Origin: Pedobacter cryophilus
GTDB taxonomy: Bacteria > Bacteroidota > Bacteroidia > Sphingobacteriales > Sphingobacteriaceae
Reading direction: 5' to 3'
Length of the DNA: 64,000 nt
Assembly: GCF_005116455.1 (NCBI RefSeq)
Contig: NZ_SWBP01000008.1
Coordinates: forward strand, 1 to 64,000
A program made the position numbers and the translations under genes. The notes under the pieces were generated by a model that was not told the DNA's origin, did no database searches, and saw only the letters and a list, made by a program, of their open reading frames with translations. Shown one piece after another: positions 1-64,000 of the stretch (position 1 is its first letter; the number at the start of each line of letters is the position of its first letter).

Positions 1-237
1 CCATCTACGCCTTTTAAGCTTTAAAAAGCATGGCTTGCCACGTAAAGGAAAGTCTCTCACCGAAATCTCATCGAAAAAACCTTTTGATCTCAGTTTTTGA
101 CCACTAAACTCTATTGGTGCAATATTCTTTTCTTTCAGATAGATATAATAAGAATCTGTTATCGTCTCTACTTTATCCAGTTCAAAGTAGTCGCTAAGCC
201 CCTCAGGAAGTATTATTGATAGTAATGTAGAGTCCAA
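1..237 (-). CDS. ISAon1-family transposase N-terminal region protein (partial)
   Basis: This is the N-terminal protein of an ISAon1-type insertion sequence, cut by the left edge of the window. The minus-strand reading contains ILPEGLSDYFELDKVE, then YYIYLKEKNIAP, SKGFFDEISVRDFPLRGKP and a basic KLKRRRW, the pattern I know for the small ORF preceding ISAon1 transposases in Bacteroidota. An in-frame TAG lies just upstream, and no ATG precedes the conserved block, so TTG at 237-235 is the likely start. A good promoter (253-282) points into it. The catalytic transposase ORF would lie outside the window, so whether the element is intact cannot be judged. Recognition is from memory of the family. 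Confidence 0.72.
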   Translation of the reverse strand, partial: MDSTLLSIILPEGLSDYFELDKVETITDSYYIYLKEKNIAPIEFSGQKLRSKGFFDEISVRDFPLRGKPCFLKLKRRRW

Positions 238-252
238 AATATTGTCTTTCTA

Positions 253-282
253 CAAAAATAATTAAAAAATATTCCTCCCCAA
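253..282 (-). promoter_or_regulatory. Bacteroidota-type promoter of the ISAon1 ORF
   Basis: On the minus strand TTG (282-280) is followed after 19 bp by TATTTTTG (260-253), matching the Bacteroidota primary sigma consensus TTG-N19/21-TAnnTTTG. The TTG start codon at 237 lies 15 bp downstream, which supports that start choice. Confidence 0.55.
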
Positions 283-310
283 CTTTTACGCTTGATCCGA
301 ATAAAGTTAT

Positions 311-425
311 TAAACCGGATGGAAATGGCAGCCCCGACGAAGAGGACTGTGTTTTGGAAGAGGGCTATAATGTACAGCCGGACTAGCCTGATTTTTTTTG
401 CAATACAGCACCTTTTCAAAAAATA
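311..425 (+). repeat. Copy C of a dispersed structured intergenic repeat
   Basis: This copy begins AAACCGGATGGAAATGG and ends with GTACAGCCGGACTAGCC followed by a T-rich tail. The same arrangement occurs at 20341-20451, 41302-41390 and, on the minus strand, 51844-51955. The 5' CCGG can pair with the 3' CCGG. In the other copies these positions read CCTG/CAGG or CCCG/CGGG, so pairing is kept while sequence changes. An inner GGCT...AGCC hairpin can also form. The rest of 238-480 shows no gene. A 74-codon minus-strand reading frame across it has no coding character. Confidence 0.6.
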
Positions 426-480
426 TGAACAAAAAAAGGGAAACAAAATGCTTCCCTTTTTAATAATGGTTTTTAATAGC

Positions 481-1920
481 TTATGGCCAAATCCCCATGT
501 TCATATAAGAAACGGCAATTTTATCTACTGCACCAATAAATGCTGCAGTTCTTAAACTATCAATTTTTTTGTTGCTCATTTTAATCTCACGAATTTCGTG
601 ATAAGAGCGCACCATGGTATCTTCTAAGCCTGAATTTACAATCTCTAATTCAGTTGCTCCTTTTGCAATCATAGCTCTTTGCTCGGCAGTTAAAGTTACA
701 CCTGTGGTAGATTCTACCATATTCATGATGTTGATGTTAGAGTTTTCATCATAACGACGGCCCATACGACCAAATGCTACGTGAGAAAGATTTTTTAACC
801 ACTCAAAATAAGAAACAGTTACCCCTCCTGCATTTGCATACATATCTGGAATAATGATTCCACCATTTTCTATAAATGCTGCTGCTGCTGCTGGCGTTGT
901 TGGGCCATTTGCGCCTTCGGCAATAATTTTAGCTTTTATTCTGGCTATGTTTTTATCGGTAATTTGGTTTTCTAAAGCGGCTGGCACTAAAATATCGCAA
1001 TCTTGCTCTAAGCCTTCTGAAGAATCTTTAAATTCTTTTGAAGCCTTTGGATAACCTAAAATTGATCCTGTAGATTTTCTGTGGTTGAAAACATCGTCTA
1101 AATCTAAACCATTTTCGTTGTAGATAGCGCCTTCATATTCGCAAAAGCCAACTACTATTGCTCCAAATTCTATTAAGAATTTAGCGGAATGATAACCTAC
1201 ATTACCCAATCCTTGAACAATTACTTTTTTGCCTGCTAAACCAGCTGTAAGACCCAACGCTTTCATGTCTTCGGCAACAGAAACACATTCTCTTATGGCA
1301 TAAGCTACGCCTCTGCCTGTAGCTTCTCTTCTACCAGCAATTCCATGCAATGCAATTGGCTTACCTGTAACGCAACCTAAGGCATCTAACTGCCCTGGAT
1401 TCATGGTTAAATAAGTATCTGCAATCCACGACATTTCTCTTTCACCTGAACCATAATCTGGAGCAGGAACATCTATACCAGGACCAATAAAATTTTTCTT
1501 GATTAACTCTACAGTATATCTACGAGTAATATTTTCTAACTCGGCTACTGTATAATTTTTTGGATTGATTTTGATTCCTCCTTTTGCTCCCCCAAAAGGT
1601 ACGTTAACAATAGCGCATTTGTAAGTCATTAATGCGGCTAATGCCATTACCTCATCTTCGTTCACCATTTCACTGTAACGAATACCGCCTTTTGTTGGCG
1701 ACATGTGGTGTGAGTGTTCTACTCGCCAAGCATGAATAATTTCGAAACTATTCCCTCTTCTAATAGGGAACTGAAAACGATAAACACTGTTACACGCTTT
1801 AATTTGATTAAGTAATCCTTTATCGTGATTAGTAAATTGAGCTGCCTGATCTACGTATTGACAAACATCATCATAAAAATGAGGTTCTTCTGTAAATATA
1901 ACCTCGCTTGCTTTGGCCAT
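481..1920 (-). CDS. gdhA: Glu/Leu/Phe/Val dehydrogenase (glutamate dehydrogenase)
   Basis: This 479-aa cytoplasmic enzyme interconverts glutamate and 2-oxoglutarate plus ammonia using NAD(P)H, linking nitrogen assimilation to the TCA cycle. The N-terminal substrate domain shows [10 protein letters not shown] (K77), MTYK (K101), [10 protein letters not shown] with the catalytic lysine at K113, and an aspartate in VPAPDYGSG (D155). The Rossmann nucleotide-binding motif GLGNVG is at residues 237-242. Length and order of motifs fit a full-length hexameric enzyme. Coenzyme preference cannot be told from the motif alone. It is a single gene, separated from ccmD by 161 bp, and its start is the first ATG before the conserved region. 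Glutamate rather than leucine or phenylalanine as substrate is inferred from overall resemblance. Confidence 0.9.
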
Positions 1921-2081
1921 AATGCTAATATTTGGTTAAAATTGGATTTAAATTTTAGTGCAAATTTGAGTTAAAAAAACCCATACTTGCAAATGAAAAA
2001 AAGTTAGTGTTTTAACTACACATTTGTTCTTTTGAAATAAATGTTGCTTTAAATTATTTAAACTAAGTATTTGAACTGTTT

Positions 2082-2282
2082 TTATTTTTCGATTTTTTTT
2101 AATCTTTTATCAATAGTGAACAGATATACGATAAAAGATACGAAAAGTAGTGTCATAACGGCAACCACCACATAAATTTTACCCGAACTTCTAAGCTCAT
2201 CTGCCATTTCAATTTTACCTTCTTGAGCAAACACACCCAGTGAAATAATAAAGAAGCTGAACAATGATATTAGTTTTTTCAT
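2082..2282 (-). CDS. CcmD-like small membrane protein
   Basis: This 66-aa protein has an N-terminal signal-like segment ending VFAQ, a short acidic linker, one strong transmembrane helix (about residues 35-57) and a basic/acidic cytoplasmic tail ending KRLKKIEK. It follows ccmB and ccmC in the same orientation. In proteobacteria CcmD is a small single-span protein that helps release haem-loaded CcmE from the CcmABC complex, and this protein has that size and topology. A similar small ORF after ccmC is usual in Bacteroidota. Sequence similarity to proteobacterial CcmD is weak, so the role rests mainly on position and topology. Confidence 0.72.
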   Translation of the reverse strand: MKKLISLFSFFIISLGVFAQEGKIEMADELRSSGKIYVVVAVMTLLFVSFIVYLFTIDKRLKKIEK

Positions 2283-2343
2283 TAGATTTTAATTTGTTTT
2301 TAAAGTGATTATAAGTGGCAAAATAATTTAAATACTATAGAAA

Positions 2344-3009
2344 CTAATCTATTTGATTTTGTTTGTTTTCTATTAATCTGATACGGTATCTGATGGTCAT
2401 GATCCAAACTGAAATTAATATCCAACCTAAAACGGCTGGGTAAAATACAAATCTCATGTTACGATCTAAATCATAAGTTCCAAAACCTGGATTTCCACCG
2501 TTACCGGGATGCAATGAATCTGTTAAGCGAGGTAAAATAAACAACAAAACAACCATTGCCGGAAATGCGAAAATATTATAGATAGCTGATATTTTTGCTC
2601 TCTTTTGCTCTTCTTCTATAGAGCTTCTTAAAACGATATAAGCTAAATACATTAAAGTTGAAATGGCTGCACTATTTAATTTTGGATCATTTGGCCAAGG
2701 AGAACCCCATGTATAGTTAGCCCAAATCATTCCTGATGCCAAACCTATAAATCCAAAAACGATACCTGTATTTACACTTTCTACAGCAATTAAATCGTGA
2801 TTTTCATTGCCAGAATTAAGGTATTTGATGCTATAAATTACTGACACTAAATAAACTACAATCATGGCAAACCACATGGGCACATGAAAATATAAATTTC
2901 TGATGCTTTCATGCAATATGGGTAATTCTGGAACTTGAATTAATAAACCGCCTATAACAGTGTAAAGAACCAATATTGAAGCCAGAATTTTCCACCAGTT
3001 TTTATACAT
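2344..3009 (-). CDS. ccmC: Haem exporter / cytochrome c biogenesis protein CcmC
   Basis: This 221-aa integral membrane protein has six predicted helices and belongs to the CcmC/CcsA haem-handling family. The tryptophan-rich periplasmic loop reads WANYTWGSPWPNDP, the WWD signature. Candidate axial haem histidines are H42 in FHVPMWF and the histidine in SLHPGNG before the last helices. CcmC presents haem to the chaperone CcmE in the periplasm for c-type cytochrome assembly. It lies 12 bp downstream of ccmB, and ccmD follows, which supports a co-transcribed cytochrome c maturation unit. ccmA and ccmE are not in the window. Confidence 0.9.
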   Translation of the reverse strand: MYKNWWKILASILVLYTVIGGLLIQVPELPILHESIRNLYFHVPMWFAMIVVYLVSVIYSIKYLNSGNENHDLIAVESVNTGIVFGFIGLASGMIWANYTWGSPWPNDPKLNSAAISTLMYLAYIVLRSSIEEEQKRAKISAIYNIFAFPAMVVLLFILPRLTDSLHPGNGGNPGFGTYDLDRNMRFVFYPAVLGWILISVWIMTIRYRIRLIENKQNQID

Positions 3010-3021
3010 AGAGAATGATTT

Positions 3022-3681
3022 TTAGTCTCGCCAAAGGTAAGGAAATAGTAGTAAAGAAATCACGATTACGATTAGATTTATGGCGCATAAAACACCAATT
3101 TCATCTAAAGAAACAGACCTATCTAGACCGTCCATTGCATTTTTAGATAGTTTAATAATGAGCATGAGCAAAGGTATAATTACCGGAAAACTCAAAATAG
3201 CCATTAATGTACCATTATTACTTGCTTTAGCCGCAATGGCTGATATCATAGTGAAAACGGTAGAGAAACTAATAGCGCCTAAAAGTACGGCAACAAAGTA
3301 CAAAGGCACATCTCCTACATTATTTTGAAAAACAATGCTGTAAAAAACAAGCGCTATGGTTGCCATTAAAATCATCAATAATATGTTATAGATAATTTTT
3401 GCAATAATAATAGCTTGCGGACTAGCAATTTGATAGTAATACAATAACCTCCCCTTACTTTCTTGAATAAAACTTTTTGCTATGGCATTAATGGCAGCAA
3501 ATAATAAAATAATCCAAAAAAGTGCATTCCAAACCAAAGGAGGCGTAGTTTTAAAAGAAAGGTAGCAAACAAAAACGGTAGAAATTACATAAAGTAAAAT
3601 TCCATTAAAAGCATACTTTGATCTCCATTCTAATAGAATTTCTTTTTTTAAAAGAAAACGTACCTGGGTTATTAAATTCAT
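3022..3681 (-). CDS. ccmB: Haem exporter subunit CcmB
   Basis: This 219-aa protein has six hydrophobic helices and the CcmB family layout: N-terminal amphipathic segment (QVRFLLKKEILLEWRSKYA), then paired helices. With CcmA (ATPase, not present here) and CcmC it forms the ABC-type complex needed for haem delivery to apocytochrome c. Its start codon faces the divergent methyltransferase gene, whose own start lies 55 bp away. The extended reading frame of that neighbour would overlap ccmB by two bases, which is one reason to prefer the neighbour's internal start. Confidence 0.88.
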   Translation of the reverse strand: MNLITQVRFLLKKEILLEWRSKYAFNGILLYVISTVFVCYLSFKTTPPLVWNALFWIILLFAAINAIAKSFIQESKGRLLYYYQIASPQAIIIAKIIYNILLMILMATIALVFYSIVFQNNVGDVPLYFVAVLLGAISFSTVFTMISAIAAKASNNGTLMAILSFPVIIPLLMLIIKLSKNAMDGLDRSVSLDEIGVLCAINLIVIVISLLLFPYLWRD

Positions 3682-3736
3682 GCTTCACAAAGTTAATAAA
3701 GCTTTCTATTTGTGGTTAAAAATCCGATATTTAAAA

Positions 3737-4219
3737 ATGCCTTTAATTTACTTAGACTCTCCTATTGGTAACATAGAAATTACCGAAACAATGGGTTTTA
3801 TTTCCTCCATTGTTTTTGTTGACGATAAAACAAAAGAAGAAGAACCAACTTCTTTGTTAAAAGATGTAAAAGAACAATTAAATGGATATTTTGAAGGTAA
3901 AATACATTCGTTTAACTTCCAAATGCAGCAAAACGGCACTCATTTTCAACACCAAGTTTGGGAAGCTTTAAAAGAAATTCCTTTTGGGGTGCAAATTTCT
4001 TATACTACTCTTTCTGTAAAAATGAAAAATCCTTTGGCGATAAGAGCAATTGCTGCTGCAAATGGAAAAAACAATAATTTAATTGCTATTCCTTGCCATA
4101 GAGTAATAGGAATGAATGGCGAAATGACTGGCTATGCAGGAGAAATTTGGCGTAAAAAGTGGCTATTAGCACATGAAACTAAAATTGCTGGAGTTGGGCA
4201 GGCTAGTTTAGAATTCTAA
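3737..4219 (+). CDS. ogt: Methylated-DNA--[protein]-cysteine S-methyltransferase
   Basis: This 160-aa suicide DNA repair protein transfers the alkyl group from O6-methylguanine to its own cysteine. The active-site motif IAIPCHRVIG is clear, followed by GYAGEIWRKKWLL, the usual C-terminal signature. A short N-terminal ribonuclease H-like domain precedes the DNA-binding half. An upstream in-frame ATG at 3680 would add a hydrophobic/basic 19-residue stretch outside the family and run into ccmB. The ATG at 3737 gives MPLIYLDSPIGNIEIT, the standard Ogt beginning. It is convergent with the following kinase gene, whose stop is four bases away. Confidence 0.92.
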   Translation: MPLIYLDSPIGNIEITETMGFISSIVFVDDKTKEEEPTSLLKDVKEQLNGYFEGKIHSFNFQMQQNGTHFQHQVWEALKEIPFGVQISYTTLSVKMKNPLAIRAIAAANGKNNNLIAIPCHRVIGMNGEMTGYAGEIWRKKWLLAHETKIAGVGQASLEF

Positions 4220-4222
4220 TTT

Positions 4223-6139
4223 TTAAACTAACATTTTACTCATTAATCTATGTAAATCAACTAATTTAAAAGGTTTGGTTAATACATCGTCCATACCTGC
4301 GGCTAAAGCGGCCTGTTTTTCTTCTTCTAAAACTGCTGCTGATAAAGAAATAATTTTGATTGCTTTTTTTGCTCCTTCAAATTCGTTCCTTATTTTTTGA
4401 GTAGCTTCAAAACCACCCATATCTGGCATGTGCGTATCCATCAAAATCAAATCAAAATTATCTGATCTTAAATATTCTAAAACCTTTAATCCGTTATCTA
4501 CAGCTGAAACCTCTATTTCCCATTCCTTTAATATTTTCATAATCATAAACTGATTGACCATATTATCTTCGGCTAATAAAACCCTTTTCCCTTTAAACGA
4601 GGCGAACTTAGGATCTAGTTCAACAGAAAAATTAGACATCACACTATCTAAGGCAAAATTATTCTCAAACGTAAAAACACTTCCCTCTCCTATTTTACTA
4701 CTTACGCTTAATTTACCGCCTTTAAGTTCGGTTAGTTTCTTAACTATAGCTAAGCCTAAACCGGTCCCTCCATATTTCATAGCGGTATCATCTTCTGCTT
4801 GTACATATGGTTCAAAAATATTATCAATTCTATTTGCTTGAATTCCTATGCCAGTGTCTGTAACAGAAATAGTTAACGTTACAGCATCTGAGGTATTTTT
4901 TTTTGCTTTCACACTTAAAGTTACGCTTCCTTTTTCTGTGAATTTTATGGCGTTGCTTAATAAATTCATCAAGATTTGGTTAAGCCTTAAACCATCAGCA
5001 ATAATATAAGTTGGCACAGATTGATCAATTACCAGGTTAAGCTTTATTAGTTTTTCATCTGCTTTAAAGCGTAAAAGATTGGTGACCGATTGAAGCTGAT
5101 CTTTTAAATTAATTTCTTTTCTGAGGATAGAAAACTTACCCGATTCTATTTTAGATAGGTCTAATAAATCATTTACTACACCTAATAAAGACTGAGAAGA
5201 AACTTCTAAGAGTTTAACCATCTCTTTTTGATCTTCATCTAAAGTTGTACTGTTTAATAAATTAGACAAGCCAATAATTCCATTTATGGGTGTACGTAAC
5301 TCATGGCTCATGTTAGCTAAAAAAAATTCTTTTACTTTTTTGGCGTTCTCTGCAGATGTTTTGGCTTCAATTAACTGATTTTCATACTCTTTTTGATTTG
5401 TGATATCACTGATATTGAAAAAATAAGTATCGTTTTTATGGCTCACACGATATTCTACCCACAAAATATCTTGGTTACTTTTTTTAAGTCTCACTTCTGC
5501 CACTACAATGTTAAGCATGCCATAAACTAAGTTTTGAAGTTGATTTTGAAAAGATTCTTGATCTTCTTCTACCAAAAATTGGGTGATTTTTTGGCCAAGC
5601 ACATCATCTATTTTATAGCCTGTTAATGTTTCTATAGCTGGGCTAATGGTTAAAATATTATTATCTATTGCATTTACAGAGCATATAATATCGGGCGAAT
5701 TATTAACTACAATGGCATAATTAGCCAATTCCTCATTTTTTTTCTTGATTTCATATTGGGCTTTTGCTAATTGCACAAACGAATCTACTTTGGCGGCTGT
5801 AACATAAGGATTTAATGGTTTGTATAAATAATCTATTGCACCAGCATTTAAGCCTTTAACTACATATTTTACATCTTTAGAAATTGCAGTAACAAAAATA
5901 ACAAGGATATCTTTTGTTCTTGGATTTGATTTTAACATTTCTGTTAATTCAAATCCATCAATTTCTGGCATTTGAACATCAATAAGAGCTATGGAAATAT
6001 CATTTTCCCAAGCTAATTTTAATGCCTCATTTGGACAGGTAGTATTGATAATATTGATGTCATCTCTTTTAATTAATGCTTCTAAAGCAATGAGATTTTC
6101 TTCTCTATCATCAACTAATAAAATATTAATTTTATGCAT
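4223..6139 (-). CDS. Hybrid histidine kinase: receiver-PAS-HisKA-HATPase-receiver
   Basis: This 638-aa signalling protein lacks transmembrane segments. Domains in order: receiver (about 1-125, phospho-acceptor D54 in ALIDVQMP), PAS (about 140-255), HisKA with SHELRTP (H279), HATPase (N396 in LLSNAIKF; G boxes DTGIGI and GGTGLGL), and a second receiver (about 517-636, D568 in LMDTHMP). It would autophosphorylate H279 and pass phosphate to D568. The N-terminal receiver suggests it is itself an output of another kinase, plausibly the large kinase at the head of the operon. It starts 2 bp after the stop of cheB. There is no DNA-binding domain, so the phosphorelay output is elsewhere. Confidence 0.88.
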   Translation of the reverse strand: MHKINILLVDDREENLIALEALIKRDDINIINTTCPNEALKLAWENDISIALIDVQMPEIDGFELTEMLKSNPRTKDILVIFVTAISKDVKYVVKGLNAGAIDYLYKPLNPYVTAAKVDSFVQLAKAQYEIKKKNEELANYAIVVNNSPDIICSVNAIDNNILTISPAIETLTGYKIDDVLGQKITQFLVEEDQESFQNQLQNLVYGMLNIVVAEVRLKKSNQDILWVEYRVSHKNDTYFFNISDITNQKEYENQLIEAKTSAENAKKVKEFFLANMSHELRTPINGIIGLSNLLNSTTLDEDQKEMVKLLEVSSQSLLGVVNDLLDLSKIESGKFSILRKEINLKDQLQSVTNLLRFKADEKLIKLNLVIDQSVPTYIIADGLRLNQILMNLLSNAIKFTEKGSVTLSVKAKKNTSDAVTLTISVTDTGIGIQANRIDNIFEPYVQAEDDTAMKYGGTGLGLAIVKKLTELKGGKLSVSSKIGEGSVFTFENNFALDSVMSNFSVELDPKFASFKGKRVLLAEDNMVNQFMIMKILKEWEIEVSAVDNGLKVLEYLRSDNFDLILMDTHMPDMGGFEATQKIRNEFEGAKKAIKIISLSAAVLEEEKQAALAAGMDDVLTKPFKLVDLHRLMSKMLV

Positions 6140-6141
6140 AT

Positions 6142-6708
6142 CTATTTGGCAAAACTGAGCATCAATAGCTCAATTTCTTTTGTTTTTAATGTTTTGTTAA
6201 CTGCATTTAAAGTTATTGCGGCTAAAGGCATGGTGTCAACTTCTGCCTCGTTTGGATCTTGAGCTATGGTTTCGCCACCAAGGCTCTTACTTTTTAATAA
6301 CCCTAATGCGCCATCTTGGTTTGCACCAGAGAACAAAATTGCTAATAATTTACTCTTATATACCTCTGCCGCACTTTGAATAGTTAAATCAATAGATGGC
6401 CGACTGAATAAAACAGGTTCAGAAACATCTAAAGAAAAAACCTTTTCTTTTTCAATAAACAAATGATAATCTGACGGACATAAGTAAACTATTCCTCCTT
6501 TTATCTCATCTTTATCTGTAATCTCTTTCACTATAATTTCACTTGCATTATTCCATAAACCCTCTAAATTATTATCCTGCTTTTTACCCCTATGCATAAC
6601 TACAACTACAGGAATTGCATAAGAAGCGGGTAACTTTTTAACCAATTCATAAATTACATGAAAAGCACCCGCAGAACCTGCTAATATGATAAGCTCTGGA
6701 GTTTTCAT
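6142..6708 (-). CDS. CheB-type methylesterase domain protein (stand-alone)
   Basis: This 188-aa protein is only the catalytic domain of CheB, without the receiver found in chemotaxis CheB. The catalytic triad is visible: S12 in AGSAGAF, H39 in VVMHRG and D132 in FSGANQDGALGL. Family members hydrolyse glutamyl methyl esters. Here the substrate is unknown because no methyl-accepting chemoreceptor is encoded nearby. It overlaps cheR by 4 bp and is followed at once by a hybrid kinase. In such operons CheB/CheR are thought to modify a sensor kinase rather than a chemoreceptor, but for this operon that is inference. Confidence 0.85.
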   Translation of the reverse strand: MKTPELIILAGSAGAFHVIYELVKKLPASYAIPVVVVMHRGKKQDNNLEGLWNNASEIIVKEITDKDEIKGGIVYLCPSDYHLFIEKEKVFSLDVSEPVLFSRPSIDLTIQSAAEVYKSKLLAILFSGANQDGALGLLKSKSLGGETIAQDPNEAEVDTMPLAAITLNAVNKTLKTKEIELLMLSFAK

Positions 6709-7556
6709 TTAATACGTTGATAAATATTTTGTTTACTATCTATTACCTTTAACCTACTTAATAGTTCTTTAGATCTAACCGCTTCTTTAGATCCTAAGCA
6801 TAAAAACCCGAATAAGCATAGGCTATCAATAAAAAGTTCAATCACTTTAGCCTGCAACTCCACTTCAAAATAAATAAGTACATTTCTACAACTGATGAGT
6901 TGAAATTCATTAAAAACACCATCAGATAACAAGTTGTGAATAGAAAAATGAGTGTTTTTTTTGAGTTGACTTTTGATAGTGCTATTGTGATAACCAACAG
7001 TAAAATAGTTAGAAAAAGCTCTCTGAAAATCTGTTTTAACATAATTATTAGCAAACGAACGCATATCTATTAAAGAATAAATACCGTTTTTAGCCTCTTC
7101 TAATACCTCTGTATTAATATCTGTTCCATAAAAAAAAGCCTTATCAAACATTCCGTTTTCAGAGAAAAGTATCACAAAAGAATATAACTCTTGCCCTGAT
7201 GAAACACCTGCATTCCACACTTTTATTCTACTGTATGAATCTAAATAAGGTAATACATTTAAAGATAAACTTTTGTAAAATGCTGGATCTCTAAACATCT
7301 CGGTAACGTTTACCGTAATTTCTCTTAAAAGGACATCAAAAAAAGAGGGGTCATTAGTGATTGTAGTTTTTAAATCTACTAGAGTCCATTGTTTAATACC
7401 TAAAAGTCTTTCGAATCTTCTTTTTAAAGACGATTTACTGTATTGCGAAAAATCAAAGCCATAAATATTTTTGATTAAGTTTATTAAGCTCAATAAATCA
7501 TCATCACTTAAGCTGTCCTTAACTTGGGCTGTCATATTTATTTTTAAGCTATCCAA
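6705..7556 (-). CDS. CheR-type protein methyltransferase
   Basis: This 283-aa SAM-dependent glutamate methyltransferase of the CheR family has an N-terminal helical domain (about 1-85) containing SSLKRRFERLLG, the conserved VTEMFRDPAFY segment, a SAM-binding loop, and the late motif CRNVLIYF. The SAM loop reads VWNAGVSSGQELYS where most CheR proteins have STGEEPYS, so the first acidic residue is glutamine. Activity is still likely but this is worth noting. Its start lies inside the end of the upstream kinase gene (13-bp overlap), a sign of translational coupling. Confidence 0.86.
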   Translation of the reverse strand: MDSLKINMTAQVKDSLSDDDLLSLINLIKNIYGFDFSQYSKSSLKRRFERLLGIKQWTLVDLKTTITNDPSFFDVLLREITVNVTEMFRDPAFYKSLSLNVLPYLDSYSRIKVWNAGVSSGQELYSFVILFSENGMFDKAFFYGTDINTEVLEEAKNGIYSLIDMRSFANNYVKTDFQRAFSNYFTVGYHNSTIKSQLKKNTHFSIHNLLSDGVFNEFQLISCRNVLIYFEVELQAKVIELFIDSLCLFGFLCLGSKEAVRSKELLSRLKVIDSKQNIYQRIK

Positions 7557-10500
7557 ACTTTAACTAAAGCAAGTAACTTATCTGTATCTATTGGTTTGGT
7601 AATGTACTCATTTGCACCAGCGGCAATACATTGGTCTTTATCTTCTTTCATGGCTTTTGCCGTTAATGCAATAACGGGCAATTTCTCTAAAATTGGGTTT
7701 GCCCTTATCCTCCGCATTGCTTCTAAACCATCCATTTTAGGCATCATAATATCCATTAACACTAAATCTATGGCACTTACTTTATGCAGCTTTTCTAATG
7801 CCTCAATACCATTATTTGCAATTTCTAATTTATAGCCGTTGGTATCTAAAATAGCACTTAGCGCAAAAATATTACGCATATCATCATCCACCAGCAAAAT
7901 GGTTTTATTTTTTATTTCGTTATTATGAACCGAGCGTTTTGGTTTGGATATTTTTCCATCCTCTTTTTTAATTTGATGAAGAAATAAATTCACTTCATCT
8001 ATTAACCGATCACCAGATTTTGAAGATTTCATGATGGTGGCATTGGCATGTTTTACCAAATTATTCATCTCTTCTTGATCCAAATCCATTGCCGTATTAA
8101 TAATAACGGGTAAGTCTTTAAATCTGTCATCGATCTTAATTCTCTCTAACAGCTCAAAACCAGAAATATCTGGTAGGTTTAGATCTAATATTAAGCAGTC
8201 AAACTCTTGCTCTTCTAAAAACATTAAAGCCTGTTGTCCATTAAAAGCTTGTTGCACTTTAATGTTTTTACTTCTGAAAAGATTGGCCAAAACTTCGCTT
8301 TCAGCTTCTTTATCTTCAATAAGCAAAATATTTTTACTTAGGTTATCATTAGATAGTAATTCTGTGAAAATTTTATCTAAAGCATCTTTGTCTACAGGTT
8401 TTTTAAGAAATGACAAGGCGCCAGAGTGAATGGCCTTTTGCTCTCTTTGATCTCCGGCAGACATCATGTGAATAGGTATTAATTGAGTGGATGCCTCTGA
8501 TTTTAACCTTTTTAAAACCGCCCAACCATCTATTCCTGGCAACATGATGTCTAATAAAATAGCATCGGGTTTTATTTCTAAAGCCTTTTCTATTGCCGAT
8601 TCGCCATCATAAACCTGAACAGCCTCAAACCCTTTTCTACTCACATAACCCTTTAAAAAATGATTAAAAAATAAATCATCTTCTACAATTAAAATTAATG
8701 GTTTCTCTTTGATGATTGCATGCTCTGGATCTGCAAATACAGGTTTAAACTGTTTTATAATTGGAGTTGCTAGTAAATCTAAACTTGTTTTTTCTGATGG
8801 AGATTTTTGATTTAAACCAACTTTTATTGGAATAATTAAAGAGAAAACACTGCCATTATCTTCTTTACTTTCTAAGGTGATAAAGCCATTCATTTTTTGG
8901 GCTAACTCTTTGCTTATGGAAAGCCCTAATCCTGTACCTCCAAATTTTCTGCTGGTAGAGCCATCTACTTGTTGGAAGGCCTCAAAAATTAACTTTTGCT
9001 TTTCTTCTGGAATACCAATTCCATTGTCTATAACTTTAATTTCAATATTTTCACTATCTTTTTGAGTACTAAAAACAACTTTTACCTCTCCGTTTTTTGG
9101 GGTAAATTTAAAAGCGTTTGATAATAAATTTTTTAGTATTTGTTCTATCCTTTGCTTATCAACCTCAATTGTTTGAGGTAATTGAGTATCAATTTCTATA
9201 TCAAATTTAATTTCATTATCTGTGGCAACTTCATAAAACAGCTGAATTAAATCATCTTTAATCTCTTCTAAAGCAACTTCTTCATAAGTGAAATCTAATT
9301 TACCAGATTCAATTTTTGCTAAATCAAGGATGTCATTAATCAGCGATAGCAAATCATTACCTGCTTTGTAAATTACGTTGGCATATTTAGCTTCTTCAGC
9401 TGATAAATTTTTTTCTTTGTTGTCTTTTAATATTCTTGCCAAAATAAGAATGCTATTTAGCGGTGTTCTTAACTCGTGGCTCATATTAGCCAAAAACTCT
9501 GTTTTATATTTTCCGCTTTGTTCTAGCTCTTCCATTTTAATAAAAACAGATGCTCTGGCCTCTTCAATTACTTGGTTATTCTCTAACAATAACTTTGCTC
9601 TTTCTTCTAACTCAAAATTTATTTCTTTAAGTTCTTCTTGCTGTACTCTTAATTCTTCTTCAGAAGATTGTAGCATTTGAGTTTTGGTAACTAATTCATC
9701 ATTAGCCATTCTTAATTCTTCTTGCTGGCTGCTTAATTCTTCAGCCTGTATTTGAGTTTCTTCAAACAAAGCTTGAGCAAATGCTCTTGATTGTGCTGTG
9801 TTTATAGCTACTCCAATCACATCAGAAGCCATTTTTATGAATTCTTGTTCCTGTAACCCTACTTTATTATCAAAACCAAACTCTAAAATTCCTTTTACTT
9901 TGTTGTTAAAATAAAAAGGGATAATTAAACTTTCTAAGGGTTGAGAAGTAATTAAGCCTGTAGAAATTTCTAGGTTTTTAATTAATTCTCCTTTTATAAT
10001 TACAGGTTTTTTATCCGCAGCTACTTGTCCAATCCAAGTTTCATTGAGCTTAAATTTTTTCTTTGTATTTGCGGTAATGGTAAAAGCATATCCAGCCTTT
10101 AATTCAAAATCTTGTTCATTCTCTGCCGCTAAGTAAATGGTAGCCACTTTGGATTTTGCGTATTCTGCTATAATAGAAATGATATTACTAGTCATTTCTT
10201 CTATAGAAAGTTCACCCTGTATTTCTTCATTTAGTTTACTAATTCCGATTAAAATCCATGCTTTTTCTTCATTAGCCTTTGATAAATTTACAAGCTCATA
10301 GTTAATGCTATTTAAATTGTTTTTTGCTTCACTTTGCCCTTTAAAAGCATCACTAATAAATTTAAAAAGAATAGCAACTACCAAAAATATAAGTGACGAT
10401 CCAATTATAATGATGATTGACGTTCTAGAAATCGAATAATTAGCATCATTTTGGCGCTTTTCTAAAATAACACTTTCAGTTTTAATAATGTCATTAACCA

Positions 10501-10975
10501 ACTTTCTAATTTTATCCATTTTTTGCTTCCCACTTCTTAAAGTAGCAATAACAGACTCATCCACTTTAAAATTAGGTTGTCTTTTTAAATTGATTACTGA
10601 GTTTAAAGTTTCTATTCTTTGGTTAACATAAAAATTAAGGGAATCCATTCGAACAGCTTGAGAAGGATTATCTGATATAAGAGTTGATAGCTTGTTGATA
10701 GTTGGAGCTATTTTTGGCAAAGCTTTATTGTACGCTTCTAAAAACTCTTCATTACCTGTTATAATAAAGCCACGCTGCCCAGTTTCTAAATCAACTACTT
10801 CTTTCTTTAATAAATCAGCAGTGCTAATAACATTGGTGGTATGCATTACCAATTCTTGGTCTGATTTTAAATTTTGAAGACTTAAATAAGATAGCGTCCC
10901 TATAAAAAAAACAAGACCTAAGGATAAAGTAATGCCTATAGCTATCCAAACTTTGAAGGAAAATTTGATCATCAA
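7544..10975 (-). CDS. Membrane hybrid histidine kinase: CHASE3-GAF-HisKA-HATPase-REC x3
   Basis: This 1143-aa protein begins with a membrane helix (about 11-33), a periplasmic CHASE3 domain (about 35-180; VDLETGQRGFIITGNEEF) and a second helix (about 186-206). Next are a cytoplasmic GAF domain (about 250-395), a long Gln/Glu-rich coiled coil (about 400-490), HisKA with SHELRTP (H500), and HATPase (N620; GGTGLGL near 679). Three receivers follow, with acceptor aspartates D809, D931 and D1075. It heads an operon with cheR, cheB and a second hybrid kinase. The CHASE3-GAF arrangement points to sensing both outside and inside the cell; the ligand is unknown. Confidence 0.9.
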   Translation of the reverse strand: MMIKFSFKVWIAIGITLSLGLVFFIGTLSYLSLQNLKSDQELVMHTTNVISTADLLKKEVVDLETGQRGFIITGNEEFLEAYNKALPKIAPTINKLSTLISDNPSQAVRMDSLNFYVNQRIETLNSVINLKRQPNFKVDESVIATLRSGKQKMDKIRKLVNDIIKTESVILEKRQNDANYSISRTSIIIIIGSSLIFLVVAILFKFISDAFKGQSEAKNNLNSINYELVNLSKANEEKAWILIGISKLNEEIQGELSIEEMTSNIISIIAEYAKSKVATIYLAAENEQDFELKAGYAFTITANTKKKFKLNETWIGQVAADKKPVIIKGELIKNLEISTGLITSQPLESLIIPFYFNNKVKGILEFGFDNKVGLQEQEFIKMASDVIGVAINTAQSRAFAQALFEETQIQAEELSSQQEELRMANDELVTKTQMLQSSEEELRVQQEELKEINFELEERAKLLLENNQVIEEARASVFIKMEELEQSGKYKTEFLANMSHELRTPLNSILILARILKDNKEKNLSAEEAKYANVIYKAGNDLLSLINDILDLAKIESGKLDFTYEEVALEEIKDDLIQLFYEVATDNEIKFDIEIDTQLPQTIEVDKQRIEQILKNLLSNAFKFTPKNGEVKVVFSTQKDSENIEIKVIDNGIGIPEEKQKLIFEAFQQVDGSTSRKFGGTGLGLSISKELAQKMNGFITLESKEDNGSVFSLIIPIKVGLNQKSPSEKTSLDLLATPIIKQFKPVFADPEHAIIKEKPLILIVEDDLFFNHFLKGYVSRKGFEAVQVYDGESAIEKALEIKPDAILLDIMLPGIDGWAVLKRLKSEASTQLIPIHMMSAGDQREQKAIHSGALSFLKKPVDKDALDKIFTELLSNDNLSKNILLIEDKEAESEVLANLFRSKNIKVQQAFNGQQALMFLEEQEFDCLILDLNLPDISGFELLERIKIDDRFKDLPVIINTAMDLDQEEMNNLVKHANATIMKSSKSGDRLIDEVNLFLHQIKKEDGKISKPKRSVHNNEIKNKTILLVDDDMRNIFALSAILDTNGYKLEIANNGIEALEKLHKVSAIDLVLMDIMMPKMDGLEAMRRIRANPILEKLPVIALTAKAMKEDKDQCIAAGANEYITKPIDTDKLLALVKVWIA

Positions 10976-11060
10976 AAGATTTATTTTAAAGAGTATAAGG
11001 TAGGAATATTTTCATTAAAATAAACATGCAACATATTAAATTTTAAACTGTTTTTAGCAT

Positions 11061-11105
11061 AAAAAAACCCAAAATTTGAAGTTACAATTTCAAATTTTGG
11101 GTTTT
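11061..11105 (-). terminator. Terminator of the helicase-gldC transcription unit
   Basis: A hairpin with a near-perfect 16-bp stem (11065-11080 with 11089-11104) is followed on the minus strand by a run of T (the A-run at 11061-11067). It lies just past the gldC stop, which fits an intrinsic terminator for minus-strand transcripts. The kinase operon starts on its other side. Confidence 0.75.
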
Positions 11106-11125
11106 AAAAATTAAGTTAGTTTATA

Positions 11126-11461
11126 TTATTTAGTTTCTGTAATCTCCATTTTTTCGGCAAAATGGGCACAGTAGTCTCTTAAATCTTCTACAATATTAGT
11201 TTCGCCGGTTGCTCTTAAAAAGCTATCGGCCATAGTTTGCAAAGTTTCATAAAAAAAACGCTTCATTTCATCTACGGGCATATCTTTTGTCCATAAATCT
11301 ATTCTTAAGCTGTTTTTATAATTATGATCCCAAAGTGCCAACATCATAGATTTTACAGCTAAAGCTTCTTTATTTTCAGCATCTGTAGATTCCCAGGTAA
11401 TATTTTCTGGCACATTATTATCGTCTAATTCAATGGTCAATTTAATTTCTGCTTTTTTCAT
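11126..11461 (-). CDS. gldC: Gliding motility protein GldC
   Basis: This 111-aa soluble protein matches GldC in length and sequence pattern (KKAEIKLTIELDDNNVPENI, then ESTDAENKEALAVKSMMLALWD, and a conserved LRIDLWTKDMPVDEMKRFF). GldC is required for efficient gliding in Flavobacterium, but it is also kept in non-gliding Bacteroidota, so presence does not prove motility. It lies in a minus-strand series with a small membrane protein and a DEAD-box helicase, followed by a terminator. Confidence 0.88.
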   Translation of the reverse strand: MKKAEIKLTIELDDNNVPENITWESTDAENKEALAVKSMMLALWDHNYKNSLRIDLWTKDMPVDEMKRFFYETLQTMADSFLRATGETNIVEDLRDYCAHFAEKMEITETK

Positions 11462-11494
11462 TCGTTGTTTTTGTTTTTTATTTCAATGATGGTT

Positions 11495-11767
11495 TCATAT
11501 TCTTTGAAAAAGAATCATCATCACTAATATTAATATTATAAATGAACCCTGTATTAACCAAATCCATTTAGCACTTTCAATAAATCTTCTGAATAAAATA
11601 TCAGTTAAAAAAAGGATGAGCGCCAATGCTAAAGTATAAAGTACTTTTACGGTATTACTTACCCAGCTTTTATTGGTATCAAAACCTAACAAACAATAAA
11701 TGGCGTAGGTAAAGCAAACTGCTACTACTAAATTTAAAGGCGTTATTTTTATCCTCAACTTATTCAT
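11495..11767 (-). CDS. Small three-helix membrane protein of unknown function
   Basis: This 90-aa protein has three hydrophobic segments (about 11-28, 38-55 and 68-87) with short charged loops. I do not recognise a named family. Its ATG overlaps the last base of the helicase stop codon and gldC starts 33 bp after its end, so all three genes are probably co-transcribed. Confidence 0.7.
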   Translation of the reverse strand: MNKLRIKITPLNLVVAVCFTYAIYCLLGFDTNKSWVSNTVKVLYTLALALILFLTDILFRRFIESAKWIWLIQGSFIILILVMMILFQRI

Positions 11768-13098
11768 TATTTATACTTTTTCTTTTTTGCAGCACTCATT
11801 TTTACTCCACCTGCTTTAGCTCTGGCTTGCTTAAACTTATTCTTTTGATTTAATGTTTTTTTCTCATGAAAAGCGCCTTTAAATTCAGGATCTTCTCTTC
11901 TTTTTTGCAAATCAATTTCTTTAGCAATATCCTGACGCTCTTCATAAGGTGTTTCTTCAATAAAAACCTTTTCGGGAATAGTTTGAACAGGAATTTGCTG
12001 CCTTATTAATTTCTCTATTTTTTGAATAAAATATTCTTCGGCCGGATTACAAAAAGTTACAGCCTTGCCTAAATTATAAGCTCTGCCTGTTCGCCCAATT
12101 CTATGAACGTAATCTTCATAAATTACCGGAACATCAAAATTTATAACATGGCTTACATTAGAAACGTCTATTCCTCTGGCGGCTACATCAGTGGCAACCA
12201 AAATTCTAACCTCATCATTTTTAAAAGCGTTGATAGAGTTAATTCTGGTGTTTTGACCTTTATTAGCATGTAAAACCTTTACATGTTTATCGTTAAAACG
12301 TCTTAATAAAAACTTATAAACGTTTTCTGCATTTGCTCTGCTTCGGCAAAAAACAATTAATTTAGTTACTGATTCATCATCTTCAACAAAGACCTTTAGT
12401 AAATTAATTTTTGTTTTAAAATTAGGAACATGATATAACTCTTGTGCTACTGTTGTTGCCGGAGTGGCTTGTGGCGTAACCTCTATTTTTGTTGGCCACA
12501 ATAAAAAGTTTTCAGCTAGTTTTTCAATTCGCTCGCTCATGGTAGCAGAAAAAAGCATGTTTTGCCTTTTATGCGGTACCACCTCTAAAATTTTATTGAT
12601 TTGAGGCATAAAGCCCATATCCATCATTTTATCGGCTTCATCTAAAACTAAAATCTCTAATTTTTTGGTCACAATGTAACCTTCTAAATAAAGATCCATA
12701 AATCTGCCGGGCGTTGTAATTAAAATATCTAAGCCTTTTTTAATCTCTTCTATTTGAGTTTTTGGACCCAAACCACCGTAAATTACATAAGAACGCAAAT
12801 CGGTGTATTTAGAGTAAGCCTTTACATTTTCGGCTATTTGCATGGCCAATTCTCTGGTTGGGGCAACAATTAAACCTCTTATATCATTCCCTTTAGCATA
12901 TTTCAGCTTCATAATCATAGGCAAAACATAAGCAGCGGTTTTTCCGGTACCTGTTTGCGCAATACCTAAAACGTCTTGTCCGTTTAATATTGGCGGAATC
13001 GCTTTTTCTTGAATGGGTGTGGGTGTTTCATAACCGGCATCAGCAATAGCATTTAATACCTGTCGGTTAAAATCGAAATCCTCAAAAGTTTTGGACAT
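11767..13098 (-). CDS. DEAD/DEAH-box RNA helicase (RhlE-like)
   Basis: This 443-aa ATP-dependent RNA helicase shows the Q-motif (GYETPTPIQEKAIP), Walker A AQTGTGKT, motif Ib-type TPGRFMDL, DEAD in LVLDEADKMMD, SAT in LFSATMS, and the C-terminal RecA-domain motifs VATDVAARGIDV and HRIGRTGRA. A lysine/arginine-rich tail of about 60 residues (FKQARAKAGG, KKKKYK) should help bind RNA, as in RhlE-type proteins acting on rRNA maturation or mRNA decay. A TATCTTTG promoter element lies only a few bases before the ATG, so the mRNA may be leaderless. Confidence 0.92.
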   Translation of the reverse strand: MSKTFEDFDFNRQVLNAIADAGYETPTPIQEKAIPPILNGQDVLGIAQTGTGKTAAYVLPMIMKLKYAKGNDIRGLIVAPTRELAMQIAENVKAYSKYTDLRSYVIYGGLGPKTQIEEIKKGLDILITTPGRFMDLYLEGYIVTKKLEILVLDEADKMMDMGFMPQINKILEVVPHKRQNMLFSATMSERIEKLAENFLLWPTKIEVTPQATPATTVAQELYHVPNFKTKINLLKVFVEDDESVTKLIVFCRSRANAENVYKFLLRRFNDKHVKVLHANKGQNTRINSINAFKNDEVRILVATDVAARGIDVSNVSHVINFDVPVIYEDYVHRIGRTGRAYNLGKAVTFCNPAEEYFIQKIEKLIRQQIPVQTIPEKVFIEETPYEERQDIAKEIDLQKRREDPEFKGAFHEKKTLNQKNKFKQARAKAGGVKMSAAKKKKYK

Positions 13099-13102
13099 TC
13101 GA

Positions 13103-13110
13103 CAAAGATA
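13103..13110 (-). promoter_or_regulatory. -7 promoter element TATCTTTG very close to helicase ATG
   Basis: On the minus strand TATCTTTG, a perfect TAnnTTTG, ends 4 bases before the ATG at 13098. Transcription would start at or next to the start codon. No clear TTG element was found 19-21 bp upstream. Confidence 0.4.
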
Positions 13111-13190
13111 CGATTTGATTTACGATGTACGATTTTAGATTGAAGATTTTGACCTTTTGATTTATATCTTCGTATTTTAATGAATAAAAA

Positions 13191-14069
13191 ATGTTAAAAA
13201 ACAAGATTGTAACCATTGGTGAAATTTTATTCGATGTTTTTGAAAACACTAAAAAACCCGGAGGTTCTTCCTTAAATGTTTCACTTCATTTGCAAAAACA
13301 AGGAATTCCAGTCGGTTTTATTAGTGCTGTTGGCGATGACCAAAACGGGGAAGAACTTTTATCTTATTTAAAAGATCAAAATTTTGACACCTCACATATT
13401 CAAACCTCATCTTTACCTACAAGTACCGTTACGGTACAATTAGACAAAAATAAACAAGCTTCTTATATCATAAATAAACCCGTAGCTTGGGATGATATTG
13501 CTTTAAATAATGATTTAATAGAATTGGTAAAAGCTGCCGATGCTTTTGTTTATTGTAGCCTCACCTGTAGGGAGTTAAAAAGTAAAAACACCATTTATCA
13601 GCTCTTAGAATATGCACAACTCAAGGTTTTTGATATTAATTTAAGACCTCCATTTTATGAAATTGAAACTTTAAAATATCTTTTAGCTAAAGTCGATATT
13701 TTAAAAATTAATGAAGATGAATTGAGATATTTAACGAACGAACTTTCTTTACCAACATTAGAAAACGAAGCTTTAAAGGTGCTTTCCAAAGAATTTAAAC
13801 TCCAATTGATTTGCCTTACTTTGGGAGATAAAGGCGCAAAAGTGTATTATAAAAATGAGATTTATAGCCATTCTGGTTATCAAGTTAATGTAGTTGATAC
13901 TGTTGGTGCAGGCGATGCTTTTTTAGCAACTTTTATTAATTACTATCTTAAAGGAATTAATATGAATCAGATTTTAGAAATTGCTAGCAAAATAGGATCA
14001 TTTGTGGCTTCACAGGCTGGGGCAAACCCAAAATATCCAGAAAATCTTTTAAATAAATATCCAAATTAG
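13191..14069 (+). CDS. PfkB-family carbohydrate kinase (fructokinase-like)
   Basis: This 292-aa sugar kinase of the ribokinase/PfkB fold uses ATP to phosphorylate a sugar. N-terminal GEILFDVF and KPGGSSLNVSLHLQKQG match the PfkB signature 1 region. Signature 2 is VVDTVGAGDAF, with the catalytic base D242 and the anion-hole GAGD. Family comparison suggests fructokinase, but the substrate cannot be proved from sequence. Dihydroorotase starts 5 bp after its stop, so the two genes are probably co-transcribed without an obvious pathway link. Confidence 0.85.
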   Translation: MLKNKIVTIGEILFDVFENTKKPGGSSLNVSLHLQKQGIPVGFISAVGDDQNGEELLSYLKDQNFDTSHIQTSSLPTSTVTVQLDKNKQASYIINKPVAWDDIALNNDLIELVKAADAFVYCSLTCRELKSKNTIYQLLEYAQLKVFDINLRPPFYEIETLKYLLAKVDILKINEDELRYLTNELSLPTLENEALKVLSKEFKLQLICLTLGDKGAKVYYKNEIYSHSGYQVNVVDTVGAGDAFLATFINYYLKGINMNQILEIASKIGSFVASQAGANPKYPENLLNKYPN

Positions 14070-14074
14070 TAGCT

Positions 14075-15409
14075 ATGAATACATATCTCATCAAAAATGC
14101 AACTATCATCAACGAAGGAAAACAATTTGTATCTGATGTTTACATCAAAAATCAAAGAATTGAAAAAATTGGAACTTCATTAAATATCCCCGGTGTAAAA
14201 GAAATTAATGCAGAAGGAAAATATCTTTTTCCAGGTTTTATTGATGATCAGGTACATTTTAGAGAACCCGGCTTAACCCATAAGGCAGAGATTTATACCG
14301 AAGCAAAAGCGGCTGTAGCTGGCGGAATTACTTCTTTTATGGAAATGCCCAACACAGTGCCCAATACTTTAACGCAAGAATTATTAGCAGATAAATATGC
14401 CATTGCAGCACAAAGATCATTAGCTAATTACTCTTTTTTTATGGGCGCTTCTAACGATAATTTGGAAGAAGTTTTAAAAACTGATGTAAAAAATGTTTGT
14501 GGAATTAAGGTATTTATGGGTTCTTCTACCGGAAATATGCTAGTAGATAATGAAAAAACTTTAGAAGGAATTTTCAAGAATGCCCCTACCCTCGTAGCCA
14601 CACATTGCGAAGATGAAGCTACCATCCAAAAAAACCTGCAAATATTTAAAGAGAAGTATGGAGAAAATTTAACGCCAGAAATGCATCCATTGATTAGAAG
14701 TGAAGAAGCTTGTTATATTTCTTCTTCTTTTGCAGTTGATTTAGCTAAAAAACACGGAACACGTTTACACATCCTACATATTTCTACCGGTAAAGAAACT
14801 TTTCTATTCCAAAACGATATCCCATTAAAAGATAAAAAAATCACCGCCGAAGCTTGCATTCATCACCTTTGGTTTTCTGATGAAGATTATAAAACCAAAG
14901 GAAATTTTATTAAATGGAATCCGGCGGTAAAAACAGCGTCAGATCGTGATCAACTATTAAAAGCTGTTTTAGATAACCATATTGATGTAATTGCAACAGA
15001 CCATGCACCACATACTTTAGAAGAAAAATTGCAAACTTATGCTAAAGCTCCTTCTGGCGGACCATTAGTGCAACATGCTTTTAATGCCTTGTTTGAATTG
15101 TATCATCAAGGAAAAATAAGTTTAGAAAAAATTGCTGAGAAAACAGCGCACAACCTTGCCATTTGTTTTCAAATTAAAGATAGAGGTTTTATAAGAGAAG
15201 GTTATTTTGCCGATTTGGTTTTGGTAGATCTAAATTCAGCTTACGAAGTAAATAAAAGTAACATTTTGTCTAAATGTGGCTGGTCGCCTTTTGAAGGTCA
15301 AACTTTTCATTCTCAAATCACTCATACTTTTGTAAGTGGCCATTTAGCTTATGAAAATGGAACGTTCAATGAAAATAAATTAGGTGAAAGATTAAGTTTT
15401 GAAAGATAA
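14075..15409 (+). CDS. pyrC: Dihydroorotase
   Basis: This 444-aa amidohydrolase forms dihydroorotate from carbamoyl aspartate in pyrimidine synthesis. It has the class I motifs: REPG after the metal site, the carboxylated lysine K145 in GIKVFMGSS, H177 in ATHCED, H235 in LHILHIST, and D309 in IATDHAPH. The first metal-binding motif, normally HxH, reads Q59-V-H61 (DDQVHFREPG), so one ligand histidine is glutamine. As I recall, other Bacteroidota dihydroorotases share this, so it is probably a lineage trait rather than inactivation. Lineage comparison and all other conserved residues support an active enzyme. Confidence 0.88.
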   Translation: MNTYLIKNATIINEGKQFVSDVYIKNQRIEKIGTSLNIPGVKEINAEGKYLFPGFIDDQVHFREPGLTHKAEIYTEAKAAVAGGITSFMEMPNTVPNTLTQELLADKYAIAAQRSLANYSFFMGASNDNLEEVLKTDVKNVCGIKVFMGSSTGNMLVDNEKTLEGIFKNAPTLVATHCEDEATIQKNLQIFKEKYGENLTPEMHPLIRSEEACYISSSFAVDLAKKHGTRLHILHISTGKETFLFQNDIPLKDKKITAEACIHHLWFSDEDYKTKGNFIKWNPAVKTASDRDQLLKAVLDNHIDVIATDHAPHTLEEKLQTYAKAPSGGPLVQHAFNALFELYHQGKISLEKIAEKTAHNLAICFQIKDRGFIREGYFADLVLVDLNSAYEVNKSNILSKCGWSPFEGQTFHSQITHTFVSGHLAYENGTFNENKLGERLSFER

Positions 15410-15460
15410 TTGATGATTATAGTGAATTAAAAAATTGAAGGAAATAGCAATAACAAAAAC

Positions 15461-15647
15461 AGATAATCCGAGGATTATCCCTACGTAAAACCATTTTTTT
15501 TTAACACATGTAGGGATAACCCTCGGGTTATCCTAATTTAATATCCAAAACAAAAACGGATAATCCGATGATTATCCCTACGTAAAACCGTTTTTTTTTT
15601 TACCATATGTAGGGATAACCCTCGGGTTATCCAATTTAAGGTTATCC
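15461..15647. repeat. REP/BIME-like hairpin pairs upstream of RAYT
   Basis: Two units (15461-15533, 15558-15632) each contain a GGATAATCC-GA-GGATTATCC hairpin followed by CTACGTAAAAC, a T-run, then CATGTAGG and a GGATAACCC-TC-GGGTTATCC hairpin. A further half-hairpin GGTTATCC is at 15640-15647. The two hairpins in a unit are oriented head to head around the TACGT/ACATGTA core. The same units follow the transposase gene. They look like the substrate sequences of the adjacent Y1 transposase. Confidence 0.85.
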
Positions 15648-15659
15648 AAAAAGAATAAG

Positions 15660-16190
15660 ATGAACACCAGAAAATCTATTCGTTTACCAGATTATGATTA
15701 TTCCCAAGCAGGAGAATATTTTATTACGATTTGCGTAAATAACCGGCTGAATAGATTGGGAGAAATTTCTGATGGAAAAAATATTTTATCTGTAGAAGGA
15801 AAAATTGTTGATAAATGGATTGTTCAATTAACAGAAAAATTTCAAACCATTTCCATTGATGATTACATCATCATGCCTAATCATATTCATTTAATCATAG
15901 AAATTATTCATCAGAATGAAAATCAACCATCAGAAATTGATAAAGAAGAAGATCATGAAAAATGGAGAATTGCAAGATCTAAAATGCTGTTACCTAAAAT
16001 TATCAATTATTTAAAATCAAATTCTTCCATTGAAATTAACAGATTGAATAATGAAATTGGGAATAAATTTTGGCAACCCAATTATTACGAACATATCGTT
16101 AGAAATGAAAAAGAACATTTAAACATCTCATTTTATATCGAAAATAATCCTGCAACATGGGAAGAAGACAGATTTAATCAACCTACGTAG
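15660..16190 (+). CDS. REP-associated tyrosine transposase (RAYT)
   Basis: This 176-aa single-domain Y1 (HUH-type) transposase of the IS200/IS605-related RAYT family shows the N-terminal RLPDYDYSQAGEYFITICVNN pattern (shown as family context), the HUH-like metal-binding motif MPNHIHLII, and a C-terminal FWQPNYYEHIVRN region with the likely catalytic tyrosine. RAYTs are single-copy enzymes thought to spread REP hairpins. The gene sits between two sets of matching REP units, and its last codons and TAG stop (CAACCTACGTAG) form the beginning of a REP unit. The reading frame is intact. Confidence 0.92.
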   Translation: MNTRKSIRLPDYDYSQAGEYFITICVNNRLNRLGEISDGKNILSVEGKIVDKWIVQLTEKFQTISIDDYIIMPNHIHLIIEIIHQNENQPSEIDKEEDHEKWRIARSKMLLPKIINYLKSNSSIEINRLNNEIGNKFWQPNYYEHIVRNEKEHLNISFYIENNPATWEEDRFNQPT

Positions 16191-16398
16191 GGATAACCCT
16201 TGGGTTGTCCTTAAAAAAATAACAAAAACGGATAATCCGAGGATTATCCCTACGTAAAACCTTTTTTTTAACCACATGTAGGGATAACCCTCGGGTTATC
16301 CTAATGTAATATCCAAAACAAAAACGGATAATCCGAGGATTATCCCTACGTAAAACCATTTTTTTTAACCATATGTAGGGATAACCCTCGGGTTATCC
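16185..16398. repeat. REP/BIME-like hairpin pairs downstream of RAYT
   Basis: A single hairpin (GGGATAACCCTTGGGTTGTCC, 16190-16210) overlaps the end of the transposase gene. Two complete paired units follow (16230-16301, 16326-16398), almost identical to those upstream. The 16191-16499 stretch contains these repeats and the promoter of the Hsp70 gene, with no other gene seen. Confidence 0.85.
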
Positions 16399-16475
16399 TA
16401 TTTAAGTTATCCTCAAATTAAAAACCATTTCCTAACCAATGACATTTTATTAACATTGCATCTCGTAAAACTGAT

Positions 16476-16483
16476 TACCTTTG
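16476..16483 (+). promoter_or_regulatory. -7 promoter element of the Hsp70 gene
   Basis: TACCTTTG matches TAnnTTTG and lies 16 bp before the ATG at 16500. A TTG is present 17 bp upstream, slightly closer than the usual 19-21 bp. Confidence 0.45.
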
Positions 16484-16499
16484 GCGTTGTTAAAATATT

Positions 16500-18338
16500 A
16501 TGGCAAAAGTTTCAATTAACCTGGCAACAGCCTCTATACAAAAAGAAGATATTATTGTTGGAATAGATTTAGGCACCACCAATTCTCTGGTTGCTTTTAT
16601 CAATCCAGATGGGCAACCTAAAGTAATTAACGATATGGGAAGAGGTGTTTTAGTTCCCTCTATTGTTCATTTTGGCAAAAGTGGAGCGCCTTTAGTTGGA
16701 AATGAAGCCAAAGAATTTTTAATTACTGATCCTCAAAATACCATTTTTTCTGTCAAGAGATTATTAGGTCGCTCTTACCAAGATGTAGAAAAACATAAAG
16801 ATTTTTTCTCCTACAAAATTATTGACGACACCAACAACGAAAGTCTGGTAAAAATAAAAGTTGGTGATCAATTTTATACTCCTATTGATCTTTCTGCCCT
16901 TATTTTAAAAGAATTAAAAGATAGAGCCGAACATACCTTAAAAACTAAAGTAAGTAAAGCCGTAATTACCGTTCCAGCTTATTTTAATGATTCTCAGCGC
17001 CAAGCCACTAGAGATGCTGGTAAATTAGCTGGTTTAGACGTTTTAAGAATTGTAAACGAACCTACTGCCGCATCTTTGGCTTATGGTATCGGGTTAAACC
17101 CTGATGAAGAAAAAACCATTGCCGTTTATGATTTAGGTGGCGGAACTTTTGATGTTTCTATCCTTAAAATTCAGAATGGAATTTTTGAAGTGCTTTCTAC
17201 CAACGGAAATACTTTTTTAGGTGGTGATGATTTTGACCGAGCAATAGTTAATTATTGGATTGCTCAAAACAAGCTCACCAATAAAATTCCGATGCAGGAA
17301 TTACGCTTAAAAGCTGAAGAAGCCAAAATAGCGATGAGCCACCAAAACTTGTTCAATGAAAAAATTGGAGACATTTTTTGCACATTAGACAAGCAAACTT
17401 TTGAGAATTTGATTGCTGAGAAAGTGGAAGAAACTATTGCCGCTTGCCAAAATGCTTTAAATGATGCCAACTTAAAACCATCAGATATTGATGAAATTGT
17501 AATGGTTGGCGGTTCTACCAGAACTCATTTGGTAAAACAACGAGTGACTGATTTTTTTGGTAAAGCAGTACATGATAATATTAACCCAGATGAAGTAGTA
17601 GCCTTAGGCGCAGCTTTACAGGCTGATGTTTTAGCAGGAAATAGAAAAGATATTTTATTATTAGACGTTACGCCTCTTTCTTTGGGGATTGAAACTATGG
17701 GTGGTTTAATGGATATTATTATTCCAAGAAACTCTAAAGTACCTACCAAAGCTGGCCGCCAGTATTCTACTTCTATAGACGGACAAGTAAACATGAAAAT
17801 TGCTGTTTACCAAGGCGAAAGAGATTTGGTAAAAGAAAATAGAAAACTAGCCGAATTTGACTTAAGAGGAATTCCTTCTATGCCAGCTGGCTTGCCTAAA
17901 GTAGATATAAACTTTTTGCTTAACGCCGATGGAATTTTAACCATCCAAGCTATAGAATTACGTTCGGGAGTTAAACAACAAGTAGACATTAAACCAACTT
18001 ATGGTTTAAAAGACGAAGAAGTTGAGCAAATGCTTTTAGATGCGGTAATTCATGCAAAAGATGATGTTGCCGAACGTATGATTATTGAAGCCAGAACAGA
18101 AGGTGAGCAAATGGTGTACACTGTAGAGCGTTTTTTAAATAAAAACGGCAGCTATTTAAACGAAGAAGAAACCGTTAAAACTTTAGCCTTAATTGCTCAG
18201 TTAAAAGAAACTTTAGCAGGAAACCTAAAAGATGCTATTCTAAACACCATTGATGCTTTAAATGAATACACTCGTCCGTTTGCAGAAAGATTAATGGATG
18301 TAGCTGTTTCACAAGCCATGAAGGGTAAAGAAATTTAA
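16500..18338 (+). CDS. hscA: Hsp70-family chaperone, HscA/DnaK-like
   Basis: This 612-aa Hsp70 has a full nucleotide-binding domain (GIDLGTTNS near 21-29, VYDLGGGTFDVS, MVGGSTRT), an interdomain linker with LLLDVTPLSLGIETMGG, and a substrate-binding domain. It is shorter than DnaK (about 635-640 aa) and lacks the glycine/acid-rich C-terminal tail ending in EEVD/DEV-like residues. Its N-terminus (MAKVSINLATASIQKED) carries the short extension typical of HscA. HscA serves iron-sulfur cluster transfer with HscB and IscU. No isc or suf genes are adjacent, so the HscA assignment rests on sequence layout and general DnaK duties remain possible. Confidence 0.72.
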   Translation: MAKVSINLATASIQKEDIIVGIDLGTTNSLVAFINPDGQPKVINDMGRGVLVPSIVHFGKSGAPLVGNEAKEFLITDPQNTIFSVKRLLGRSYQDVEKHKDFFSYKIIDDTNNESLVKIKVGDQFYTPIDLSALILKELKDRAEHTLKTKVSKAVITVPAYFNDSQRQATRDAGKLAGLDVLRIVNEPTAASLAYGIGLNPDEEKTIAVYDLGGGTFDVSILKIQNGIFEVLSTNGNTFLGGDDFDRAIVNYWIAQNKLTNKIPMQELRLKAEEAKIAMSHQNLFNEKIGDIFCTLDKQTFENLIAEKVEETIAACQNALNDANLKPSDIDEIVMVGGSTRTHLVKQRVTDFFGKAVHDNINPDEVVALGAALQADVLAGNRKDILLLDVTPLSLGIETMGGLMDIIIPRNSKVPTKAGRQYSTSIDGQVNMKIAVYQGERDLVKENRKLAEFDLRGIPSMPAGLPKVDINFLLNADGILTIQAIELRSGVKQQVDIKPTYGLKDEEVEQMLLDAVIHAKDDVAERMIIEARTEGEQMVYTVERFLNKNGSYLNEEETVKTLALIAQLKETLAGNLKDAILNTIDALNEYTRPFAERLMDVAVSQAMKGKEI

Positions 18339-18346
18339 GAAAAAAA

Positions 18347-18372
18347 ACAGGGCAAATTGCCCTGTTTTTTTA
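18347..18372 (+). terminator. Intrinsic terminator after hscA
   Basis: ACAGGGCAA-A-TTGCCCTGT (18347-18365) is a perfect 9-bp stem followed by a T-run, 8 bp after the hscA stop. A-runs on the other side allow bidirectional use for the convergent gene at 18393. Confidence 0.88.
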
Positions 18373-18392
18373 TCTAATAAAATAACGAAATC

Positions 18393-18686
18393 TTATTTCA
18401 AGTTATTGATAGCTTCTTGTTCTTTTAAGCCTTCAATATCATTTTTCTTTTCAAAATTATTTTTAACTTCATCAAAATTTGATAAAATTTCACTGATATC
18501 ATCTAAAATATCGGCTACTTTTTGGTGCATATCTGGCAATTTATCAGCTAACTTTTTATTGTTTAACTCCATATTATCCACCTCAATTTTACCAATTTTT
18601 TGAATTACAGCTGTTTGGCTATGCTTCAAATCAGTTAATTCATTGGTGATTTTTTCCATCAATTCAAACTTCTTCAACTTATCCAT
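18393..18686 (-). CDS. Small coiled-coil hypothetical protein
   Basis: This 97-aa charged protein has heptad-like Leu/Ile spacing along most of its length and no signal peptide or membrane segment. It resembles small cytoplasmic coiled-coil proteins, but no family is recognised. It is convergent with hscA across a terminator and has its own upstream region of 106 bp before the next minus-strand gene's end. Confidence 0.6.
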   Translation of the reverse strand: MDKLKKFELMEKITNELTDLKHSQTAVIQKIGKIEVDNMELNNKKLADKLPDMHQKVADILDDISEILSNFDEVKNNFEKKNDIEGLKEQEAINNLK

Positions 18687-18792
18687 ATTTTTTATTCTTG
18701 GTTATTCCCTTAAAGTCCAGAAATAGTGCCAAAATTAAATCTGGTGTTTTAATGACTTCAAAAATTGGTCGTAAAAAGCAATTCCAGCTCGT

Positions 18793-20061
18793 TTATAATT
18801 TTTTAGAACTTTTTGCAATTTCCACTCCGTAAACCTGACTTTCACCTTCAAAATTCGCTCTAAAAATAATCCATTTCCCATCTGGAGAAAAATGAACATT
18901 AGGTTCTAATTTATATTGATGATGTTTCATGTTTACCAATTTCTCCGTATCAAAATGATCGCCATTAGGTGTAAATAAATTTATCCATTGCCCATTAGGT
19001 GCTTTAGCTACCGCACCTGGATCTCCGCCATCACCTGCAAACAAAGTTTCTGTGGCATTAGAATTATAATGCACACTCCAATCATTACGAGGGAGGCTGT
19101 ATTTAATCTCTTTTCCGGTTGCCACATCATAACCTGCTACAAAGAAAGTTTCACCTTTGGGTTGCTGTAAATCAAACCACATGGTTTTACCGCTTTTGCC
19201 AAACCATTCATGTCCCCATATTTCCATATCCATTGTACGGTGATGTACTTGAGTAATCTTTTTGGTAATCAAATCTATATGCCATATTCTATTTACTTTA
19301 TGCCATGGCCCTTCGTGGCAAAATGATAGTAAATTAGGATTGGTGGTTGAAAATTGTAAATGGTTTAACCAAGCATTATCAGTAAATACCTTTTTTAATT
19401 CGCCCGTTTTAACGTTAATGGTAAATAATGTTTTTGGTAGGTGCGCATCATAAATCAGATTAAAAAAGCTGCTCTTATTGGGGTTGTTCTTTAATATTTC
19501 TTTTTCGGCATCAGTAGCTCTTGACCCAGCCAATAAAGTACCATCGGCATTTACTGCCGAAATATTAGATCGAAAATCAGCAGGAAACACAAATACCAGT
19601 CTTTCTTTTTTAGTCTCCAAATTTAAAGCAAACACACTATCTTTTACCTGGAAGAAAATTGTTTTTGTTTTTTCACTCACCACTTCCCCATTCATTGATG
19701 ATTGATGAAAAGTAAGTTGCGTTTTCTTTTTTGTAGCAAGGTTTATACTCCAAATCTGTCTATTGTTAATATTGGTTGTTGGTGCGTCTTCCTTCTTCAT
19801 ATCTGTAACATCAGCAGCTTTTTGGTTGCTATTATTATAAAATATCATTTCGTTACCTATAAAAGGAATGTTATGAAAATAGAAACTTAAACTATTTCCT
19901 TGCAAACCATCAGACAAACGCACCACTTTATGATAGGTGTCTTTATCAATCCATTCGGCAGGCATTTTTTTGCCCCCGGTTTCTAAAACTTCTTGGGCTT
20001 TTAAACTTAAAGTTGTTACCATTAATGAAATGATAAAAACAGGAATTAAATTCTTTTTCAT
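18793..20061 (-). CDS. ogl: Exported oligogalacturonate lyase, family PL22
   Basis: This 422-aa protein has a signal peptide (MKKNLIPVFIISLMVTTLSL then KAQ) and a seven-bladed beta-propeller. Family motifs include FCHEGPWHKVNRIW, DMEIWGHEWFG, and MKHHQYKLEPNVHFSPDGKW, which supply the His/Gln metal ligands known in PL22 enzymes. The enzyme splits short unsaturated pectin fragments by beta-elimination, releasing keto-deoxyuronate sugars. No SusC/SusD, esterase or keto-uronate pathway gene is adjacent, so it is not part of a local pectin locus. A signal peptide places it in the periplasm, whereas enterobacterial Ogl is cytoplasmic. Confidence 0.85.
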   Translation of the reverse strand: MKKNLIPVFIISLMVTTLSLKAQEVLETGGKKMPAEWIDKDTYHKVVRLSDGLQGNSLSFYFHNIPFIGNEMIFYNNSNQKAADVTDMKKEDAPTTNINNRQIWSINLATKKKTQLTFHQSSMNGEVVSEKTKTIFFQVKDSVFALNLETKKERLVFVFPADFRSNISAVNADGTLLAGSRATDAEKEILKNNPNKSSFFNLIYDAHLPKTLFTINVKTGELKKVFTDNAWLNHLQFSTTNPNLLSFCHEGPWHKVNRIWHIDLITKKITQVHHRTMDMEIWGHEWFGKSGKTMWFDLQQPKGETFFVAGYDVATGKEIKYSLPRNDWSVHYNSNATETLFAGDGGDPGAVAKAPNGQWINLFTPNGDHFDTEKLVNMKHHQYKLEPNVHFSPDGKWIIFRANFEGESQVYGVEIAKSSKKL

Positions 20062-20340
20062 ATTATTTAGGTTGGGTGTTATACATCAAATATGTTTCGA
20101 AGATTTGAAATTGGTAATCATACGCATTCTAAAAAATATTTAAATAGCACAATACTGTTTAGCTATTTGATATCATATTTTAAAGAATATTTAATTCGAT
20201 TTATTTGGTTTTGTTAAGTTAGGCAGATTTAAATTTTCTCCTATCCTGATGTATCCTGCTCCCACTTAAACTATTAAAACAGTAACGTTACTAGAATTAC
20301 TGCGTATGGCATTTTATTATGAAAAGCTGAACGCTGTACC

Positions 20341-20451
20341 TAAACCCGACAGTAGCGGATACCGGCCAAGTGATTAAGGCCTAGCGTAGTATGAGCAAAT
20401 GGCGGGACTAACCTGTTTTAAAAAAAACTGAAACTTGCTTTTCTAAAAAAT
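20341..20451 (+). repeat. Copy D of the dispersed structured intergenic repeat
   Basis: AAACCCGACAGTAGCGGATA, CCGGCC, GGCCTAGCGTAGTATGAGC and GCGGGACTAACC align in order with the copies at 311, 41302 and 51844. The 3' tail TTGCTTTTCTAAAAAAT is identical to that of copy B. The 5' CCCG pairs with the 3' CGGG, and an inner GGCC/GGCC stem can form. It sits within a 394-bp gap (20062-20455). The remaining part of that gap, 20062-20340, is A+T-rich with no gene seen. Confidence 0.62.
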
Positions 20452-20455
20452 TGAA

Positions 20456-20911
20456 TTATTTAACCACTTTGCTAAAGAATTTTCTGGCCGAAGACCTGTT
20501 TTCTCTTTCAGATTTATCTATTTCATCTTTCAAACTACTCAATTCCATTTTTAAAGCCGTAACCGACATTTGAATTTCTCTTAGGGAAAGATAAAGTGAC
20601 ACCATTAACAATAAAAGACACAAACCAAAAATATACTGCGCCAACTCTATCAATTGATAATACATTAAAAACATACATAAAACACAAAAGAAAAAGCTTA
20701 CAATACCACAAGCCTGCATGTTTCTGATAATGAAAATCCGTTTTCTAAGGTTAGCCATCTGCCCTAAAAGGTTTGAATCTTTTGAGGCTAAATATTGGGT
20801 TTTCATGCCTCTAACAATGCTAGATAGCGCCAAAAACCTATTTGTATAAGCCAAAAGCAATAATGAAATAGCCGAAAAAAGCAACGCTGGCGTAGTTAAA
20901 GTGAATTCCAT
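20456..20911 (-). CDS. DUF2721 membrane protein
   Basis: This 151-aa protein has a hydrophobic N-terminal helix (about 8-25), a basic segment LRKRIFIIRN, two further helices (about 66-85 and 90-110) and a C-terminal coiled coil (ALKMELSSLKDEIDKSE). This matches the DUF2721 family, whose function is unknown. It begins 3 bp after the stop of the GreA-like gene, so the two are almost certainly co-transcribed. Confidence 0.78.
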   Translation of the reverse strand: MEFTLTTPALLFSAISLLLLAYTNRFLALSSIVRGMKTQYLASKDSNLLGQMANLRKRIFIIRNMQACGIVSFFFCVLCMFLMYYQLIELAQYIFGLCLLLLMVSLYLSLREIQMSVTALKMELSSLKDEIDKSERENRSSARKFFSKVVK

Positions 20912-20914
20912 AGA

Positions 20915-21382
20915 TTAGTGTACGTTTAATATTTCTATTTTGTTTTTGTTCATTTCAAACTGATCTCCATTTTTCTTGCCTATTAATAATTTGCCTAATG
21001 GCGATGCTGGGGAGATGACAAAAACAGCTTGATTCGCTACTTTAATTTCGCCTAAACTTATGGAAATAAAAAAACTTCCTATGCTGGTATTTACTATATC
21101 TCCGGCAATAATCTGTTCGTTTTTAGAATGCAATTGAACGGCTTTAAGATTAAAAATTTGTTGACGGTTTGCTGCCAATTGTTGTTCTAAACGATTAATT
21201 TCTTGCTGCATCATTTCTCTGCTGGTTTCGTATTTATCGCCCATACTGCTTTTAGAATCATTAGCAATGCCATCTCGCAAATTGGCTATTTCGGTTTTAA
21301 ACTCCTGTTCTTTAGTATTCAAAATAGCCAAACATTGGTTATAAATTTCTTCTTTAAAAATATCGGTTTCACTTTGGCTCAT
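20915..21382 (-). CDS. GreA/GreB-like protein
   Basis: This 155-aa protein has an N-terminal antiparallel coiled coil (about 5-80) and a C-terminal FKBP-like fold ending VISPASPLGKLLIGKKNGDQF, the hallmark of GreA. GreA/GreB bind the RNA polymerase secondary channel and stimulate cleavage of backtracked RNA. The coiled-coil tip, where GreA has two acidic residues, here reads RDGIANDSKSSMGDKYET, which keeps a D...E pair plausibly able to do this. Databases often mislabel such Bacteroidota proteins as 3-oxoacyl-ACP synthase, which nothing in the sequence supports. It could be a Gre paralogue with altered activity. Confidence 0.72.
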   Translation of the reverse strand: MSQSETDIFKEEIYNQCLAILNTKEQEFKTEIANLRDGIANDSKSSMGDKYETSREMMQQEINRLEQQLAANRQQIFNLKAVQLHSKNEQIIAGDIVNTSIGSFFISISLGEIKVANQAVFVISPASPLGKLLIGKKNGDQFEMNKNKIEILNVH

Positions 21383-21499
21383 TTTTTAAAATTGCAGATT
21401 TATTTTCACTTAAATGATTTAAAATAATTTCAATTTATGGGCTCTTGTTGATTTATCATCATTTTAAACCTTAAAGGCCTTATTCTAATCCATAAACCT

Positions 21500-23158
<1,659 letters not shown>

Positions 23159-23230
23159 TTAATGTGCCGATTTTGAAAATGAGTTAATTTGAAATTTAAT
23201 AAGTAGATTTATAAAACAAAATAAACAATT

Positions 23231-23701
23231 ATGAAAAAATTCTTTCAACTTTTGGCTGTAGCTTGTTTAGTATCAACTGTTACCTTGGCTCAAGAACCAA
23301 AAAGTGCGGCTAAAGGTGTTACTTACGGAGAAAAAATCACTAAAAAAGGTGCTATACCGGTGACTCAGTTAACTCAAAAAATGGGTGCAAATGAAACATT
23401 AACCACCAAAATCTCTGGTAAAGTTTTAGAAGTATGTACTTCTAAAGGATGTTGGATAAAATTAGAAAACGGTACTAACGACCCCATTAGAGTTACTTTT
23501 AAAGACTACGCTTTCTTTATGCCAAAAGATTTAGTGGGTAAAACAGTGGCATTAGACGGTTTTTCTAAAAAGACCGTTACTCCGGTTGCCGAGTTAAAAC
23601 ATTTTGCAGAAGATGCTGGAAAATCTAAAGAAGAAATTGCTAAAATAACAGCTCCAAAAAACGAAATTAAATACGAAGCTAAAGGGGTTTTGGTATTGTA
23701 A
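23231..23701 (+). CDS. Exported DUF4920 protein
   Basis: This 156-aa protein has a signal peptide (MKKFFQLLAVACLVSTVTLAQ) and a compact beta-rich domain with EVCTSKGCWIKLENG, whose CxxxxC pair could form a disulfide or bind metal, and VTFKDYAFFMPKDLVGKTV. It matches the DUF4920 family of Bacteroidota, whose function is unknown. It would be located in the periplasm. It is followed by a terminator, so it is probably transcribed alone or with the ABC-F gene 72 bp upstream. Confidence 0.82.
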   Translation: MKKFFQLLAVACLVSTVTLAQEPKSAAKGVTYGEKITKKGAIPVTQLTQKMGANETLTTKISGKVLEVCTSKGCWIKLENGTNDPIRVTFKDYAFFMPKDLVGKTVALDGFSKKTVTPVAELKHFAEDAGKSKEEIAKITAPKNEIKYEAKGVLVL

Positions 23702-23724
23702 TTTCAAGATTTAAACGTATTATT

Positions 23725-23757
23725 AAAATCCTGATTGTTTATTCAATCGGGATTTTT
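23725..23757 (+). terminator. Intrinsic terminator after the DUF4920 gene
   Basis: AATCCTGATTG (23727-23737) pairs with CAATCGGGATT (23744-23754) with G-T wobbles, followed by a T-run. It overlaps the possible 5' extension of the next reading frame and so favours that gene's ATG at 23783. Confidence 0.75.
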
Positions 23758-23782
23758 TATTTTAGGAGAAACATTATCTAAT

Positions 23783-24454
23783 ATGAAATCTAACCTTATC
23801 GCTGAATATGACAAGCTTTTCTACAAAACAGCAATTGGTAGATTTCCTTTAACTGCTATAAATGAATTTGATGATTTGCTTGAAAAATATTTAAATCATG
23901 AAACTTATGATGAGTTAATAGATGGAGTTAAGATGGCAAAATCTATGATTTATAGATCAAATGAACTTTATGAAGAGTCTTTTGAAATAGACATGAATCA
24001 ATTAGCATATTTATCAATGGAGCATTATACAGGTTATTATGCCCTTATAAATAGTGCAACTAAAACAAGTGAAAAATTAGATAAAACTGAAATTGTAATG
24101 CCCTTTGCTATTGATTATCTAAAAAATGGTAAAATCGATCTTTATGGTAAAATATTCGTATTAGAATGGTTAGTTAAACATCATCCAAATAAAAATAATT
24201 CTTTTACTGATTTTGAGAGAGTGTTTTTGGAATTATGTGAAGCTATGGGATATAAAATAGAGTATAATTTAGATTTTAAAACTCGGATGGAATTAATCAT
24301 GAAAGAATTTCATAGAGCTAATAAAGATCTTCATCAATTTAGGATCAAAATATCCGGGTTAAGCCCAATTGAGACTAATAATATTCTAGATCAATATTTA
24401 AAAACTGAACTATTAAGTTTTTTTAGAGAGCAGGCAATGGGTTACAAGAAATAA
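23783..24454 (+). CDS. Hypothetical protein, largely helical
   Basis: This 224-aa cytoplasmic-looking protein has no signal peptide. It is predicted mostly alpha-helical, with many charged residues (MKSNLIAEYDKLFYK start; HHPNKNNSFTDFERVF in the middle). I recognise no family. The ATG at 23783 is chosen because the upstream extension (from 23735) would be encoded in the T-rich tail of the preceding terminator. It is convergent with the FKBP gene and shares a terminator with it. Confidence 0.62.
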   Translation: MKSNLIAEYDKLFYKTAIGRFPLTAINEFDDLLEKYLNHETYDELIDGVKMAKSMIYRSNELYEESFEIDMNQLAYLSMEHYTGYYALINSATKTSEKLDKTEIVMPFAIDYLKNGKIDLYGKIFVLEWLVKHHPNKNNSFTDFERVFLELCEAMGYKIEYNLDFKTRMELIMKEFHRANKDLHQFRIKISGLSPIETNNILDQYLKTELLSFFREQAMGYKK

Positions 24455-24465
24455 TCAAAATAAAA

Positions 24466-24490
24466 AAAGCGAACCAAACTGATTCGCTTT
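24466..24490. terminator. Bidirectional terminator between convergent genes
   Basis: AAAGCGAA (24466-24473) and TTCGCTTT (24483-24490) form an 8-bp stem with an A-run on the left and weak T content on the right, between the stops at 24454 and 24514. Confidence 0.7.
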
Positions 24491-24513
24491 ATAAGATTCA
24501 AAAATGTAAATTT

Positions 24514-25008
24514 TTAGTGTTGGTGTCCACCTTCTCCATGAACATGACCATGTTCTAACTCTTCTTGAGTTGCTGGTCTAACTTCTTGGATGGTTCCGTT
24601 AAAGTGTAATTCGTGACCAGCCATTGGGTGGTTTAAATCTACTAAAACAGCATCTTCAACAATAGAAACTACTCTACCTTGAAACTGACCGCCATTATTA
24701 TCCTGTAAAGGTAAAAGAGAACCAATTTCTGGTAAAGGCTGGTCTCCAAACATATCTTTTGGAAGTGGAGCTACCGCTTTTTCATCATACTCGCCATAAC
24801 CATCTTCTGCAGATAGAGAGAATGAATAATTATCGCCTACAGCTAATCCTGTTAAATATTCTTCAAATTTCGGCAACATCATTCCTACCCCGTAAAGAAA
24901 TACTAATGGCTGCTCAACAGTTGCGCTTTCAACATGTTTTTTTTCACCGGCTTCGGTGACATACAAATCGTAGGTTAAAGTTACTACGTGGTTATTATCA
25001 ATCTTCAT
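24514..25008 (-). CDS. SlyD-like FKBP-type peptidyl-prolyl isomerase
   Basis: This 164-aa cytoplasmic protein has the SlyD pattern: VTLTYDLYV at the start, PLVFLYGVGMMLPKFEEYL, an inserted flap (insert-in-flap) with EDGYGEYDEKAV, and the signature LNHPMAGHELHFNGTIQEV. A histidine-rich tail (EHGHVHGEGGHQH) could bind nickel or other metals, as in SlyD. It acts as a prolyl isomerase and chaperone. It is followed by a shared terminator and lies 33 bp after the stop of the DUF255 gene, so possibly co-transcribed with it. Confidence 0.9.
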   Translation of the reverse strand: MKIDNNHVVTLTYDLYVTEAGEKKHVESATVEQPLVFLYGVGMMLPKFEEYLTGLAVGDNYSFSLSAEDGYGEYDEKAVAPLPKDMFGDQPLPEIGSLLPLQDNNGGQFQGRVVSIVEDAVLVDLNHPMAGHELHFNGTIQEVRPATQEELEHGHVHGEGGHQH

Positions 25009-25041
25009 GTGTTGGGTTTTTCGAAATGCCTTTTTACATTT

Positions 25042-27048
25042 CTATTCAAAAATTTGTTTAATTGCTTCACTAATATCACTCACTGGCAGCTGACAGGTTT
25101 TATCCTTACAAACAAAAATTCTGGTTTCGCCAACAAACTTATCTGCCAACAAAGGTAAAGTTCCTTGTGTACCTCCCAAAATAATCTTGTTTGGAATGTA
25201 CAATTTTTCTAAATCTTTACGCTTTTGTGTAAAATCTGTACCTGTAACGGCTATTTCGAGTGTTCCATTTACTTCTTCTAACAACAAAGAAGCCCAATTT
25301 GCATAACCAGAACCATAAGATTTGATATGCGGAGCTACTGTTTTTAACAAATGACGATAAATTTTATCGTATCGTTCCTGATCAAAAAACAAGGAAAGCT
25401 TTTTAAGATTCCATGCCATTATAGAGTTTGAACCCGAAATCACGTTATCCATAATTTCATATTTACGGGCAATTAGAGCTTCATCCTGATCTGAGGTGTA
25501 AAAGAACAAACCCGATTCATCGTCTCTAAAATGGTCTAAAACATAATCTGTTAAAGCTTTCGCCTCAAATAAATATTCTTCATCAAAAGTGACCTCGTAT
25601 AAATTGATAAATGCCTCAATTAAAGCTGCATAATCATCTAAAAAACCATTGATGGTGGCTTTGCCATTTTTGTAATTACGATAGATGCCTCCATCCTCTT
25701 GCATCATATTTTTTTGGAGGAATTTTACGTTTTTTAAAGCCATCTCCAAGAATTTTTCATCGGCGAAAGCCTGATAAGCATTTACCAATCCTTTTAGCAT
25801 TAAAGCATTCCAACTGGTTAAAATTTTATCATCCAAACCTGGATGAATCCGCTTATTTCTCACCTCTAAAAGTTTTTCTCTTGACCTTTTCAGAATCACA
25901 TCTAATGCTATTTCTGAGATTTCATAAGCATCGGCAACAGCCTTTTTCTCTTTTCTAATCCACAAATTGTTGATGTGCTCTTCTTCCCAATTTCCATCAT
26001 CGGTTACTTCATAAAAAGTATTGAAAATCTCGGCATCAGCACCTAAAATTTCATCAATTTCTGATTTTTCCCAAGTATAAAACTTCCCTTCTACTCCTTC
26101 ACTATCGGCATCTAAAGCAGCGTAAAAACCACCTTCTGGTGAGGTCATTTCTCTTTGTAGCCAATCAAAAGTTTCATCAACTACTTCTTTATAACGCTCT
26201 TCTCCGCACCATTTGTAAGCATCTGCAAACAAACTCATGAGCTGACCATTATCATACATCATTTTTTCAAAATGCGGAATATGCCATTTGCCATCTACCG
26301 AATAACGGGCAAAACCACCACCTAAATGATCATAAATCCCTCCGACAGCCATTTTATCTAATGTTAATCTAACAATTACATGGGCGGCTTCATCTTTTAA
26401 TAAGTGAGCGGCTTTCATTAAAAAAGCCCAATTATTAGGCATCGGGAATTTTGGAGCTCGGTTATGCCCACCTTCAGAAAAATCAAACAGCATTTTCCAA
26501 GGCTCTAAAATTTCTTGAAGATCTTTTAAAGTGTATTCTTTTTCTTCGGCTACAAAAGCTAATTTTTCTGATTGCTTAATTCCTTCGGTCAGTTTTGTTG
26601 CGTAATCTTCGGCTTCAGCAGGTTTTGTTTCATAAAAGTGAGCCAAATTGGTGAGTAAATTCATCCAATCTTGTTTGGGAAAATAGGTGCCGCCATAAAT
26701 AGGTCTTTGATCTGGCAAACAGAAACAATTGAGTGGCCAACCTCCCCTGCCGGTCATGAGTTGAACGGCATTCATATAAATTTGATCAATATCTGGTCGC
26801 TCTTCTCTATCAATTTTTATACACACAAAAAACTGATTCATCAGCTTAGCAACTTCCTCGTTTTCAAAGCTTTCATGCTCCATCACATGGCACCAATGGC
26901 AAGCCGAATAACCAATACTTACCAGAATTAATTTATTTTCTGCTTTGGCTTTATCTAAGGCTTCTTTACCCCAAGGATACCAGTCTACTGGGTTTTGGGC
27001 GTGTTGTAAAAGGTATGGAGAGGAAGAATTTATGAGTTTATTTGACAT
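25042..27048 (-). CDS. DUF255 thioredoxin-fold / six-hairpin protein (YyaL family)
   Basis: This 668-aa protein has an N-terminal thioredoxin-like DUF255 domain (start [20 protein letters not shown]; redox motif [10 protein letters not shown]) followed by a long alpha/alpha six-hairpin region ([36 protein letters not shown]). It resembles bacterial YyaL and mammalian SPATA20; the function is unsettled. An upstream in-frame ATG at 27123 would add 25 residues encoded in the edge of the CACAGAG repeats. I prefer 27048, where family similarity starts at once. Confidence 0.88.
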
Positions 27049-27108
27049 GATAATTGTATTAACCGCAGAAATAGCTGAGGGTTTTACAAAGGTGGGAAAT
27101 AATAAGCT

Positions 27109-27935
27109 AACCACAGAGGACACAAAGATTTTTCATCTCCATTTCGGTTATAACCACAGAGAACGCAAAGATTTTTTTCACAAAGTACACAGAGCTGGGT
27201 TTATCAAAAATCAATCTCCTTTTTTTCTCTGTAAACTCCGTGGTTCAATTATTTTTTTCACAACAGAAGACACAAAGTACACAGAGCTGGGTTTATCAAA
27301 TATCAATCTCCTTTTTTTCTCTGTGAACTCCGTGGTTTAATTTTTTTTAACCACAGAGGACGCAAAGTTCACAGAGCTGGGTTTATCAAATATCAATCTC
27401 TTTTTTTTCTCTGTGAACTCTGCGAACTCCGTGGTTCAATTATTTTTTTCACAACAGAGGACACAAAGTACACAGAGCTAGGTTTATTAAATATCAATCT
27501 CTTTTTTTTCTCTGTGAACTCCCCGTGGTTAATTATTTTTTTTTTACCACAGAGGACACAAAGTTCACAGAGCTGGGTTTATCAAAAATCAATCTCTTTT
27601 TTTCTCTGTAAACTCCGTGGTTCAATTATTTTTTTCACAACAGAAGACACAAAGTACACAGAGCTGGGTTTATCAAATATCAATCCCTTTTTTCTCTGTG
27701 ATCTCCCCGATCTCCGTGGTTCAATTATTTTTTTTACCACAGAGGGCACAAAGTTCACAGAGCTGGGTTTATCAAATATCAATCTCTTTTTTTTCTCTGT
27801 GAACTCTGCGAACTCCGTGGTTAATTATTTTTTTTTTAACCACAGAGGACACAAAGCTGGGTTTATTAAATATCAATCTCCTTTTTTCTCTGTGATCTCC
27901 GTGGTTAAATTTCTCTGTGAACTTTGTGGTTAAAA
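27109..27935. repeat. Tandem CACAGAG repeat array, about 9 units of 90-105 bp
   Basis: The unit starts ACCACAGAGGACACAAAG, continues TTCACAGAGCTGGGTTTATC, AAATATCAATCTC and a T-run, and ends TCTCTGTGAACTCCGTGGTT. Its two ends are inverted copies, so each unit can fold. Units begin near 27109 (short), 27153, 27258, 27350, 27447, 27545, 27637, 27734 and 27839. Segments near 27194 and 27572 are nearly identical, so a block of about 380 bp (four units) has itself been duplicated. Long open frames across the array have no coding meaning. The whole 27049-27951 gap holds only this array. Confidence 0.9.
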
Positions 27936-27951
27936 ACCCTTAAATTTAAAA

Positions 27952-29049
27952 ATGAAAATCACTCATATAAATATTTACCGTTTCAGCATTCCTATGGAAC
28001 CATTTACCATTGCCACCGGGACCATGGATTTTGCGCAAAATATTTTTATTAGGGTTTACACCGATGCCGGGTTTTATGGTGTTGGAGAAGGATCTGCTTT
28101 TCCTATGATTGTGGGTGAAACACAAGAAACTATGTTAAAAATGGCTCAAGATTTTGCTCAAATTTGGAAAGGAAAAAACCCGCTAAACATTGATGAAAGA
28201 ATGGAAGAACTACATAATTACACTGCTTTTAATGCTACTTGTAAAAGTGCTTTTGATATGGCTTTGTATGATATTACTTCCAAAAATGCAAAAAAACCGC
28301 TTTATCAGTTTTTGGGAGGCGAAAAAAGACAAGTTATTACTGATATGACCATTGGCATAGATACGCCAGAAAACATGGCTGCTACTGCTATAAAACATCA
28401 GAAAAATGGTTGTAGCATTATTAAAATAAAATTGGGCAAAAAAGTAAAAGAGGATGTGGAAAGAGTCAGAAAAATACGAGCTGCCGTTGGTGATGATATG
28501 ATTTTGCGATTAGATGCCAACCAAGGTTGGAGTTTTGAAGATGCCATTTTAGCATTGAAAGAATTAGCACAATTTAATATTGAATTTTGCGAACAACCCA
28601 TGCGTACTTTTTATGATGATTTTTTACCCGAATTAAAAGAGCTTTCGCAGATAAAAATTACAGCTGATGAAAGTTGTTTTAACCATCATGATGCCCGAAA
28701 ACTAATTCATAGCGACTCTTGTGATTACATCAATATCAAATTCGCTAAATCTGGAGGAATTTATGAATCCTTAAAAATTTACCACGAAGCCGTGATGAAT
28801 GCAGTTCCTTGTATGATTGGTAGCATGTTAGAAAGTAGGATTGCCTTGAGTGCCAACTTACATTTCGCATTGGCTTGCCCTAAAATTCAATTCTTTGATT
28901 TAGACACCTGCTTATTGGGCCATTTAGTTGACCCAGTGGTTGGCGGCTTAACTTATAAAGGTTTTGAACTTTTTATTTCTGATGAAATTGGTATTGGCGC
29001 TGATGCTGATGAAGAGTTTTTAAAAGGATGTGAAAAGTGGAGTGTTTAA
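27952..29049 (+). CDS. Dipeptide epimerase (enolase superfamily)
   Basis: This 365-aa enolase-superfamily enzyme of the muconate-lactonizing subgroup has an N-terminal capping domain (1-125) and a TIM barrel with the KxK base pair in IIKIKLGKK, metal ligands in LRLDANQGW, FCEQPM and TADES, and the opposite lysine in INIKFAKSGG. The DxD near the C-terminus (FFDLDTCLL) is what dipeptide epimerases use to hold the substrate amino group, so L-Ala-D/L-Glu-type epimerase activity is likely. This fits peptidoglycan peptide recycling. The ATG lies 16 bp after the end of the repeat array. Confidence 0.82.
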   Translation: MKITHINIYRFSIPMEPFTIATGTMDFAQNIFIRVYTDAGFYGVGEGSAFPMIVGETQETMLKMAQDFAQIWKGKNPLNIDERMEELHNYTAFNATCKSAFDMALYDITSKNAKKPLYQFLGGEKRQVITDMTIGIDTPENMAATAIKHQKNGCSIIKIKLGKKVKEDVERVRKIRAAVGDDMILRLDANQGWSFEDAILALKELAQFNIEFCEQPMRTFYDDFLPELKELSQIKITADESCFNHHDARKLIHSDSCDYINIKFAKSGGIYESLKIYHEAVMNAVPCMIGSMLESRIALSANLHFALACPKIQFFDLDTCLLGHLVDPVVGGLTYKGFELFISDEIGIGADADEEFLKGCEKWSV

Positions 29050-29472
29050 TCACTCTCCCCAAGCCGTTAAAACCAGTTGTCTTTGTCCGCCATAATTACG
29101 GTGTTCACATAAATAAACGCCTTGCCAAGTCCCAACAAATAAACGTCCGTTTCTGATGGGTAAAGTTACTGAACAACCTAATAAAGCTGCTTTTAAATGT
29201 GCCGGCATATCGTCTGAACCTTCATAGTCATGTTTATAATCTGGATCGTTTTCTGGAACAGTTTTATTAAAATACATTTCAAAATCCTGTCGAACCGTTG
29301 GATCTGCGTTTTCATTCACGCATAAAGACGCAGAAGTATGCTGAATAAAAACTTGTAATAATCCTGTTTTCAACTCTGCTATTTGAGGAATAGCCGCTAA
29401 AACTTCATTGGTAATTAAGTGAAATCCTCTTTTTCTTTCTTTAAGGGTTAAATTTTGTTGAAAAATTTTCAT
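29050..29472 (-). CDS. YjbQ-family secondary thiamine-phosphate synthase-like enzyme
   Basis: This 140-aa UPF0047/YjbQ protein shows FIQHTSASLCVNENADP with conserved His and Asn, DMPAHLKAALLGCSVTLPI, and GTWQGVYLCEHR. The family can form thiamine phosphate as a side activity, and its main role is uncertain. Its stop directly abuts the stop of the convergent epimerase gene. Upstream by 12 bp is the GH25 gene, likely in the same transcript. Confidence 0.88.
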   Translation of the reverse strand: MKIFQQNLTLKERKRGFHLITNEVLAAIPQIAELKTGLLQVFIQHTSASLCVNENADPTVRQDFEMYFNKTVPENDPDYKHDYEGSDDMPAHLKAALLGCSVTLPIRNGRLFVGTWQGVYLCEHRNYGGQRQLVLTAWGE

Positions 29473-29484
29473 CTGTAAATAGCT

Positions 29485-30366
29485 CTAATTTTTAACTTCT
29501 TGTACTAATAAAGCACTCAAATCTTCTTCCTCTCCATTAAACACATTCATATCAACTCGCCCTTTTATCCCATCTACATGGGCATTATCAGCATGTTGCC
29601 AAAAATTCCATTTTAGGTTTTCAGCCAATTTAGATTTATAGTAATGCGCTATCCAAATTGGATAATCATCAAATTTACCTTTTAAATGATCTTTATAAAA
29701 CTGATAACTAGTATAAATAATAGGTTTGGTTTTTGTCCTTTTCTCTACTTCTATTAAAAACTCCTGCAAATTAGGAATCAATTCTTCTTTGGTTAAACCG
29801 GCTGTTTCTTCTATATCAATTACTGGCGGCAAATCTCCGGCTTCTGTTTTTACAGTTTGTAAAAAGAAACGAGCCTGCCACATTCCTGATTTTTTAGGCT
29901 TAAAATAATGATATGCTCCTCTAATTATTCCGGTATTTTTACTTTCTCTCCAGTTTCTTTGAAAATAAGAATCCACTAAAGTAACCCCTTCAGTAGCTTT
30001 AATAAACGCAAAAGAAATTTTCACACCACTATTTTCCATCGCATTTACTTTCTCCCAATCTATTTTTTGTTGATAGGAAGAAACATCTATCCCATGAATA
30101 ATGTATTTTCTAGGAATACGAATCCCGAATTTCTCATAATGGGGATATTCATCAAAAACAAATAAATCTCTAAACCATCGGCTAGTAGAAACCGCAGTTT
30201 TAATCACTTTTCCGTAATAAAAAGGAGAAAAAACCAAAGCAACAATCAAGAGTAAAATGATTCTCCACTTCCAACTTTTCCCGGCTTTTTTCTTTGGCTT
30301 GCGCCGAGTGGTTGACGCTACTTTTCTGATTGGAGCTTTTTTGGCGATGGTTTTTTTGATGGGCAT
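29485..30366 (-). CDS. Membrane-anchored GH25 lysozyme
   Basis: This 293-aa protein has a lysine/arginine-rich cytoplasmic N-terminus (KKTIAKKAPIRKVAS, RRKPKKKAGKSWKW), one transmembrane helix (about 34-50) and a periplasmic glycoside hydrolase family 25 domain. Catalytic motifs are HGIDVSSYQQKIDW near the start and PPVIDIEET in the barrel core. Later strands are KPIIYTSYQFY and PIWIAHYY. Such enzymes cleave the glycan strand of peptidoglycan. The single anchor suggests controlled remodelling at the inner membrane rather than secretion. Confidence 0.88.
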   Translation of the reverse strand: MPIKKTIAKKAPIRKVASTTRRKPKKKAGKSWKWRIILLLIVALVFSPFYYGKVIKTAVSTSRWFRDLFVFDEYPHYEKFGIRIPRKYIIHGIDVSSYQQKIDWEKVNAMENSGVKISFAFIKATEGVTLVDSYFQRNWRESKNTGIIRGAYHYFKPKKSGMWQARFFLQTVKTEAGDLPPVIDIEETAGLTKEELIPNLQEFLIEVEKRTKTKPIIYTSYQFYKDHLKGKFDDYPIWIAHYYKSKLAENLKWNFWQHADNAHVDGIKGRVDMNVFNGEEEDLSALLVQEVKN

Positions 30367-30503
30367 AATTTGGTCAAATATAGAAGTATTGACATTGATT
30401 AGTTTTGCTTGTTGTAATTATTCTATCTCCCTAATTTTTAAAATAAATTTGATTTTAGCCTAATAAAATTTACTTTAGATATAATTTACTTAACTCTATT
30501 TAT

Positions 30504-32108
30504 ATGAAAAAACATTTAATGCGCACAATATGTGTTTCAATAGCTTTTATTACGTTGTTTGCAACTAATTCTTGTAGAAAAGACATTCAAAATTCTGAAA
30601 TTACAGTTCAACCTAAAACATTAGATTTAATAGCTGAGGCTAAACTTTATTTTAACAACAGTATAAAAGAGGTCTCAAGAGAAAAAGATTTAAATAGCAG
30701 CAATGATAAAAACCAATTTCAATTATTAAATAAAAAGGTACTTTGGGATGATGCTAAAGTTAAAAAAATGGCTTCTGGAGAGGCCGTTAGAGTTCCAATA
30801 TATTATGATGAAGAAACCTTCATAAAAGCAGGAAAAGACAAAAGAGCAATGTCTTTATATAACCTCAGCTACCTCATGATGTATAAAGACAAAAAGGGCA
30901 AGATGCAAATGGAATGGGTAATTACCATACCTGATGATGATTATGTTGATAGAAAGAGAAATAGTGGAGTAAAATTTACGGGGATTATCCATGTTTTAGA
31001 TTGGAAGGGAAACCTAATAAAATCATATAGATACTTTAAAGACGAGAGCGTTTCTATGGGTACTAAAATGACTTTTACTAAAGAAAATAATTTAAAAGTT
31101 GCCAGTAATAAACAACCCATAAAACAATATGATTACTGGGCACAAGGTTGTGTCTCCAATACTTATTGGACTTGCGTTTCTATTACAAGCACAGGCAATG
31201 AATATTGTGGTAACTTTTATTCTGTAGAAACTTGTTACAATATTTATGTTATTGAGCCTAAAGGAAAAGAAATACCAATTTCTGAAGGCGGAGGTGGCGG
31301 AGGTCCATATGATTATATACCAGATGAGAATGATTGCCCTGTTAGTGGAAACCCTGAAAACCCAGGTGATCAGCCTCCTACAGATAGGAATAGTCCAATG
31401 TCTACATCTAGTAGTAATTGTGATGGCACCATTAATAGAGACACTATAAATAACTTAAACAATGCAGATGCTGACTGTATTTTTGAAAGACTAAAAAACA
31501 ATGTTTTATTTCAAAATTTGTTAGCAAATTTCCAAAACAATAAAAACTTGAATATTACATTTCAAATGGGTAATCCTGTAGATGAGAACGGAAATTCTGT
31601 AAATGGGTCAACTAGCCATGTTTTAGGTACAACCAATTTTACGATTACAATAGACAATAATTATTTAAATCTTCGCGGAGGAATTGAAGTTGCCAAAACT
31701 TTTCTACATGAGGCATTTCATGCTAATTTATATACACAAGCACAACTATGGTATCCATCAGACCTACCAACAAACTTTCAAAACTGGAGTTTGGTAGATC
31801 AAATTAAATATATAGACAATAGGAGTGGTCATATCGCTGGTTTTTCCAATTCTCATCAGCATAATTATATTGCTACTCAAATTGATCAAATTGCGAATGG
31901 GATAAGGGCATATACTCTTGCCAATTATCCCACAATTTATAGCAATCCAAACGCTACTTTTGATTCTTATAGGGCTATGGCTTATGGTGGTTTAACAGGT
32001 ACACAGTGTTATGCTACTTACATTAAAAACTTGCCTAATGGGCAAACTAGTTTTGATAATGCTTATAGAGAATTAATTTCTAAAATTGGTGAAAATAAAT
32101 GTCCATAA
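30504..32108 (+). CDS. Lipoprotein with C-terminal HExxH metallopeptidase-like domain
   Basis: This 534-aa protein has a lipoprotein signal (TLFATNSC, lipid Cys24), an N-terminal region (about 35-250) with a cysteine-rich part (CVSNTYWTC, YCGNFYSVETCYN), a low-complexity linker EGGGGGGPYDYIPDEND (about 261-300), and a C-terminal domain. That domain contains AKTFLHEAFHANLY (H402, E403, H406), an HExxH zinc-peptidase motif, then HQHNYIATQIDQIA (H451/H453), a likely third ligand region. Its C-terminal third is partly duplicated downstream. The N-terminal/linker/C-terminal layout is like surface-delivered effectors, but peptidase activity and target are unproven. Confidence 0.72.
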   Translation: MKKHLMRTICVSIAFITLFATNSCRKDIQNSEITVQPKTLDLIAEAKLYFNNSIKEVSREKDLNSSNDKNQFQLLNKKVLWDDAKVKKMASGEAVRVPIYYDEETFIKAGKDKRAMSLYNLSYLMMYKDKKGKMQMEWVITIPDDDYVDRKRNSGVKFTGIIHVLDWKGNLIKSYRYFKDESVSMGTKMTFTKENNLKVASNKQPIKQYDYWAQGCVSNTYWTCVSITSTGNEYCGNFYSVETCYNIYVIEPKGKEIPISEGGGGGGPYDYIPDENDCPVSGNPENPGDQPPTDRNSPMSTSSSNCDGTINRDTINNLNNADADCIFERLKNNVLFQNLLANFQNNKNLNITFQMGNPVDENGNSVNGSTSHVLGTTNFTITIDNNYLNLRGGIEVAKTFLHEAFHANLYTQAQLWYPSDLPTNFQNWSLVDQIKYIDNRSGHIAGFSNSHQHNYIATQIDQIANGIRAYTLANYPTIYSNPNATFDSYRAMAYGGLTGTQCYATYIKNLPNGQTSFDNAYRELISKIGENKCP

Positions 32109-32110
32109 AT

Positions 32111-32524
32111 ATGAAAAATGCATTTCTGTTAATCACATTATTATTTTCAAGTATAATTTCATCAGCTCAAATTGAAGTTAGAGAATCTATATACATAAGA
32201 GTAGACAAACTTGAACCAAATCAGATTAGTTTTCACATTTCGAACGGTAAAATTTTAGGCTTAAACATATACATAAAAAATAAATATGAGAGTCAAACTG
32301 GTTTTGCTACAGGTTATTTTGACTCAAATTTAACATTAAACCAAAAGCACAAGTTAGACCCAAGCAAAGTGATAACTTATGATCAATTTGTAGAACTTAT
32401 TAATAAGGATATTTTAAATGTTCACTATTATTACAGAATTTATTTTATTATTTCTGAGGCAAAGTATGATTATTTAACCATACAGGTAAGGCAAATTATG
32501 CCTCCTGAGTTTAATCAAGAATAA
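32111..32524 (+). CDS. Small exported protein, partner of the HExxH lipoprotein
   Basis: This 137-aa protein has a Sec signal (MKNAFLLITLLFSSIISSAQ) and a beta-rich mature part. I chose ATG 32111, three bases after the upstream stop, because the signal peptide begins there; an ATG at 32099 would overlap the upstream gene by 10 bp. Landmarks are ESIYIRVDKL, FHISNGKILGLNIYIKN, ITYDQFVELINK and IYFIISEAKYDYLTIQVR. It is a clear paralogue of the protein at 32843. No known family is recognised. Tight linkage to the metallopeptidase suggests it binds or controls it, possibly as a periplasmic inhibitor. Confidence 0.65.
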   Translation: MKNAFLLITLLFSSIISSAQIEVRESIYIRVDKLEPNQISFHISNGKILGLNIYIKNKYESQTGFATGYFDSNLTLNQKHKLDPSKVITYDQFVELINKDILNVHYYYRIYFIISEAKYDYLTIQVRQIMPPEFNQE

Positions 32525-32549
32525 AACTTAAATTTTTACTATCAAAAAT

Positions 32550-32846
32550 ATGAGTTTAGTTGACCAAATTAAATATCTTGATAGTCGCGGTGGTAATGAA
32601 ATTTTACAACATACCTATATGTCTAATAACATTAATATTATTGCAAATGGCTTGAGAGATTATGTACAAGCTAATTACCCTGATATTTATAATAATCCAA
32701 ATAATACTCAAGAGGCATATATTGATTTGTGTATACAAGGTTTACAAGGAACCAAAGTGTTTAATCATTACGAAAACAATCTTCCAATTGGAACCCCAAT
32801 TGGAACATTATCCTCAGGCTTAGTAACTTCAATCAAATGTCCATGA
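32550..32846 (+). CDS. Truncated duplicate of the metallopeptidase C-terminus
   Basis: This 98-aa open frame begins MSLVDQIKYLDSRGGNE and aligns to residues from S429 to the end of the 534-aa protein (WSLVDQIKYIDNRSG; both end KCP). It lacks the HExxH helix, so it cannot be an active peptidase, and it has no signal peptide. The frame is open throughout, which suggests either a recent truncation or selection to keep it. DNA upstream (TATCAAAAATATGAGTTTAG) still resembles the parental TTTCAAAACTGGAGTTTGG, so the start ATG arose where the parent has TGG. Confidence 0.6.
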   Translation: MSLVDQIKYLDSRGGNEILQHTYMSNNINIIANGLRDYVQANYPDIYNNPNNTQEAYIDLCIQGLQGTKVFNHYENNLPIGTPIGTLSSGLVTSIKCP

Positions 32847-33259
32847 AAACATTAACTCTAATATTTTTATATATTATTTTAATTTCTATTAAAGTTCAAG
32901 CGCAAGAAACTTCTGGTACCTTTAATAATATTTTCTATGTGAGAATTGATACATTGCCATCGGCTTTAAAAAACTTTAAAATTGAAGATGGGAAAATCAC
33001 ATTTATTGGTATTTTAATAAATAAAGATAGTCTTGGAAGTGGCGGCTTTCATACCATGTATAATAACGCTAATTTATTAGGTTTTAATAAAGAAAACATT
33101 AATCCTCATGATATTATAAGTTATAATCAACTTTATAAAAAACTTGCAAAAAACGCTTATAATATCATTATGTTTTGTAAAATCTATTTTATAATTGGGG
33201 AAGATAGATTTAAATATATGGCCATTCAAGTAAGACCTGTTGGGTATTTGCAAGAATAA
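32843..33259 (+). CDS. Small exported protein, second paralogue
   Basis: This 138-aa protein has a Sec signal (MKTLTLIFLYIILISIKVQA, then QE). ATG 32843 overlaps the TGA of the preceding frame (ATGA), implying coupling. It follows the layout of the protein at 32111: FYVRIDTL, FKIEDGKITFIGILINK, ISYNQLYKKLAK and IYFIIGEDRFKYMAIQVR. The two differ at more than half of positions by eye, so the duplication is old or the proteins diverge quickly. That would fit binding partners that change specificity. Confidence 0.65.
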   Translation: MKTLTLIFLYIILISIKVQAQETSGTFNNIFYVRIDTLPSALKNFKIEDGKITFIGILINKDSLGSGGFHTMYNNANLLGFNKENINPHDIISYNQLYKKLAKNAYNIIMFCKIYFIIGEDRFKYMAIQVRPVGYLQE

Positions 33260-33278
33260 AATTTACTTTTCTATTTAG

Positions 33279-33380
33279 ATTTCAGCTCAATCGTGGTATC
33301 CAAATAGTTTACCCTCTAATTTTCAAATCAAGAGGTTTAGTAAATCAAATAAGAGGAAATGATTTTATCCGGATTTATGT
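33279..33380 (+). pseudogene. Decayed remnant of the metallopeptidase C-terminal region
   Basis: The bases here read QSWYPNSLPSNFQ, matching QLWYPSDLPTNFQ (residues 414-426) of the 534-aa lipoprotein. A frameshift follows, after which GLVNQI in another frame matches SLVDQI. No start codon or continuous frame remains. It is a third copy of the same region, located directly after the second small exported gene. Confidence 0.6.
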
Positions 33381-33381
33381 A

Positions 33382-33526
33382 AAAGTAAATAATCCCGCTA
33401 GCCAAAACTAACGGGATTTTCTTTTACTTGCTCATTTCGGCAAAATATTTATGAAATAACGGAATGGTTTCTATCCCTTTATAATAATTAAATACATCGT
33501 ATTTTTCGTTTGGTGAGTGCATGTTA
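33382..33526 (-). pseudogene. Duplicated 3' end and terminator of the M20 dipeptidase gene
   Basis: The last roughly 30 codons of the dipeptidase gene (minus-strand reading NEKYDVFNYYKGIETIPLF, ending FAEMSK) plus its terminator are repeated here. They are nearly identical to 34515-34658, with about eight differences over some 130 aligned bases by eye. Similarity stops abruptly near 33526. The two copies are direct repeats flanking the two small genes at 33612 and 34039. The rest of the 33260-33611 gap contains the peptidase remnant and no other gene. Confidence 0.8.
33391..33418. terminator. Terminator hairpin (duplicate copy)
   Basis: AATCCCGCTAG (33391-33401) can pair with CTAACGGGATT (33408-33418), followed by T-rich sequence. 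It is a copy of the hairpin at 34523-34550 and would stop transcripts from the cassette genes upstream. Confidence 0.7.
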
Positions 33527-33611
33527 CAAATTAATCATAACTTTCATGAGACTTCGGCATATATTCAATTAACAAGTTCACAGAAAACAAAAATTAATAT
33601 TGACCTTTCAA

Positions 33612-34028
33612 ATGAGTTTCAAAAGACAAATAAGAATTATAATTAGCTTTTCCCTATTATTATTCAGTTGCAAAAACAAGGTTGAGGTTAATATTCCCTT
33701 TAACTTTCACCAAAATGGCAGCTCAAACATTGATTTCAAAATAGATACAATTTCTAAAAAGAAAGTGTATAATATTTACCTATCAAAAGCTTATTTCATT
33801 TCAATGAAAGAAAAATTGATTGGCTTTACAAAAGAAATTCATGAAAAACCTTATATAAATTACAATCTTATTAGAAAAGCTATTAACATACCCAAAACTG
33901 AAGAAATTAATGCAAATTATAGCTTTTATGCAGTAGTTCAAGTTAATGAATCGACGTTTAAAAAAATACCGATTAAGCTATCTGGGTTTACTATGATAGA
34001 TTTTGAATATCCTATTAAAGAAAACTAA
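33612..34028 (+). CDS. Small lipoprotein of unknown function
   Basis: This 138-aa protein has a lipoprotein signal (MSFKRQIRIIISFSLLLFSC), starting at the second ATG of the frame (an ATG at 33600 is possible). The mature part is beta-rich. Its order of features (IDFKIDTISKKKVYNIYL, then INYNLIRKAIN, then YSFYAVVQVNESTFKKIPI) loosely recalls the two small exported proteins upstream, so it may be a distant third member. I give that low weight. It lies between the direct repeats of the dipeptidase 3' end. Confidence 0.6.
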   Translation: MSFKRQIRIIISFSLLLFSCKNKVEVNIPFNFHQNGSSNIDFKIDTISKKKVYNIYLSKAYFISMKEKLIGFTKEIHEKPYINYNLIRKAINIPKTEEINANYSFYAVVQVNESTFKKIPIKLSGFTMIDFEYPIKEN

Positions 34029-34038
34029 AAAGAAACCT

Positions 34039-34509
34039 ATGTTCTTACGATTCACATTAATTGCTATGTTAATAAATTTACTAGGTTACAATAATTTGTA
34101 TGGTCAAGAAAAAAGAGACATTTCGAAGTTTATCATGCAAAACTTTAAAGTGCCAGCAGAAAAGCTTAATAATTGCAAGTGGAATTATTTAGTGTTAGAA
34201 ACAACACTTGATAAGACTAATAAATTAAATTATAAAGTTTTATCCTCAACTGACACATTTTTAATAAAGAATATAAGCTTTTTAAATTCATTCAAAGTAA
34301 ATGAAATTAATGTAAAATCATTTCCCGCACTTATTATAATATCTATTCAAGATAATGTCGGTTTATGCGATAACGAATACGCTAAAATTCCAGCACCATC
34401 AGATGTGTTGCAGCAAATTTTGCCATTAATATCGCAATCAGTTAAAGATTATCCTAAAATACGAATATTAGAACCCATAATTGCTAATATTGAAGCATCA
34501 AGACAATAG
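34039..34509 (+). CDS. Small exported protein of unknown function
   Basis: This 156-aa protein begins MFLRFTLIAMLINLLGYNNL and has a likely cleavage after YGQ. The ATG at 34003 would place 12 lysine-rich residues before the signal peptide and overlap the upstream gene, so 34039 is preferred, 10 bp after the upstream stop. The mature part has alternating hydrophobic strands (FPALIIISIQDN) and one cysteine pair (NNCKW, GLCDNE). No family is recognised. It ends 13 bp before the terminator shared with the convergent dipeptidase gene. Confidence 0.6.
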   Translation: MFLRFTLIAMLINLLGYNNLYGQEKRDISKFIMQNFKVPAEKLNNCKWNYLVLETTLDKTNKLNYKVLSSTDTFLIKNISFLNSFKVNEINVKSFPALIIISIQDNVGLCDNEYAKIPAPSDVLQQILPLISQSVKDYPKIRILEPIIANIEASRQ

Positions 34510-34522
34510 TTTATAAAGTAAA

Positions 34523-34550
34523 AATCCCGCTAGTCAACACTAACGGGATT
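34523..34550. terminator. Bidirectional terminator at the dipeptidase 3' end
   Basis: AATCCCGCTAG and CTAACGGGATT (34523-34550) form a stem with one wobble and a 6-base loop, flanked by A- and T-rich sequence. It separates the convergent stops at 34509 and 34556. Confidence 0.75.
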
Positions 34551-34555
34551 TTATT

Positions 34556-35926
34556 TTACTTACTCATTTCGGCAAAATATTTATGAAATAATGGAATGGT
34601 TTCTATCCCTTTATAATAGTTAAATACATCGTATTTTTCGTTTGGCGAGTGCAGGTTATCGCTATCTAATCCAAAACCCATTAACACGGTTTTAATTCCT
34701 AATTCCTGCTCAAATAAAGCTACAATTGGAATACTTCCACCGCCTCTTGTTGGTACAGGCTGTTTGCCAAAAGCTTCTTCAATGGCTTTGTAAGCTGCTT
34801 TAAAAGCTAAAGAATCTGTCGGGGTAACATAAGGCGTTCCTCCATGATGAGCCACCACACTCACTTTAACAGATTTTGGTGCAATGCTTTCGAAATGGTT
34901 TTTAAAAAGCTCTGAAATGGCTTTCCAATCCTGCCCTGGCACTAAACGCATAGAAATTTTAGCATTGGCTTTTGCTGGCAAAACAGTTTTAGCTCCGGGG
35001 CCAGTATAACCGCCCCAAATTCCGTTGACTTCTAAAGTTGGTCTAATTCCGGTTCTTTCTATGGTAGAATAGCCTTTTTCGCCCCAAACTTCATCAACAG
35101 AAAGGTCTTTTTTATAATCGTCTAAATTAAAAGGAGCATCATTTAAAGCTTTTCTTTCTTCGGCAGATAATTCAATTACGCCATCGTAAAAACCAGGAAT
35201 GGTGATATGGTTATTTTCATCATGCAAGGAAGCAATCATTTGGCAAAGAATAGTTGCCGGATTGGCTACTGCACCGCCGTAAACGCCAGAGTGTAAATCG
35301 CGGTTCGGACCTTGTACTTCTACTTCCATGTAAGCTAAACCACGTAAACCGGTTTCTAAAGATGGATTTTCCATACTAATCATAGAAGTATCAGAAATCA
35401 AAACTACATCGGCTTTTAATCTTTCTTTATTGGCTGTTACAAATTTTCCTAGATTATCTGAACCTACTTCTTCTTCTCCTTCTATCATAAATTTGATATT
35501 GCAAGGCAAAGTGTTGGTATTCATCATCAATTCAAATGCTTTTACATGCATATAAAACTGGCCTTTATCATCACAAGCGCCACGGGCATAAATTTTACCG
35601 TCACGTAAAGTGGGTTCAAATGGTGGCGTATGCCATAATTCTAATGGATCTGGTGGTTGTACGTCGTAATGACCGTAAACCAAAACGGTAGGTAAACTGG
35701 AATCTATAATTTTTTCTCCGTAAACTATCGGATAGCCTTCAGTAGCGCAAACTTCAACGTTTTCGGCTCCGGCTTCTTTTAATTTCTCGGCAACAAAATC
35801 TGCTGTTTTGAGTACCTCTCCTTTATATTTAGGATCGGCACTAACAGACGGAAATCTTAATAATTCAAATAATTCGTCTAAGAACCTTTTACGATTCTCT
35901 TCTACATAATTCTTAATTGTTTGCAT
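34556..35926 (-). CDS. M20-family dipeptidase
   Basis: This 456-aa zinc peptidase of the M20/carnosinase-like group has metal-site motifs VYGHYDVQPPD, GACDDKGQFYMH and MIEGEEEVGSDN (catalytic Glu and metal Glu). Later come ISDTSM and, near the end, DSDNLHSPNEKYD with the final metal histidine. A dimerisation lid domain lies in the middle (GPNRDLHSGVYGG). It would hydrolyse dipeptides in the cytoplasm; no signal peptide is seen. The 3' end of the gene is duplicated 1.1 kb away. Confidence 0.9.
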   Translation of the reverse strand: MQTIKNYVEENRKRFLDELFELLRFPSVSADPKYKGEVLKTADFVAEKLKEAGAENVEVCATEGYPIVYGEKIIDSSLPTVLVYGHYDVQPPDPLELWHTPPFEPTLRDGKIYARGACDDKGQFYMHVKAFELMMNTNTLPCNIKFMIEGEEEVGSDNLGKFVTANKERLKADVVLISDTSMISMENPSLETGLRGLAYMEVEVQGPNRDLHSGVYGGAVANPATILCQMIASLHDENNHITIPGFYDGVIELSAEERKALNDAPFNLDDYKKDLSVDEVWGEKGYSTIERTGIRPTLEVNGIWGGYTGPGAKTVLPAKANAKISMRLVPGQDWKAISELFKNHFESIAPKSVKVSVVAHHGGTPYVTPTDSLAFKAAYKAIEEAFGKQPVPTRGGGSIPIVALFEQELGIKTVLMGFGLDSDNLHSPNEKYDVFNYYKGIETIPLFHKYFAEMSK

Positions 35927-36023
35927 AAAATAAGGATTTATGCAAATATAGAATTTTATATTTCAGACATTTTCCGAAACATTATTGTAGCATTTAATTT
36001 ACTGCTAAATGGGAAAACTTAAT

Positions 36024-36182
36024 TTAATCCCAAGTAGCTAATTCGGCATTTCTTGGCGTATCTACAGTTTTTTGTGTAGGAAGCTGCTTAGCTTGTTCTT
36101 GATCTGTATTTGATTTGTTAATAGTTGCAGCAGCAGCTACGGCTGAAATTACAACGAATACTATAATTAATAACTTTTTCAT
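36024..36182 (-). CDS. 52-aa exported peptide, relative of the tandem lipoproteins
   Basis: This small gene encodes MKKLLIIVFVVISAVAAAAT, then a polar Q/K-rich part, ending AELATWD. It shares the MKKLLI start and the terminal TWD with the six tandem lipoproteins but has no lipobox cysteine, so it would be secreted or membrane-held by its signal segment. It is the last gene of the minus-strand series and has the same inter-gene leader type. Function unknown. Confidence 0.62.
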   Translation of the reverse strand: MKKLLIIVFVVISAVAAAATINKSNTDQEQAKQLPTQKTVDTPRNAELATWD

Positions 36183-36209
36183 ATTGTTTTCTATTTATAT
36201 GTGGCTCAA

Positions 36210-36347
36210 TTAATCCCAGGTACCTAAATTACCTTTGTCACTTACTTTTACTGCTGTAGGTTTTGTTGGGGCTACTTCACTTTCTTTTTTGCAAGACGTT
36301 GCGCCTACTGCTGATACTAATAATATTGCGATCAATAACTTTTTCAT
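36210..36347 (-). CDS. 45-aa tandem lipoprotein, copy 1
   Basis: The encoded protein is MKKLLIAILLVSAVGATSCK, then KESEVAPTKPTAVKVSDKGN and LGTWD. The lipobox VGATSC predicts cleavage to a lipidated mature peptide of about 27 residues. It is one of six copies repeated at 166 bp with 28-bp spacers. The whole gene differs from its neighbours at only a few bases, and differences are concentrated in the PTKP(T/S)(A/S) part. No known family recognised. Confidence 0.72.
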   Translation of the reverse strand: MKKLLIAILLVSAVGATSCKKESEVAPTKPTAVKVSDKGNLGTWD

Positions 36348-36375
36348 GTTTATTTTCTATTTATATGTGGCTTAA

Positions 36376-36513
36376 TTAATCCCAAGTACCTAAATTACCT
36401 TTGTCACTTACTTTTACTGATGTAGATTTTGTTGGGGCTACTTCACTTTCTTTTTTGCAAGACGTTGCGCCCACTGCTGATACTAATAATATTGCGATCA
36501 ATAACTTTTTCAT
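36376..36513 (-). CDS. 45-aa tandem lipoprotein, copy 2
   Basis: This copy has the same length and signal as copy 1. The variable part reads APTKSTSVKVSDKG, the only copy with Ser after TK. It ends LGTWD. The frame is intact. Confidence 0.72.
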   Translation of the reverse strand: MKKLLIAILLVSAVGATSCKKESEVAPTKSTSVKVSDKGNLGTWD

Positions 36514-36541
36514 GTTGTTTTTATATTTATATGTGGCTTAA

Positions 36542-36679
36542 TTAATCCCAGGTACCTAAATTACCTTTGTCACTTACTTTTACTGATGTAGGCTTAGTTG
36601 GTGCTACTTCACTTTCTTTTTTGCAAGACGTTGCGCCCACTGCTGATACTAATAATATTGCGATCAATAACTTTTTCAT
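36542..36679 (-). CDS. 45-aa tandem lipoprotein, copy 3
   Basis: This copy has the same length and signal. The variable part reads APTKPTSVKVSDKG. The DNA differs from copy 2 mostly at codons for this part. The frame is intact. Confidence 0.72.
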   Translation of the reverse strand: MKKLLIAILLVSAVGATSCKKESEVAPTKPTSVKVSDKGNLGTWD

Positions 36680-36707
36680 GTTGTTTTTATATTTATATGT
36701 GGCTTAA

Positions 36708-36845
36708 TTAATCCCAGGTACCTAAATTACCTTTGTCACTTACTTTTACTGCTGTAGGTTTTGTTGGGGCTACTTCACTTTCTTTTTTGCAAGACGTTGC
36801 GCCTACTGCTGATACTAATAATATTGCGATCAATAACTTTTTCAT
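36708..36845 (-). CDS. 45-aa tandem lipoprotein, copy 4
   Basis: The protein is identical to copy 1 in the variable part (APTKPTAVKVSDKG). This suggests that copies have been exchanged or duplicated recently in blocks. The frame is intact. Confidence 0.72.
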   Translation of the reverse strand: MKKLLIAILLVSAVGATSCKKESEVAPTKPTAVKVSDKGNLGTWD

Positions 36846-36873
36846 GTTTATTTTCTATTTATATGTGGCTTAA

Positions 36874-37011
36874 TTAATCCCAGGTACCTAAATTACCTTT
36901 GTCACTTACTTTTACTGATGTAGGCTTAGTTGGGGCTACTTCACTTTCTTTTTTGCAAGACGTTGCGCCTACTGCTGATACTAATAATATTGCGATCAAT
37001 AACTTTTTCAT
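36874..37011 (-). CDS. 45-aa tandem lipoprotein, copy 5
   Basis: The variable part reads APTKPTSVKVSDKG, as in copy 3, although the alanine codon differs. The frame is intact and the C-terminus is LGTWD. Confidence 0.72.
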   Translation of the reverse strand: MKKLLIAILLVSAVGATSCKKESEVAPTKPTSVKVSDKGNLGTWD

Positions 37012-37039
37012 GTTTGTTTTCTATTTATATGTGGCTTAA

Positions 37040-37177
37040 TTAATCCCAAGTACCTAAATTACCTTTGTCGTTTACTTTTACTGATGTAGGCTTAGTTGGT
37101 GCTACTTCACTTTCTTTTTTGCAAGACGTTGCGCCTACTGCTGATACTAATAATATTGCGATCAATAACTTTTTCAT
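37040..37177 (-). CDS. 45-aa tandem lipoprotein, copy 6 (promoter-proximal)
   Basis: This is the first gene of the array in transcription order. The variable part reads APTKPTSVKVNDKG; Asn replaces Ser as compared with the other copies. It lies 41 bp after a good -7 promoter element at 37219-37226, which probably drives all six copies and the 52-aa gene. Confidence 0.74.
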   Translation of the reverse strand: MKKLLIAILLVSAVGATSCKKESEVAPTKPTSVKVNDKGNLGTWD

Positions 37178-37218
37178 GTTTGTTTATTTTAAAATTTAAA
37201 TTTTCTGTTTGAATAGAT

Positions 37219-37251
37219 CAAACATAGCTTCATTATTGTTTCTAAAGAAAC
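37219..37251 (-). promoter_or_regulatory. Promoter with 14-bp palindrome for the tandem lipoprotein array
   Basis: On the minus strand TATGTTTG (37226-37219) is a perfect -7 element. Eleven bases upstream is GTTTCTTTAGAAAC (37251-37238), with perfect 6-bp arms, where the -33 element would be expected. The palindrome could be an operator replacing or overlapping the -33 element. Confidence 0.5.
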
Positions 37252-37364
37252 TTTTCTAATAAAAAAAATAAACTATTGTTTCAATTAAATAATTTTTATC
37301 ACATAACTAAAAAATAATTCTATTTTTCTTATTGAATTAATATTTTAAGATTTATGAATACCTT

Positions 37365-37372
37365 TACTTTTG
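37365..37372 (+). promoter_or_regulatory. -7 promoter element for the TPR gene
   Basis: TACTTTTG matches TAnnTTTG and ends 20 bp before the ATG at 37393. No TTG is found at the normal distance. It diverges from the promoter of the lipoprotein array about 140 bp away. Confidence 0.4.
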
Positions 37373-37392
37373 AACATTAATTTATTTTGTAA

Positions 37393-38844
37393 ATGAAGTA
37401 TTATCTACTGCTTTTTTTTTGTCTTAATCTTGGAAGGTTATTCGCTTATCAAACAGACAACTCTTTGTTGGGACTTAAAAGTGATACAAACACAGTAAAT
37501 GAACTAAATAAACTAGGATATAACAATAGATTAACAGACCCAGAGCAAACCATAATTACTGCTAAAAAAGCAATAAAGATAGCTGCCGATATTAATTATA
37601 ATAATGGTTTAGCCGAATCGAATAGGGTTTTAGGAATTGGTTATTATTATTTAAATCAGAGAGATACAGCTTTAAATTATTATTTAACAGCTTTAAATCT
37701 TTTCAAAAAAAACGCCAACCAACTGGGCGAAGCAAAAGTATCTAACAACATTGGAAATCTTTGGTTAGATATTGATTATGACAAAGCTTTAAATTACTTT
37801 GAAAACACTTTAAAAATTGCTCAAAAATACAATATCAAAGAATTAATTGCAGGTTCATACTTAAATATAGGGAACACTTTTTCCAGAAAAAAAAATTACA
37901 ACTTTGCCCTATCCAATTATGAAAAAAGCAGTCAAATCTTTAATGAGATTAATAACCCAGTAGGCATCACTCAAAGTTTACAAAACAGAGGGGTAATTTA
38001 TTTTAGTTTGAATCAATTTAATGAAGCTGAGAAGCTTTTATTAGAAGCAAACAAAAAAGCTAAAGAATTTGAACTGAATGGAAGTGTGGCGTCCATTAAC
38101 TTAACATTAACTTCTATTTACATTGCAAGAGGGGCTTTTGATAAAGCCGAAGAATTTTTAAAAGAAGGTGTTGCATTTTCTAAATTGGTGAATGATGAAA
38201 AAAGATTGTATGATTATACTTTCACCTCTTACGAACTAGAATTTAAAAGAAAAAATTACCAAAAAGCAATTTCATACTTAAAAGAAGTACATGAGCAAGA
38301 CAGCGTTAATTTTAAAAGAAACATTGCTTCAAACATTAACCTTATTCAAGAAACTTTAAAGCAACAACAGCAACAAAAAGAAAATGAATTAACCATAGCA
38401 AATCAACGAAATGCAAATACACTTTTTATTGCAAGCGCTATTGTTGCAATATTATCTTTCTTTGTTATTTTCTTGTTAATCAGAATCAACAAGAAATCAA
38501 GCGAGAGTAATAAAGCACTTACCTCACTAAATCAAGAGGTTTCTTTTCAAAAAGACAATGTGGATAGAATTAATCAGAAACTAGAAGAAATTATTACCGA
38601 AAGAACTAAAGATTTGATTTATAAAAATCAAAAACTTTCAGAATACTCCTCTCATCTTTCTCATCAAATACGTGGTCCAGTTGCTACTTTAAAAGGATTA
38701 GTGATGTTGATTTTAGGAAATATGGTAGAAAGTAAAGATGTAATTCCTCAAATTAAAAAATGTGTAGACGAAATTGATGATCAAATTATGGACATTAACC
38801 AAGCCTTGCATGACCCTACCCGACTGCATTTACATTCTAAATAA
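37393..38844 (+). CDS. TPR membrane protein with H-box but no ATPase domain
   Basis: This 483-aa protein has a signal peptide (MKYYLLLFFCLNLGRLFAYQ) and periplasmic tetratricopeptide repeats (about 35-300, several with A-x-x-Y/N-Y-x-x-A patterns). One transmembrane helix (about 343-364) and a cytoplasmic coiled coil (about 370-415) follow, then SSHLSHQIRGPVATLKGL, which matches the histidine-kinase H-box with H424. It stops about 60 residues later, without any N, G1 or G2 ATPase boxes. Many Bacteroidota TPR kinases have this layout plus an ATPase domain. The next 38 bases hold a terminator, so no split gene is evident. It is divergent from the tandem lipoprotein genes and could sense or regulate them, which is only inference. 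Confidence 0.78.
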   Translation: MKYYLLLFFCLNLGRLFAYQTDNSLLGLKSDTNTVNELNKLGYNNRLTDPEQTIITAKKAIKIAADINYNNGLAESNRVLGIGYYYLNQRDTALNYYLTALNLFKKNANQLGEAKVSNNIGNLWLDIDYDKALNYFENTLKIAQKYNIKELIAGSYLNIGNTFSRKKNYNFALSNYEKSSQIFNEINNPVGITQSLQNRGVIYFSLNQFNEAEKLLLEANKKAKEFELNGSVASINLTLTSIYIARGAFDKAEEFLKEGVAFSKLVNDEKRLYDYTFTSYELEFKRKNYQKAISYLKEVHEQDSVNFKRNIASNINLIQETLKQQQQQKENELTIANQRNANTLFIASAIVAILSFFVIFLLIRINKKSSESNKALTSLNQEVSFQKDNVDRINQKLEEIITERTKDLIYKNQKLSEYSSHLSHQIRGPVATLKGLVMLILGNMVESKDVIPQIKKCVDEIDDQIMDINQALHDPTRLHLHSK

Positions 38845-38860
38845 AAACGTGGAAATCTTT

Positions 38861-38897
38861 AAATGAGGCAAAGCTAAAATCTCCGCCTCATTTTTTT
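38861..38897 (+). terminator. Terminator after the TPR gene
   Basis: AAATGAGGC (38861-38869) pairs with GCCTCATTT (38885-38893), and a T-run follows. The T-run also holds TATTTTTG (38897-38904), a possible -7 element for the helicase gene. Confidence 0.72.
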
Positions 38898-38926
38898 ATT
38901 TTTGCAACCTATAAAAAAAACAAGAT

Positions 38927-41230
38927 TTGGATTATTTACAAGGATTAAATCAATCACAAAAAGACGCAGTGGTACAAACTGAGGGTCCGGTGATGATTGT
39001 GGCAGGAGCAGGATCTGGTAAAACCAGAGTAATTACCTACAGGGTAGCACATTTAATTCAGAAAGGTGTTGATCCATTCAATATTTTGGTGCTTACGTTT
39101 ACCAATAAAGCGGCCAAAGAAATGCGAAACCGTATTACAACGGTGGTTGGCCCCGAAGCTAAAAACATTTGGATGGGTACTTTCCACTCTGTTTTTGCAA
39201 AGATCTTAAGAGTAGAAGCTCATAAAATTGGATACCCAAATAATTTTACCATTTACGATACCGATGATAGTAAAAGCCTCCTTAAATCTATCTTAAAAGA
39301 AATGAGTTTAGATGATAAGCTTTATCATCACAACTATGTTTACGGCCGAATTTCGATGGCTAAAAACAACTTGATTTCTGTAACAGAATATCAGCAAAAT
39401 GAACAAATCCAAGCTGATGATTTTGCAAGTGGCAGAGGTTTTATTGGAAAAATTTACGAAACCTATGCTAATCGTTGTTTTAAAGCAGGCGCTATGGATT
39501 TTGACGATCTTTTGTTTAAAACCAACGTTTTATTAAAAGAACATCCAGATGCGCTCAACAAATACCAACAAAAGTTTAAATATTTAATGGTAGATGAGTA
39601 CCAGGATACTAACTTCTCTCAGTACTTAATTGTAAAAAAATTAGCTGCCGTAAGAGAAAATTTATGTGTGGTTGGTGATGATGCGCAAAGTATTTATGCT
39701 TTTAGAGGGGCTAATATTCAAAACATCCTCAACTTTCAAAAAGATTATCCTGATGTTAAAGTTTACAAACTAGAGCAAAACTATCGTTCTACGCAAAACA
39801 TTGTAAATGTGGCCAACAGCATTATTGCAAACAATAAAAATCAGTTAGATAAAAACGTTTTCTCTGATAACGAGGAAGGGGATAAAATAAAAATAACCCG
39901 TTCTTTTTCTGATAATGAAGAAGGAAAAGTAGTAGCCGAATCTATTACCCAAGAAAGAGGAAATAATAACTTAAACTGGGTTGACTTTGCTATTTTATAT
40001 AGAACAAATGCGCAATCCAGATCAATGGAAGAAGCATTAAGAAAACTTAACGTTCCTTATAAGATTTACGGTGGTCAGTCTTTTTACCAAAGAAAAGAGA
40101 TTAAAGATTTAATAGCTTATTTCCGCTTAACTTTTAACCCCAGTGATGAAGAAGCCTTTAAAAGAGTGATCAATTATCCGGCTAGAGGTATAGGGAAAAC
40201 AACTATTGATAAAATGATTTTAGCGGCAGACCAAGCTAATAAAACCCTTTTTGATATTGCTTGTGAAGCCAATCAGCATTTAGATAATAGAGCCGCAACC
40301 GCTGTTGGGAATTTTTCTATAGCGATACAAAGTTTTGCTGTGGTTGCCAAAACCAGTTCTGCTTATGATGCGGCTTTAAATATTGCCCAACAATCTGGCT
40401 TATTAAAAGACCTATATGATGATAAATCTGTAGAAGGCTTAAGCCGATATGAAAATATGCAGGAATTGCTAAACGGCATTAAAGAGTTTTCTGAAAGGGA
40501 GGACATTGAAGACCGTGGCTTGGATGTTTTTATGCAAGACGTTGCTTTATTAACTAACGATGATAATGACAAAGGAGACAATAAAGACACCGTTTCTTTA
40601 ATGACCATTCATGCATCTAAAGGCTTAGAATTTCCTCAGGTTTATATTGTGGGATTAGAAGAGAATTTATTTCCGTCGCAAATGGCCTTAAACTCCAGAG
40701 CTGATTTAGAAGAAGAACGTAGATTATTTTATGTGGCCGTTACCCGGGCAGAAAAGAAACTTCATTTGAGCTATGCTACTTCTCGTTTCAGATTTGGAAC
40801 ATTGGTTAATTGCGAACCTTCTCGTTTTTTAGATGAGATAGAACCTAAATATTTAGAAATTGAATTTGTTAAAAAACAGCAAAACAATAGTCAATCTTTT
40901 GGGGATGAGCGCAGCCAATGGCAAAGTAAAACCAGTAAAACAGAAGCTCAACAAGGCGATTTTTTCTCTAAACCTAAAGTTGCAACAAGCAATCCTATCA
41001 AAACTACTTCACTTTTAGCAAAGGCTCACGTACCGTCAGCAGGTTTTGCACCTAGCGATACTTCAAAATTACAAGTTGGGCAAGATGTAGAGCATGAACG
41101 TTTTGGATTTGGAAAAGTAATTAGCTTAGAAGGAAATAAACCAGATATTAAAGCCACCATATTTTTTAAAGAAATTGGGCAGAAACAGTTATTACTAAAG
41201 TTTGCGAAGCTGAGGATTTTAGAGAATTAA
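38927..41230 (+). CDS. UvrD/PcrA-type DNA helicase
   Basis: This 767-aa superfamily 1A 3'-5' helicase acts in DNA repair and replication. Motifs: LNQSQKDAV (Q motif), VAGAGSGKTR (Walker A), TFTNKAAKEM, VDEYQDTN (motif II), GDDAQSIYAFRGA (III), LEQNYRS (IV), TIHASKGLEFPQVYI (V), FYVAVTRAEKKL (VI). The C-terminus has the PcrA/UvrD tudor-like module VGQDVEHERFGFGKVI. The start codon is TTG at 38927; the conserved beginning DYLQGLNQSQ is reached immediately and no ATG fits. Confidence 0.93.
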   Translation: MDYLQGLNQSQKDAVVQTEGPVMIVAGAGSGKTRVITYRVAHLIQKGVDPFNILVLTFTNKAAKEMRNRITTVVGPEAKNIWMGTFHSVFAKILRVEAHKIGYPNNFTIYDTDDSKSLLKSILKEMSLDDKLYHHNYVYGRISMAKNNLISVTEYQQNEQIQADDFASGRGFIGKIYETYANRCFKAGAMDFDDLLFKTNVLLKEHPDALNKYQQKFKYLMVDEYQDTNFSQYLIVKKLAAVRENLCVVGDDAQSIYAFRGANIQNILNFQKDYPDVKVYKLEQNYRSTQNIVNVANSIIANNKNQLDKNVFSDNEEGDKIKITRSFSDNEEGKVVAESITQERGNNNLNWVDFAILYRTNAQSRSMEEALRKLNVPYKIYGGQSFYQRKEIKDLIAYFRLTFNPSDEEAFKRVINYPARGIGKTTIDKMILAADQANKTLFDIACEANQHLDNRAATAVGNFSIAIQSFAVVAKTSSAYDAALNIAQQSGLLKDLYDDKSVEGLSRYENMQELLNGIKEFSEREDIEDRGLDVFMQDVALLTNDDNDKGDNKDTVSLMTIHASKGLEFPQVYIVGLEENLFPSQMALNSRADLEEERRLFYVAVTRAEKKLHLSYATSRFRFGTLVNCEPSRFLDEIEPKYLEIEFVKKQQNNSQSFGDERSQWQSKTSKTEAQQGDFFSKPKVATSNPIKTTSLLAKAHVPSAGFAPSDTSKLQVGQDVEHERFGFGKVISLEGNKPDIKATIFFKEIGQKQLLLKFAKLRILEN

Positions 41231-41301
41231 CTGAAATAAAATTCATAATTTGCTTTTGTAGCTATATATATTACCTTTATAAACAAGCAAAAAAAAGGTT
41301 A

Positions 41302-41390
41302 AATAAACCTGATTGAAATGTATACCGGCCTGTGGCTAATGCCTGTGCAGTATAAGTGTAAAGCAGGACTTGCTTTAAAAATTAGTACAA
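41302..41390 (+). repeat. Copy A of the dispersed structured intergenic repeat
   Basis: AAACCTGATTGAAATGTATA, CCGGCC, GCCTGTGCAGTATAAG and GCAGGACTTGC align with the copies at 311, 20341 and 51844. The 5' CCTG pairs with the 3' CAGG. It lies in the 278-bp gap between the helicase gene and the DUF4290 gene, where no gene was seen. Confidence 0.65.
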
Positions 41391-41438
41391 GCTAAAAATA
41401 AAATATAAGATATATCACCAAAACCAGCGGGGTTTGTT

Positions 41439-41446
41439 TATTTTTG
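41439..41446 (+). promoter_or_regulatory. -7 promoter element before the DUF4290 gene
   Basis: TATTTTTG matches TAnnTTTG, 62 bp before the ATG at 41509. No good TTG element is seen at the usual spacing. Confidence 0.35.
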
Positions 41447-41508
41447 TGACACATTCCGTTTTTAAAATCGGTTTATAGGCTTTCCAAAAAAGCTTTAAAA
41501 TTTCAAAA

Positions 41509-42261
41509 ATGATTAATATAATAGAACCAACTTTTGATTACAACACTTCCAGAGAAAAGCTCATTTTAGCCGAATATGGCCGAAATGTTCAAAATATGGT
41601 TGAATATATTGTGGCTTTACCTACTAAAGAAGAGCGTAATCGCTATGCTCAGGTAGTGATAGATATGATGGGCTTTTTAAACCCCCATTTAAGAGATGTG
41701 CCAGATTTTAAGCATAAATTATGGGACCATTTACAAATTATATCTAAGTTTCAAATAGATGTAGATTCTCCATACCCTTCTCCTACGCAAGAAGAAATCA
41801 ACTTTAGACCAAAAGTTTTAGATTATCCTCAAAAGAGAATTAGATTTAAACATTATGGCCGTACGGTAGAAATGATGATTAAGAGAGCTAAGGAGATTAT
41901 TGATCCAGAAAAAAAGCAATACATGGTGAATTCTATAGCCAATTTTATGAAAATGGCTTACGTAGTTTGGAACAAAGACCATGTTGCAGATGAGCAAATT
42001 TTGGCTGATTTACGCGAACTTTCTGCCGGAGAGCTTGATCTTTCTGAAGTAGTTTTAAATAAAGTTGAAATTAAACCTCCTGTTTCTGCTAGTGCCGGTA
42101 GATCTCAAAAAAGTAACCCACGCAGTGGCGGTGGAAGCGGCGGTGGAAGACAACAAAGCAATTCTAATAACAAAGGCGGTGGCGGAGGCGGTGGTGGCCG
42201 TCAAAGAAGTTACTCTAATAATGGAGGAAGCGGTGGCGGTGGCGGAAGAAGACCTAATTAA
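41509..42261 (+). CDS. DUF4290 protein with glycine-rich tail
   Basis: This 250-aa protein has an N-terminal DUF4290 domain (about 1-185; MVEYIVALPTKEERNRYAQ, then DYPQKRIRFKHYGRTVEMM) and a low-complexity tail of about 60 residues rich in Gly, Arg, Ser and Asn (SGGGSGGGRQQSNSNN, GGGGGRQRS). DUF4290 is restricted to Bacteroidota and has no settled function. RGG-like tails often bind RNA or promote condensation, so a nucleic-acid role is possible. murA follows 60 bp later and may share the transcript. Confidence 0.85.
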   Translation: MINIIEPTFDYNTSREKLILAEYGRNVQNMVEYIVALPTKEERNRYAQVVIDMMGFLNPHLRDVPDFKHKLWDHLQIISKFQIDVDSPYPSPTQEEINFRPKVLDYPQKRIRFKHYGRTVEMMIKRAKEIIDPEKKQYMVNSIANFMKMAYVVWNKDHVADEQILADLRELSAGELDLSEVVLNKVEIKPPVSASAGRSQKSNPRSGGGSGGGRQQSNSNNKGGGGGGGGRQRSYSNNGGSGGGGGRRPN

Positions 42262-42321
42262 TTTTCTGCCAATATTTGATTGCCCAATTAACCAATAAAC
42301 ACATCAAACTTACTCATAAAC

Positions 42322-43626
42322 ATGAATGCATTTGAGATTCGCGGAGGAAAACCTTTAAAAGGTGAAATAACCCCTCAGGGAGCAAAAAATGAAGCTTTAC
42401 AAATACTTTCGGCAGTTTTACTAACCGAAGAAAAAATAACGATCAGTAATATTCCAGATATTAAGGATGTAAATAAACTGATTGAATTATTAGGTGATTT
42501 AGGTGTTGAAGTTAACCGACTGTCTAAAGATACTTATGAATTTAAAGCTGCAAATATCAATTTAGAATTTTTCCAATCTCAAACTTTTAAGGCCAAAGGC
42601 GGAAGTTTAAGAGGTTCTATTATGATTGTAGGACCGCTTTTAGCTCGTTTTGGAAAAGCTGCCATCCCAAAACCAGGTGGCGATAAAATTGGAAGAAGAC
42701 GTTTAGATACCCACTTTTTGGGTTTCGAGAAATTAGGTGCTAAATTTAATTATAATGCCGAAACTGGTTTTTTTAATGTTGATGCGACACAGTTAAAAGG
42801 AACTTTTATTCTTTTAGATGAAGCTTCTGTAACCGGAACAGCAAATATTGTGATGGCTGCTGTTTTAGCAAAAGGAACGACCACCATTTATAACGCTGCT
42901 TGCGAACCTTATTTACAACAGCTTTGTAAAATGCTGAATAGAATGGGCGCTAAAATTTCTGGTATTGGCTCTAATTTATTAACTATAGAAGGTGTTGATA
43001 GCTTAGGCGGAACAGAACATCGCTTATTGCCAGATATGATTGAGATTGGTTCTTTTATTGGTTTAGCTGCCATGACAGAATCTGAAATCACGATTAAAGA
43101 TGTTTGCTACAACGAGCTAGGAATGATTCCTGATGTTTTTAAAAGATTGGGTATTAAATTAGAACTTCGTGGTGATGATATTTACATTCCGGCTCAAAAA
43201 AGCTATGAAATTGACACTTTTATTGATGGTTCAATTTTAACCGTTGCTGATGCGCCTTGGCCGGGCTTCACTCCCGATTTACTTTCTATTGTTTTGGTGG
43301 TAGCTACACAAGCCAAGGGATCTGTTTTAATTCACCAAAAAATGTTTGAAAGCCGGTTATTCTTTGTAGATAAACTGATTGACATGGGCGCTCAAATTAT
43401 ATTATGCGACCCACACAGAGCAACAATTATAGGTTTAGATAAAAAATATCAGTTAAAAGGAATAGAAATGACTTCACCTGATATTAGAGCAGGAGTTTCA
43501 CTATTAATTGCAGCGTTATCAGCATCAGGCAGAAGCATTATTCACAATATTGAACAAATAGAAAGAGGTTATCAAGATATAGACACCCGACTGAAGGCTT
43601 TAGGAGCCGATATCAGACGACTATAA
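42322..43626 (+). CDS. murA: UDP-N-acetylglucosamine 1-carboxyvinyltransferase
   Basis: This 434-aa enzyme carries out the first committed step of peptidoglycan synthesis, transferring enolpyruvate from PEP to UDP-GlcNAc. K22 and N23 (AKNEALQ) are the usual UDP-GlcNAc/PEP contacts. At the position of the active-site loop cysteine (E. coli C115, PGGCAIG) this protein has D121 (PKPGGDKIGRRRLDTH). Cys-to-Asp MurA enzymes in mycobacteria, chlamydiae and Borrelia are active but resist fosfomycin, so natural fosfomycin resistance is expected. Followed by a terminator. Confidence 0.93.
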   Translation: MNAFEIRGGKPLKGEITPQGAKNEALQILSAVLLTEEKITISNIPDIKDVNKLIELLGDLGVEVNRLSKDTYEFKAANINLEFFQSQTFKAKGGSLRGSIMIVGPLLARFGKAAIPKPGGDKIGRRRLDTHFLGFEKLGAKFNYNAETGFFNVDATQLKGTFILLDEASVTGTANIVMAAVLAKGTTTIYNAACEPYLQQLCKMLNRMGAKISGIGSNLLTIEGVDSLGGTEHRLLPDMIEIGSFIGLAAMTESEITIKDVCYNELGMIPDVFKRLGIKLELRGDDIYIPAQKSYEIDTFIDGSILTVADAPWPGFTPDLLSIVLVVATQAKGSVLIHQKMFESRLFFVDKLIDMGAQIILCDPHRATIIGLDKKYQLKGIEMTSPDIRAGVSLLIAALSASGRSIIHNIEQIERGYQDIDTRLKALGADIRRL

Positions 43627-43630
43627 AAAT

Positions 43631-43667
43631 AAAACTCTCCCCTATTTAGCCGGAGAGTTTTTTATTT
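43631..43667 (+). terminator. Intrinsic terminator after murA
   Basis: AAAACTCTCC (43631-43640) pairs with GGAGAGTTTT (43652-43661), followed by a T-run, 4 bp after the stop codon. Confidence 0.88.
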
Positions 43668-43801
43668 AAACCTAAACCACTCCCTATATTTATGAGTTTA
43701 CCACGTTTAATGTTTAAAAGGGTATTTACTTGATATAAATAAAACTTTAAGTTGTATTGAAACGTAGTTAAGCTGAAACTAATATTTAAAGATCAAACAT
43801 C

Positions 43802-44614
43802 ATGAAAATTCACCATCATATATTATTATCCTTTTTATTTATTGTGCTGTCTGTAGGTTGTTCTACAGGGGCAACCAAAGCCTCTAATGAAACATCAAAT
43901 GTGGTTTCTAAAGTTGATGTGAACCCTAAAATTGCCGAAGAAAGTAAACCGACAAGTGTAGACCATAGTGATTTCAATAAAATATTACAATCTTACGTAT
44001 CAGCTAATGGAAATGTAAATTATGCTGGTTTAGCTAAAGATAAGAGCAAATTAAAAGGATATATTGTATCGTTAACTAAAATAAACCCAAGTAGTTTATC
44101 AAAAAACGAAAAATTAGCTTATTGGATAAACGCTTATAACGCACTCACTTTAGATCAAATCATAACCAATTACCCAACCACTTCTATTTTAAAAATTGCT
44201 AATGGTAAAGTTTGGGATCAAACGCTTTCTTATAAATTTGATGGTAAAGCGGTAACACTAAATCAGATAGAAAAGAAAATTTTATTAGGCAATGAATTAT
44301 TTGATGCAAGAATACACTTTGCGGTAAATTGTGCGGCTGTTTCTTGTCCAACTTTAATTAACAAAGCTTATACTGCTGATAACGTTCAAGCTTTGCTTAC
44401 GCAAAATACTAAATCAGCATTAACAAACCCTGCCTTTAATAAAATATCGACAGCAAAAGCTTCTATTTCTATGCTTTTTAATTGGTATAAAGCAGATTTT
44501 GATAAAGCAGAAGGAAGTGTAATCAACTTCATTAATAAATATTCTTCAACCAAAGTAAATAGCAATACCAAAATTGATTATCTTGAGTACAACTGGAATT
44601 TAAACGGAAAGTAA
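43802..44614 (+). CDS. DUF547 lipoprotein
   Basis: This 270-aa protein has a lipoprotein signal (VLSVGCSTG) and a Thr/Ser-rich linker before a DUF547 domain, seen from LAYWINAYNALTLDQIITNY, HFAVNCAAVSCPTL and NWYKADFDKAEG. DUF547 proteins resemble the papain/NlpC-like cysteine-peptidase fold; the conserved Cys in NCAAVSCP could be functional. Role unknown. It is followed 43 bp later by a flavin-dependent oxidoreductase gene and may lead this five-gene series. Confidence 0.85.
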   Translation: MKIHHHILLSFLFIVLSVGCSTGATKASNETSNVVSKVDVNPKIAEESKPTSVDHSDFNKILQSYVSANGNVNYAGLAKDKSKLKGYIVSLTKINPSSLSKNEKLAYWINAYNALTLDQIITNYPTTSILKIANGKVWDQTLSYKFDGKAVTLNQIEKKILLGNELFDARIHFAVNCAAVSCPTLINKAYTADNVQALLTQNTKSALTNPAFNKISTAKASISMLFNWYKADFDKAEGSVINFINKYSSTKVNSNTKIDYLEYNWNLNGK

Positions 44615-44657
44615 TTGTAAGGCTCTCTTTTAAAAGCAGACTAACGGTAAAAATTAC

Positions 44658-45977
44658 ATGAGAATTGTTATTATAGGTAACGGTGTTGCTGGTATTACAA
44701 CCGCCAGATACATTAGAAAAATGAGTGATCACGAGATTTTAGTGATCTCTTCAGAATCTGATCATTTTTTTTCTAGAACCGCCCTTATGTACATTTATAT
44801 GGGCCATATGAAGTATGAGCACACCAAACCTTACGAAGATTGGTTTTGGGCAAAAAACAGAATAGACCTTAAAAATGCTTTTGTAGATAAAATCGACTTT
44901 CAAAACAAAACCTTATTTACTGCCAATCAAGAACAAATTTCTTACGATAAATTAGTAATTGCAACAGGATCTAAACCTAATAAATTTGGATGGCCGGGGC
45001 AAAATTTATTAGGCGTACAAGGCCTGTATAGCAAGCAAGATGTAGAGTTGATGGAAGAAAACACTAAGGGCATTAAAGAAGCTGTTATTGTTGGAGGTGG
45101 TTTAATTGGGATAGAAATGGCCGAAATGCTGAATAGTCGAAATATTAAGGTCAACTTTTTGATTAGAGAAAAGGAATATTGGAGTAATATTTTACCAAAG
45201 GAAGAAGCCATTTTAGTTGGGAAACATATTGCAGAACATCACATTAATTTAATTAACGAAACCGAATTGCAAGAAATTATTTCGGATGATAACGGAAGAG
45301 TAAAAAGCATTATCACTAAGGCTGGTAAAGAAATTCCTTGTCAGTTTGTAGGTTTAACTGCAGGTGTGAGCCCAAATATAGATTTTCTTAAAAACACTGA
45401 TTTAAACACTGATAAAGGTGTTTTAGTGACTGAATATTTAGAAACCAATATGCCTGATGTTTATGCTTTAGGAGATTGCGCTCAATTTGCAAATCCAAAA
45501 GAGAATCACCCAGCTGTAGAACAATTATGGTACACCGCTAAAATGCAGGGAAAAGCTTTGGCGCAAACCATTTGCGGTAAACAAACCATTTACAACAGAG
45601 GAATTTGGTTTAACTCTGCCAAATTTTTAGATATAGAATATCAAACTTATGGTATGATGTTAAAATCTCCTTTTGAAGATGAAGATTCTTTTTATTGGGA
45701 GCATCAAAACGGAAAAATTTGTGTGAGAGCTAATTTTTCAAAAGCCGAGGGAGCATTAAGAGGATTTAATTTCTTCGGCATCAGATTTAGGCAAACCATA
45801 GCTGATGAATGGATTAGAAATCAAAAACCAATCTCCTACTGCATTTCTAACTTAAATAAAGGTTTTTTTGATCCAGAGTTTAGTAAAAATCATCATCAAG
45901 ATATAGTAAAAAGCTTTAATATTCAGTTTAACAATCATCAGGCGAAAGCCCCTAAAAAGAAATTTTTAGTATGGTAA
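44658..45977 (+). CDS. FAD-dependent pyridine nucleotide-disulfide oxidoreductase-like protein
   Basis: This 439-aa protein has an N-terminal FAD-binding GNGVAGITTARYIRK, a central NAD(P)-binding VIVGGGLIGIEMAEML, and the second FAD contact VYALGDCAQF, as in the NADH oxidase/nitrite reductase-type family. No redox-active CxxxxC pair is evident. The end of the gene overlaps an upstream possible start of the iron-sulfur membrane protein gene, so the two probably work in the same electron transfer route, for example passing electrons from NADH to a membrane acceptor. The substrate is unknown. Confidence 0.85.
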   Translation: MRIVIIGNGVAGITTARYIRKMSDHEILVISSESDHFFSRTALMYIYMGHMKYEHTKPYEDWFWAKNRIDLKNAFVDKIDFQNKTLFTANQEQISYDKLVIATGSKPNKFGWPGQNLLGVQGLYSKQDVELMEENTKGIKEAVIVGGGLIGIEMAEMLNSRNIKVNFLIREKEYWSNILPKEEAILVGKHIAEHHINLINETELQEIISDDNGRVKSIITKAGKEIPCQFVGLTAGVSPNIDFLKNTDLNTDKGVLVTEYLETNMPDVYALGDCAQFANPKENHPAVEQLWYTAKMQGKALAQTICGKQTIYNRGIWFNSAKFLDIEYQTYGMMLKSPFEDEDSFYWEHQNGKICVRANFSKAEGALRGFNFFGIRFRQTIADEWIRNQKPISYCISNLNKGFFDPEFSKNHHQDIVKSFNIQFNNHQAKAPKKKFLVW

Positions 45978-46000
45978 CCGCAAAAAATATTCACCACACA

Positions 46001-47533
46001 ATGAAAACTATCCAAAAAATTGGACTAGCTATTTTTATTCTTTGCTTAGGCGTTTTCATTTCCTTGTTAGGTATTGGGCATTATCAACTGAGCGATAAAA
46101 TTTTTAAAGAAACCATCACGGATGCCAATCATCAGCAATTGCTAAAACCCGCTGTTAGTTTCATGATTGATAAAGATTATGATAGTAAAATTGCTTTTAT
46201 AGCTGATTTTAAAAAAGCTTTTAACAGTGTAAACGATGAATTTAAAAAGAACCAACAATGGGATAAAGTAATTTATGCAGATTACACCCAACCCATTGTA
46301 AAACATAGCACAATAGGTTTTGTAAAAGAAAACAGCTTAATACTCTTTTTCATTTGCTTTGTTGTAAGTTCTTTGGGCGGATTAATGTATATGATACCGG
46401 CTTTATTTATAGAACCTGTTGCTGGCATTAAACATAATGACATTTTTAAAACCGCCATCACCAGTCGTGGAATAATTGCCATTCTATTTTCTATTGGCCT
46501 TATTAGCTTTTATATTTTTCTTTACAAAGCACCAGAATACATCACCAACTGGATTTTATTAGTTGATGATTTAAGCTTCGCTATTAGTGGTTCCGAAGCT
46601 TCGCAATGGTTTTTATACGGCTTTTTATATTGTTTGGTAATGACGGTGATGAGTGCGAGAATGTACATTAAATACCGCCACAACAATTACCAATTGGTAC
46701 GTACCACATCGGTATTATTCTTCCAAATTGCTTTTGCATTTCTAATTCCAAATATCCTTTCTAAGTTGAATTTGCCATCTATGGATTTCAAAAACATGTG
46801 GCCATTAGATTATACTTTCTTTTTTGATTATAGAATAGATGGATTGATTTCTAAAGGCTTATTGGGCTATTGGATGTTGGGATGGGGAATATTTTTATTT
46901 GTAGTAGGCGTACCTGTAATGGTTTATTTCTTTGGCAAAAGATGGTATTGCTCTTGGGTTTGTGGCTGTGGTGGTTTAGCCGAAACTTTGGGCGATCCTT
47001 TTCGTCAGCTTTCAGATAAATCTTTAAAAGCCTGGAAATACGAGCGAGTAATTGTCCACAGCGTTTTAGTATTTGCTGTAGTGATGACAGCCGCCGTTTT
47101 GTACACTTATTTTACCGGAAACAGCAAATTATTAGGTATTGATACCGGAAGCATCAGAGAACAATATGGTTTCTTTATCGGCTTTATTTTTGCAGGAGCT
47201 ATTGGAACAGGATTTTATCCTATAATGGGAAGTAGAGTTTGGTGCCGATTTGGTTGCCCATTAGCAGCTTATTTAGGAATTATGCAAAGGTTTAAATCTA
47301 GGTTTAGAATTACTACCAATGGCGCTCAATGTATTTCATGTGGTAATTGTTCTACTTATTGCGAAATGGGAATTGACGTTAGAGCTTACGCACAAAAAGG
47401 AGAAAATATCATCAGATCTTCTTGTGTTGGTTGCGGAGTTTGCGCTGCAGTTTGCCCAAGAGGTGTTTTAAAATTAGAGAATTTAGCAGAAGAAGGTAGA
47501 TTTGAGGCTTATTTAAGGCCCGAAGAAAAATAA
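46001..47533 (+). CDS. NosR/NapH-like polyferredoxin membrane protein
   Basis: This protein of about 510 aa has an N-terminal transmembrane helix (MKTIQKIGLAIFILCLGVF), a periplasmic region, several further helices, a cysteine cluster WYCSWVCGCGGLAE as in NosR/NapH/CcoG family members, and two C-terminal 4Fe-4S motifs (CISCGNCSTYC, CVGCGVCAAVCPRG). It should move electrons across or along the membrane. The ATG at 45971 is also in frame and would overlap the upstream stop by 7 bp; I prefer 46001 since the membrane segment begins there. No nitrous oxide or nitrate reductase genes are nearby. Confidence 0.82.
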   Translation: MKTIQKIGLAIFILCLGVFISLLGIGHYQLSDKIFKETITDANHQQLLKPAVSFMIDKDYDSKIAFIADFKKAFNSVNDEFKKNQQWDKVIYADYTQPIVKHSTIGFVKENSLILFFICFVVSSLGGLMYMIPALFIEPVAGIKHNDIFKTAITSRGIIAILFSIGLISFYIFLYKAPEYITNWILLVDDLSFAISGSEASQWFLYGFLYCLVMTVMSARMYIKYRHNNYQLVRTTSVLFFQIAFAFLIPNILSKLNLPSMDFKNMWPLDYTFFFDYRIDGLISKGLLGYWMLGWGIFLFVVGVPVMVYFFGKRWYCSWVCGCGGLAETLGDPFRQLSDKSLKAWKYERVIVHSVLVFAVVMTAAVLYTYFTGNSKLLGIDTGSIREQYGFFIGFIFAGAIGTGFYPIMGSRVWCRFGCPLAAYLGIMQRFKSRFRITTNGAQCISCGNCSTYCEMGIDVRAYAQKGENIIRSSCVGCGVCAAVCPRGVLKLENLAEEGRFEAYLRPEEK

Positions 47534-47538
47534 CATTC

Positions 47539-48243
47539 ATGTCAGATACAATAACCAACAGGAATGTTTATGTCATCATTCCTGCTTATAACGAAGAAAA
47601 ATCAATTGCTAAAGTTATTCTTGATGTTCCAAAAAATCTTGTAGAGCAAATTATCGTAGGTAACAATAACTCTAAAGACAATACCGCTTTAGAAGCTAAA
47701 AATGCTGGAGCAATAGTAGTAGATGCACCAATTTCTGGTTATGGAAATGCTTGTTTAAAAGGAATAGATTATTTAAAAGATAAGGCCAAAGCCGATGACA
47801 TCATTGTTTTTATGGATGGTGATTATTCAGATTACCCCGAAGAAATAGTGAAAATAATTGCACCCATTCAAAACAATCAAGCTGATTTAGTAATTGGTTC
47901 TAGAGCATTGGGTATTAAAGAGCGTGGCGCAATGACATTGCCTCAAGAATTTGGAAACTGGCTAGCAACCAGATTAATTAAATTGTTTTACGGGGTAAAG
48001 TTTACCGATTTAGGTCCGTTTAGAGCAATTACTTGGGGTAATCTAATGACCATTAATATGCAAGATAAAACCTACGGCTGGACAGTAGAAATGCAAATAA
48101 AAGCCGCCAAATTGGGTTTAAGATGTGTAGAAGTGCCGGTAACTTATAGAAAACGAATCGGCGTAAGCAAAGTATCTGGCACTTTAAAAGGAGTGATTTT
48201 AGCCGGATACAAAATAATATGGATGATTTTTAAAAACTTATAA
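47539..48243 (+). CDS. GT2 glycosyltransferase, dolichyl-phosphate mannose synthase-like
   Basis: This 234-aa family 2 glycosyltransferase shows VIIPAYNEEKSIAKVI, the DxD-type VFMDGDYSDYPEE and late motif GLRCVEVPVTYRKRIG. Such enzymes transfer a sugar from a nucleotide donor to a lipid carrier. There is no C-terminal membrane domain. It starts 5 bp after the iron-sulfur gene and ends 2 bp before a second glycosyltransferase, so the two probably make a glycolipid or polymer together. Confidence 0.88.
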   Translation: MSDTITNRNVYVIIPAYNEEKSIAKVILDVPKNLVEQIIVGNNNSKDNTALEAKNAGAIVVDAPISGYGNACLKGIDYLKDKAKADDIIVFMDGDYSDYPEEIVKIIAPIQNNQADLVIGSRALGIKERGAMTLPQEFGNWLATRLIKLFYGVKFTDLGPFRAITWGNLMTINMQDKTYGWTVEMQIKAAKLGLRCVEVPVTYRKRIGVSKVSGTLKGVILAGYKIIWMIFKNL

Positions 48244-48257
48244 CTTTGCAATTTGAT

Positions 48258-49712
48258 ATGATTTGGCAGGTTTCTCTTCTTATACTCTACACCGTTTCGT
48301 TATTTATAATATTTATATTTAGTGTTGGGCAGGCCTATCTTATCTTTTTTTATCTCAAATCTAAAAGAGAAAAAGAAATTATACCGGTTTTGCAAAACGA
48401 TATTCCTAAAGTAACTGTTCAATTGCCTCTATATAATGAACTGTATGTGGTTGAACGACTAATTAACTCGGTTTGCGACCTTAATTATCCTAAAGAAAAA
48501 TTAGAAATTCAGGTTTTAGATGATTCTGATGATGATTCTTTAATCCTCACCAAAAGAATTATTGCCGAAAAACAAGCGCAAGGATTTGATATTGTTCACA
48601 TCGCTAGAACAAAGAATATTGGCTTTAAAGCCGGAGCTTTACAAAACGGTTTAAATATTGCCAAAGGAGAATTCATAGCTATTTTTGATGCCGATTTCCT
48701 TCCCGAAAAAGATTTTTTAATTCAGCTTATCCCCTACTTTAATCAAGCTAAAATTGGAATGGTACAAAGCCGTTGGGGGCATATCAATAAAGATTATTCT
48801 TTGTTAACTAAAGTACAAGGCTTTGGTTTAGACGGACATTTCACCATTGAACAAACCGGCAGAAATAAAGCTGGTTTATTTATGAATTTTAATGGCACCG
48901 CTGGTATATGGCGAAAAACCTGCATTATGGATGCTGGCGGTTGGCAACATGATACCTTAACCGAAGATTTAGATTTAAGCTATAGAGCACAGCTTAAAGG
49001 CTGGCAATTTCAATATGTAGAAGATGTTGCCACTCCGGCCGAACTCCCTGTAGAACTTAACGCTTTCCGTTCTCAACAACACCGCTGGACCAAAGGAGCC
49101 ATAGAAACTTCTAAAAAAATGGTGAAGGAAATTTGGAAAGCAGATGTTGGACTAAAAAAGAAAATTTTTGGCACCCTCCATTTAATGAATTCTTATGTTT
49201 TCTTATTTGTGTTTTTAACCAGCATTTTAAGTATTCCTGTGTTATTTATCAAAAATGAGGGAAATATCAATCCTATTTATTTCCAATTAATGTCGGTTTT
49301 TTTGATTGGGTTTGTGATTGTTACCCTGTTTTACCTCATTGCTAATTTCTCCAAAAAAGAGAGTTTAAAAGCCTTTGCTAAACTATTTCCCATGTTTCTT
49401 TCCGTTTCTATGGCATTAAGTTTTCACAATTCCATTGCCGTTTTAGAAGGTTTATTTGGTTTTAAAAGTGATTTTATCAGAACCCCCAAATTTAACATCA
49501 CCAATTTAAAAGAAGGTTTTAAAAGCAATATTTATGTAAAGCATGGTTTGCCAAAAGCTTTTTATGTGGAGCTGTTTTTAAGTCTTTACTTTTTTACCGG
49601 TTTAGTTTTCGCTATCTATTATAAAGATTTCGGATTGTTTCCTTTTCATTTGATGCTTTTTACAGGTTTTAGTACGTTGACGTTTTATTCTGTTAAGAGT
49701 AAGTTAGCTTAG
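48258..49712 (+). CDS. Cellulose synthase-like processive GT2 glycosyltransferase
   Basis: This protein of about 484 aa has an N-terminal transmembrane helix and a GT2 catalytic domain with VQLPLYNELYVVERLI, VLDDSDDDS, IFDADFLPE and the QxxRW motif (QQHRWTKGAI). Three or four C-terminal helices follow. This is the plan of processive or mannosyl/glucosyl transferases that push a glycan through the membrane. A TTG at 48246 is an alternative start; ATG 48258 lies directly before the membrane helix. Product unknown. Confidence 0.86.
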   Translation: MIWQVSLLILYTVSLFIIFIFSVGQAYLIFFYLKSKREKEIIPVLQNDIPKVTVQLPLYNELYVVERLINSVCDLNYPKEKLEIQVLDDSDDDSLILTKRIIAEKQAQGFDIVHIARTKNIGFKAGALQNGLNIAKGEFIAIFDADFLPEKDFLIQLIPYFNQAKIGMVQSRWGHINKDYSLLTKVQGFGLDGHFTIEQTGRNKAGLFMNFNGTAGIWRKTCIMDAGGWQHDTLTEDLDLSYRAQLKGWQFQYVEDVATPAELPVELNAFRSQQHRWTKGAIETSKKMVKEIWKADVGLKKKIFGTLHLMNSYVFLFVFLTSILSIPVLFIKNEGNINPIYFQLMSVFLIGFVIVTLFYLIANFSKKESLKAFAKLFPMFLSVSMALSFHNSIAVLEGLFGFKSDFIRTPKFNITNLKEGFKSNIYVKHGLPKAFYVELFLSLYFFTGLVFAIYYKDFGLFPFHLMLFTGFSTLTFYSVKSKLA

Positions 49713-49789
49713 AGTTAAGCTATCTAATTGGATTTTTGTTTCAATTGAATTTGAGTTCCAATTCATATTCTCGCCGCTCATAGCCGCGG

Positions 49790-50236
49790 GAGCCTATTAC
49801 TTTTTCTTTAGCAAAAAAGTAACAAAATGCCACCGCTTCGCCATTAGCTACAAAGTTTTTAGTTAAACTTCTTCATCACAACCGCTAATACCAAGGCGGA
49901 ATAAGACGGTTATGAATGGTTAGTGCAAGATGTTCTGATATTAATTTTGAAATTCATTATTCCCATTGAGATTGTGACTTTGCAAAGTTGTTGTGCAGAG
50001 CGACAAAGCAAGGCCGGCCTATGAAGATTTGAAAAGGAAGTCCAAGAAATCTTTGGCAGAAACTTACATAAAGCAGTATCATCAGCAAACCGACGAGTGA
50101 TGCAGAAACTTATAAATAGCAGAACCATTCCCACGGCTTCGGTTTGCGCTTAAAGATTTATTGAGGCTAACTGATCAAATATTCATCAGCCTTGATTTTT
50201 TGGTTACTTTTTTATCAAGAAAAAAGTGACAAGCCA
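49790..50236. repeat. Inverted-repeat-bounded intergenic element, about 0.45 kb
   Basis: On the left, CCTATTACTTTTTCTTTAGC then AAAAAAGTAACAAAATGCC; on the right, read on the minus strand, TTGTCACTTTTTTCTTGATA then AAAAAAGTAACCAAAAAATC. These are imperfect inverted copies of about 40 bp. Between them is sequence with no convincing coding frame: a 74-codon minus-strand frame (49910-50134) lacks protein-like composition. The arrangement suggests a MITE-like or decayed mobile sequence. The whole 49713-50333 gap contains this element and the terminator of the next gene. Confidence 0.55.
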
Positions 50237-50279
50237 TTGCCTGGCTAAGGCAGAAAAGCGTTGTGGGTTTGGGGTTTTA

Positions 50280-50309
50280 CAAAAAAAGCCAGTTCATCAC
50301 AAACTGGCT
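50280..50309 (-). terminator. Terminator of the cystathionine beta-synthase gene
   Basis: AGCCAGTT (50287-50294) and AACTGGCT (50302-50309) form an 8-bp stem. The A-run at 50280-50287 is the T-run of the minus-strand transcript, 25 bp after the gene's stop. Confidence 0.85.
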
Positions 50310-50333
50310 CTCAAAATTCATATAAACCAAAAA

Positions 50334-51695
50334 CTATCCCGATATCGCATCAATAATATCATACTGAGTAATAATCTCAATCCTTCCGTCAGAACATTCC
50401 ACTAAAACAGCCGAATTTTCTTTATTAATCAAACCCGAAATTTTATCAATAGAAGTATTTAAATCTACAAAAGGGAAAGAAGCAGTTTGAATTGCCGAAA
50501 CTTTTGAAGATTTTATAGCATTGTTTTCAATCAAGGCTGTTAAAATATCACTCTCCGTTACACGCCCAACAACCATCCCTTGCTGCACCACCGGAATTTG
50601 AGAAATATTTAAAGATTTCATGGTATTAATAGCTTCTAAAACAGTTTTTTCGCTATCAATAGTCACCATTTCTTGAGGCTCACGTTTACAAATAATAGAT
50701 CTTGCAGTTAGTTTTTCATCTTCTAAAAATCCTCTTTCACGCAACCAATCATCGTTAAACATTTTACCTAAATAACGTGTTCCGTGGTCATGAAAAATAA
50801 TCACCACCACATCGTCTTTCTTCAAATGCTCTTTCAATTGTAATAAACCAGCAACCGCTGCACCTGCCGAGTTTCCTGCAAAAATCCCCTCTTTTCGGGC
50901 AATATCTCTGGTCATTAAAGCGGCATCTTTATCGGTCACTTTTTCAAATCGGTCTATTAAAGAAAAATCGACGTTTTTAGGTAAAAAGTCTTCTCCAATA
51001 CCTTCAGTGATGTAAGGATAAACCTCCTTCATATCAAAAATTCCGGTTTCTTTGTACTTTTTAAATACCGAACCATAAGTATCAATTCCCCAAATTTTAA
51101 TGTTTGGGTTTTGCTCCTTTAAATATTTTCCTGTTCCAGAAATCGTTCCACCAGTGCCCACACCAACCACTAAATGAGTGATTTTCCCTTCCGTTTGTTC
51201 CCAAATCTCCGGACCAGTTTGCTCATAATGCGCCTGCGAATTAGATAAATTATCATACTGATTAGGCTTCCAAGAATTTGGAGTTTCACGCTCTAACCTG
51301 CTCGAAACCGAATAATAAGACCTCGGGTCTTCGGGCTCCACATCCGTTGGGCAAACAATTACCTCGGCACCAAAAGCCTTTAGCGCATCCACTTTTTCTT
51401 TAGATTGCTTATCCGTAGTCGTAAAAATACATTTATAGCCCTTACAAACCGCCGCAATAGCCAAACCCATCCCTGTATTGCCAGATGTTCCTTCAATAAT
51501 TGTTCCGCCTGGTTTCAACTTTCCACTCTTCTCGGCATCCTCAATCATCTTCAAAGCCATACGGTCTTTAATAGAATTACCCGGGTTGGTTGTCTCAATT
51601 TTGGCCAAAACCGTAGCCTCTATATCTTTTGTAAGTTTATTCAGTTTTACCAAAGGCGTATTGCCAATAGTTTCTAAAATATTGTTGTACCACAT
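50334..51695 (-). CDS. Cystathionine beta-synthase
   Basis: This 453-aa PLP enzyme joins homocysteine and serine to cystathionine (or acts as a cysteine synthase). The catalytic lysine K43 is in NPGNSIKDRMAL, the PLP-phosphate loop is in VGVGTGGTISGTG, and GTSGNTGMG follows the lysine. The C-terminal part (about 336-453) holds two CBS domains (VTIDSEKTVLEAI, ILTALIENNAI), which bind adenosyl ligands in regulated enzymes. It lacks the haem-binding N-terminus of animal CBS. Annotation as a plain cysteine synthase is excluded by the CBS pair, though activity on O-acetylserine is possible. Confidence 0.9.
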   Translation of the reverse strand: MWYNNILETIGNTPLVKLNKLTKDIEATVLAKIETTNPGNSIKDRMALKMIEDAEKSGKLKPGGTIIEGTSGNTGMGLAIAAVCKGYKCIFTTTDKQSKEKVDALKAFGAEVIVCPTDVEPEDPRSYYSVSSRLERETPNSWKPNQYDNLSNSQAHYEQTGPEIWEQTEGKITHLVVGVGTGGTISGTGKYLKEQNPNIKIWGIDTYGSVFKKYKETGIFDMKEVYPYITEGIGEDFLPKNVDFSLIDRFEKVTDKDAALMTRDIARKEGIFAGNSAGAAVAGLLQLKEHLKKDDVVVIIFHDHGTRYLGKMFNDDWLRERGFLEDEKLTARSIICKREPQEMVTIDSEKTVLEAINTMKSLNISQIPVVQQGMVVGRVTESDILTALIENNAIKSSKVSAIQTASFPFVDLNTSIDKISGLINKENSAVLVECSDGRIEIITQYDIIDAISG

Positions 51696-51843
51696 GGCAG
51701 TAAAGTTAAATAAATTAGCCTTACAAGCCTTCTATAAATTGCCAAAACCCCTAAAAAACAAACATTATACTTACAAATGTCATTCAACAAAATAAAATTC
51801 CGAAACGGGTTCTGTAACCCTAAAGCTTCAAAATTTAAAAAGG

Positions 51844-51955
51844 TATTTTTTAGAAAAGCAAATGCAGTGGTTCTTGGGTAAGGCTAGTCCTGCTGTACAT
51901 TCATACTGCACAGGCTTTATTCACGATGCCGGTATACATTTCCATCAGGTTTATT
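51844..51955 (-). repeat. Copy B of the dispersed structured intergenic repeat
   Basis: Read on the minus strand: AAACCTGATGGAAATGTATA, CCGGC, GCCTGTGCAGTATGAATG, TACAGCAGGACTAGCC and the tail TTGCTTTTCTAAAAAAT. The outer CCTG/CAGG pair and an inner 7-bp stem (CTGTGCA with TGTACAG) can form. It occupies the gap between the cystathionine beta-synthase and the restriction-modification operon. In the rest of that 457-bp gap I see only the operon's promoter region. Confidence 0.65.
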
Positions 51956-52092
51956 TTAATTAGGATAATGCACTAAACTTTGTTATGTGTTGGATTTTAT
52001 AGTTTAAATTAGTTAAAAAACTATACAAAGTATCTGTTAATCAAAATAAATTTTGAGGACACCGCTTTATAAAAAAATGTGGAAAAGTTTTG

Positions 52093-52148
52093 TGGACAGT
52101 TCTTGTCCATAAAAAAATCATATATTATATTTGGACAAAATTAGACCA
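52093..52148 (+). promoter_or_regulatory. R-M controller promoter with two operator palindromes
   Basis: The promoter is TTG (52103-52105), 20 bp, TATATTTG (52126-52133). Operator 1 is TGGACA-gttct-TGTCCA (52093-52109), a perfect 6-5-6 palindrome over the -33 element. Operator 2 is TGGACA-aaatt-AGACCA (52132-52148), with the same 6-5-6 geometry and 4 of 6 matches in its second arm. It overlaps the -7 element and likely transcription start, just before the ATG at 52153. This is the layout expected for an autoregulated controller (C) protein. Confidence 0.72.
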
Positions 52149-52152
52149 CAAA

Positions 52153-52470
52153 ATGAAAAAGCAACCGCTTACTTCTTTTAGTGAACACATACGCAACCTT
52201 CGTGAAACTGCTGAACTTTCGCTTAGACAAGTTGCAGGTGAACTAAATATTGACCCTTCCCTACTTGCCAAATTTGAACGTAACGAACGACAGCCTACAA
52301 AATATTTTATCAAACTTATTGCAGACTATTATCATATTGACAACAACGAATTACTAAGAGAATTCCTAAGCGATCAAATAGCATACAAAATGCTTGATGA
52401 ATACGATGGATTGGAAATATTAAAAGTTGCAGAAGAAAAAATCCTTTACCTAAAATCTAAAAAACAATGA
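52153..52470 (+). CDS. XRE-family regulator, restriction-modification controller protein
   Basis: This 105-aa DNA-binding protein has a lambda-repressor-like helix-turn-helix (LRETAELSLRQVAGELNIDP, then SLLAKFERNERQP) and a helical C-terminus. It is the first gene of a three-gene operon and overlaps the methyltransferase start by 4 bp (ATGA). C proteins of R-M systems delay endonuclease production until the host DNA is methylated. ATG 52153 is chosen because an upstream in-frame ATG at 52090 would run through the operators and promoter. C proteins are usually about 80 aa, so this one is slightly long. Confidence 0.82.
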   Translation: MKKQPLTSFSEHIRNLRETAELSLRQVAGELNIDPSLLAKFERNERQPTKYFIKLIADYYHIDNNELLREFLSDQIAYKMLDEYDGLEILKVAEEKILYLKSKKQ

Positions 52471-53444
52471 ACAATACAGTATCAAGAAATAAAGAATTGC
52501 CTACATTTTTCGGTGAATTACAACTAAAAGGTGAACGTCTTGACAACGTTAATATTGAAGATAATCCAACTTTATTTTACCAGCATCCAAACGGACAAAT
52601 TTGGAATGGTAATAGCATTGAATGGATGAAAACGCTTGATGATGAAAGTATTGATTTGGTATTTGCTGACCCACCTTATAATATCAAAAAAGCTGATTGG
52701 GACACTTTTGAAAGTCAAGAGGCATATATACAGTTTTCTATAGAATGGATTGAGCAAGCATCAAGAATTTTAAAACCGCATGGCTCATTATATATCTGCG
52801 GGTTTTCTGAAATACTTGCTGATATTAAACATCCTGCAACAAAGTTTTTTAAATCTTGTCGTTGGATAATTTGGAACTACAAGAACAAAGCCAACTTAGG
52901 GAAAGATTGGGGACGTAGCCACGAAAGTATTTTGCATTTTCGCAAAACAAAAAATTTCACTTTCAACATCGATAAAATCCGTATTCCATATGGCGAACAT
53001 ACATTAAAATATCCAAGCCATCCACAAGCTGAAACAAGTCAATACGGAAAAGGTAAAAATAGTAATCAAAATTGGGAACCAAATCCGTTAGGAGCAAAAC
53101 CTAAAGACGTTTTGGAAATTCCACAAGACATTATAGAAGTGCCTACCACTTGTAATGGAATGCATGAAAAAACACCCCATCCAACTCAAAAACCTGAAGA
53201 ACTTTTGAGAAAAATCATATTAGCTTCGTCTAACATAGGCGACATAATATTAGACCCTTTTTGTGGCTCTGGTACAACACCTGTTTGCGCTGAACAACTA
53301 AACCGCAAATGGTTATCTTGTGACCTATCTTCAGAATATTTAGATTGGGCTTGCGACCGTATTGAAATGGTTGAAGAATGGACTATCGAACAATGGATTA
53401 AATACGATTTTAACAACCAAAAAAGACGTAACTCAATAAGATGA
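52467..53444 (+). CDS. DNA methyltransferase, beta-class, type II R-M
   Basis: This 325-aa SAM-dependent DNA methyltransferase has the catalytic motif DPPY (D68-Y71 in VFADPPYNIKKADW) before the SAM-binding motif DPFCGSGTT (D263-T271), i.e. the beta-class order. DPPY can go with N6-adenine or N4-cytosine targets; adenine is more usual. The recognition sequence cannot be read from the protein. It overlaps the controller and the endonuclease by 4 bp each, so all three are coupled. Confidence 0.9.
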   Translation: MNNTVSRNKELPTFFGELQLKGERLDNVNIEDNPTLFYQHPNGQIWNGNSIEWMKTLDDESIDLVFADPPYNIKKADWDTFESQEAYIQFSIEWIEQASRILKPHGSLYICGFSEILADIKHPATKFFKSCRWIIWNYKNKANLGKDWGRSHESILHFRKTKNFTFNIDKIRIPYGEHTLKYPSHPQAETSQYGKGKNSNQNWEPNPLGAKPKDVLEIPQDIIEVPTTCNGMHEKTPHPTQKPEELLRKIILASSNIGDIILDPFCGSGTTPVCAEQLNRKWLSCDLSSEYLDWACDRIEMVEEWTIEQWIKYDFNNQKRRNSIR

Positions 53445-54337
53445 ACATAAAGAAGATTTTAGATAAAGCTCTTGACAAAAACAACTTTCAAAATTTGCAA
53501 GGCTATATAGATTTTGCACAACATTATCTTGATTTTGTATCTGAACACTTACAGGCTGTAATCATTTCACAAAACGAAAACTATTACAATTTTTACCAAT
53601 ATGACAAGCAGGGCAATTTTCAAATAACCCGACCTATCAATTCAAACCTGATGTATAAAACAGATACCTTTTCTGTTGCTAATAAAAAGTTTATTGAAAT
53701 GTTAATAAATATGAGAGATGTTAAGCCAACACTTGAAATTGAAAGACAAATACTCAATAATGCAACTTATACAATTCAACAATCAATTGGTGGTGCATTG
53801 GATGCAATTGAAGGAGGAAAATCCAACTTTGCAAGGAAAATAAATGGTGATTTATTTGAAAATTTAATCCGTCTTATTATCAACGAAACAGGAATAAAAG
53901 CTAAAGCTGGTATTGTTAAAGTGCCAGTAATAATTGATAATATTGAAGAGTTCAAAATGAATTACCAACATGACCTTATAATTGAAAATCTGGACGAAAT
54001 AAAACTAATAGGTTCAATCAAAACATCAAGCAAAGACCGTATTGACAAAATATTCATCGATAAATTTTTATACAATAAACTAACTGAAAAAGACACGCCT
54101 CACATTGCAATCTTTTTACATGACGTTCAGAGGAAAAATGCAAGAAAAGAAAATGAATATGGAGTTAGTGGAACATTTCTACCAGGACATTTCAAAGGTT
54201 ATACTATAAAACTCAATCCACTTGACGGTGTTTATTATTGCGACATTAGACCAAGCATGAAAACAGAAAAAATATTGAAAGACCACATCAAAACATTTGA
54301 CAATTTGCTTATCGACGACATTTGGAAATTCTTATAA
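53441..54337 (+). CDS. Type II restriction endonuclease (PD-(D/E)xK type)
   Basis: This 298-aa protein is encoded directly after the methyltransferase. Its C-terminal half shows a PD-(D/E)xK-like core: E140 in GDLFENLIR, D178 in YQHDLII, and K194 in GSIKTSSKDR, where serine takes the place of the usual acidic residue before xK. Flanking GSIKTSSKDRIDKIFIDKFL is used here as a family landmark. Restriction endonucleases vary widely, so the call depends on the core and position. It should cut DNA left unmethylated by its partner. The recognition sequence is unknown. Confidence 0.82.
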   Translation: MNIKKILDKALDKNNFQNLQGYIDFAQHYLDFVSEHLQAVIISQNENYYNFYQYDKQGNFQITRPINSNLMYKTDTFSVANKKFIEMLINMRDVKPTLEIERQILNNATYTIQQSIGGALDAIEGGKSNFARKINGDLFENLIRLIINETGIKAKAGIVKVPVIIDNIEEFKMNYQHDLIIENLDEIKLIGSIKTSSKDRIDKIFIDKFLYNKLTEKDTPHIAIFLHDVQRKNARKENEYGVSGTFLPGHFKGYTIKLNPLDGVYYCDIRPSMKTEKILKDHIKTFDNLLIDDIWKFL

Positions 54338-54359
54338 ATAACTAGACCTACACTTCTCT

Positions 54360-54394
54360 GGTTTCAGTGTTCCTTTTTCAGGAACACTGAAACC
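54360..54394 (+). terminator. Strong hairpin at the end of the R-M operon
   Basis: GGTTTCAGTGTTCC (54360-54373) and GGAACACTGAAACC (54381-54394) form a perfect 14-bp stem with a 7-base loop. No T-run follows on the plus strand, so it is a weaker terminator candidate, but the stem is very stable and lies 22 bp after the stop. Confidence 0.6.
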
Positions 54395-54450
54395 TTATTA
54401 TGAAAACAGAAAACTAAGTTTGATCATAATTTTTTTTTAATTTTAGAATA

Positions 54451-54825
54451 ATGAAAAACACAGCTATCGTAAAAAAATCCGCTATGGTGATTTTTAGAAT
54501 TACCCTTGGAATTGTATTGGGAGGTAAAATATTAAACTGGTTTTTAGATTTTAGCGATGAAACCAACCAAATTCTAAATATAGGCATGTATTGCTTAATT
54601 GGAATCATGTATTTATTTTTTGGCTCTGTATGGAGCAATAAATGGGTTAATGCAGTCTTCATTATTTGTGGCTTGTACTTAATCATCATGCATTTCTTTG
54701 ATAAAAATGAAATTATCTCATTTATAGCGTTCATTTGCATGCTAACACCGCTGTTAATTGTTAGATTTTATCCTCTTGAAGATGATGAAAAAGAATTAAC
54801 AGAAAAACTGGACATCAAAAACTAA
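54451..54825 (+). CDS. Four-helix membrane protein of unknown function
   Basis: This 124-aa protein has four hydrophobic segments (about 13-32, 43-61, 65-85 and 88-106) and an acidic C-terminus (LEDDEKELTEKLDIKN). No family is recognised. It is the first gene after the R-M operon and lies 62 bp before a hydrolase gene. Confidence 0.68.
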   Translation: MKNTAIVKKSAMVIFRITLGIVLGGKILNWFLDFSDETNQILNIGMYCLIGIMYLFFGSVWSNKWVNAVFIICGLYLIIMHFFDKNEIISFIAFICMLTPLLIVRFYPLEDDEKELTEKLDIKN

Positions 54826-54887
54826 CACAAGTTGCCAATTTAACAACAGAGAACTCTCCTTAAAACAGAAGAATTATCGAAAAATAA

Positions 54888-55607
54888 ATGAACATCAAAA
54901 AAACGATCAAAACAATTTGGATAACTGGTGGAATAGTTTTCACACTCTGGATGTTCTATTCTTATCAATCTCATGGAGTTGATCAATCGTTTCAAGAAAA
55001 CAGCAACTTAATCAGCGTAGAAATATCTGATGACTTTTATTCATTTACGCCAAAAAAAGAATTTAAAGACGTTCTTATTTTTTTCCCTGGAGCAATGGTA
55101 GATCCCAAAGCATACCTTCCTCTTTGCAGAAAAATAGCGGAAAACAATATAAAAGTTTACTTAATAAAAATGCCTTGGAGACTGGCATCAAAAGGATATA
55201 ACAAACCCAAAGAACTCAATCTGTTTAATGATACAAGTAAAACCTATATACTAGCGGGTCATTCTCAGGGTGCAAAAATGGCCGCACAATTTGTATATGA
55301 AAATCGTGATTTAATAGATAAACTTATTCTGATAGGAACTACTCATCCAAGAGATATTTCGCTTGCCGACATTAAAATTCCGATCTTAAAAATTTATGGC
55401 TCAAAAGACGGCGTGGCAGATGAAAAATCAATATTGAACAATAAATCTAACCTGCCTGCAATGACCAAGTTTACACGAATAGAGGGAGCAAATCATGCCC
55501 AATTTGGTTATTATGGTTTTCAATTAGGAGACAATAAGGCTGATATAAGCAGAGAAAAACAACAATATGAAACTTTAAAAAATATATTAGCGTTTACAGG
55601 CAAATAA
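54888..55607 (+). CDS. Membrane-anchored alpha/beta hydrolase
   Basis: This 239-aa protein has an N-terminal signal anchor (MNIKKTIKTIWITGGIVFTL) and an alpha/beta hydrolase domain with the nucleophile elbow GHSQGAKMAA, an acid in IYGSKDGVADE, and a histidine in EGANHAQFGYYG near the end. The Ser-Asp-His triad is complete. It resembles dienelactone-hydrolase/chlorophyllase-like membrane hydrolases, but the substrate is not apparent. It probably faces the periplasm. Confidence 0.82.
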   Translation: MNIKKTIKTIWITGGIVFTLWMFYSYQSHGVDQSFQENSNLISVEISDDFYSFTPKKEFKDVLIFFPGAMVDPKAYLPLCRKIAENNIKVYLIKMPWRLASKGYNKPKELNLFNDTSKTYILAGHSQGAKMAAQFVYENRDLIDKLILIGTTHPRDISLADIKIPILKIYGSKDGVADEKSILNNKSNLPAMTKFTRIEGANHAQFGYYGFQLGDNKADISREKQQYETLKNILAFTGK

Positions 55608-55671
55608 GGCACCTTACCTATCCAAAACTTGCTGATCCAAATTAAAATTTAACACATTTTCAAAAAACAAC

Positions 55672-55866
55672 ATGAAACCCGAAACACCAGAAAACCTAAA
55701 TGATGGAGACTTATGTAAAGTTATTGGTGGAGTTCATAAAGGAAAAACTGGTGTGGTGAGAGACATTCATACCAGTAAAACAGGCCATATCACTATTACG
55801 GTAGTACAAGCTAATAGCGTACGTTTTAAAACTTTGGGTAAAAATGTGTTATTACAGTCAAGCTAG
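55672..55866 (+). CDS. Small KOW-motif protein
   Basis: This 64-aa protein carries a KOW motif (DLCKVIGGVHKGKTGVVRDI), an RNA- or protein-binding fold found in ribosomal proteins L24/L26 and NusG. It is far shorter than NusG and not in a ribosomal operon, so the partner is unknown. The following gene starts 8 bp later, so co-transcription is likely. Confidence 0.75.
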   Translation: MKPETPENLNDGDLCKVIGGVHKGKTGVVRDIHTSKTGHITITVVQANSVRFKTLGKNVLLQSS

Positions 55867-55874
55867 ATTATAAT

Positions 55875-56633
55875 ATGGAAACTTACCATATTTTAAACGG
55901 GGATTGTTTGATAGATCAATTAGCCGAAACAAAAATTAATCAGGATTTTATTGTTTGCAGAGAATGCCTAATAGACGGCAATTTAAAAGCCAATACCCTT
56001 GCTAATTTTTGGGAAGTGAGGGCCAATTTTATTGCCGAAACTTACCATACCACCCAAGAAACCTACTTTAACAAAACCGTTAAGGAATTTGAAAAAATAA
56101 AGCAGTTACCTAACCATGCTGATGTTTGCCTTTGGTTTGAAAACGATTTGTTTTGCCAAACAAATATGTGGTTTGTGATCTGGTTAATTGCAAAGCAACC
56201 TTTGTTAAATATTTTCAGAGTTTTTCCTATCATTAAAAGCCATAAGGATATTTGGAAAGGCTTTGGAATTGCCAAAAAAGAAGATTTAGAAAATGCCTAC
56301 CAAGCAAAAGTTAAATTTACTGCAGAAGATTTGGCACTCGGTAAAAACTTATGGAAAGCTTATCAGGAGCATGATTTAGAAGCTTTAAAAATATTATCAA
56401 AAACGCCATCTAACTGTTTTAAATATTTAGAAGAAGTTTGCGCTGCGCATATAGATAGATTTCCACCAGATCATTCTTTAGGCCGACCAGATAAAGTAGT
56501 AAAAGAGTTGTTGATTACTAAATTAACTTCTTTTGAGGAAGTTTTTATAGCGTTTAACGAAAGAGAGGGTATTTACGGCTTTGGAGATTCGCAACTTATG
56601 AGTATTTTTAAACGGCAAATTAATCCTAAATGA
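55875..56633 (+). CDS. DUF1835 domain protein
   Basis: This 252-aa protein begins METYHILNGDCLIDQLAETK and contains CRECLIDG and CLWFENDLFCQTNMWF, the pattern of DUF1835 (a nucleoside-binding-like domain). No catalytic assignment can be made. No signal peptide is seen. It follows the KOW gene closely and precedes a DoxX-type gene. Confidence 0.78.
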   Translation: METYHILNGDCLIDQLAETKINQDFIVCRECLIDGNLKANTLANFWEVRANFIAETYHTTQETYFNKTVKEFEKIKQLPNHADVCLWFENDLFCQTNMWFVIWLIAKQPLLNIFRVFPIIKSHKDIWKGFGIAKKEDLENAYQAKVKFTAEDLALGKNLWKAYQEHDLEALKILSKTPSNCFKYLEEVCAAHIDRFPPDHSLGRPDKVVKELLITKLTSFEEVFIAFNEREGIYGFGDSQLMSIFKRQINPK

Positions 56634-56665
56634 TTATTTAAAAATATTGCCCTTAAAAAAACATC

Positions 56666-57046
56666 ATGAAACAGAAAATTATCTTTGGTATCAGCCTGCT
56701 TTTTGGCTTAATGTTTATCAACTCAGGGTTTAACAAATTTTTTAATTATATGCCCATGCCAGATGATATGCCTAAAAACATGTTGAAATTTATGGCCGCC
56801 TTTATGGAAATTGGCTGGCTTATGCCGTTAATTGCAGTTACAGAAATTATTGGAGGCATCCTGTTTATCATTCCTAAATTTAGAGCTTTAGGTGCAATAA
56901 TTATCTTCCCGGTTATGATTGGAATATTATTAACGCATATTATTAACGAACCAACTGGTTTACCTATTGCTGTTGTTTTGATGGGAATTAACCTGTGGAT
57001 TATTTTCGAAAACAGAGAGAAATATTTTCCTATGGTAAATAAGTAG
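56666..57046 (+). CDS. DoxX family membrane protein
   Basis: This 126-aa protein has four transmembrane helices and the DoxX pattern: GISLLFGLMFINSGFNKFF at the start, LPLIAVTEIIGGILFIIPK-like helix 2 (MPLIAVTEIIGGILFI here), then an ALGAIIIFPVMIGILL helix. DoxX-type proteins are linked to quinone or thiol redox processes, but this short form is unassigned. Confidence 0.8.
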   Translation: MKQKIIFGISLLFGLMFINSGFNKFFNYMPMPDDMPKNMLKFMAAFMEIGWLMPLIAVTEIIGGILFIIPKFRALGAIIIFPVMIGILLTHIINEPTGLPIAVVLMGINLWIIFENREKYFPMVNK

Positions 57047-57231
57047 ATTGATGTGCTTTAAGTATTTTCAAACTAAACCTAAGTTTTAAATAAATTGGGC
57101 GTATCATTTTCGGCCTTAATTTCTAAAAAAGACTGTTTTTTAGGTAAATAGGATACAATAATACTTTCTAAAAATCAGCCTAAATTGGGCAGAATTAAAT
57201 TTTCCTATATTTTTAGTGTAAACATATTTTT

Positions 57232-58032
57232 TTGAAAAAACTTTTATTTAAACTCATTCGCCGTTATAAACCACGCAGTTATGGCTGGTTTAACTCCTAC
57301 TCTACTTGGCAGGAAGCTCAAAACCAATGTTCTGGATATAATTCTGATGCTATTCTTAAAAAAGTTAAAACATCAACTTTAAAAGTTAAAAGTGGCGAAG
57401 CTGTTTTTGAAAGAGATGGTGTTATTTACGATCAAATTTATTATTCATGGCCATTACTTAGTCAGCTTTTACTGGCCGCCAGTCAAAATAATGGGCAATT
57501 ATCTGTTATAGATTTTGGTGGTTCTTTAGGGACTACTTTTTTTCAAAACAGGGTTTATTTGCAACAATTAAAAAAAGTGCAATGGAGTGTATTAGAGCAA
57601 GGTAATTTTGTTACAACAGGCCAAAGTGAAATTGCGGGTAACGGACTTGATTTTTTTTATACTGTTGAAGAAGCCATTCAAAACAAAGGAGAACACCAAG
57701 TTTTGTTGCTGAGTTGTGTGTTGCCTTATATAGAAAAACCTTATGAGTTATTAGATTACCTGCTTAAGTTTTCATTTGAGTACATTATTTTAGAAAGTAC
57801 TTATTATAATTATCAACCTTATGATCGTATTTGTATTCAAAAAGTAGATCCTGTGGCTTATGATGCTTCTTATCCTTGCTGGCTATTAGATTATGAAAAG
57901 GTAAAAACTATTTTTTTAAACGATTACACTGTACTTACTGAATATGAAACAGGCATCCATTTTTACTTAGATGGAGAACGTGTAGAATATAAAAGCGTTA
58001 TTTTTAAAAGAAAAGATAGCTTACAAAATTAA
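57232..58032 (+). CDS. TIGR04325-family methyltransferase-like protein
   Basis: This 266-aa protein starts from TTG (KKLLFKLIRRYKPRSYGWFN); no ATG exists near the beginning. A Rossmann-type segment VIDFGGSLGTTFFQNR and QWSVLEQGNFVTTGQSEI match the putative methyltransferase family TIGR04325, often found with polysaccharide or sugar-modification genes. No such genes are adjacent here. SAM binding through DFGGSLG is plausible but altered from the canonical GxGxG. Confidence 0.75.
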   Translation: MKKLLFKLIRRYKPRSYGWFNSYSTWQEAQNQCSGYNSDAILKKVKTSTLKVKSGEAVFERDGVIYDQIYYSWPLLSQLLLAASQNNGQLSVIDFGGSLGTTFFQNRVYLQQLKKVQWSVLEQGNFVTTGQSEIAGNGLDFFYTVEEAIQNKGEHQVLLLSCVLPYIEKPYELLDYLLKFSFEYIILESTYYNYQPYDRICIQKVDPVAYDASYPCWLLDYEKVKTIFLNDYTVLTEYETGIHFYLDGERVEYKSVIFKRKDSLQN

Positions 58033-58081
58033 AATAAAGTGAGAATCCCTAAGCTAAAAAATTGCTGTTTATTTAACCTAA

Positions 58082-58579
58082 ATGATGATTATGAAAACTA
58101 ATAATCCTTTAAAATCTATTGTTTTGAAAACAGTACTTTTTTTAATGTTTTTGTTTTTAACACTTTATTCTAATGGGCAAACAAAAAACCCTAATTATGA
58201 TGAACCACTAGCCAAATCTTTAGGTGCTGATGATTATGGGATGAAAATGTATATGTTGGTGATTTTAAAATCAGGCAGCAATACCAATGTAAGTAAAACA
58301 ACAAAAGACAGCTTATTTGCCGGACACATGACTAACATGGTAAGATTAGAAAAATTGAACAAATTGGTAGTTGCTGGGCCTTTTGGAGATAATCAAAATG
58401 ATTTTAGAGGTCTTTTCATTTTAAATGCAGCCTCTATTGAAGAAGCCAACGAGTTATTAGAAACAGATCCGGCCATTAAAGCCAAACTTTTAAAACCCGA
58501 GGTTTATCCTTGGTATGGTTCTGCTGCTTTACCTCAATATTTAAAAGACGCTGATAAAATTTGGAAAAACAATTTTTAA
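58082..58579 (+). CDS. Exported YciI-like protein
   Basis: This 165-aa protein has a signal peptide (LKTVLFLMFLFLTLYSNGQT) and a YCII-related domain (MYMLVILKSG, HMTNMVRLEKLNKLVVAGPF, LFILNAASIEEANELLETDP). YciI domains form ferredoxin-like dimers; enzymatic activity is known only for a few. Two ATGs (58082, 58091) fit equally well. It would act in the periplasm, which is unusual for the family. Confidence 0.78.
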   Translation: MMIMKTNNPLKSIVLKTVLFLMFLFLTLYSNGQTKNPNYDEPLAKSLGADDYGMKMYMLVILKSGSNTNVSKTTKDSLFAGHMTNMVRLEKLNKLVVAGPFGDNQNDFRGLFILNAASIEEANELLETDPAIKAKLLKPEVYPWYGSAALPQYLKDADKIWKNNF

Positions 58580-58606
58580 CATCCTAATTATACCACTAAA
58601 GTGTAA

Positions 58607-58637
58607 TTGATAAAGGGCTGATGACTGAGTATGTTTG
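58607..58637 (+). promoter_or_regulatory. Full Bacteroidota promoter before the 332-aa exported protein
   Basis: TTG (58607-58609), 20 bp, TATGTTTG (58630-58637): a perfect match to the consensus, 26 bp before the ATG. A small palindrome AAGCAAATTGCTT (58640-58652) lies at the presumed transcription start. Confidence 0.6.
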
Positions 58638-58663
58638 ATAAGCAAATTGCTTAAACCAAACGT

Positions 58664-59662
58664 ATGAAAAACCTATTTACTTTTGCTAAACTTTACCCTA
58701 TTATTAAAATGATTGTTTTAGCAGTCTTTTTAAGTACTCCTGTAATAGCACAAATAAACTATAAAACACAAAATTACACTCACCAACTTTCTCCTGTTAA
58801 GGTGAGTATATCATTTCTCAATTTTGAAAACATACTTACCCCAATTACCGCAGGGATTTTGATGGAAGGACAGTTGAAAGATAAACTGTTTTATAACATG
58901 CAGTTTAGACAGGGTTATATCAGAGATTTCACCATCGCCCCAGATAAATTATTGACCACCCAAAAAGAAAGTAAAGGAACTGTTTTTGAAACCGGGGTAG
59001 ATTATCCTTTTAGCGATAAAATTAAAGCGGGTAAGGTAAAAGTAACTTCATCTCTAAGTTTTGATGGCCTCAACACTTTTCAAGAAAAATATTTTTTGGC
59101 TGATTGTGATGTTCGCAGCTATTGGGCTTTTAGCGGAGGTTTAATGAAAAATATACGTCCAAAATACATCAATAGCGACTCTTCAACCTATATTATTTCT
59201 GGCGGACAAGATATAAAAGCATCAGACGGTAACTTTACTCACTTTAGTCAAAATAGTAATGGTTTATACGCAGGCATAGTTCATAGAAAAATTAAGAAAG
59301 CTGTTGTAAATAGCGAAAAATGGAATTACAGAGTTTTCTATTCTACAAAATTTTATGCTCAAGTATTAATTGGTTCTACCAAAATAGATGACATAGTTTA
59401 CAACAATCAAACCTATAAAATTGATAATGCTAAACAAGAACCATTAGGTTATAGAATTGGCTGGCAATGGGACCAAATGGGTGCAGTAACAGGTTTTGAA
59501 TTTGGAAAAATGCCAGGTATCACCTTAGAAACTCCTGTACAAAAAAGCGAATTAGATAAAATTTTTAAGCATAACCCTTATTTAAATTATGTGCGTTTTA
59601 CTTTTCATTTTAATATTTTTAATGGTGATAAAAGTTATGCTATGAAGAATAAACAATCTTAA
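58664..59662 (+). CDS. Exported hypothetical protein, possible outer-membrane protein
   Basis: This 332-aa protein has a signal peptide (KMIVLAVFLSTPVIAQ) followed by alternating polar/hydrophobic strands (YNMQFRQGYIRDFTI, WAFSGGLMKNIR, YRVFYSTKFYAQVLIG) and an aromatic end (FTFHFNIF), which suggests a beta-barrel or surface beta-structure. No family is recognised. It has its own promoter and is followed by a 244-bp gap. Confidence 0.65.
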   Translation: MKNLFTFAKLYPIIKMIVLAVFLSTPVIAQINYKTQNYTHQLSPVKVSISFLNFENILTPITAGILMEGQLKDKLFYNMQFRQGYIRDFTIAPDKLLTTQKESKGTVFETGVDYPFSDKIKAGKVKVTSSLSFDGLNTFQEKYFLADCDVRSYWAFSGGLMKNIRPKYINSDSSTYIISGGQDIKASDGNFTHFSQNSNGLYAGIVHRKIKKAVVNSEKWNYRVFYSTKFYAQVLIGSTKIDDIVYNNQTYKIDNAKQEPLGYRIGWQWDQMGAVTGFEFGKMPGITLETPVQKSELDKIFKHNPYLNYVRFTFHFNIFNGDKSYAMKNKQS

Positions 59663-59807
59663 AAATTTAGGCTGATTTCATTTTATAAAGTCGATAAAAT
59701 GAAACTCAACTAGTGATTTTAAAAAGACTTTACCTATTATTTTCCCTCCTCATTAAAACAAAAAAATTTTAATTAACTTATATTTAGACGAAGTTAAATT
59801 AAACCTA

Positions 59808-59834
59808 TTTTACATCATATAAAATGATGTAAAA
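59808..59834. promoter_or_regulatory. 27-bp palindrome upstream of the BLUF gene
   Basis: TTTTACATCAT (59808-59818) and ATGATGTAAAA (59824-59834) are perfect 11-bp inverted arms with a 5-base spacer, 72 bp before the BLUF ATG. There is no T-run in either direction, so an operator is more likely than a terminator. The rest of the 59663-59906 gap shows no gene. Confidence 0.6.
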
Positions 59835-59906
59835 AACACATAACTTTTAAATCTAAAACAAAAACTATTACGTTTATTATCATAAGTTTACATTAAAAAA
59901 ATTGAG

Positions 59907-60353
59907 ATGTTTGAGCTAATTTATATTTCTAAGGCTAAACCCGGTTTAACTGCTGATGACATAAATAATATTTTAGAAACTGCTATAGATTTTAATCAGA
60001 GAAATAATGTAACAGGTTGTTTGTTATACCATAATCAGGAGTTTATTCAGATACTGGAGGGCGATAAAAAAATTGTTAAAGATTTATACGCAAATATTTG
60101 GGCTGATGACAGGCATTATGATGTTACTCTTTTAAGTGAAGGAGAAAAAGAAGAACGTGAATTTAAAAGTTGGAGCATGGCTTATCATGAACTTAGTGAT
60201 GATGATCGAAAAAAAATGAGTCAAAAATTATTTGCTAATAATTTTATTGCCTTATCTGAATTAGCAGATAAACCCACTCCAGCCATTAAATTGTTTTGGT
60301 CTATGGCTAAACAATTACTGATGGAAGACGAAAAAAGCAGCCAATTAAACTAA
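59907..60353 (+). CDS. BLUF-domain blue-light photoreceptor
   Basis: This 148-aa single-domain flavin photoreceptor keeps the residues that drive the BLUF photocycle: Y6 (ELIYISKA), N30, Q48 (EFIQILEG), W89 and M91 (KSWSMAYHEL), which correspond to Y8, N32, Q50, W91 and M93 of Synechocystis PixD. FAD binding and light-triggered change are expected. A C-terminal extension of about 50 residues has no known output domain, so it must signal by protein contact. It is not next to any obvious effector. Confidence 0.9.
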   Translation: MFELIYISKAKPGLTADDINNILETAIDFNQRNNVTGCLLYHNQEFIQILEGDKKIVKDLYANIWADDRHYDVTLLSEGEKEEREFKSWSMAYHELSDDDRKKMSQKLFANNFIALSELADKPTPAIKLFWSMAKQLLMEDEKSSQLN

Positions 60354-60501
60354 GAAATTTCACCTTGGTTTAATACCAAAATATCTTTCTTTAGATCTCT
60401 ACTAAAAGGAAACCTTTCTTTTTAACTATTTAAGTGAGTAAGCACAAAAAAGCTTTTTGCATTAAAGAAACATCTTGATTTTTTGTACGTTTAAAGAGAC
60501 T

Positions 60502-61089
60502 ATGTTATTAAATACAATTCAACTTTTGCTTCTTGCCTTATGTTTTAGCTCTTGTGGTAACAAAAGCAGTTTTGAAGATCAAAAAAAATCATCAGAAACC
60601 AACATTTCGTCAACAACAAACATCACTAATTTCACAAAAGATAGCGTGGAAAAAGTAGCGGTTTTATCTCCAAAATCGCTTATAGATACAAAAAACACTA
60701 CACCAGAAGAACTCGTTTCATTTGCTAAAACATTAGTAGGCATTCCTTATTTATACGGTTCTGTTAACCCAAATAAAGGCTTTGATTGCTCGGGGTTTAT
60801 CACCTATGTATTTAATCATTTCCAAATAGCTGTACCCAGAAGTTCTAGAGACTTTGCAAATGTGGGCATCACAATACCTGTTTCGGAATGTAAGCCGGGT
60901 GATTTAATTTTATTTACCGGAACAGATAGTACTAAACGAGAAATTGGCCACATGGGCATTATTACTGATCATGTAAATAATGTTCAATTTATTCACTCTA
61001 CCTCTGGCAAAGCGTATAGCGTAACCATTACGCCTCTAAATAAATATTATTTGGGTCGTTTTGTGAAAATTATACGTCCTTTTAATTAA
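60502..61089 (+). CDS. NlpC/P60 peptidase lipoprotein
   Basis: This 195-aa protein has a lipoprotein signal (LALCFSSCGN; lipid Cys18), a Ser/Thr-rich linker and an NlpC/P60 domain with nucleophile C96 in GFDCSGFITY, H150 in IGHMGII and a third polar residue H165 in FIHST. Such enzymes cut peptidoglycan peptides. The ATG at 60502 is used because the frame's earlier ATG (60475) adds nine residues ahead of the signal peptide. It is convergent with the PepSY gene 6 bp away. Confidence 0.88.
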   Translation: MLLNTIQLLLLALCFSSCGNKSSFEDQKKSSETNISSTTNITNFTKDSVEKVAVLSPKSLIDTKNTTPEELVSFAKTLVGIPYLYGSVNPNKGFDCSGFITYVFNHFQIAVPRSSRDFANVGITIPVSECKPGDLILFTGTDSTKREIGHMGIITDHVNNVQFIHSTSGKAYSVTITPLNKYYLGRFVKIIRPFN

Positions 61090-61095
61090 AGCCAA

Positions 61096-61671
61096 CTACT
61101 GTGAGGCATTTCTTCTCATTCTTTTTGGACCATACCATAACCAAAAACCGGTAATGGTAAATATCAGTAGTGCAATACCCATTATAGAGGTGTAAACCAA
61201 TTTTATTTGTCCGTTGCTAGTGTTAAAATAAGCATCAAGGATAGAACCATCATGAATGTTTTCTATAAAATCAGATCGTCTTTTTTCAATTTTTAAAAGC
61301 TTACCTGTAGCTCCATCTAATTGTATTCCCCAATAATCCGTCTTAAAAACAAACTTCACCATCCCTTTATCTTTCCTGATATCTATACGGTCTACCTCAG
61401 AAGAAAGTGTGTTAGAAATAGAATCCTTAAATAACAAAACGGCAGTTTGATGTAAGCTATCTATACTTAACCATTGTTTTAAATCAGTGGAAGTGCCTTT
61501 TTGAGTTTTAGCTAAAATAAGATCTCCGCTATGTTTTTTCCATCCTAAAAACAAACCAGAAATAGATATCACAAAGAAAAACACAAAAAGTAAAGCTCCA
61601 GTTTGTCGATGTACTTTTCTAAATACTCTTAATACTTTTGCTTGTGAGGGTCTATTGTTTCTGGCTTGCAT
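61096..61671 (-). CDS. PepSY-associated membrane protein
   Basis: This 191-aa protein has a transmembrane helix near the N-terminus (about 31-48), a periplasmic PepSY-like region (about 60-145; WGIQLDGATGKLLKIEKR, then IENIHDGS), and a second helix (about 158-176) followed by WLWYGPKRMRRN. This is the layout of short PepSY_TM proteins, which are often linked to iron/siderophore uptake or redox sensing. No TonB-dependent receptor is adjacent. Confidence 0.82.
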   Translation of the reverse strand: MQARNNRPSQAKVLRVFRKVHRQTGALLFVFFFVISISGLFLGWKKHSGDLILAKTQKGTSTDLKQWLSIDSLHQTAVLLFKDSISNTLSSEVDRIDIRKDKGMVKFVFKTDYWGIQLDGATGKLLKIEKRRSDFIENIHDGSILDAYFNTSNGQIKLVYTSIMGIALLIFTITGFWLWYGPKRMRRNASQ

Positions 61672-61806
61672 GCTTTGGATATTTCCTTTTTTAAAAATCG
61701 AAGTTAAATGAATTTTCAGATAATTATTTAGAAAAACCCTTTATGTTTATGAAAATAGATTTGTGTTATATGAACATTTAAGGTCTTAGGAAATTACCAA
61801 TTCTGC

Positions 61807-61814
61807 TATCTTTG
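61807..61814 (+). promoter_or_regulatory. -7 element before the aldo/keto reductase gene
   Basis: TATCTTTG matches TAnnTTTG, 17 bp before the ATG at 61832. No clear -33 element is seen. Confidence 0.4.
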
Positions 61815-61831
61815 AAATTCAATTTACATAC

Positions 61832-62815
61832 ATGAACTTTAGAACATTAGGAAAAACCGATTTTAAAATCTCAGAAATTAGCTTAGGAACCTGGCAAGTG
61901 GGTGGTAAATGGGGCGATGCTTTTGATCATCAAAATGCCGATAAAATTTTAAATGTTGCGGTAGATCAGGGCATAAATTTTATTGATACGGCTGATGTTT
62001 ATAGTGACGGAGAAAGTGAAAAAGCGGTAGGTAAATTGGTGAAATCAAGGTCGGAGCGTATTTATGTAGCTACAAAATGTGGCCGAAGATTAAATCCGCA
62101 TGTTAATGAAAGCTACACCACAAAAGCTTTAAGAAACTGTGTAGAGGATAGTTTAAAAAACATGGGTTTAGAAACTTTAGACCTTATTCAGTTACATTGC
62201 CCACCTACCGAAGTTTACTACCGACCAGAAATTTTTGAACTTTTTGACCGATTAAAAGACGAAGGAAAAATAAGACATTTAGGAGTAAGTATAGAAAAAG
62301 TAGAAGAAGGCATTAAAGCCATGGAATACCCAAATGTTTGCAGCATTCAGTTGATTTATAATATTTTTAGACAACGCCCTAATGAACTTTTATTTGAGCT
62401 GGCTAAAAAAAATAATGTTGGCTTAATTGCCAGAGTACCCTTAGCCAGCGGCTTATTAACCGGGAAGTTCTCTAAAAATACTGCTTTTAGTAAAGATGAT
62501 CATCGTAATTTTAACAGAGATGGCGCTGCTTTTGATAAAGGCGAAACTTTTGCTGGAGTAGATTATGATAAAGGGTTAAACGCTGTAGAAGAACTCAAAA
62601 AACTTTTCCCAAATGCTGATTTGCCTTTAATTGCCTTAAAATGGATTTTAAAATCGCCAGAAATTAGTTGCGTAATACCTGGTGCTTCTAAAATAGAACA
62701 GCTAAAAAGCAATTTAAAAACCCAAGAAATAGCAGATTTATCCCCGGCAGAAATGAATGCTATTGAAACAATTTATAATAAATATATCAAAGCTGATGTG
62801 CATCAACGTTGGTAA
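61832..62815 (+). CDS. Aldo/keto reductase
   Basis: This 327-aa NADPH-dependent (beta/alpha)8-barrel reductase has the catalytic tetrad D52 (FIDTADVYS), Y57, K82 (VATKCGR) and H122 (IQLHCPP). The cofactor motif near the C-terminus is CVIPGASKIEQLKSNL. Substrate is not predictable from sequence. It appears to be a single gene with its own promoter. Confidence 0.9.
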   Translation: MNFRTLGKTDFKISEISLGTWQVGGKWGDAFDHQNADKILNVAVDQGINFIDTADVYSDGESEKAVGKLVKSRSERIYVATKCGRRLNPHVNESYTTKALRNCVEDSLKNMGLETLDLIQLHCPPTEVYYRPEIFELFDRLKDEGKIRHLGVSIEKVEEGIKAMEYPNVCSIQLIYNIFRQRPNELLFELAKKNNVGLIARVPLASGLLTGKFSKNTAFSKDDHRNFNRDGAAFDKGETFAGVDYDKGLNAVEELKKLFPNADLPLIALKWILKSPEISCVIPGASKIEQLKSNLKTQEIADLSPAEMNAIETIYNKYIKADVHQRW

Positions 62816-62926
62816 AATCAATGTAAAAAAGAATAAATTGATTGTAAAAAAATGTTAAAATTAATTTTTAACACAAGGTCTACAAATTAAAAAATTACAT
62901 TAGAGCTTTAGTGCTCAAAGCAATTT

Positions 62927-64000
62927 ATGAAATATCAAAAATCACTTTTTATTCTGTTTTTAATCTACACTTTTAGTTTAGATGTGGTTAATGCCCAAAC
63001 TAACACGGCAACTGTCCCGCTCAAAACACTGGTAGAAAGAAAAGAAAAGTTAAGTTACAATCACCCATTTGAAAGTGTTTATTTACATTTTGATAAGCCT
63101 TATTATGCCGTTGGAGATACCATTTGGTTTAAAACCTATATCACCATTCAGCAGCATTTACCATCGCCTTTAAGTAAAATTGTTTATGTTGATTTGCTCA
63201 ATAATAAAGATTCGCTGATACAAACATTAAAAATACCAGCCAATAATAGCGTTGCCAATGGTAATATGGTTTTGGCTTACCCCGATTTTAAAGAAGGCAC
63301 CTACCATTTAAGAGCTTACACCAAATGGATGCTGAATTTTAACCAAAGCTATTTCTTCAAAAAAAATATTTATGTAGGCAATGCGCTTAATAAAGAATTA
63401 ATAACAAACATTACTTTTAACGGAAGCATTACAGATAAAGCACAAAAAGTAAGTAGCACAATTTCTTATAAAGACGAATTAGGCAAACCATTGGCTGATA
63501 AAAAAGTAAGTTGGGAAGTAATAGCCGATGATGAAAAAATTGCCAGAGGCAAAGCAACTACTGATGCTAAAGGCTATATTACTTTAGATTTTAGCGGTTC
63601 AACAAAAGTTTCCATCAACAGAGGAGTGCTTAATACGGCGTTAGAAACCAGTGATCGCCGCATACTGAATTCATCTTTCTCTTTAAAAACAGCAATTCTT
63701 GAAAACGACATCCAGTTTTTTCCAGAAGGAGGAGAACTGATTGATGGAATGGACAAAAAAGTAGCTTTTAAAGCCATCGCTTCAAACGGATTAGGCGTAA
63801 ATTTAAAAGGTAAAATTTTAGATGAGCAAGGAAAAGAAATCGTTTCTTTTGCCTCGCAGCATTTAGGGATGGGTAGCTTCTCTTTTATCCCACAAAAAAA
63901 TAAAAAATATACTGCCAGCATCACCTTTGCAGATCAAACTCAAAAAAACTTTAGCCTTCCTCCTGTTAAAGAAGAATGCATCAGCTTATCAGCAAAAAGC
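62927..64000 (+). CDS. Large exported MG2/plug-type protein (5' part, cut by window edge)
   Basis: 358 codons are open to the right edge with no stop. The protein begins MKYQKSLFILFLIYTFSLDV, with likely cleavage after NAQ. It continues with VYLHFDKPYYAVGDTIWFK, the macroglobulin-like MG2 motif seen in long Bacteroidota exported proteins (often 800-1000 aa, some with a TonB plug-like end). HLRAYTKWMLNF and FFPEGGELIDG further fit that family. Such proteins are unassigned, probably surface-linked. Confidence 0.82.
   Translation, partial: MKYQKSLFILFLIYTFSLDVVNAQTNTATVPLKTLVERKEKLSYNHPFESVYLHFDKPYYAVGDTIWFKTYITIQQHLPSPLSKIVYVDLLNNKDSLIQTLKIPANNSVANGNMVLAYPDFKEGTYHLRAYTKWMLNFNQSYFFKKNIYVGNALNKELITNITFNGSITDKAQKVSSTISYKDELGKPLADKKVSWEVIADDEKIARGKATTDAKGYITLDFSGSTKVSINRGVLNTALETSDRRILNSSFSLKTAILENDIQFFPEGGELIDGMDKKVAFKAIASNGLGVNLKGKILDEQGKEIVSFASQHLGMGSFSFIPQKNKKYTASITFADQTQKNFSLPPVKEECISLSAKS

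Follow-up and report, generated by a model that had tools for sequence, protein, structure and literature searches.

A conserved Sphingobacteriaceae locus of short, multi-copy peptide precursors beside a TPR-HisKA protein: a candidate peptide-receptor pair

Why should a bacterium keep, side by side, six nearly identical genes of only 45 codons? The question is raised by a 64,000-nucleotide stretch of Pedobacter cryophilus DNA (contig NZ_SWBP01000008.1, positions 1 to 64,000; called the window below), in which an initial annotation, made from the letters alone, had noticed the genes. It proposed that the array gives a high dosage of a tiny lipidated peptide, serves as a variable surface or signalling set, or acts as a pool for gene conversion. 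These proposals are examined here against the window, the 301 sampled genomes of the family, and a class-wide sample.

The array and its neighbors in the window

The six minus-strand frames are intact, as had been reported, each comprising 138 bp plus a 28-bp spacer in an exact 166-bp period (Table 1). Tandem Repeats Finder describes the repeat as 6.1 copies of period 166 with a 96% match, no indels, and a score of 1838. Any two units differ at 5–11 of their 166 bases, so the array is not one copy multiplied by the assembler, and a collapsed-assembly artefact is ruled out for the window. The frames differ by five silent changes (codon positions 42, 78, 84, 87, and 129) and three amino-acid changes (P/S, S/A, and N/S), all of the latter in the linker; the GNLGTWD end is unchanged. 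Antisense frames of 37–46 aa on the plus strand were rejected as genes; the silent-site pattern fits the minus frame. One array copy, used as a query against the whole genome, retrieves the six copies at E ≤6.5e-23, with no further match below E 0.01. The two 45-aa proteins scanned have no Pfam match at E 1, and their NCBIfam matches are all sub-threshold and include the signal region.

Table 1. Features of the locus in the window
Feature	Positions	Strand	Description
M20 dipeptidase, flanking	34556..35926	-	Marker of the conserved locus; no role claimed in the mechanism
Precursor gene 7, divergent	36024..36182	-	52 aa, hydrophobic signal without lipobox Cys, ends ELATWD
Precursor gene 6	36210..36347	-	45 aa
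Precursor gene 5	36376..36513	-	45 aa
Precursor gene 4	36542..36679	-	45 aa
Precursor gene 3	36708..36845	-	45 aa
Precursor gene 2	36874..37011	-	45 aa
Precursor gene 1	37040..37177	-	45 aa, lipoprotein signal, end KGNLGTWD
Promoter-like TATGTTTG (TAnnTTTG)	37219..37226	-	42 bp before the first ATG of the array
Candidate receptor	37393..38844	+	483 aa; signal segment, about seven TPRs, membrane helix, long helix, HisKA-like domain, no HATPase
UvrD/PcrA helicase, flanking	38927..41230	+	Marker of the conserved locus

The array is part of a larger conserved locus that includes a seventh precursor gene and a divergently oriented gene for a TPR protein with a HisKA-like domain, both overlooked by the initial annotation. 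The seventh gene is matched at E 1.08 with the one-copy query and at 3e-22 with an alignment that includes the seventh gene itself; a last gene without a lipobox is also found at many orthologous loci. The TPR gene, the candidate receptor, lies 215 bp upstream of the array.

The promoter-like element preceding the array has the form TAnnTTTG, which we take to be the Bacteroidota promoter core; in the window it has no TTG at the -33 spacing. At 60 of 103 loci TAnnTTTG is found in the 300 bp preceding the array, against about 20 in a Markov null (highest of 100: 30), and at 32 it is accompanied by TTG at the -33 spacing, against 2.7 in the null. No excess is seen on the receptor side (16, against 25 in the null), and none of 320 inter-gene spacers of the arrays contains the element. 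Its presence upstream of the arrays and absence from the spacers indicate that the array is most likely one transcription unit.

Genes identified between 29.5 and 46 kb of the window encode GH25, M20, TPR, and UvrD proteins, DUF4290, an EPSP-synthase family protein, DUF547, an oxidoreductase, and unnamed small secreted proteins; no known maturase is found among the genes scanned in this interval. In positions 30504–34509 a lipoprotein-like protein of 534 aa that contains HEAFH, an HExxH-like motif, precedes several look-alike small secreted proteins of about 140 aa; three proteins tested from this region have no Pfam match. Also repeated in the window are a unit of about 99 bp, in about 7.8 direct copies (27179–27912), and a 96-bp unit in nearly two copies (16221–16400).

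A locus conserved across the family

Other genera of the family also contain tandem, full-length matches to a profile of the seven precursor proteins. Ordinary lipoprotein signals match the profile of the first alignment too: 137 of 301 genomes match it, many over residues 1–30 or so only, and these were left uncounted. Twenty tandem-match loci were examined, and 19 contain the TPR gene. The order M20, TPR, UvrD is constant in these 19 (M20 is seen in 18; one contig stops short), with UvrD inverted in five (L042, L043, and L045–L047), and these three genes are the neighbors common to the 19 larger loci tested.

A search with the TPR protein gives matches in 121 of the 301 family genomes at E 1e-30; orthologues of the TPR-HisKA protein are present in 118, once G092, G104, and G148, which have a longer paralogue only, are excluded. 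The class-wide sample yields the receptor at E 1e-30 in 3 of 198 genomes, the window's included, all from the same family. We analyzed 114 loci, one per genome and with the window among them, of which 100 have enough upstream sequence; these are termed complete: the sequence read extends to M20 at 83 loci and covers at least 4.3 kb upstream at the other 17, where M20 lies farther away and additional genes may exist. The locus counts leave out L055 (no TPR gene on the contig), L148 (tandem TPR genes in G209), L154–L158 (paralogues), and G079 and G085 (partial genes). Arrays break the assemblies of relatives: 14 of the 114 loci are without a complete upstream region, G075 is split at the array position (contigs C107 and C76), and runs of unknown letters occur in L065, L100, and L114. 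One frame-disrupted precursor copy was seen among the relatives (L093).

At least one secreted precursor is present at 99 of the 100 complete loci (82 of the 83 where M20 was reached), the sole exception being L153, and an Asp-ended core could be assigned at 93; since the loci were chosen via the receptor, the first figure states how often receptors have precursors. The reverse linkage rests on 38 multi-core genomes and six gaps in TPR-negative genomes. A multi-core precursor query matches 38 of the 301 genomes, all of them in genus g15 and all with the receptor. The TPR-negative controls are 14 genomes chosen by hand, not at random, among about 180; M20 is present in 14 of 14 and UvrD in 13 of 14 at the cut-off used, and in six of the 14 both lie within 6 kb in the same arrangement. 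The gap between them is only about 140 and 175 bp in G010 and G022, no TPR gene is found in the other four gaps (L159–L162), and the precursor filter (ATG, GTG, and TTG starts) gives one match over all six gaps, in L162, without a core. Receptor and precursors are thus absent together there. An SGNH-hydrolase-like secreted protein, named by eye, lies in or near the M20-TPR or M20-UvrD gap in L153, L159, L160, and L162. L148 has two tandem TPR-HisKA genes and no precursors in the stretch read, with a third such gene on another contig.

High copy number is reached at the same locus by two routes, tandem small genes or in-frame repeats. Complete loci carry 0–11 precursor genes (median 3) and up to 44 cores found by regular expression (median 7), a few of which are probably spurious (e.g., in L147 and L149, and TTKAD in L071). 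Precursors of genus g15 are often multi-core in frame, with five copies of NKKDVGTAD in L068, eight cores in one frame of L085, and six copies of DKNNLGTAD in L118. Seven seemingly empty loci each hold one long secreted polyprotein. Polyproteins carry up to about 37 repeats, as in 11 copies of DKRTVGTGDLN (L088), 37 TGTGD-ended repeats (L087), and 13 copies of DKKSTGSADLS (L111), and at ten other loci small genes are accompanied by a further eleven polyprotein frames. On the receptor tree (FastTree), the polyprotein architecture changed at least six times. Within the window's own genus the number of precursors per locus is 7 in the window, 3, 3, and 3 in the next loci, and 1 in the rest of those analyzed, suggesting a local expansion behind the six-fold array. 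The suggestion of a high dosage of a tiny peptide is therefore supported, tandem genes or in-frame repeats raising copy number family-wide.

A lipobox is found in six of the seven window products and in 184 precursors at 91 loci; many precursors of genus g15 have none. The cysteine is followed as C-X-K-[DE] in 148 of the 184, with a second acid not always present. This resembles the optimal surface export signal of Capnocytophaga, reported as C-X-K-(D/E)2-X, with KKEVEEE in MucG (PMC5080379), and by this analogy display of the lipidated precursors on the cell surface is plausible.

Selection on an eight-residue core

Precursors were chosen by start, size, and hydrophobic signal alone, before any motif was considered, and 321 of 413 end exactly in Asp. 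In the gaps of complete loci an Asp end is seen in 301 of 392 frames on the precursor strand, in 0 of 8 on the opposite strand, and in 4 of 13 in reversed sequence, the last two being small controls. The final residues form a core with the consensus K-[KR]-D-[LIV]-G-[TSQ]-[AWGY]-D, represented in the window by KGNLGTWD.

Paralogues within a locus were compared in 257 pairs from 43 loci, the members of each pair being equally long and at least 75% identical in DNA. Their pN/pS falls from 0.257 (signal) through 0.125 (linker) to 0.008 (core), the core having 24 amino-acid differences against 741 silent ones; the test preceded the addition of the last polyproteins. DNA homogenization is not the cause of this constancy, because pS is no lower in the core (0.25) than in the signal region (0.17). 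The in-frame repeats, compared in 2063 pairs from 150 frames, give a ratio of 0.158, with pN smaller than pS at 45 of 46 loci. The core is the unit under selection. The same figures bear on the remaining early proposals: gene conversion as the function of the array finds no support, core silent sites diverging at least as much as those of the signal region, and a variable set is not supported either, the core being nearly invariant within a locus and varying between species. The signalling half of that proposal is supported by the conserved, sensor-like TPR neighbor.

Between species the core is diverse, with 75 distinct octamers at 99 loci. In this set seven of the representative cores were chosen manually (L060, L062, L064, L069, L075, L076, and L099), six loci were dropped (L127, L137, L139, L141, L142, and L145), and the final Asp is fixed by the manner in which cores were picked. 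Over the receptor tree, at least 62 changes fall in the last five core residues and at least 17 at residue -2. Some precursors depart from the pattern: the single precursors of L127, L137, L139, and L141, all in the window's genus, end in YEE, YDE, or YGE instead of Asp, and L145 has a GG end. Lipoprotein precursors with CxxC at or just before the core (e.g., CRGCGDWD) occur at six loci of genus g21 (L060, L062, L064, L069, L076, and L099), mostly with a tail after the core and alongside one precursor that has an ordinary signal and an SWD or NWD end; they are perhaps a disulfide-closed variant.

The last, non-lipobox gene agrees with the modal core of the other genes at its own locus at 127 of 196 residues over 49 loci; permuting partners within genus gives 92 expected, and 0 of 2000 permutations reach 127. 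Because some last genes are close copies of their neighbors, the comparison was repeated with those less than 60% identical outside the core, giving 67 of 124 residues at 31 loci against 52 expected (0 of 2000). Below 50% identity the within-locus matching is gone (12 loci, 19 of 48 against 17, 294 of 2000), and residue -2 alone carries no signal in this test (1002 of 2000). Permutation within genus leaves the subclade structure of g15 in place (39 of the 49 loci); the matching could reflect a recognition partner shared within each genome or ancestry shared within subclades.

Specific co-evolution of the core with the TPR half of the receptor was also considered and could not be separated from shared ancestry. 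Over 80 loci, the partial rank correlation of core distance with receptor distance is 0.22 for the TPR half and 0.25 for the HisKA half when mismatches are counted, and 0.30 and 0.28, respectively, with BLOSUM. The equality of the two halves argues against a strong claim of co-evolution; shared ancestry alone suffices.

Many in-frame cores are without a free C-terminus, so that either they are processed or a free end is dispensable. Even if a signalling reading fails, these results show a locus under strong selection for copies of an eight-residue peptide, in two architectures.

A candidate receptor and comparison with known systems

The TPRs of the window protein are recognized by Pfam (TPR_12, 1.5e-26), and a structure model built from 91 orthologues has a pLDDT of 89.3. 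By hydropathy all 113 of 113 orthologues have a membrane helix following the TPRs, and 97 of 113 begin with a hydrophobic segment; in the window protein the helix lies near residues 342–365 and the segment preceding the TPRs spans about 30 residues. Peptide-binding TPR proteins matching the model at Z 20–27 include APPBP2 with a C-terminal degron, LGN, and kinesin light chain as well as the quorum-sensing receptors RapF, RapJ, a phage Rap, and NprR, and the best matches include peptide-bound Rap receptors and NprR (Z 22–25); the TPR part resembles such proteins by sequence, too. These matches show fold, not function, because TPR superhelices match one another widely. Residue R78 is present in 91 of 91 sequences, and N119, N158, and N198 in 89, 89, and 84 of the 91. 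By our own reading of the TPR register R78 faces the groove side, and we guess that it could pair by charge with the core's constant Asp. The peptide backbone is reported to be held by a conserved Asn in RRNPP receptors (PMC6458997), and the anchoring Asn of Rap3T is given as N226 (PMC11343458).

The HisKA match is sub-threshold (E 8.5e-5; 23.0 bits against a cut-off of 26.9), and its histidine, H424, is invariant in 91 aligned rows. HATPase_c has no match in the window protein, and the orthologues end after HisKA: 112 of 113 are 473–518 aa long and one is 458 aa, none long enough for a kinase ATPase domain, and the UvrD frame begins about 80 bp downstream of the gene. A partner would therefore be needed; none supplying the missing kinase ATPase was found. 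The window protein matches no HTH family, its domains being TPR and the sub-threshold HisKA. Three g21 genomes (L155–L157) encode on another contig a second protein, akin in its TPR part, whose end is a different kinase-like module with NPHFVFN and a possible ATPase part; no array is present in the stretches read.

We regard it as probable that the array encodes multi-copy prepropeptides of one short exported peptide signal and that the adjacent TPR protein is its receptor. A single promoter would drive the whole run of precursor genes, and six of the products would be exported by a lipoprotein signal and the seventh by an ordinary signal peptide; the lipidated products would probably reach the outer surface. 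The selected product, a C-terminal core about eight residues long with a final Asp (KGNLGTWD in the window), would be either presented on its lipid anchor or released by a putative protease, and the number of precursor copies would raise the peptide dose. The TPR superhelix, predicted to lie outside the inner membrane, may bind the core within its groove; from the cytoplasmic side, the HisKA-like domain may relay the change to a putative partner with the missing kinase part.

The anchored peptides might instead be ligands that report the state of the envelope or their own export to the TPR protein, with no signal passing between cells. A tethered ligand and a periplasmic sensor suit such self-monitoring, the lipobox of six of the seven window products and of 184 precursors at 91 loci is consistent with it, and genomic linkage is blind to the difference between signalling to self and to a neighbor. 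We consider this unlikely in view of the changes counted in the last five core residues (at least 62), which are more than an internal gauge seems to need, the likeness of C-X-K-[DE] in 148 of the 184 lipobox precursors to the Capnocytophaga surface signal (PMC5080379), and the many g15 precursors that have no lipobox. It is very unlikely that the peptides are structural or ion-binding surface repeats and the TPR protein a neighbor without direct contact; charged Lys/Asp repeats could bind ions or matrix, and the lipobox with its surface-signal-like residues would agree with this, but the presence of precursors at 99 of 100 receptor loci, their joint absence from the six TPR-negative gaps, and a core frozen within a genome and changed between species would all be left unexplained.

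Less probable again are RiPP or bacteriocin-like precursors, for which the TPR protein would provide regulation or immunity. RiPP precursors, too, can be multi-core, the g21 subclade has CxxC at or before its core, and the array proteins score weakly (20.4 and 21.1 bits) in NCBIfam against a chryseobasin-related MNIO peptide. These scores are, however, half of the cut-off of 40, over residues 2–35, mostly signal region; no known maturase is encoded among the window genes scanned (29.5–46 kb), and the neighbors shared by the 19 larger loci are M20, TPR, and UvrD. Ordinary tandem duplication of a small lipoprotein gene with no special function is scarcely credible, for although such duplication is common and copy number varies within the genus (7; 3, 3, 3, and then 1 in the rest), neither a core pN/pS of 0.008, by which the silent sites already disfavor it, nor the re-creation of high copy number by in-frame repeats is expected of neutral duplicates.

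If the reading as peptide signal and receptor holds, the very small genes of 118 of 301 sampled family genomes conceal a peptide language, of which about 75 candidate words can be read, together with matched receptors. The TPR sensors of Bacteroidota, whose inputs are, to our knowledge, mostly unknown, would gain a class of ligand, and the pair would be an undescribed kind of bacterial peptide signalling. More tentatively, and at somewhat less than even chance, the locus may represent a peptide-pheromone system of Bacteroidota independent of RRNPPA, in which a species-specific octapeptide, shown at the cell surface by multi-core precursors that are free or lipid-anchored, acts outside the cytoplasm on an exported TPR receptor with an incomplete kinase, sender-receiver specificity is paired at one locus, and copy number is tuned by arrays or polyproteins.

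Peptide quorum sensing with TPR receptors has been described in Gram-positive bacteria. Among the matches listed from open-licence PubMed Central papers, none describes such a peptide-receptor pair in Bacteroidota. On the precursor side, PG1828-family lipoproteins and chryseobasin-related peptides (NCBIfam NF050142 and NF050125) share the short, lipoprotein-like signal region of Bacteroidota; the PG1828-family scores (19.9–23.3 bits against a cut-off of 50) lie, like the chryseobasin-related scores given above, well below threshold, and the matches stop at residue 42 or earlier, leaving the core end uncovered. Three long polyproteins have no NCBIfam match at E 1. Fungal alpha-factor-like precursors are reported to be likewise secreted and made of identical short repeats split by spacers (PMC6339444); they differ in domain of life and in receptor, and no protease site is established in the bacterial precursors here. 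On the receptor side, the FimS-type TPR sensor kinases of Bacteroidota have the same order of TPR, membrane helix, and HisKA and give the best NCBIfam hit, but its 78.6 bits are far below the cut-off of 600 and the window protein is without a HATPase domain.

The closest parallel is the Rap-Phr type of RRNPPA system. Both combine a small gene for an exported propeptide (export being read here from the hydrophobic N-terminus) with an adjoining gene for a TPR protein of 250–500 aa, an adjacency that is among the RRNPP detection criteria of a survey (PMC10075063). Both have a TPR superhelix, a short peptide (5–10 aa when mature in RRNPPA), and conserved Asn residues on the TPR helices, those here being candidates for the backbone-holding role. 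Up to 8 tandem pheromone copies per Phr propeptide are reported (PMC11343458); here multiplication is achieved mainly through gene arrays or polyproteins of up to about 37 repeats. The RRNPPA receptor is cytoplasmic, whereas the TPR part of the Sphingobacteriaceae protein is placed outside the cytoplasm by hydropathy (signal segment in 97 of 113, membrane helix in 113 of 113); the RRNPPA output is an HTH domain or the Rap helical bundle, here replaced by a HisKA-like domain; and the present locus belongs to Gram-negative Bacteroidota, with precursors that are often lipoproteins. The RRNPP_detector survey was applied to Firmicutes and viruses (PMC10075063), and so could not have seen the Bacteroidota locus. 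With a membrane-bound candidate receptor whose TPRs are predicted to lie outside the cytoplasm and which is without HTH or Rap domains, the locus would work like a tandem Phr/Rap pair but is not a member of RRNPPA.
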